Source: an uncultured Prevotella sp. (GTDB lineage Bacteria > Bacteroidota > Bacteroidia > Bacteroidales > Bacteroidaceae). Taken from it: a stretch of 22,627 nucleotides of DNA. Numbering within the stretch: the stretch's first letter is position 1; the number at the start of each line of letters is the position of its first letter. Location: positions 1 to 22,627 of the forward strand of contig CAKQDG010000031.1 of NCBI GenBank assembly GCA_934219025.1. Direction: 5' to 3'. Of this stretch, positions 1 to 22,627 are shown in pieces. Made by a program: the position numbers and the translations under genes. The notes under the pieces are model-generated. The model saw only the letters and a program-made list of their open reading frames with translations. It made no database searches and was not told the DNA's origin.

Positions 1-9
1 AAAAATACT

Positions 10-1020
10 ATGGTAAGTTACAAAGAATTAGGCTTGGTAAACACCAGAGAGATGTTTAAGAGAGCCATCAACGGCGGTTATGCCATTCCAGCATTCAACT
101 TCAACAACATGGAACAGCTGCAGGCTATCATCAAGGCTTCATCAGAACTGAAGTCTCCGGTTATCCTTCAGGTTTCAAAGGGCGCGCGCAACTACGCTAA
201 CCCGACATTGCTCCGCTACATGGCACAGGGTGCTGTGGCTTATGCAAAAGAGCTGGGATGCAACCATCCTGAAATTGTGCTCCACCTTGACCACGGCGAC
301 AGCTTCGAGCTTTGCAAGAGCTGCGTAGACCTCGGTTTCTCTTCTGTAATGATCGACGGTTCTTCTCTTCCTTACGACGAGAACGTGGCTCTTACAAAGA
401 AGGTAGTAGAGTATGCTCACCAGTATGACGTTACCGTTGAGGGTGAGCTTGGTGTATTGGCAGGCGTTGAAGACGAAGTTGCTTCAGAGGTTTCCCACTA
501 CACAAAGCCAGAAGAGGTAATCGACTTCACCACAAAGACCGGTGTTGATTCATTGGCCATCTCTATCGGTACAAGCCACGGTGCTTACAAGTTCAAACCG
601 GAGCAGTGCACACGCGATCCGAAGACAGGTCGTTTGGTTCCTCCTCCATTGGCATTCGACGTGCTCGACGAAATCATGAAGAAACTTCCTGGATTCCCTA
701 TCGTGCTCCACGGATCTTCTTCTGTTCCACAGGAGTATGTTGATATCATCAACGCCAACGGTGGCAAATTGCCGGATGCTGTTGGTATTCCAGAGGAGCA
801 GCTCCGCAAGGCATCAAAGAGTGCCGTTTGCAAAATCAACATTGACTCCGACTCTCGTCTTGCCTTCACAGCAGCAGTGCGCAAGACTTTGGCAGAGAAG
901 CCAGCAGAGTTCGACCCACGTAAATACTGCGGTCCTGCACGCGACTTGATGGAGGAGATGTACAAGCACAAGATTATCGACGTGCTTGGCAGCGACAACA
1001 AGCTTGCACAACTTGACTAA
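10..1020 (+). CDS. fba: Class II fructose-bisphosphate aldolase
   Basis: Cytosolic zinc-dependent aldolase that interconverts fructose-1,6-bisphosphate with dihydroxyacetone phosphate and glyceraldehyde-3-phosphate in glycolysis and gluconeogenesis. The 336-aa length is normal for the family. The active-site segment LHLDHGD lies at residues 91-97, with Asp94 the expected catalytic acid/base and His95 a zinc ligand. Further expected metal ligands are Glu144 (VEGELG), His190 (GTSHG) and His234 (LHGSS). The phosphate-binding region around residues 274-280 (CKINIDS) is intact. The ATG at 10 gives the usual N-terminus. The upstream region is outside the window, so its promoter is not visible. A strong hairpin terminator follows 27 bp after the stop, so it probably ends its transcript alone. 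Family assignment is secure. Confidence 0.97.
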   Translation: MVSYKELGLVNTREMFKRAINGGYAIPAFNFNNMEQLQAIIKASSELKSPVILQVSKGARNYANPTLLRYMAQGAVAYAKELGCNHPEIVLHLDHGDSFELCKSCVDLGFSSVMIDGSSLPYDENVALTKKVVEYAHQYDVTVEGELGVLAGVEDEVASEVSHYTKPEEVIDFTTKTGVDSLAISIGTSHGAYKFKPEQCTRDPKTGRLVPPPLAFDVLDEIMKKLPGFPIVLHGSSSVPQEYVDIINANGGKLPDAVGIPEEQLRKASKSAVCKINIDSDSRLAFTAAVRKTLAEKPAEFDPRKYCGPARDLMEEMYKHKIIDVLGSDNKLAQLD

Positions 1021-1046
1021 TATCGCACAACTTTATAAATAGAATT

Positions 1047-1093
1047 ACGGGGGACGATTGCTATTCTTTAGCTTTCGTCCCCCGTCTGTTTTT
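1047..1093 (+). terminator. Rho-independent terminator of fba
   Basis: An 11-bp perfect stem (1047-1057 ACGGGGGACGA with 1075-1085) and a 17-nt loop, followed by CTG and five T residues. It lies directly downstream of the aldolase stop codon and points away from it. The remaining spacer (1094-1216) holds only a weak 9-bp inverted repeat (1127-1135 / 1183-1191) with no U-tract. Confidence 0.88.
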
Positions 1094-1216
1094 GGGTTCA
1101 TCCGTTATTTTGAGCAATAGATATATGGAGTGATGAGCCTGCTTTTTTCCGCTAATTGCAAAGATTAAAAGTTTGTCGTGGACATCACTCCCCTACAACA
1201 GGAATTGATGCCGTAT

Positions 1217-3382
1217 TTAATTGCACACAAACTTGTAGGAAGTATTCGACTTGGCAGTCTTTACCGACAATACATAAATCCCTTTTGCGAGTTGCGGCAG
1301 CGACACACTTACGGTTTCTCCGCCCTCTACCCTACCGAGATTCTTGCTGATTACAGTCTGCCCGGAAACGTCGGCCACACTTACTGTGGCACTGGCAGTA
1401 TGGGCAAAGCCCACGACGATATTGTTGTCTGTCACCTTCACACTACCGTCAAACGGATATTCAATCGCCCGACATCCGTCAGTTTCAAGTTCTATGCATT
1501 TCTTCAATCCCTCCATAGCATTAATCTTGCCATAGCCCCAGTTGCTGTCGGCTACCGACGGAGTGAAATTATCCTTGCGCGACGTTGTGGCAATGATATC
1601 ATGCAGTTGCTCCGGCGACAGCTGCGGATATGCCTGCAACCATGTAGCCACGATACCTGCTACAAACGGCGAAGCCATCGACGTGCCCTGCATATAGCCA
1701 TAAAGGTTGTTGCGGTCGTATTTCTCGCAATAGTCGGCATACATCAGTGTGCCTGAAGCATCATTGCCCGAAACTGCAGAGATTATCAGGCAGCCCGGTG
1801 CCGTAATCTCCGGCTTCATTCTGCCGTCGGCAGTAGGCCCGTAGCTTGAAAACGAGCTGATGTCGCCCACGGTCTCCTCGATAGTGCTCTGTGTGCCACT
1901 GTTTGTGGTATACACATTGCGTGTGGTATACGAACCTACGGTGAGAATCTTGTGGCCGGTTCCGCCAATCTCGGCAAGCGTAGACGAAGAAGCGTCAGGA
2001 GCAGAGAATCCCTCGATATCCCTCGACTCCAGTCCCAGATATGTGTTGTCTGCCCATACATTCACTCTTCCGGCACCCTTTGGCGTAATGGTCAAGGCGA
2101 TGGCGTAGTTGTTGCGCACGCTTGTAAGTTCGGAAGAGAGCACCACATGCGGTTTGCCGTTGAGCGGGCTCACCTCCGACGACACCTTCCACGAGCCCGT
2201 GGCATCCCTTCCGAACGAAGCTTCGGTTACGCCGTCGGCAGGATACACGGCAGTTGTAACATCATCCTTCTTGTTGAAAATGCTGTAAGCCGAAAGGTCA
2301 ACGGTAAACTCCGTGCCCTTCTCTCCCCATATCTCGATGTTTCCGCCAATGTTTTTGGCAGACGGAGAGGACTTGTATTTCACGAAAGTCTTGAGCGGAG
2401 CATCATCTGCCGACGAGAAAGTGCGGTCGATATGAAACTTGTCAGTCCGATGATTTCCGGCAGCCCCCACTATAAGGTGTCCCGCCTTCTGCATCCGGTC
2501 GGTCATGGTGTCGAATGTGGAAGAGCCGTCGTGCGGTCCCTCGTGGTTGCCGAGACTCAGGTTCACCACACACGGTTTGCCCACCTCGTCGGCATAGTCG
2601 AAGACATACTGCACGGCATTGCTGATATCTGCATTGGTGCACGAGGAGAGATCGAGAGCCACCAGAACGATGTCGCTCTCGGGAGCATTGCCCACATACG
2701 CCCCGTCTTTGTAGTCGTCGCTTCCGGCAGCGATGCCGGCCACGTGAGTGCCGTGAGAGTTGTCGCTCACGTCGCCCTGTGCCGCAAGTATCATCTCGGG
2801 AGTATTCAGTTCAATGCCATAGCCGTATTTCTCTGGAGCCGTGGCCCCTTCCACAGAACTTGCCTTCTGTTCCCACACCCGCTTTATGCGCAGTGTGCCG
2901 TCTGAGGGATTGCGAAAAGCACTGTGCAGATAATCGAATCCGGCATCCACTATGCCAACGACTACCCCTTTGCCGGTGTAAGCCTGCGGCAGGGATGTTC
3001 CGTTGTGCACATCATTCGTTCCCGCTTCCTGGCGTGCCACATCGAGCATAAGGCTTACGCCCGACGACAGTTGTATATACTTCACGCCCTGCTTGCCGGC
3101 AAGCCCCTTCAGTTCGTCCATTGTCAGTCTCACCGTAGCAGTGCAGCCTTGCTCTGTCAAGGGGTTGATGCCGAGAGCTTTCCATGAAGTAACAGTGGGG
3201 TCGATTGTGATATAGGCAGAAACTCTGCTGCCGACACCGGCATTTGCCTTTGCCTTGTTTAAGCCCCTACTGTTTGCATCAACCATTATTGCCGCCTTTG
3301 GCGACAAAACGCTCTGCGCCCACCCCGCAACGGGGGCGAACGACAGAGCGATTCCGAATATATAAATATATGATTTGCGCAT
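1217..3382 (-). CDS. S8 subtilisin-family serine protease, probable T9SS cargo
   Basis: Exported subtilase of 721 aa. A signal peptide (residues 1 to about 23, ending GWAQ) precedes an N-terminal region of about 110 aa that may be a prodomain. The catalytic triad is complete: Asp146 (GIVDAGFD), His210 (NSHGTHVAG) and Ser568 (GTSMASP), with the oxyanion-hole Asn310 (VGAAGN). About 260 residues separate Asn310 from Ser568, much more than in classical subtilisins, so a beta-rich domain is inserted in the catalytic domain, as in many Bacteroidetes subtilases. Residues of about 645-721 form a short C-terminal sorting-like segment (LPQLAKGIYVLSVKTAKS), consistent with T9SS export. The gene follows the Omp28-like gene by 45 bp on the same strand, so the two are probably co-transcribed. 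The protein is predicted to be surface-attached or secreted; its substrate cannot be read from sequence. Confidence 0.93.
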   Translation of the reverse strand: MRKSYIYIFGIALSFAPVAGWAQSVLSPKAAIMVDANSRGLNKAKANAGVGSRVSAYITIDPTVTSWKALGINPLTEQGCTATVRLTMDELKGLAGKQGVKYIQLSSGVSLMLDVARQEAGTNDVHNGTSLPQAYTGKGVVVGIVDAGFDYLHSAFRNPSDGTLRIKRVWEQKASSVEGATAPEKYGYGIELNTPEMILAAQGDVSDNSHGTHVAGIAAGSDDYKDGAYVGNAPESDIVLVALDLSSCTNADISNAVQYVFDYADEVGKPCVVNLSLGNHEGPHDGSSTFDTMTDRMQKAGHLIVGAAGNHRTDKFHIDRTFSSADDAPLKTFVKYKSSPSAKNIGGNIEIWGEKGTEFTVDLSAYSIFNKKDDVTTAVYPADGVTEASFGRDATGSWKVSSEVSPLNGKPHVVLSSELTSVRNNYAIALTITPKGAGRVNVWADNTYLGLESRDIEGFSAPDASSSTLAEIGGTGHKILTVGSYTTRNVYTTNSGTQSTIEETVGDISSFSSYGPTADGRMKPEITAPGCLIISAVSGNDASGTLMYADYCEKYDRNNLYGYMQGTSMASPFVAGIVATWLQAYPQLSPEQLHDIIATTSRKDNFTPSVADSNWGYGKINAMEGLKKCIELETDGCRAIEYPFDGSVKVTDNNIVVGFAHTASATVSVADVSGQTVISKNLGRVEGGETVSVSLPQLAKGIYVLSVKTAKSNTSYKFVCN

Positions 3383-3427
3383 GATGAATAATATTGTACG
3401 GAATATTATCTAACCATTAAGTTCAAG

Positions 3428-5395
3428 TTATCTAACAAGAATTTTCTTTGTTGTCTGCTTTCCGCCCGACACTGCCTTCACGACATAAATGCCCTTTGCA
3501 AGAGTAGAGTTGGCATCAATTTGCCTTCCGGCAAGCGTATAGACATAGAGTTTGTCGCACTTGCCGCTGACGTTCACCCTGCCATTGTTTACATAGATAT
3601 CGGCATCCGACTTGGAGCCTTCCACGGTCTCGATGCCGCTGGTGCTGTCGAAAGCCGCCTGCTTGTATGATTCGCCGAGCTTTGCCTGAACACAGTTGAA
3701 TACAACGTTCTTTGTCTTGTCCTCTGTGTCATACTCACCTACATATGCCACGAGATACATATTCTCCGGCACTGCAGCAATGTTCAGTTCACTTGGCTTA
3801 AACGTTTTATTGTTCGTTGCACTGCTATATACATACACCTGCTCGCCATCAACAGTCTGGAGCATGTCATCGGTATAGAACGACGAGTGAATGTTTTCAG
3901 GCAATGTGTATGAAGCCTCCTTTGTTGTGAATGCCGTGCCAGGGGTGAGCTCACTTAGCTCCCTGCCCCATGCGTTACCGGTCAGCGCACCGCGGAACAC
4001 GGCATTGTGAATGTAGTTTGCACCGCCGCTGGCCTGATATCCGGCAATGCCGTCTTGCACGAGGAAGATGTTATACAGGATTTTGTCTGAAGGCAGTGTG
4101 GTGTGAGGCTTCACGCCGAGTTTGTATTTCAGTTCGCGCGTTTCCTTGTTGTACGATGTTTCGAGATTAAGCGAAACATATGGATTGTCCTGTGCTGCAT
4201 GCTCTATAAGCTGAGCTGCTGTTGCCACGGAGACTTGGCTCACGGGAGTTATCGTCGATATAGAAGGGTCTACATTTCTGTTTGCCATTACAGCCGGTGC
4301 ATAAGTGCTGTTTGGATTGTTGTAATAGAACAAGTAGGAAGCATCCTCCTGCATAGTGAAAACATCGGGATAGAATCCTGCATGGTGGCTCACTTCCACA
4401 ATGCTGAGCCCAGATTTCTCTGCCAGTTCTATTGCAGAATTGATGTCGCGGTGACCTTGGGGACAGTTTGAGCAGTCTTGTCCGGTGAATCCCTCTACAA
4501 GGATAGAACGCTCCATATTCTTGGGATAGAAATACACATTGCCACGGATTTCGTTGTCGGAAACGTCGCTCTCGGCATCGGCCCCGTTCACGTTTACAAT
4601 CTTCACGCTCACGTTTTTGCTGCCATCAGTATCAGAGTTCACGCCCGAGAGCTTGAAGCTGTAGCCGTCTTTTGGCTTTATTGTCACATCGTTGAAATGC
4701 TGTGTCGACTCCTTCCCGTCCACGTTGATGATAGCGTCGAAACTGTTTATCGTGGTAGTTCCGGCATTGATAAACCTTGCAGCAAAGTCATAGTTGTTTC
4801 CGGCAAGGAAATATCCGTCGAAGTATGTCTTGCCTACAATCGCGTCAGTATAGTCAAAATCGCCATCCACGTTCACCGAGATGCAGGCACTGCCGTATCC
4901 CAGTCCGTAGGTGTCCACCCACTCCCCGTCCTTATATGCAAAGTTGTATCCGTTGATGTCGTAAGAGCGGTCAGCCATCAGCATCTTGTATGTAGTTTCA
5001 ATTTCTGCCGTATATCCTATATACAGGTTCTCCTCTTCACCGGTGATAGTATAAGGAGTAGGCAGATTGAATTTCATTTTTTTCAGCGAAGCACTGATTG
5101 CCACATCACCCTCTGCGATTGGAGTGCCACCAAGCGATGTGGTGATAAAGGCATGTATCTTGTTTCCTACGGTCCACTTCGAAGCCACTACAAACTCAGC
5201 AAAGTCTATGGTCTTTCCTTTCAGCATCTGCAGTTTCGCCTTGCTCAGCCGGATAGCCTGTCCCTGTGTAGTGGTGCTACCTATGCGAAATGAGTTTGCC
5301 TGTGAAAATGAATCCTTAGAGTATCCGATACTTGTAGCCTTTACGTTTCCTGCCAGCAACAGGAGGGCGGCTACGCTCAATATAGTTTTTCTCAT
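3428..5395 (-). CDS. Omp28-like exported protein with T9SS C-terminal segment
   Basis: I place the start at the ATG at 5395, which gives 655 aa beginning MRKTILSVAALLLLAG, a clean signal peptide. The upstream in-frame extension (to 5464) has no signal-like features. Residues of about 25-175 form a beta-rich domain of a type also seen twice in the protein at 8539-11691. Residues of about 180-285 look like an Ig/CARDB-type adhesion module. An Omp28-type thioredoxin-like region follows, with the CxxC motif TGQDCSNCPQG (Cys308 and Cys311). The C-terminus (TLAKGIYVVKAVSGGKQ, about residues 600-655) is a T9SS sorting-type segment. It is the first gene of a leftward unit with the subtilase. The redox activity of the CxxC is unproven in this family. 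Its role may be surface binding or processing together with the protease. Confidence 0.87.
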   Translation of the reverse strand: MRKTILSVAALLLLAGNVKATSIGYSKDSFSQANSFRIGSTTTQGQAIRLSKAKLQMLKGKTIDFAEFVVASKWTVGNKIHAFITTSLGGTPIAEGDVAISASLKKMKFNLPTPYTITGEEENLYIGYTAEIETTYKMLMADRSYDINGYNFAYKDGEWVDTYGLGYGSACISVNVDGDFDYTDAIVGKTYFDGYFLAGNNYDFAARFINAGTTTINSFDAIINVDGKESTQHFNDVTIKPKDGYSFKLSGVNSDTDGSKNVSVKIVNVNGADAESDVSDNEIRGNVYFYPKNMERSILVEGFTGQDCSNCPQGHRDINSAIELAEKSGLSIVEVSHHAGFYPDVFTMQEDASYLFYYNNPNSTYAPAVMANRNVDPSISTITPVSQVSVATAAQLIEHAAQDNPYVSLNLETSYNKETRELKYKLGVKPHTTLPSDKILYNIFLVQDGIAGYQASGGANYIHNAVFRGALTGNAWGRELSELTPGTAFTTKEASYTLPENIHSSFYTDDMLQTVDGEQVYVYSSATNNKTFKPSELNIAAVPENMYLVAYVGEYDTEDKTKNVVFNCVQAKLGESYKQAAFDSTSGIETVEGSKSDADIYVNNGRVNVSGKCDKLYVYTLAGRQIDANSTLAKGIYVVKAVSGGKQTTKKILVR

Positions 5396-5500
5396 GCTAT
5401 ATAATATTAATATTAATATGTGTTTATTTTTATACTTCAAGGCGTGTATACCAGCTACCAACAAGTTTCCATTTGATGTTGTAGCCCGTTATTACACTTG

Positions 5501-5531
5501 CAAAAGTACGGATTTACAACCAAATCAGCAA
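5501..5531 (-). promoter_or_regulatory. Promoter for Omp28-like/subtilase unit
   Basis: Read on the minus strand: TTG (5529-5531), a 20-bp spacer, then TACTTTTG (5501-5508). This matches the Bacteroidetes primary sigma consensus (-33 TTG, -7 TAnnTTTG). Transcription would start near 5494, giving a leader of about 100 nt to the ATG at 5395. Confidence 0.7.
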
Positions 5532-5581
5532 CAAATATCCACATTTTTGTTAGAAAAAGTTTTTATTTAAAAAAATATATA

Positions 5582-5589
5582 TACTTTTG
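5582..5589 (+). promoter_or_regulatory. -7 element of promoter for 877-aa exported protein
   Basis: TACTTTTG fits the Bacteroidetes -7 consensus TAnnTTTG and lies 46 bp before the ATG at 5636. No TTG is found at the expected distance upstream; the area is a run of A and T. It is divergent from the promoter at 5501-5531. Confidence 0.55.
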
Positions 5590-5635
5590 CAAACAGTTAG
5601 ACACAAACATTTAATTAACATAAAACGCAATTATT

Positions 5636-8269
5636 ATGAGAAGAACTCTACTAAAATCAATCGCCGCATTAGCATTGGCGTTAGGTTCACCGGCTTGGCT
5701 GTGGGCTGATAATGTAGTGTATGGACTGTTGTCATCGTGGAATGGATCCTCCACGGCATCGTTCAACCTTGATGACGTGAATGTCACCTCGGCAACAGCA
5801 GTAACTTCCAGTTTCAGTCTTTCCTCCATATCCGGAGTGAAGTGTGGCGTATGTGCCGGCAACAAATATTATGCCTTTGTTGATTCGGAAAACCCGAACA
5901 CCTATGAGCAGACAACAGCACTGGTTACCGTAAACTTCACCACGGGAGAAAAGGTTGTCGTAAACGACTTCTCTTACGAGTACGGCAAACTGGGCTGCAA
6001 TATTTGCGGCTTGGCATACAACCCTCTCGACAAGCAACTCTACGGCATAGAGAATGAGTATGACGATAACGAAGGCTATATCACAAAGCTCTTCACCGTA
6101 AACCCTGAAAACGGAACAACCACTGAAGTAACAAGCTGGGCGGGACAGTATCAGTCTATCGTTTCAGACGGCAAGGGCGGCTTCTATCTGCTGAAAAACG
6201 AGCAGAGCGGCTGGAGCGACATTTATCCTAACCTCTACAAGGTGTCGGGCACATTCGGCGTGGGCAGCACTCCACTCGTGGCAAACACTACCGTGAATAC
6301 CGGCTGGAACGCCAACTACAGCATGGTGGCATCTGAAGACGGCAAGAAAGTGTATGCCATCATCGGAAAAAAAGTGGTTACCTTCGACCTCGATGCAAAG
6401 ACCGCTGAGCTGAAAGGCGAGACTGCCGACATCGTGGCTGGCGCAACATTCGGCAAGTCGTCTGAAAACGGCGTGCACAACGAGAAGCCTGCTTCGACTG
6501 CCTCTTCGCGCTTCCTGATTGAGCAGCGCTTCATGGGCAATTCAATGGGCGACATCCCTACGGATATGGTTTCAAGATACAAGCGCTTCTACTACAACAC
6601 CGACGGAAAGAAGGTTGGCGAAGCAAACTTCGGCCGCAACTACGATGAAACAACGGGTGCACCGTCTGACGTGTTCAGCGCTACAGACATCACAAAGCCT
6701 ACTTTCGACGAAAACGGCAACATCACCCGCAAGGACACTTACCAGTGGAAGCAGGGCGACTTTGAGGACTACGAATGGAAGATGACCAAGAACTCCGAGA
6801 AGTACAAGTATGACGAGAACGGAAGACTCGAGGCCGACACCATTGCCAACCTGATTCATGTTTACACATACACCGACGAGGGCTATCTCGAAACGGTTTC
6901 TACATACAGAAACAGCGCTACGCCTACACTGGAGCAGAAGGTGACCTACAGCCAGTTTGACGACAAAGGCAACCCTTACCACTACTCTTCTGAAGGCAAA
7001 TACGACAGCTATAACTACGAAGGCGAGTGCTACTATGATGCCAACGGCAACAAGATTGAGGAGGGACGCTACAAATTTGTTCCGGATCCTGACTATCCTA
7101 CGGATTACCTGACCGAGTATATCTATCACGAGATCTGGACTTACGACGACAACGGAATACTCGTAAGATACGAGAAGAACGACGTGGATGCCGAAGGCAA
7201 AGAAACTCCTAACCGCCTCACGGAGTATACTCCGGTGGATGGCAACAACAACCTCGTGAACGTAACCGACAAGAGCTATTTTGACGGACAATGGTATCAG
7301 GGCGACCAGCCTCAGCAGCTTGTCTACGGCGACTTCAGCGATATGAAGGAGATGACATACATGGAGATGAATGCCACACCGGATGCTGAAGAAGAGAACA
7401 CCGTGGACCTGAACTTCACAGTGCCGAATCTGTCAATGACCCAGCCAAGCAGCTTCGTGATCTACCGCGACTGTCTGCCTATTGACACCTTGTCTATCAA
7501 CGACGTGGAAGTGAGCGATAAGACAGGTATGTGCATCTATAAGGACAAGAGAGTGAAGAACGGCAACTACTCTTACTTCATTCAGCCGATATTCTCTGCA
7601 TACAACGAGGGCGGCGACTTGCTCGACCTTGACGGATCGGATGATGCCACAGGCGAAGGCCAGACTGAATGGACAGGATACTACTCTACATTGCCTGCAA
7701 ACATTGATGTTTACACTGAACTCCCGGCTGTGGCCGACCTCAAGTTTGCCGGCGGAGAGAAAAAGACCGAGGGCTCTTCGCTTGCCGACATGCGCACAAA
7801 CTATTATGCCGACCTCTCATGGGCTAACCCTGTGAACGCTGCCGACTACGGATTCAAGAAGAACAGTGTGTGGTTCGTTGGTTCCGGCGTGTCTGAAACA
7901 AGCGTTGACGACGCTGCCGCAACAACGGCAAGAGTGATGCTGTATGACGAAGACGCTAACGTGTACGTGGTTACAAGCTACGACCTTGGATATGCAGTGT
8001 CTGACACTATCACCGTGAAACTGAAAGATATCGACGACCTCTCGGCTATCGACAACGCAACGGCAAACGGCACAAGCATCGCCTTCAGCAACAACACAAT
8101 CACCCTGGGCAACAATGCAAACGTGGCTGTGTTCTCTGTCGGCGGACAGAAGGTTTCTGACCTGAACGACGTGAACACTGTTTCTCTCGACAACCTGCCT
8201 AAGGGCACATACGTTATCACTGTTGAGAAAGACGGCAAGGTTAGCGCATACAAATACAACGTGAAATAA
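5636..8269 (+). CDS. Large exported protein with YD-like repeats and T9SS C-terminal segment
   Basis: A protein of 877 aa with a signal peptide (residues 1-24, ending PAWLWA). Residues of about 25-285 resemble a beta-propeller or lyase-like sensor region (for example KLGCNICGLAYNPLDKQLYG). Residues of about 320-545 carry several loose repeats of the form Y-x-Y/F-D-x-x-G (YYNTDGKKVG, YKYDENGRL, YTYTDEGYL, CYYDANGNK, WTYDDNGIL). These resemble degenerate RHS/YD repeats, often part of surface fibres. A fibronectin-like beta region follows. The C-terminus (VFSVGGQKVS to LPKGTYVITVEKDGK) is a T9SS sorting-type segment. I do not recognise a precise family. The similar gene architecture and C-terminus next door suggest that this gene and the 8539 gene are both surface proteins. 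No catalytic motif is visible. Confidence 0.85.
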   Translation: MRRTLLKSIAALALALGSPAWLWADNVVYGLLSSWNGSSTASFNLDDVNVTSATAVTSSFSLSSISGVKCGVCAGNKYYAFVDSENPNTYEQTTALVTVNFTTGEKVVVNDFSYEYGKLGCNICGLAYNPLDKQLYGIENEYDDNEGYITKLFTVNPENGTTTEVTSWAGQYQSIVSDGKGGFYLLKNEQSGWSDIYPNLYKVSGTFGVGSTPLVANTTVNTGWNANYSMVASEDGKKVYAIIGKKVVTFDLDAKTAELKGETADIVAGATFGKSSENGVHNEKPASTASSRFLIEQRFMGNSMGDIPTDMVSRYKRFYYNTDGKKVGEANFGRNYDETTGAPSDVFSATDITKPTFDENGNITRKDTYQWKQGDFEDYEWKMTKNSEKYKYDENGRLEADTIANLIHVYTYTDEGYLETVSTYRNSATPTLEQKVTYSQFDDKGNPYHYSSEGKYDSYNYEGECYYDANGNKIEEGRYKFVPDPDYPTDYLTEYIYHEIWTYDDNGILVRYEKNDVDAEGKETPNRLTEYTPVDGNNNLVNVTDKSYFDGQWYQGDQPQQLVYGDFSDMKEMTYMEMNATPDAEEENTVDLNFTVPNLSMTQPSSFVIYRDCLPIDTLSINDVEVSDKTGMCIYKDKRVKNGNYSYFIQPIFSAYNEGGDLLDLDGSDDATGEGQTEWTGYYSTLPANIDVYTELPAVADLKFAGGEKKTEGSSLADMRTNYYADLSWANPVNAADYGFKKNSVWFVGSGVSETSVDDAAATTARVMLYDEDANVYVVTSYDLGYAVSDTITVKLKDIDDLSAIDNATANGTSIAFSNNTITLGNNANVAVFSVGGQKVSDLNDVNTVSLDNLPKGTYVITVEKDGKVSAYKYNVK

Positions 8270-8279
8270 AACCCTGAAC

Positions 8280-8506
8280 GTTTTTCTATATTCAGAAAAA
8301 TAATACCTACCACCGGTTGTGGCAAGATGGCGCAGTGTGCCACTTTGCCGCAATCGGTGATAAGCGTAAAAACAGGAGTACCAAATCGGGAAAACATTTT
8401 GGTACCCGGAGTGCAGCATAGGTATACTCCCGGTGTAACACTACTATAACATCGGTATACCGCTGCTGAAATCCCGACAGAAGTGTTTTTCCCTAATTCA
8501 GAAAAA
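8280..8506 (+). repeat. Spacer segment bounded by approximate 21-bp direct repeats
   Basis: The spacer 8270-8538 between the two large exported-protein genes starts and ends with similar A/T hairpin sequences: 8280-8300 (GTTTTTCTATATTCAGAAAA plus A) and 8485-8506. Each can fold on itself (TTTTTCT/AGAAAAA; GTTTTT/AAAAAC). Between them lies a GC-richer stretch with further short palindromes (GTGGCA/TGCCAC at about 8320-8342; GTACCAAA/TTTGGTAC at 8378-8405). This may be an inserted repeat element. No TAnnTTTG promoter was found, so the downstream gene may depend on read-through or on a non-consensus promoter. Confidence 0.45.
8377..8418 (+). repeat. Dispersed palindromic repeat, copy 1
   Basis: A 42-bp element containing the inverted arms GTACCAAA and TTTGGTAC, followed by AGTGCAGCA. 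It aligns without gaps to 19208-19249, with 31 of 42 positions identical by eye, including the first nine bases, AAAACA, GGTAC and AGTGCAGCA. Confidence 0.5.
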
Positions 8507-8538
8507 CAAAACAAAGAATATAAAATACAACAACTACA

Positions 8539-11500
8539 ATGAGAAAGAGATTACTTTTTGCCTCGCTCCTTGCCAGTGCAGCAGCATGGGCACAAAGCTC
8601 GTCGGCTCCGTTCGTGATGAAGACTCCAAACGAGTATTACATCCTTTCGGCATCTGGCAACGGCAAATGGGCGTGTGGCGTATACCAGGACTACAACAAC
8701 GAGCAATACGGATTCCGATGGAACCTTGAGAGCGGAGAAATCGAAACACTCAACTCTTCTATACACTCCATTGCATACTCCATATCCGACAACGGAACGG
8801 TTGTGGGCGAATTTGCCGACAACACATTCCGCTCCAACGGAGCTGCCACAACGATGGCAGGATATTGGAAAGACAGCAAGTGGCACCGTCTGGAGATGCC
8901 CACATCAACAGTGAGCCAGTCGGGAGCCGCAGCTATCTCGCCCGACGGACAATATATCACCGGCCACATCGAGGAAGACGGAAAATACATAGGCTACGTG
9001 TGGAAGAACGGCAAGATTGACCACGTTTTGCAAGACAAAAAAGGCGTGTCTATGCCATACACCATCTCGCCCGACGGAAAGCTGGCTGCCGGATGGGTGC
9101 AGGACAAAAACCGCACAAGCTGCATCTGGGATACTGAGGGCAAATACACATTACTCAACGAAGCAAGCCAAAGTCCGTGGAGCAGCGGCCGAAAGTTCAG
9201 CCACGATGGAAAGACGCTGCTCTATTTCGGCGGATGGAACGAAGACGGCAGTCTCAAAGCACTGTATGACATTGCGACCGGGGAGACAAAAAACATCATG
9301 CCAGCAAGTGCAAAAGGCAATTTCGACGTGTTCGACATAAGCGACGGAGCCTCTGTCGTGATGTGCGAGTCCGACGACAGGGGATACATCTATACCAACG
9401 GAACGGGAACCTATGCCGACGACTTCCTCACCTCTAAAGGCTTGGACCTCTCCACGATGCACATCTACAAGGACGAGAGCGTATCATATTATTATATCAA
9501 CCGTGCGTCCACCGTTTCTGCCGACGGCAACGTGATGGGTTTCCAGTATTACAACGACGACAAAGACGAGAACGGCACATATTCCGTTTCTCTGCAGTCG
9601 ATGGTCGTGAAGCTCAACCAGCCCACCACGGGCCTCTGTCCGGTTGCAGTGAAGGCTTCGCAGCTCTCAGGCAGCACCTCGGTGCTCGTTTCGTGGAAAC
9701 CTAACGTGGCAGCACAGGGAATAAAGGGATACAACGTATATCGCGACGGCACCCAAATCAATTCTTCTCTCGTCAGCGACGAGTCGTTTGTGGATGCCAA
9801 TGCAGCAATGGGTAACCACAACTATCAGGTAACTGCCGTGTACGACGGTTCTGCCGAATCGGCAAAGAGCGATCTGGCTGCCGCTACCGTATCGAAAGTG
9901 GAACTTGCCACCCCAGTGGATCTCTATGCACGTCAGCACGGCTACCGCTCGGCTTATCTCGACTGGAAGGCACCGTTCACAAACTTCGGTTCGCTGACAT
10001 ACTTCAACCTCAACGACATGGATCTTGAAACATTCGGTTTCAACGGCACAAACATAAGCATCGAGTCGGCTATCCTCTTCAACAAGACAAAGGTGAGCGC
10101 ATACAGCGGACAGAAAATACAAGCTGTGGGCTTCTATCCAATGGAAGCTCAGGGCGGATGGAAAATCAACCTCTACACCCATGATGCTGAAGGAAAGCTG
10201 CAGCTCTTGTATTCGCAGCCTGTATCGCAGACCCTGACTTACGGACAGCGCAACGTGGTGAAACTCGACAATCCGGTAGATGTTCCGTCGGGCGACCTGC
10301 TCATCGCCACCGAAGTAGCCGTGACCACAGCCTCGCCTAACATCCTTGCCATGGACTACGGCAGAAGCGTGAACGGATATTCCGACCTGGTGCGCATAAA
10401 GGGCGAAAACGACTTCTATTCTATCGCCAGCGTATGGCAGACGGAGAACTTCCTCTACAACGTGTCGTGGGCTATCGACGCAACGGTGGCTCCTGAGAAT
10501 ACCGACATGACAAAAGACAATGTGGACCACTACAACATTTATCTCGACGGCAACTCCGTGGCTTCTTCTACAGACAACGACTATCTGTATGCCGACCTTG
10601 CCGACGGCGAGCACAATCTCGGCGTGAGCGCAGTTTATGCCGACGGCAGCGAATCGCCCGTGGCAACCTCAAGCGTGAACATCAAGGCCAACGACACACA
10701 GCTTGCTGCCGTAGACGACATCATCGTTGAGCCTAACGGCGAAACCGCCATCAATGCCACATGGCAGACTCCTACCGACCGCGACCGCGTGAAACTGCAA
10801 TACAGCAAAGAAGAGGCTTCAAACCAGTCTGTTACGGCTCCTGCCGAAAACAACTACAACTTGATGGCTGGCGTGATATTCCCGTCGAAGACATTCCGCG
10901 GACGCGACGGCTACATCATCCGTTCGGCTCGCTTCTATCCCACTGCCGACGCCGTGTTCACAGTATATCTGTATAAGGACGGCGAATTGATAAGCCAGGC
11001 TGATGTGGACGAGGTGAAACTGAACCAGTGGAACGAAGTGAAACTGCCGGAGCCTGTAGCTATCAACTCCAAGTCGGAATACGAGGTAGTGGTAGACTGC
11101 TACGACGTTACGCCAAAGGGCTCTCCGCTGGCTGTGGACAACAACAACCCGGTGGACTCTTACTCTAACCTCTACTCGCTCGACGGAAACTCGTGGAACC
11201 CGCTCACATCGGTTCCTGTTTACGGCAACTGGCTCATCGGCATGAACATCGAGAGCAGCAAGGGTGTGGAACTGCCTGTAGACGGCTACGACGTGTCTAT
11301 CGACGGCGAGAAGAAGAACTCTGCCAAGATCACCGAAAACTCGTTTGCCTACGACCTTGGCGTGAAAGACAACAAGGAGCACACTCTCCAGGTGGACGTT
11401 TACTACACTGTGAAGCCAGAGAGCGTGAAGGGCGACATCTTCCGTTTCACTCTCGGCGTTACGGGCATCAACCAGAATATTGTGGGCAAACTGCAACTGC

Positions 11501-11691
11501 TTCAGGGCGACAACGAACTTACCGTTTCGGGCAACAACGTTACTTCTGTAGAAATTGTTTCAGCTTCGGGTGCCGAGGTGGCATCGGCTGCCGGCAACAC
11601 GGTATCGCTCAACGGCATGACTTCGGGCGTGTATGTGGTAAAGGCTGTGGTAGACGGCAAGAACGTTACTCGCAAGATTGTTATAAACTGA
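8539..11691 (+). CDS. Large exported protein with propeller-like, FnIII and duplicated beta domains, T9SS C-terminal segment
   Basis: A protein of 1050 aa with a signal peptide (residues 1-19, ending AAAWAQ). Residues of about 30-345 contain repeats of the form S-x-D-G-x-x-x-x-G (SDNGTVVGEF, SPDGQYITGH, SPDGKLAAGW, SADGNVMGFQ), suggesting a beta-propeller. Fibronectin type III-like modules lie at about 370-455 (KGYNVYRDGTQI) and 665-735 (DHYNIYLDGNSV). Each is followed by a related beta domain (about 490-625 and 770-905) with a shared pattern of KI/YI-x-A-x-x-F/RFYP, then L-x-x-P-V-x-I-x-S-x-x-x-L/Y. So the middle is a tandem FnIII-X duplication. The C-terminus (MTSGVYVVKAVVDGKNVTRK) is a T9SS sorting-type segment. 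It is probably an adhesin or glycan-binding surface protein; no enzyme motif was found. Confidence 0.86.
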   Translation: MRKRLLFASLLASAAAWAQSSSAPFVMKTPNEYYILSASGNGKWACGVYQDYNNEQYGFRWNLESGEIETLNSSIHSIAYSISDNGTVVGEFADNTFRSNGAATTMAGYWKDSKWHRLEMPTSTVSQSGAAAISPDGQYITGHIEEDGKYIGYVWKNGKIDHVLQDKKGVSMPYTISPDGKLAAGWVQDKNRTSCIWDTEGKYTLLNEASQSPWSSGRKFSHDGKTLLYFGGWNEDGSLKALYDIATGETKNIMPASAKGNFDVFDISDGASVVMCESDDRGYIYTNGTGTYADDFLTSKGLDLSTMHIYKDESVSYYYINRASTVSADGNVMGFQYYNDDKDENGTYSVSLQSMVVKLNQPTTGLCPVAVKASQLSGSTSVLVSWKPNVAAQGIKGYNVYRDGTQINSSLVSDESFVDANAAMGNHNYQVTAVYDGSAESAKSDLAAATVSKVELATPVDLYARQHGYRSAYLDWKAPFTNFGSLTYFNLNDMDLETFGFNGTNISIESAILFNKTKVSAYSGQKIQAVGFYPMEAQGGWKINLYTHDAEGKLQLLYSQPVSQTLTYGQRNVVKLDNPVDVPSGDLLIATEVAVTTASPNILAMDYGRSVNGYSDLVRIKGENDFYSIASVWQTENFLYNVSWAIDATVAPENTDMTKDNVDHYNIYLDGNSVASSTDNDYLYADLADGEHNLGVSAVYADGSESPVATSSVNIKANDTQLAAVDDIIVEPNGETAINATWQTPTDRDRVKLQYSKEEASNQSVTAPAENNYNLMAGVIFPSKTFRGRDGYIIRSARFYPTADAVFTVYLYKDGELISQADVDEVKLNQWNEVKLPEPVAINSKSEYEVVVDCYDVTPKGSPLAVDNNNPVDSYSNLYSLDGNSWNPLTSVPVYGNWLIGMNIESSKGVELPVDGYDVSIDGEKKNSAKITENSFAYDLGVKDNKEHTLQVDVYYTVKPESVKGDIFRFTLGVTGINQNIVGKLQLLQGDNELTVSGNNVTSVEIVSASGAEVASAAGNTVSLNGMTSGVYVVKAVVDGKNVTRKIVIN

Positions 11692-11706
11692 AGTTTCTGA
11701 TTTAGT

Positions 11707-11883
11707 TCTTCCCCTCCCCCGCCTCCCCCTCCGGGGGCGGAGCAGTTACTCTTTCTACTAAAATCTTAAATGTTTACTGGTAAAATTAGTAATGATACAG
11801 ATTTAGTAATGACAAATATGTAAATTTATGACACCTAAAGGTAACTGCTCCGCCCCCAGAGGGGGAGGCGGGGGAGGGGAAGA
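11707..11883. repeat. Long GC-rich inverted repeat (43-bp arms, about 91-bp loop)
   Basis: The left arm 11707-11749 and right arm 11841-11883 are reverse complements, with one mismatch in the 43 bp. The arms are C/G-rich (CTTCCCCTCCCCCGCCTCCC at 11708-11727), while the loop 11750-11840 is AT-rich and contains a repeated TTAGTAATGA (11786-11795, 11803-11812). No target-site duplication is evident at the flanks. An 18-bp piece of the arm recurs at 19030-19047 (17 of 18 identical). This looks like a MITE-like or REP-like repeat, and could also fold in RNA behind the 8539 gene. Confidence 0.75.
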
Positions 11884-11907
11884 TAAAGACCTGGAAAATT
11901 AAAATCT

Positions 11908-11944
11908 AAAAAGGCGGCTCTCTTCACAGAGAACCGCCTTTTCT
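11908..11944. terminator. Bidirectional terminator
   Basis: Stem AAAAGGCGG/CCGCCTTTT plus an inner TCTCT/AGAGA pairing with one mismatch and a 4-nt loop (11909-11942). T-runs lie on both strands. It can end transcripts of the 8539 gene from the left, and of the hydrolase gene or the orphan promoter at 11998-12028 from the right. It sits in the gene-free stretch 11692-12150. Confidence 0.85.
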
Positions 11945-11992
11945 ATTCAATAGGTATTAGTTTCAAGGTAAAAAGATTGTATTCAGGATAAC
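11909..11992 (-). ncRNA. Candidate small RNA of about 84 nt
   Basis: A consensus promoter (11998-12028, minus) with no reading frame behind it is followed about 85 nt later by the strong terminator hairpin at 11909-11942. Promoter plus terminator with no gene between them suggests a short independent transcript. Apart from the terminator hairpin the RNA shows little structure, so this is an inference from signals only. Confidence 0.35.
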
Positions 11993-11997
11993 TGATG

Positions 11998-12028
11998 CAA
12001 ATGTATAGCAATATTGCCGTACTTGCAA
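11998..12028 (-). promoter_or_regulatory. Orphan leftward promoter
   Basis: On the minus strand: TTG (12026-12028), 20 bp, TACATTTG (11998-12005), an exact fit to the Bacteroidetes consensus and the same -7 sequence as at 16208-16215 and 17246-17253. It points away from the hydrolase gene and toward a terminator, not toward any gene on its strand. Confidence 0.55.
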
Positions 12029-12150
12029 CTATTTTTATATGTTTGATAACATGTTTTGGATATTTTCCAAATGTTTTACTTTACAAAGTGTAATATTCTT
12101 ACATAACTTCCTGATTTATGGCTCCCCCCATCTTCAAATTGAATTATAAA

Positions 12151-12978
12151 TTACTTTATTGTAGTTTCATACACCGTTTCCGGGTCCATTCCCTTTTTGA
12201 AGTCCATGTCGCGGTAGGCCTTGGGCACATCATCCATATCGAGCGAGATATCACGGTTTACGGGGCGGTCGGGATCGAGCAGCGAGTGGGAGAACAGCCA
12301 GTCGTAGGTTTTGCGCATATAGAAGAAGCGCGCCGGAGTGCCGTGGTTGCCACCCTTGAGCCATGTGAAGCGCAGGCGCGAGTCATTGCCAGACTTCTGC
12401 AAATCGCTCACCACCGACTTCGACATGCTTATTGGCACTGCCCTGTCTGCCGTGCCGTGGATAATCCACAGGGGCACCTTGCCGAGAGGCGTGCGGTCTT
12501 TTGCCGAGCAACCGCCACACATGGCGAGAGCCGCCGCCACCTTGTCGGGATAGGCAGCAGTGAAGTCGAGCGTGCCGTAGCCGCCGAGACTCATCCCGAT
12601 GACATACACCCGGGTGGAGTCGCAGGCATAGTTGCGCTTGGTCCATTCCAGCACATCATTGATTTTCTTAGGGCTCCATGCTCCGCCCGGATTCTGCGGC
12701 ACCACCACCAGGGCATCCACCTGACGCCCCATCACTATGGCATGGAGCGGTCCGTAGCGGCGCACGCGGTTCAGGTCTCTACCGCAAAGGCTCTGTCCGT
12801 GAAGAAAGATAATCACTGGCGTATCGTTGAGCGAATAGTAGTAGTCGGTCGGCGTGTACACCCAGAAGTTGTAGCCGCCCGGTATGGAATCCTTCACAGG
12901 GCGCAGAAAGTCATACTGTGCATCAGCCCTCACCACGGCAAGCATCAGCAGTATGAGGGCAAAAAGTTTTCTTTTCAT
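12151..12978 (-). CDS. Secreted alpha/beta hydrolase (esterase/depolymerase-like)
   Basis: A protein of 275 aa with a signal peptide (residues 1-20, cleavage after ADA). The fold markers are the oxyanion strand IIFLHGQS (57-63), nucleophile elbow GMSLGG with Ser130, acid Asp178 in HGTADRAVP, and His212 in KGGNHG: a complete catalytic triad. This pattern fits the prolyl-oligopeptidase/PHB-depolymerase-like esterases of Bacteroidetes, which often act on acylated polysaccharides; the substrate is not evident. The gene is 94 bp downstream of the L,D-transpeptidase gene on the same strand and probably shares its transcript. It has a rare strong Shine-Dalgarno match, GGAGGAA (12984-12990), 5 nt before the ATG. 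Confidence 0.9.
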   Translation of the reverse strand: MKRKLFALILLMLAVVRADAQYDFLRPVKDSIPGGYNFWVYTPTDYYYSLNDTPVIIFLHGQSLCGRDLNRVRRYGPLHAIVMGRQVDALVVVPQNPGGAWSPKKINDVLEWTKRNYACDSTRVYVIGMSLGGYGTLDFTAAYPDKVAAALAMCGGCSAKDRTPLGKVPLWIIHGTADRAVPISMSKSVVSDLQKSGNDSRLRFTWLKGGNHGTPARFFYMRKTYDWLFSHSLLDPDRPVNRDISLDMDDVPKAYRDMDFKKGMDPETVYETTIK

Positions 12979-12983
12979 ATAGT

Positions 12984-12990
12984 TTCCTCC
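12984..12990 (-). promoter_or_regulatory. Strong Shine-Dalgarno site for the hydrolase
   Basis: GGAGGAA on the minus strand, 5 nt before the ATG at 12978. Other genes here have A/T-rich leaders without such a site, as usual in Bacteroidota, so this one stands out. It supports the chosen start. Confidence 0.6.
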
Positions 12991-13031
12991 AAATTATGCT
13001 GCAATGTTCTATATATTATTACATTCCACAT

Positions 13032-13100
13032 ATATCATAACGTCTCATCTATATCATAACGTCTCATCTATGTCATAAGTTCTCATCTATATCATAATGC
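13032..13100. repeat. 19-bp tandem repeat, about 3.6 copies
   Basis: Units at 13032-13050, 13051-13069 (identical: ATATCATAACGTCTCATCT), 13070-13088 (two changes) and a partial at 13089-13100. The array spans the stop codon of the L,D-transpeptidase gene and the start of the spacer before the hydrolase gene. Because 19 is not a multiple of 3, the unit is read in different frames, and copy-number change would alter the last residues of the transpeptidase and the spacer length. Confidence 0.85.
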
Positions 13101-13966
13101 GAAAGAGAGTCGCCGGCGGAGTGTTCCATATGCTTTGAATGTCCGCGAATCTCCTCGCTCTCCTCACTATGGCGCACGGCAACAGTGTCCACATCTCCGG
13201 GCAGAGGTTCGCCGGGATGCTCCTCGCGCCAGTTCACCTCCTCGTCTTTCGGTCCGGGCTTCACGATTATCGGCATGCCCTTCTCCACAAATTTGGCAAG
13301 CTCAAGGATGTTCTCGTTTTTTATTCTCACGCATCCGTGGCTTCGCCTTCCTCCGATAGACCACGGGGCATCAGTTCCGTGAATTCCTATCGAACTATAG
13401 CCCGGCGTGATGATGCGCACAAAGCGCGGGCCGTATTGCCCAGGCTTTTCGCTGCGCTTGCCGTTCTCGTCGGTGTAGTGCCAGTCGGAGCTGTTGCGAG
13501 GGCTGGCGGCCCGAAAGAAACCCTCTGGCGTGCGGCAGTCGCCTTTGCTGCGCTTGTTGCCGAATCCCCTGCCACAGGCGCAGCGGTAGGAGCGTTTCAG
13601 TCTGCCATACTTGTCGTAGAGTTCCACCCGCATCTTTCCTTTGTCCACAATGATGAAATGCTTGAACTGGTTGTTGAGCAGTCGCTCGCAATATTCGAGC
13701 GAGTCTTGCGCCATGGCATAGAGTATGCCGTCGGCATAAGCCTGATGGTCAGCAGATTCGCCCATATACAGCATTGCGTCTTCGGGCGAAGCAAAATGCA
13801 GCTTCGGCGTCTCCACCGCCTCTGCCACTTCTTCAGCTTCCTCTTCGGCAAGTTCCGTGTCGTTAAGTATCTGCTCTCCCCCACTCTTCGGCGACGACGA
13901 GCATCCATATATGATGCATGCCAGCAACGCCATGGCGAGCGGCACTGCAATAAGTCTTTTAAACAT
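13073..13966 (-). CDS. L,D-transpeptidase (YkuD domain) lipoprotein
   Basis: The start is set at the ATG at 13966 (297 aa), giving MFKRLIAVPLAMALLACIIY then Gly-Cys22, a lipoprotein signal. The longer in-frame start at 14080 would lie inside a terminator and upstream of the likely promoter. A Glu-rich linker (residues of about 38-55) is followed by a short helical region. The YkuD catalytic domain covers residues of about 98-235, with HFIIVDKGKMRVELYD at its start, His196 (GIHGTD) and the active-site motif SHGCVRI with Cys212. These enzymes use Cys to make L,D cross-links in peptidoglycan or to attach proteins to it. The protein probably sits in the periplasm, tethered to a membrane. The tail after residue 240 is Glu/His-rich and ends within a DNA tandem repeat. 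Confidence 0.93.
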   Translation of the reverse strand: MFKRLIAVPLAMALLACIIYGCSSSPKSGGEQILNDTELAEEEAEEVAEAVETPKLHFASPEDAMLYMGESADHQAYADGILYAMAQDSLEYCERLLNNQFKHFIIVDKGKMRVELYDKYGRLKRSYRCACGRGFGNKRSKGDCRTPEGFFRAASPRNSSDWHYTDENGKRSEKPGQYGPRFVRIITPGYSSIGIHGTDAPWSIGGRRSHGCVRIKNENILELAKFVEKGMPIIVKPGPKDEEVNWREEHPGEPLPGDVDTVAVRHSEESEEIRGHSKHMEHSAGDSLSHYDIDENL

Positions 13967-14008
13967 AATTATGTGTCGATAAGATATAATCATTTTGCTA
14001 ATATCATG

Positions 14009-14016
14009 CAAATTTA
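14009..14016 (-). promoter_or_regulatory. -7 element for L,D-transpeptidase
   Basis: TAAATTTG on the minus strand, 42 bp upstream of the ATG at 13966, fits TAnnTTTG. There is no TTG at the expected -33 position, so this is a partial match. It supports the shorter start codon. Confidence 0.5.
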
Positions 14017-14048
14017 ATAATAAAAAGAGAAACTTGGGTATATAGTAT

Positions 14049-14083
14049 AAAAAAAACCGCAGTCGCTTCGCAGCGCCCACGGC
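14049..14083 (-). terminator. Terminator of the Ig-like/small-protein unit
   Basis: On the minus strand: a stem of CCG and CGCT pairing with AGCG and CGG across a GCGA loop, with wobble pairs between, then eight T residues. It lies downstream of the small gene at 14170-14397 and upstream of the L,D-transpeptidase promoter. Confidence 0.7.
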
Positions 14084-14169
14084 TCAATATTCTAAATTTA
14101 TGAAATAATTATTTATCGGTCACAGTATAGTTGTTCGTGTGGCTTTTATCTTTTACCGGTGTTCCGGAT

Positions 14170-14397
14170 TTAATTGTTCTCCTCATCCTCAAGTTCGTCG
14201 GCATCAAGGTCCCACAGGCTGTCGGATGTGCCTGAATTGTGTTTCTTGGATTCAAACAGACTACTGTCTGTGATAGTAGAAGAATTGTCGAGCGATGTTG
14301 ATGCTCCTGGCGATGCGGCAATCATCTGCTCCAGTTCAACTGCCATAACCCTTGTCTCTGGTTTGATATATCTTTTCATTTTCATTATCCTTTCCAT
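14170..14397 (-). CDS. Small acidic protein of the 'MKRYIKPE' type
   Basis: A protein of at most 75 aa. The conserved-looking part begins MKRYIKPETRVMAVELEQMI, followed by a Ser/Thr-rich middle and an acidic end (DLDADELEDEENN). Small proteins starting with 'KxYIKPE...V...' are very common in Prevotella and Bacteroides, usually next to exported-protein genes, and have no established function known to me. ATG codons at 14397, 14385 and 14379 are all possible; the last matches the family start best. It begins 9 bp after the stop of the Ig-like gene, so it belongs to that transcript. Confidence 0.72.
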   Translation of the reverse strand: MERIMKMKRYIKPETRVMAVELEQMIAASPGASTSLDNSSTITDSSLFESKKHNSGTSDSLWDLDADELEDEENN

Positions 14398-14406
14398 TAA
14401 AAGTTT

Positions 14407-16141
14407 TTATTTCACGTATTTCTTTCCATTCACGATAACGATGCCCTTGTAGCCCTCGCCAACACGCTGGCCGGAGATGTTGTACATAGGAGCGAGAGCC
14501 TTCTCGGCTTCAGCGTTTGAGAACGTTTCCTCGATGCCTGTGGTGTTTCCGTCGAAGGCATAGAATGTCTTGGCGTTGCCAGCAGAAGAAAGTTTCAAGT
14601 AGCCTTTCTTTGCCGGAATCGTAACGCCGTTCTGCACGAGTTTGAAGCCCGAAACGCCGTTCAGTGTTGCAAAGCCATAATAAAGGTTGTCGGCTGCCGT
14701 AACTGAGCCGTCAGAAATCTGGAGGGCGGTGGTAACGGCGGTTGCGGTTTCTGTGGAAGGAATCATAGCATAAGAAGTAGAAGCTTCACCTTTTACGAGT
14801 ACAGGAGTTCCTGCCTCTACTGTTTCACTTATCTCATTATAAGCAACTTTACCTTCTGCTTCATTCAATTCAATGGCGTATGCTGTCAGACCCACTGCGC
14901 TATAGTCTACTGCATCATCTGCTGCGTATGTAGCAAATGACGAAGCGGCTGTGGTTAGGGCTTTGTAATAAGTAACGGTAATTTTATATATTTTATTTGT
15001 GCCAGATGCAGTACAAGTAATACTGTTTGTATTTCCTGTCCAAATACTTGAATTTTTATCTTCATCTATAGATAAATTACCTTTATCTGCCTTCATAAGA
15101 GAAACATCATTCCCTTCGAACTGTATTTCTGCTATAATATAGTCTGAAGGTACAGATATTGTCATTTTAGCTTTATTGTATAATCTAAAGTCAATAACAT
15201 CATCTGTTCCTAAAAACCAACGTGTATTACCTGTTGTTAATATATTCACAATACCATTTCCCCATTTTGTTGATGAATCAAATTTATTATTATATGAGTC
15301 ATTATTCCTTGGCTTCAATCCTGACCCATAATCCAATTCACCGGAAGTAAAGTCGAATACACCATCTTCTACAGCTACAGGCTTCTTTACCTGTACAGTG
15401 TAAGAGACTGAAGAAGGAGCATAAGTATCATCTCCTGCATATTCAGCAGTAATAGTAGCTGTACCAGTCTTTGCGTTAAGTGTTACCTTTCCTGTATTAT
15501 CAACTTCTGCCACACTTTTGTTTGATGAAGAATATGTAATTTCAGCTCCGTCAATTGATGGAGTAAGAGTTGCAGGAATAGTAAATTCTTTGTCGTCTGT
15601 TGTCTTTGTTATTGTCTTGCCGTCATACTCTTCACCAAATGACAAAGAGGTTGTGGTTTTGGAAGGATCGGTTGATGTTTTGTCGTAAACAATTGTGAAG
15701 GAATTGCAATATAATGATTTTTTTGTAGAAGTTACTACAATTGTAATATCACCGTCTAAGTCGTTATCAAAAGTGAATTCTTTTTCTTCTTGAGTTGTAC
15801 TTACAACATCTTGTAAAGAATTATTAGTATATATAGATGTTTCTCCGACAGAAACACTTAAATTACCAGTTGTTGAAGAACCACTTTTCTTTATGTTTAA
15901 TTTTAAACTTTTTAGTACACCCGGAAGTCCTTTTATAGTAAGAGTCATTTTATTACCAGCTGTTATTTGACTCTTATTATTATATGTGTTCTTGAAAGAA
16001 ACTGTAATTCCTTCAATATTTTTAGATGCACTTACTGCCGTAGCAGAAGTTGGTGTGAAGACAATTTCATCCGCACAAATTACCCCCCCCCGCAAACACA
16101 ATCATCACGAGAGCCATTAGAAATCGTAGATAATGTTTCAT
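14407..16141 (-). CDS. Ig-like (Big2) exported protein, out of frame at a 9-G tract (577 aa if in frame)
   Basis: The ATG at 16141 starts a good signal peptide (MKHYLRFLMALVMIVFAG) that runs into nine G residues (16083-16091). In the present sequence the frame then hits TGA after four more codons. With eight Gs the frame joins ...GGVICADE and continues for 577 aa to 14407. Residues (in-frame numbering) of about 25-145 are an unassigned beta region. Residues of about 150-245 are a Big2-type Ig domain (ITYSSSNKSVAEVDNTGKVT). Residues of about 250-390 are a second unassigned beta region. Residues of about 390-577 end in the Prevotella-type sorting motif YNISGQRVGEGYKGIVIVNG. A TTG in the downstream frame (16101) lacks a signal peptide. 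It is a probable surface protein, either phase-variable, recently broken or mis-sequenced. Its 5' part is much richer in A/T than its 3' part. Confidence 0.8.
16083..16091 (-). repeat. Homopolymer G9 tract in signal-peptide codons
   Basis: Nine C on the plus strand (nine G in the gene). It lies in the signal-peptide coding region of the Ig-like gene and is one base longer than the in-frame length. Slipped-strand change of one base would restore the frame. Confidence 0.85.
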
Positions 16142-16205
16142 AATAAAATAAGTTTTTGTATGTTTATAAAAAAGTTAATGTATTCCGGATATTCTACAAA
16201 TTTGT

Positions 16206-16277
16206 TGCAAATGTAGACAGACTTTCCGAAATAAGCAAGCAAAAGCGTGAATATATGTTGATTGTAATGAAAATGTT
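16206..16277. repeat. 72-bp direct repeat, left copy
   Basis: Identical to 17244-17315 except for one base (A or T context at 16256-16257, ATATATG versus ATATGTG). The two copies lie 1038 bp apart and bracket the DUF3791/DUF3990 cassette. The stop codon of the last cassette gene begins at the right edge of this copy (16276-16278). The copy contains the leftward promoter for the Ig-like gene. Confidence 0.95.
16208..16238 (-). promoter_or_regulatory. Promoter for the Ig-like/small-protein unit (repeat copy 1)
   Basis: Minus strand: TTG (16236-16238), 20 bp, TACATTTG (16208-16215), an exact consensus fit. It gives a leader of about 60 nt to the ATG at 16141. It lies inside the 72-bp direct repeat, so the cassette operon has an identical promoter. 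Confidence 0.7.
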
Positions 16278-16488
16278 ATGCTTTGTATTTCCTATACAAA
16301 TCTGTTGGCCCCCAATGCCAAAGTTTTGTGTCTTCTTTTTCCAACTGCCTGTATGTGTCAGATAAATAGATTTGGAATATTGCATCGTCTATTTCTATAT
16401 TTTTTTCTTTTGCCAGCATCTCTGCCATCCAACTCAACTTGGAAGGCAAGAACAAATACAGATTGTCTTGTGTTACTGTAAGATTCAT
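16276..16488 (-). CDS. Small acidic protein, third gene of the DUF3990 cassette
   Basis: A protein of 70 aa with no signal peptide, predicted mostly helical. The segment DAIFQIYLSDTYRQLEKEDT then KLWHWGPTDLY resembles small proteins of the type 'aL..iY.S.ty..L.d..T.Ly..s..yly', which I recall next to DUF3791/DUF3990 genes. It starts inside the stop of the DUF3990 gene (TAATG overlap), implying translational coupling. It may be an antitoxin or accessory subunit; that role is inferred from position and size only. Confidence 0.75.
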   Translation of the reverse strand: MNLTVTQDNLYLFLPSKLSWMAEMLAKEKNIEIDDAIFQIYLSDTYRQLEKEDTKLWHWGPTDLYRKYKA

Positions 16489-16970
16489 TATTTTATCTCC
16501 TTTGCTTCGTCAAATGATAAATACTTTAGAGCCTCGCTCGTATGAAACAGATACTGGTCAACAAGCCTGTATGTCTTCAGTTCGTGAATTAATGACTGCT
16601 TGTCCAACACTCCACCTTCATACAATGCAAATGCCGCATATACTCTGTCGTTGGCAACAGGACCGTAAACCAAATCATAAGAGTGTGTAAAGCCCTGCTG
16701 GGTTCTGTTTGACATCACGAAATCTACCCATTCTTCAGACGGCTTTGCGAATATAAGTGAATTCAAATTCCTAATTGAACCAAAATCAAACTCATAGATA
16801 TTGACATACCCGCACTCTGCATTTCTCTCCTTCATCCTCCGTTTTACCCATGCTTCGGCCTGTTGGAAAGACGTTGTCGTGTAAAAACCCGCCCCGTAAT
16901 CCAAGGTTCTGTTCGTATTCTTTATTTCGGGTGAACTAACAATTTCCAGGCTACCATGATACAGTTTCAT
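16488..16970 (-). CDS. DUF3990-like protein, probable ADP-ribosyltransferase fold
   Basis: A 160-aa cytosolic protein. The N-terminus KLYHGS (His5) and the segment DYGAGFYTTTSFQQAEAW (Tyr30) match the opening of DUF3990 proteins, a family of the ADP-ribosyltransferase clan in which a His/Arg, a Tyr/Ser and a late Glu form the NAD site. SYDLVYGPVANDRVY (98-111) and QYLFHTSEALKYL (139-151) are further family hallmarks. The third catalytic residue cannot be assigned by eye; Glu146 is a candidate. The gene overlaps the upstream DUF3791-like gene by 4 bp (ATGA) and the downstream gene by 1 bp. An enzymatic toxin or protein-modifying enzyme is plausible, but that is inference. Confidence 0.85.
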   Translation of the reverse strand: MKLYHGSLEIVSSPEIKNTNRTLDYGAGFYTTTSFQQAEAWVKRRMKERNAECGYVNIYEFDFGSIRNLNSLIFAKPSEEWVDFVMSNRTQQGFTHSYDLVYGPVANDRVYAAFALYEGGVLDKQSLIHELKTYRLVDQYLFHTSEALKYLSFDEAKEIK

Positions 16971-17191
16971 TCTCGTTCCCCCTTTCTCAGTTTTATAAAA
17001 TCTCTGATGTCAGCCAAAATCCATTGCCAGCTTTGAGTGTGCAACACATCAAAATGTTCTTTCAAATATTCCAACACTCCATATTTTTTAAAGAGCATGG
17101 CAGTCTCTGCACCAGATATGCCAGACACATTCTTGTATTGCTCTATACAAAAAGACAGGAAATATGCAATATCTAAATTTCTCTTGTTCAT
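16967..17191 (-). CDS. DUF3791-like small protein
   Basis: A 74-aa protein, first gene of the cassette. FCIEQYKNVSGISGAETAML followed by FKKYGVLEYLKEHFDVLHTQ is typical of DUF3791. That family is mostly helical and usually sits directly next to DUF3990 genes in Firmicutes and Bacteroidetes. By analogy with toxin-antitoxin layouts it may neutralise or guide the DUF3990 partner; this is not established. The ATG at 17191 is 55 bp from the -7 element at 17246-17253. Its end overlaps the DUF3990 start (ATGA). Confidence 0.87.
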   Translation of the reverse strand: MNKRNLDIAYFLSFCIEQYKNVSGISGAETAMLFKKYGVLEYLKEHFDVLHTQSWQWILADIRDFIKLRKGERE

Positions 17192-17243
17192 TTTCCGTCA
17201 GCCGTTTTGGTTCAACTCCAACATCAAGTATATAAACATATAC

Positions 17244-17315
17244 TGCAAATGTAGACAGACTTTCCGAAATAAGCAAGCAAAAGCGTGAATATGTGTTGAT
17301 TGTAATGAAAATGTT
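17244..17315. repeat. 72-bp direct repeat, right copy
   Basis: Partner of 16206-16277 with one mismatch. It contains the promoter of the cassette operon. Weak similarity continues a few bases to the right (TTTGT-TTT-TCC). Removing one copy plus the cassette would leave a 217-bp divergent spacer between the Ig-like and MATE genes. Confidence 0.95.
17246..17276 (-). promoter_or_regulatory. Promoter for the DUF3791/DUF3990 cassette (repeat copy 2)
   Basis: Minus strand: TTG (17274-17276), 20 bp, TACATTTG (17246-17253), identical to the promoter at 16208-16238. The leader to the ATG at 17191 is about 48 nt. Confidence 0.68.
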
Positions 17316-17348
17316 GTTTGTGTTTATTCCCGAACCGCAATGTTTTAT

Positions 17349-17356
17349 TAATTTTG
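17349..17356 (+). promoter_or_regulatory. -7 element for the MATE gene
   Basis: TAATTTTG fits TAnnTTTG and lies 39 bp before the ATG at 17396. No clear TTG is present at -33. Confidence 0.5.
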
Positions 17357-17395
17357 CACTCCGTAATTCAATAGGTAAAAAAAATACAGGATAAA

Positions 17396-18745
17396 ATGCC
17401 AAGCATACACGACATGACCGTGGGTTCGCCCACGCGCAACATTTTGAAATTTGCCATACCGCTCATTTGCGGCTACGTGCTCCAACAGATGTATCTCATC
17501 ATCGATGCCGCCATAGTGGGGCGGTTTGTCAGCGTCGGCGCACTTGCCGCCGTGGGGGCGTCAACATCGGTGATGTTTCTCATCATGGGCTTCTGCAACG
17601 GGTGCTGTTCTGGCTTTGCCATCCCCGTGGCACAGGCATTCGGGGCAAGACAGCTCCCCACGATGCGCCATTACGTTGGCAATGCCCTGAGGCTCTCGAT
17701 AGCGTTTGCCGCGGTGATTACCGTGGCAACGTGTCTGCTCTGCTCGCCAATCCTCAGGATGGTGAACACGCCGGCAGACATTTTCGGCGATGCCTACACG
17801 TATCTAATCCTTCAGTTTGCCGCCATCCCGTTCACCTTCGGCTACAATCTTCTGTCGGGGCTTATCCGCGCCCTTGGCAATTCAAAGCAGCCGTTCTACT
17901 TCCTAATCTTCTCGTCGATAGCCAACATCGTGCTCGACTTCTTTTTCATCATCGTGATGCGCATGGGAGTGGAGGGCGCCGCCGTTGCCACGCTCCTTGC
18001 ACAGGCAATGTCGGCATGGCTGTGCTATACATATATAAAGAAGAAGATGCCGCTGCTTATACCCGCCGGCGAGGAGCGCCGCTACGACCGCCGCAAGGCG
18101 CTCACGCTCTTGAACAACGGCGTGCCCATGGGCTTGCAGTTTTCTATCACCGCCATCGGCAGCATCATGCTCCAGAGTGCCAACAATGCCCTGGGCACGG
18201 TGTATGTGGCTGCTTTCACCGCCTCGATGCGCGTGAAATACCTGTTCACCTGTGTGTTCGAGAATATCGGCGTTGCAATGGCAACGTATTGCGGACAGAA
18301 CATCGGCGCCCAAAGGCTCGACCGCATCCGCCAGGGCATCTGGGCGGCAATAAAGATAATGCTCGTGTATTTTCTGTTCACCTTAGTCATTATCCAGCCC
18401 TTTGCAGAATACATGATGATGCTCTTTGTAGACAGCAGCGAGGCTGCCATCATCAGCAATGCCTCGATGTTCATGCGCATTGCATGCTATTTCTATCCTA
18501 TGCTCGGACTGCTCGTAGTGTTGCGCTACAGCATCCAGGGACTGGGCTACAGCAACCTGTCGATGCTCTCCGGCGTGATGGAGATGCTGGCGCGCTGCGG
18601 CGTGAGCCTGTGGCTCGTGCCGGCACTGGGATTTCTTGGCGTGTGTTATGGCGACCCCGTGGCTTGGATTGCCGCCAACGTGTTTCTTGTTCCATGTATC
18701 ATATGGCTCATGCGCCATTTGGCAGGCAAAATCAGCATAAGATGA
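17396..18745 (+). CDS. MATE-family multidrug/metabolite exporter
   Basis: A 449-aa inner-membrane protein with about 12 hydrophobic segments in two similar halves (two MatE domains), the usual family size. The start MPSIHDMTVGSPTRNILKFA, then IPLICGYVLQQMYLIIDAAI and VGRFVSVGALAAVGASTSV, is the typical first-helix region. The second half begins around residue 235 (GVPMGLQFSITAIG). These transporters use a Na+ or H+ gradient to expel cationic drugs or metabolites; the substrate cannot be predicted. The gene has its own putative -7 element and is divergent from the DUF cassette. The ORF in another frame across most of the gene is a by-product of its base composition. Confidence 0.95.
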   Translation: MPSIHDMTVGSPTRNILKFAIPLICGYVLQQMYLIIDAAIVGRFVSVGALAAVGASTSVMFLIMGFCNGCCSGFAIPVAQAFGARQLPTMRHYVGNALRLSIAFAAVITVATCLLCSPILRMVNTPADIFGDAYTYLILQFAAIPFTFGYNLLSGLIRALGNSKQPFYFLIFSSIANIVLDFFFIIVMRMGVEGAAVATLLAQAMSAWLCYTYIKKKMPLLIPAGEERRYDRRKALTLLNNGVPMGLQFSITAIGSIMLQSANNALGTVYVAAFTASMRVKYLFTCVFENIGVAMATYCGQNIGAQRLDRIRQGIWAAIKIMLVYFLFTLVIIQPFAEYMMMLFVDSSEAAIISNASMFMRIACYFYPMLGLLVVLRYSIQGLGYSNLSMLSGVMEMLARCGVSLWLVPALGFLGVCYGDPVAWIAANVFLVPCIIWLMRHLAGKISIR

Positions 18746-18801
18746 CTCGGTGCTGGAGTTTTCTTAAAAAATACAAAATATGGAGAATTGTATTTATATT
18801 A

Positions 18802-18833
18802 TTGCGGTATGTTAGATAAAAGATGTACATTTG
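18802..18833 (+). promoter_or_regulatory. Orphan rightward promoter for candidate ncRNA
   Basis: TTG (18802-18804), 21 bp, TACATTTG (18826-18833): a near-perfect Bacteroidetes promoter 57 bp after the MATE stop. It is not followed by any reading frame before a terminator. The next gene (19713) has its own promoter. Confidence 0.6.
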
Positions 18834-18838
18834 CAATG

Positions 18839-19004
18839 AAATTTTTATAAGATTAAAGTACTATTCAACAAGCGGGGATTTATCTTATTTTAAATTCTAA
18901 AAAACGATGTGAATCGTTGCTTGTTTTTATAACTTCTTATGTAATTAGCGACATAAAGTAAATAGTAGAGTCCGGTGTGCGTGAGCATCCCGGACTTCTG
19001 TTTT
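18839..19004 (+). ncRNA. Candidate structured small RNA, about 165 nt
   Basis: Nested pairings can be drawn by eye. P1 is TACTATT (18859-18865) with AATAGTA (18961-18967). P2 is AACAAGC (18867-18873) with GCTTGTT (18919-18925). Inside P2 are the hairpins GGATTTA/TAAATTC (18876-18882 / 18891-18897) and AACGAT-GTGA-ATCGTT (18903-18918). Between P2 and the end of P1 is TTATGT/ACATAA (18937-18942 / 18951-18956). A terminator-like stem follows P1 directly. A consensus promoter sits just upstream. I do not recognise the RNA family; it could be a known Bacteroidales sRNA. Confidence 0.55.
18969..19004 (+). terminator. Terminator of the candidate ncRNA
   Basis: AGTCCGG (18969-18975) pairs with CCGGACT (18990-18996), with an inner TGC-GTGA-GCA hairpin, followed by TCTGTTTTG. 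The T-run is broken, so efficiency is uncertain. It may also end MATE read-through. Confidence 0.6.
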
Positions 19005-19029
19005 GATTATGGTACACTGATTTAAATTC

Positions 19030-19070
19030 CTTCCCCTCCACCGCCTCTCTATTCTTTGCAAACATAGAGA
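19030..19070. repeat. Solo arm of the GC-rich repeat plus short hairpin
   Basis: 19030-19047 matches the left arm of the inverted repeat at 11708-11725 at 17 of 18 bases. It is followed by the hairpin TCTCTAT (19046-19052) / ATAGAGA (19064-19070). This suggests a degenerate member of the same repeat family. Confidence 0.45.
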
Positions 19071-19104
19071 CGGAAAATAATAATAATTTTTTTTGCGAAA
19101 AATG

Positions 19105-19458
19105 CCCTCACACCCTCACCAAATAGAGACAACTCACTGATGACCACATACATAGACGTGTGAGGGTAAGTGTGAGGGGTGTGAGGGTAAGTGTGGATGC
19201 AGTTTGCAGTACCAAAATCATAAAACAACTTGGTACTGAAAGTGCAGCACTGTGATACCGAACAGAAACCATAGCTTTGTTCACAACAAACCGTGCTTCC
19301 TTCCCACCAGCCGCCACATTGTTATGCTTATGCTCCTTCAATCACTGTCGCAAACATTATTCATCACACCTGCCCTCACACCCCTCACCATTACCCTCAC
19401 CAATTCAAGCTATTGATATCCAATACGTTATACGCAAAGTGTGAGGGTGTGAGGGTAA
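19105..19458. repeat. Cluster of GTGTGAGGG repeats in alternating orientation
   Basis: Four blocks: CCCTCACACCCTCACC at 19105-19120; GTGTGAGGGTAA-type units, three in a row, at 19158-19196; CCCTCACACCCCTCACC and a further unit at 19373-19401; GTGTGAGGGTGTGAGGGTAA at 19439-19458. Blocks 1/2 and 3/4 are inverted relative to each other, so each pair can form a hairpin. The roughly 175-bp centre (19197-19372) contains the palindromic repeat at 19208-19249. No protein gene was found here; 18746-19712 otherwise holds only the ncRNA candidate and the promoter at 19526. Confidence 0.7.
19208..19249 (+). repeat. Dispersed palindromic repeat, copy 2
   Basis: A 42-bp element with perfect 8-bp arms AGTACCAA/TTGGTACT followed by AGTGCAGCA. 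It aligns without gaps to 8377-8418 (31 of 42 identical). Both copies lie in spacers upstream of genes for exported proteins on the same strand. Confidence 0.5.
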
Positions 19459-19525
19459 AAAGGTGAAAAACATGAATTATTAAAAACAGATTTACTGTAC
19501 AAACAAAAGATTTTTCGGAAATGTT

Positions 19526-19556
19526 TTGGAACAACCGAAAGTGTTTCTTATATTTG
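19526..19556 (+). promoter_or_regulatory. Promoter for the BspA-like gene
   Basis: TTG (19526-19528), 20 bp, TATATTTG (19549-19556): an exact consensus. It predicts a 5' leader of about 150 nt. The leader begins with a small hairpin (TGTCG at 19560-19564 with CGACA at 19583-19587) and contains TATGCA/TGCATA pairing further on. Confidence 0.72.
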
Positions 19557-19712
19557 CATTGTCGTTGATATAAAGAAAACAGCGACAGGCACAAAAGCTA
19601 CTATATGCAGCATCTATACTATGGGCTAAAACCGGTTGCATAGAAAAGCGACGGAAGGCTAACCAACGCAACATGTCACAACTAAATTGTTTCACATAAA
19701 AAAACTAAAAGT

Positions 19713-20846
19713 ATGCTAGATTTGAAAAAACAAATTCTATTCTTCGTGTTAATCATCATGGGGTTTATGTCTGCTTTTGCCGAAGGCGACACGCCGCAAA
19801 CGAAACAGACTGTGGTAACGCTCGACAAGGCGGGAACGCTTGCCGACAAAATAGGCGATGAACAAAAGTACAAGATTACCGACCTGAAGGTTATCGGAGA
19901 AATCAACGGCTCCGACGTTAGGCTGCTGCGCGACATGGCTGGGTGCGACTATTCGATGATGTATACCGACGGAAAACTCGCAAGGCTCGACCTCTCGGAA
20001 GCAAGGATTGTGGAAGGCGGCGACTACTATTTCGCAAGGTTTGATATGGCAATGGAGGAAATTCAATATACAAAGAACGATGAAATCGGTGATGAATTTT
20101 TCTTCTGCTGCAATGAACTGAAAAGCGTTATCCTGCCTTCTACGGCAAAGTCTATCGGCTTTTGCTCGTTTTCAGTTTGTAAAAAGCTGACAGACGTTAC
20201 CATTCCGGAGGGCATTACGTCGATTGGCTCTTGCGCCTTTGAATTCGACGAAAGCCTGACGGAGATAAAATTGCCGTCGACGATTTCTGAAATCAAGACA
20301 AGGGCATTCTATAACTGCACGGGGTTAAAGAAAATAAACATACCGAACGGCGTAAAAGAGCTTGACTATTGCTGCTTTGCCGACTGCAGGGAGCTGGAGG
20401 ATTTCACACTGCCACCATCCATTACTACTTTGGGAATGTATGTACTCTCCGGATGCACAAGTCTGAAGAGCATCACCATCCCGGAATCGGTTACCAACAT
20501 AGAGAAACTGGCATTCTACGGTTGCACGGGGCTGGAGAGCGTATACGTGAAATGGGAAACTCCGCTCACCATCGAAGAGAAGGTTTTTACGGATATAGAC
20601 AAGACCAAGTGTACGCTATATGTTCCCACAGGAACGCTCAGCGACTACAAGGCTACCGTATGGGGCACATGCTTTGACAAATTCGCCGAGTATACCCCCA
20701 CGGGCATCAACAAGCCTTATGGCATGAACAGAGTTAAGGAACTGGCACGCTACTCTGCCGACGGCAAACGGCTAAAGACTCCGGCACGAGGGCTTAACAT
20801 CGTGAGATACAGCGATGGAAGCGTGAAGAAAATAAACGTGGAGTAA
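19713..20846 (+). CDS. BspA-like leucine-rich repeat surface protein
   Basis: A 377-aa exported protein with a signal peptide (about residues 1-23, ending SAFA). Residues of about 25-115 form a typical N-terminal region (TLADKIGDEQKYKITDLKVI). Residues of about 125-310 hold about six LRR_5/BspA repeats of roughly 23 aa with the pattern I-x-x-x-A-F-x-x-C-x-x-L-x-x-I-x-I-P (SIGSCAFEFDESLTEIKLPS, EIKTRAFYNCTGLKKINIPN, NIEKLAFYGCTGLESVYV). The C-terminus GLNIVRYSDGSVKKINVE is the Prevotella-type end seen on many surface proteins and is likely a sorting or anchoring signal. BspA-like proteins bind host proteins or other bacteria. The gene stands alone, between its own promoter and a strong terminator. 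Confidence 0.92.
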   Translation: MLDLKKQILFFVLIIMGFMSAFAEGDTPQTKQTVVTLDKAGTLADKIGDEQKYKITDLKVIGEINGSDVRLLRDMAGCDYSMMYTDGKLARLDLSEARIVEGGDYYFARFDMAMEEIQYTKNDEIGDEFFFCCNELKSVILPSTAKSIGFCSFSVCKKLTDVTIPEGITSIGSCAFEFDESLTEIKLPSTISEIKTRAFYNCTGLKKINIPNGVKELDYCCFADCRELEDFTLPPSITTLGMYVLSGCTSLKSITIPESVTNIEKLAFYGCTGLESVYVKWETPLTIEEKVFTDIDKTKCTLYVPTGTLSDYKATVWGTCFDKFAEYTPTGINKPYGMNRVKELARYSADGKRLKTPARGLNIVRYSDGSVKKINVE

Positions 20847-20883
20847 TCCTCGCCGACTAATGCTCATATCGAGCATACAACAG

Positions 20884-20925
20884 AAAAATCCAGTGCGACC
20901 TGATTAGCCGCACTGGATTTTTTTT
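20884..20925. terminator. Bidirectional terminator between BspA-like gene and rlpA
   Basis: A 14-bp perfect stem (AAAAATCCAGTGCG at 20884-20897 with 20909-20922) around an 11-nt loop, followed by T residues on the plus strand. On the minus strand the stem's A-run supplies a matching U-tract. It serves both converging genes. Confidence 0.9.
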
Positions 20926-20954
20926 CGATTCACAGCAAACCGGATTCTGATCCG

Positions 20955-21425
20955 CTATTTCTTTTTGTCCTTCCTCCATGCCGGAGTATACGGTTCTTTT
21001 CCTTGTGTCACCTCGTAGTCGAGTTCAGGCAGATCCATCTGCTCGTCATCACGATACGGCACGTTAAGCTCACGCCTGTATTTCTCCACAAGCACCGTTG
21101 CCATGCCCTGTGCCACGAGTCCTATCTGCTTTGCGGCAGCATAAGAGAGGTCGATAATGCGGCGTGCATGACTTGAACAGCGGTCGGTAACCTCCACCAC
21201 CACACTCTTGCCGTTTTTCACATTAGTAACCTTCAGCAAAGTGCCGAGAGCATATTTTGCATGCGCACACGTAAGACTGTCCTTATGGTATTTGTCGCCG
21301 TTGCTCATCCGCCTGCCATGCAACCGGTTAGAATAATAGGAAGCCACCCCTCTCTGTTGAGCCAGAGAGGGACAGCCTCCTAATATGATCAATAAAATAA
21401 GTATTATGAAATTTTTTGTCATCAT
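20955..21425 (-). CDS. rlpA: RlpA-like (double-psi beta-barrel) lipoprotein
   Basis: A protein of 156 aa from the ATG at 21425 (ATG at 21422 also possible; the codon at 21428 is TTG). The N-terminus ILILLIILGGC is a lipoprotein signal with Leu-Gly-Gly-Cys. The double-psi beta-barrel RlpA domain covers residues of about 24-115: GVASYYSNRLHGRRMSNGD, then LTCAHAKYALGTLLKVTN and VEVTDRCSSHARRIIDLSYA. There is no SPOR domain, unlike E. coli RlpA, so septal targeting by that route is not expected. RlpA proteins are lytic transglycosylases that cleave naked glycan strands in some species; activity here is unproven. It begins only 6 bp after the glutamate dehydrogenase stop, so the two are probably co-transcribed. 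Confidence 0.88.
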   Translation of the reverse strand: MMTKNFIILILLIILGGCPSLAQQRGVASYYSNRLHGRRMSNGDKYHKDSLTCAHAKYALGTLLKVTNVKNGKSVVVEVTDRCSSHARRIIDLSYAAAKQIGLVAQGMATVLVEKYRRELNVPYRDDEQMDLPELDYEVTQGKEPYTPAWRKDKKK

Positions 21426-21431
21426 CAATTT

Positions 21432-22627
21432 TTATACGATACCCTGAGCCATCATGGCATTGGCAACCTTCATGAAGCCGGCGATATTGGCACCCTTCAC
21501 GTAGTTGATATAGCCATCCTCAGTGCCGTATTTCACGCACTGGGCATAGATGTCGCTCATTATCTGGTGCAGACGCTGGTCTACCTCTGCCTCTGTCCAG
21601 CCCAGGTGGATGGCATTCTGTGTCATCTCCAAGCCTGAAGTAGCCACACCACCTGCATTTACAGCCTTGCCCGGAGCGAAGAGCTGCTTGGCAGCGATAA
21701 ACTTGTCTACAGCCTCTGCCGTGCATCCCATGTTTGAAACCTCAGCAACACACAGCGTCTTGTTCTTCAAGAGCATATCAGCATCATTGCCGTTCAGCTC
21801 GTTCTGAGTAGCGCAAGGCAGAGCGATGTCAACCTTAACCTCCCATGGTTTCTTGCCAGGAACGAACGTAGCCTCAGGGAATTCCTCAGCGTATGGAGCG
21901 CAAACGTCGTTGCCGCTCGCACGAAGCTCCAGCATATAGTCTATCTTCTTGCCGCTGATTCCCTCTGGGTCATAGATATATCCGTCAGGACCAGAGATGG
22001 TAACGACCTTTGCACCGAGCTGTGTAGCCTTTGTTACGGCACCCCATGCAACATTACCGAAGCCGCTGACAGCCACAGTCTTGCCCTTGATGTCGATTCC
22101 GTGAGTCTCCAGCATCTGGTGAACAAAGTAGATAGCTCCGAAGCCTGTTGCCTCCGGACGAATCTTCGAACCGCCATACTCCAGACCTTTTCCTGTCAAT
22201 ACGCCGTTCCACTGATGGGTCAGCTTCTTGTACATACCGAAGAGATAGCCAATCTCACGACCGCCAACGCCGATGTCGCCAGCCGGCACATCCTCGTTAG
22301 GACCGATGTTGCGATAAAGTTCTGTCATGAAAGCCTGGCAGAAGCGCATCACTTCAGCATCGCTTCTTCCGCGGATAGAGAAGTCGGAACCGCCCTTTCC
22401 GCCGCCCATAGGCAGAGTGGTAAGTGCGTTCTTGAATGTCTGCTCGAAGCCCAAGAACTTCAGGATAGAGAGGTTTACTGACGGATGGAATCTCAATCCA
22501 CCCTTATACGGACCGATGGCGCTGTTGAACTGCACGCGGTATCCGAGGTTTACATGCACCTCGCCCTTGTCGTCAACCCATGGCACACGGAATGTGATGA
22601 TACGCTCCGGCTCCACGATGCGCTCGA
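21432..22627 (-). CDS. gdhA: NADP-type glutamate dehydrogenase, N-terminus beyond window
   Basis: Partial: the reading frame runs off the right edge (the last visible codons encode Glu-Arg-Ile-Val-Glu-Pro-Glu-Arg), so about 50 N-terminal residues are missing. It catalyses reversible amination of 2-oxoglutarate to glutamate, a main ammonium-assimilation step in gut Bacteroidota. Visible motifs: substrate-binding lysine in LPMGGGKGGSDF, catalytic Asp in EDVPAGDIGVG, NAD(P)-binding AVSGFGNVAWGA, and CATQNELNG near the cofactor. The sequence type is that of hexameric bacterial GdhA. The usual C-terminus (GYINYVKGANIAGFMKVANA) is complete. Confidence 0.95.
   Translation of the reverse strand, partial: ERIVEPERIITFRVPWVDDKGEVHVNLGYRVQFNSAIGPYKGGLRFHPSVNLSILKFLGFEQTFKNALTTLPMGGGKGGSDFSIRGRSDAEVMRFCQAFMTELYRNIGPNEDVPAGDIGVGGREIGYLFGMYKKLTHQWNGVLTGKGLEYGGSKIRPEATGFGAIYFVHQMLETHGIDIKGKTVAVSGFGNVAWGAVTKATQLGAKVVTISGPDGYIYDPEGISGKKIDYMLELRASGNDVCAPYAEEFPEATFVPGKKPWEVKVDIALPCATQNELNGNDADMLLKNKTLCVAEVSNMGCTAEAVDKFIAAKQLFAPGKAVNAGGVATSGLEMTQNAIHLGWTEAEVDQRLHQIMSDIYAQCVKYGTEDGYINYVKGANIAGFMKVANAMMAQGIV

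Follow-up and report, generated by a model that had tools for sequence, protein, structure and literature searches.

The segment at positions 16206 to 17315 of the window (the whole stretch of 22,627 nucleotides, from an uncultured Prevotella sp., that was analysed here) is probably a PDC-M13-type cassette, a mobile passenger that was inserted with duplication of a 72-bp target. On the sequence comparisons made, insertion with target duplication is supported by 11 empty sites for a relative, locus L177, and is inferred for the window. The features concerned are as follows.

14407 to 16141, minus strand: gene of an Ig-like (Big_2) secreted-type protein, following the left repeat; its frame is interrupted in a run of nine G (16083-16091)
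16206 to 16277, minus strand: left 72-bp repeat; TTG at 16238-16236 and TACATTTG at 16215-16208, the promoter facing the Ig-like gene
16276 to 16488, minus strand: third cassette gene, 70 aa; without a Pfam family; four helices in the predicted structure; PADLOC PDC-M13C
16488 to 16970, minus strand: DUF3990 protein gene, 160 aa; PF13151; PADLOC PDC-M13B; predicted ADP-ribosyltransferase fold with H5-Y30-Q139
16967 to 17191, minus strand: DUF3791 protein gene, 74 aa; PF12668; PADLOC PDC-M13A
17244 to 17315, minus strand: right 72-bp repeat, 5′ of the cassette; TTG at 17276-17274 and TACATTTG at 17253-17246
17396 to 18745, plus strand: MATE transporter gene, the divergent neighbour on the other side

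The initial annotation had reported three overlapping genes between two 72-bp repeats that differ at one base, and the coordinates confirm this (71/72 identical, start-to-start distance 1038 bp). The runner-up among the direct repeats listed for positions 14000 to 19500 is 32 nt long with 72 % identity, therefore the 72-bp pair is not a chance occurrence. As had also been reported, each repeat contains the same promoter on the minus strand, TTG-N20-TACATTTG, the layout typical of Bacteroidota promoters. The copy in the right repeat, 52 bp from the start codon of DUF3791, points towards that gene, and the copy in the left repeat towards the Ig-like gene. On the minus strand, each repeat contains the sequence TACATTTGC (17253-17245 and 16215-16207), with TTG 20 nt upstream; sites of this type number four in the whole window, against 0.23 expected. 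Within the cassette, DUF3791 and DUF3990 overlap by 4 bp (ATGA) and DUF3990 and the third gene are joined by TAATG. The last stop codon was said to abut the left repeat; the two do adjoin, the exact form being an overlap of 2 bases, the final two of the stop codon.

The natural start of the Ig-like gene is probably the ATG at 16141, which opens a signal-peptide-like sequence, MKHYLRFLMALVMIVFA. In the signal-peptide region, the frame from this ATG is interrupted and put out of phase across the nine-G run (16083-16091, minus strand), and the open reading frame as listed starts at an in-frame TTG at 16101. The frame break is due either to phase variation or to an assembly error. Elsewhere in the window, an inverted repeat of 36 nt (19160-19195 and 19365-19400, 89 % complementary) has its arms 169 nt apart.

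Based on matches to individual PADLOC models, the cassette can be assigned to an established candidate system, PDC-M13: DUF3791 matches PDC-M13A (3.8e-34), DUF3990 matches PDC-M13B (5.6e-63), and the third protein matches PDC-M13C (9.9e-32), the three homologues being encoded by adjacent, overlapping genes in one operon. The suggested link between DUF3990 and the ADP-ribosyltransferases is borne out by its predicted structure, which has this fold and is nearest to the solved folds of the ParT, MbcT, and RES toxins. In 172 aligned sequences there is a conserved H-Y-Q triad (H5 in 99 %, Y30 in 100 %, and Q139 in 100 %), which places DUF3990 in the clade of the ADP-ribosyltransferase superfamily with conserved H, Y, and E/D/Q, for which the name H-Y-[EDQ] is used in the relevant passages of PMC9503650. 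These residues are the likely catalytic positions of DUF3990. Sequence searches of the PDB gave no match for DUF3990 up to E 1, a best match of only E 0.61 for DUF3791, and a best match of E 0.011, over 27 residues, for the third protein. A Foldseek comparison of the predicted fold of the third protein with the PDB gave a best E of 2.4, and thus no match reaching E 0.001. That DUF3791 and the third protein are paralogues is unsupported (hhalign probability 1.9 %).

The three genes are in the same order, with differing neighbours, at all 80 of the nearest loci (the best 80 of 377 confirmed loci in species genomes), in agreement with the earlier statement that DUF3990 is often found beside DUF3791. 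When the window is included with these nearest relatives, the 4-bp overlap is present between genes 1 and 2 in 57 of 81 loci and between genes 2 and 3 in 65 of 81. In more distant relatives (L185, L172, and L171), the third gene may be absent or the gene order changed. Of 393 genomes from the order, 52 have DUF3990 above the family cut-off (up to 9 matches in a single genome), and relatives are present in 74 plasmid records, all with <60 % identity. At three plasmid loci inspected, a DUF3791 gene precedes DUF3990 and a small gene follows it; in pBF9343 the trio adjoins a zeta toxin gene. The small overlapping genes, patchy presence, and plasmid copies together give the cassette a toxin-antitoxin-like layout. 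The mobility that had been proposed is thus supported for the family, by its patchiness, changing neighbours, and plasmid copies, and the relatives do not show stable vertical inheritance throughout. Closely related cassettes lie directly after an apparent tRNA gene and terminator, as judged by eye, in L040, L048, L050, L051, and L059.

Direct repeats around the relatives were sought by aligning the sequence before each cassette with that after it, using a score line of 22 that was picked after the first set had been inspected. Among the nearest 80 relatives, 12 score at least 22; the window itself scores 69 and shuffled sequences reach maxima of 10 to 14. The repeats bracketing different loci are unlike in sequence, and are therefore locus-specific. 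In the first comparison at score 22, repeats are present around 12 of 72 cassettes and, among control operons from the same contigs, around 5 of 150; these five include a Fic gene, a ParE-type pair, an ATPase-like gene (by eye), and a weak GNAT match. In a larger set, with both copies required to be non-coding and a score of at least 22, repeats bracket 21 of 153 cassettes but only 2 of the 178 control genes, which were taken from the same contigs (29/153 against 8/178 control genes without the non-coding filter). For alternative thresholds from 16 to 40, the Fisher values for the larger set range from 8.5e-6 to 0.014. Five duplicates were left out of the larger set, loci with short flanks were also dropped (8 of 80 for the first comparison and 13 of 100 in a further batch), and the gene calls in these scans are simple longest-ORF calls. 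Qualifying repeats are missing in 132 of the 153 relatives, most of which therefore either lack the signature or retain it only in decayed form.

In a scan for gene sets bracketed by repeats, 148 selected loci with 1755 called genes yielded 31 clusters, of which 22 contain DUF3990 and nine do not. The same scan of 40 unselected 20-kb stretches (669 genes) identified three clusters, none with DUF3990. Since the rates of clusters lacking DUF3990 are alike (0.5 % against 0.4 % of genes), enrichment is claimed for DUF3990 only, and the toxin or defence appearance of many other bracketed sets is descriptive. For example, non-coding direct repeats bracket HEPN/MNT pairs, MNT, Fic, a YhcG nuclease, and AlbA_2, along with weak Abi-like and weak GNAT matches, in the group formed by L023, L026, L005, L020, L188, L189, L017, and L234. 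In L024 (8844-13897), just after a DUF3990 cassette, five copies of a promoter repeat of 44-81 bp lie between small operons, two of the contents being a RelE-like gene (by eye) and a ParE-type pair, making a row of promoter-separated cassettes. In an unselected stretch, L370 (759-5290), a perfect 46-bp repeat surrounds an apparent HigBA pair and an integrase (by eye).

The filtered repeat pairs are 25-132 bp in length and locus-specific in sequence. A TAnnTTTG box is present in both copies in only 3 of these 21 pairs, the remainder resembling terminators or plain spacer, which rules out promoter duplication as a universal rule. A promoter is just one kind of duplicated target, and the window is among the clearer promoter cases. 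The earlier proposal that the cassette arrived with duplication of a promoter therefore stands in part: duplication of the landing sequence is seen for L177, from the empty site in 11 genomes, and would extend to the window, and the promoter is not a general feature of it.

At L177 (genome G1049), a 30-bp sequence is present on both sides of the cassette, between flippase-like and ferredoxin genes (named by eye), and the repeat ends (by eye) within the ferredoxin promoter, between its two boxes. Both flanks were found in 12 of 25 other genomes of the genus. In the 11 of these relatives that were fetched, the spacer is uninterrupted and has a single copy of the repeat, with 1 to 7 differences from that of G1049. 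In the twelfth, G1115 (L295, 2718-10927), the same spacer contains an unrelated 8.1-kb operon for secreted-type proteins (by eye), which has its own direct repeat, 43 bp when perfect and about 62 bp with mismatches. At L078, tyrS is present in 13 of 14 relatives, and no cassette lies within 260 bases upstream of it (by eye); the closer relatives also have a similar promoter; in G239 the same upstream gene adjoins tyrS, and in G128 a cassette segment, 80 % identical, is on another contig. At L076, for which there is a single relative, the argS leader of that relative aligns with the argS-side copy, an alignment that continues into argS (score 55); its alignment with the copy before the cassette is shorter (score 27). 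Judged from these alignments, the repeat at L177, L078, and L076 appears to be host sequence that has been duplicated, and the L078 and L076 sites support insertion with target duplication in part, less completely than L177. Two other candidates, L184 and L183, are not clean, having repetitive surroundings or the cassette elsewhere, and L185 could not be judged because similar sequences are so numerous in its genus.

The comparison with empty sites that had been suggested thus yielded single-copy sites for the relative L177; that of the window itself was not found in flank searches with two candidates scored per genome. Its flanks were searched in 399, 398, and 348 genomes on this basis, and its gene order is absent among the matches listed; the best match to the MATE DNA is 77 %. 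The Ig-like region gave short matches only in the 348 genomes, none over the repeat among the matches listed. With two candidates per genome and only the matches listed, this absence is weak evidence. No copy of the window repeat was found elsewhere among the matches listed for the 348 genomes, again with two candidates scored per genome. The idea that the repeat is an element of phages or plasmids was rejected, its exact core pattern not being found in viral contigs and blastn giving no match in plasmids.

The most probable course of events is that the cassette was inserted in the spacer upstream of the Ig-like gene, by which 72 bp of spacer would have been duplicated, leaving one promoter copy to drive the cassette and the other to continue driving the Ig-like gene. 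The effector, DUF3990, of ADP-ribosyltransferase type and lying between two small partner proteins, would use NAD+ to attack either an invader or the cell itself, and DUF3791, the third protein, or both may restrain or trigger it. The enzymes for insertion would act from elsewhere, because no transposase or integrase was recognised among the three genes between the repeats. Some loci run counter to duplication: in two pairs of relatives, L010 with L016 and L001 with L002, one copy of the repeat lies inside the shared cassette segment, as it would if the element brought its repeats along. The L185 repeat, resembling many genomic sites in its genus, fits homologous recombination, and mechanisms may be mixed across loci.

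The anatomy of the window is also exactly what is predicted by single-crossover integration, in which a circle with the cassette and one repeat copy recombines with the same sequence in the chromosome and is excised by the reverse reaction. Repeats with identical copies of 42, 79, and 87 bp exist (L078, L185, and L232, the copies in L232 overlapping called ORFs), the L185 repeat is like many places in its genus, and the segment common to L010 and L016 begins at the repeat. However, the donor must already carry host spacer, such as a ferredoxin, tyrS, or argS promoter, beside the cassette, so that the first insertion is unexplained; the window repeat is absent from viral contigs, plasmids, and the listed matches in 348 genomes, as searched above; and L177 (30 bp) and L295 hint at differing repeat lengths at one site. 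Such integration is considered unlikely. It is less likely still that the repeats are part of the cassette, as relics of a tandem row that shared a leader or terminator and lost one member. The L002 repeat is a terminator-like hairpin, which its near-identical sister L001 has behind the cassette in other surroundings, and five copies of one promoter repeat separate different small operons in L024, both of which agree with relics; against this, the repeats at L177, L078, and L076 are native host sequence in relatives without a cassette there. Finally, the locus could be an old and stable part of the genome in which a local rearrangement duplicated the promoter without any mobility. The flank searches, with two candidates per genome, found no empty site for the window, which is in its favour, but the presence of the family above its cut-off in only 52 of 393 genomes, the differing neighbours and plasmid copies of the relatives, and the 71/72 identity still retained by the repeats make this very improbable.

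The window cassette might be one product of a general insertion route in the Bacteroidales, with its machinery located outside the inserted DNA, by which small toxin and defence operons enter the spacers of core genes with 25-130 bp of target duplicated; insertions sparing the promoter of the neighbour would be selected, and repeated use of a site would build rows such as that in L024. This wider proposal is speculative and somewhat doubtful.

Likeness to PADLOC PDC-M13 lies in the A, B, and C model matches and in the gene order kept in the 80 nearest relatives, whereas those models are silent on repeats and mode of insertion, and their anti-phage role is a database prediction. RES-Xre, ParST, and MbcTA resemble the cassette as small operons with a toxin fold of NAD+ type, the nearest solved folds to DUF3990. 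They differ in that DUF3990 lacks a PDB sequence match up to E 1 and has the conserved triad H-Y-Q, and in that the partners in the window are, in Pfam scans, DUF3791 and a third protein of no family. In integron cassettes and transposon target-site duplications, passenger genes are bounded by direct repeats and empty sites have a single copy. In contrast, the repeats of the relatives are locus-specific and 25-132 bp long, and no transposase or integrase is recognised in the window unit; usual transposon target duplications are shorter than the stretch apparently duplicated around these cassettes. DUF3990 is also described, in passages of PMC4524185 and PMC10763514, at the C-terminal end of Rhs proteins in Serratia and Enterobacter; the Pfam family is the same, but the DUF3990 of the window is a free 160-aa protein with two partners and no delivery domain. 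The two-gene toxin-antitoxin-like modules of Makarova 2009 (PMC2701414) are likewise small, patchy, mobile operons, and the passages concerned report traceable recent insertions or deletions of the HEPN-MNT module in close relatives; bracketing repeats are undescribed in those passages, and the term 'direct repeat' is absent from the main text.

What appears to be new is the frequent presence, on both sides of these cassettes, of non-coding direct repeats that are specific to each locus and unrelated between loci. In titles and the beginnings of abstracts, no description was found of such modules being bracketed and landing with target duplication, which is not proof of absence.

Small operons for toxins or defence are highly mobile, yet many have no evident means of moving. 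A locus-specific duplicated target together with a clean empty site is a mark of insertion, and makes the inserting agent a testable question. Duplication would also explain how a module can lie directly upstream of tyrS, argS, or ferredoxin without silencing it, since the neighbour keeps its promoter. The genomic comparisons provide evidence that these cassettes may land with a long target duplication and with no recognised enzyme of their own, which merits systematic study.
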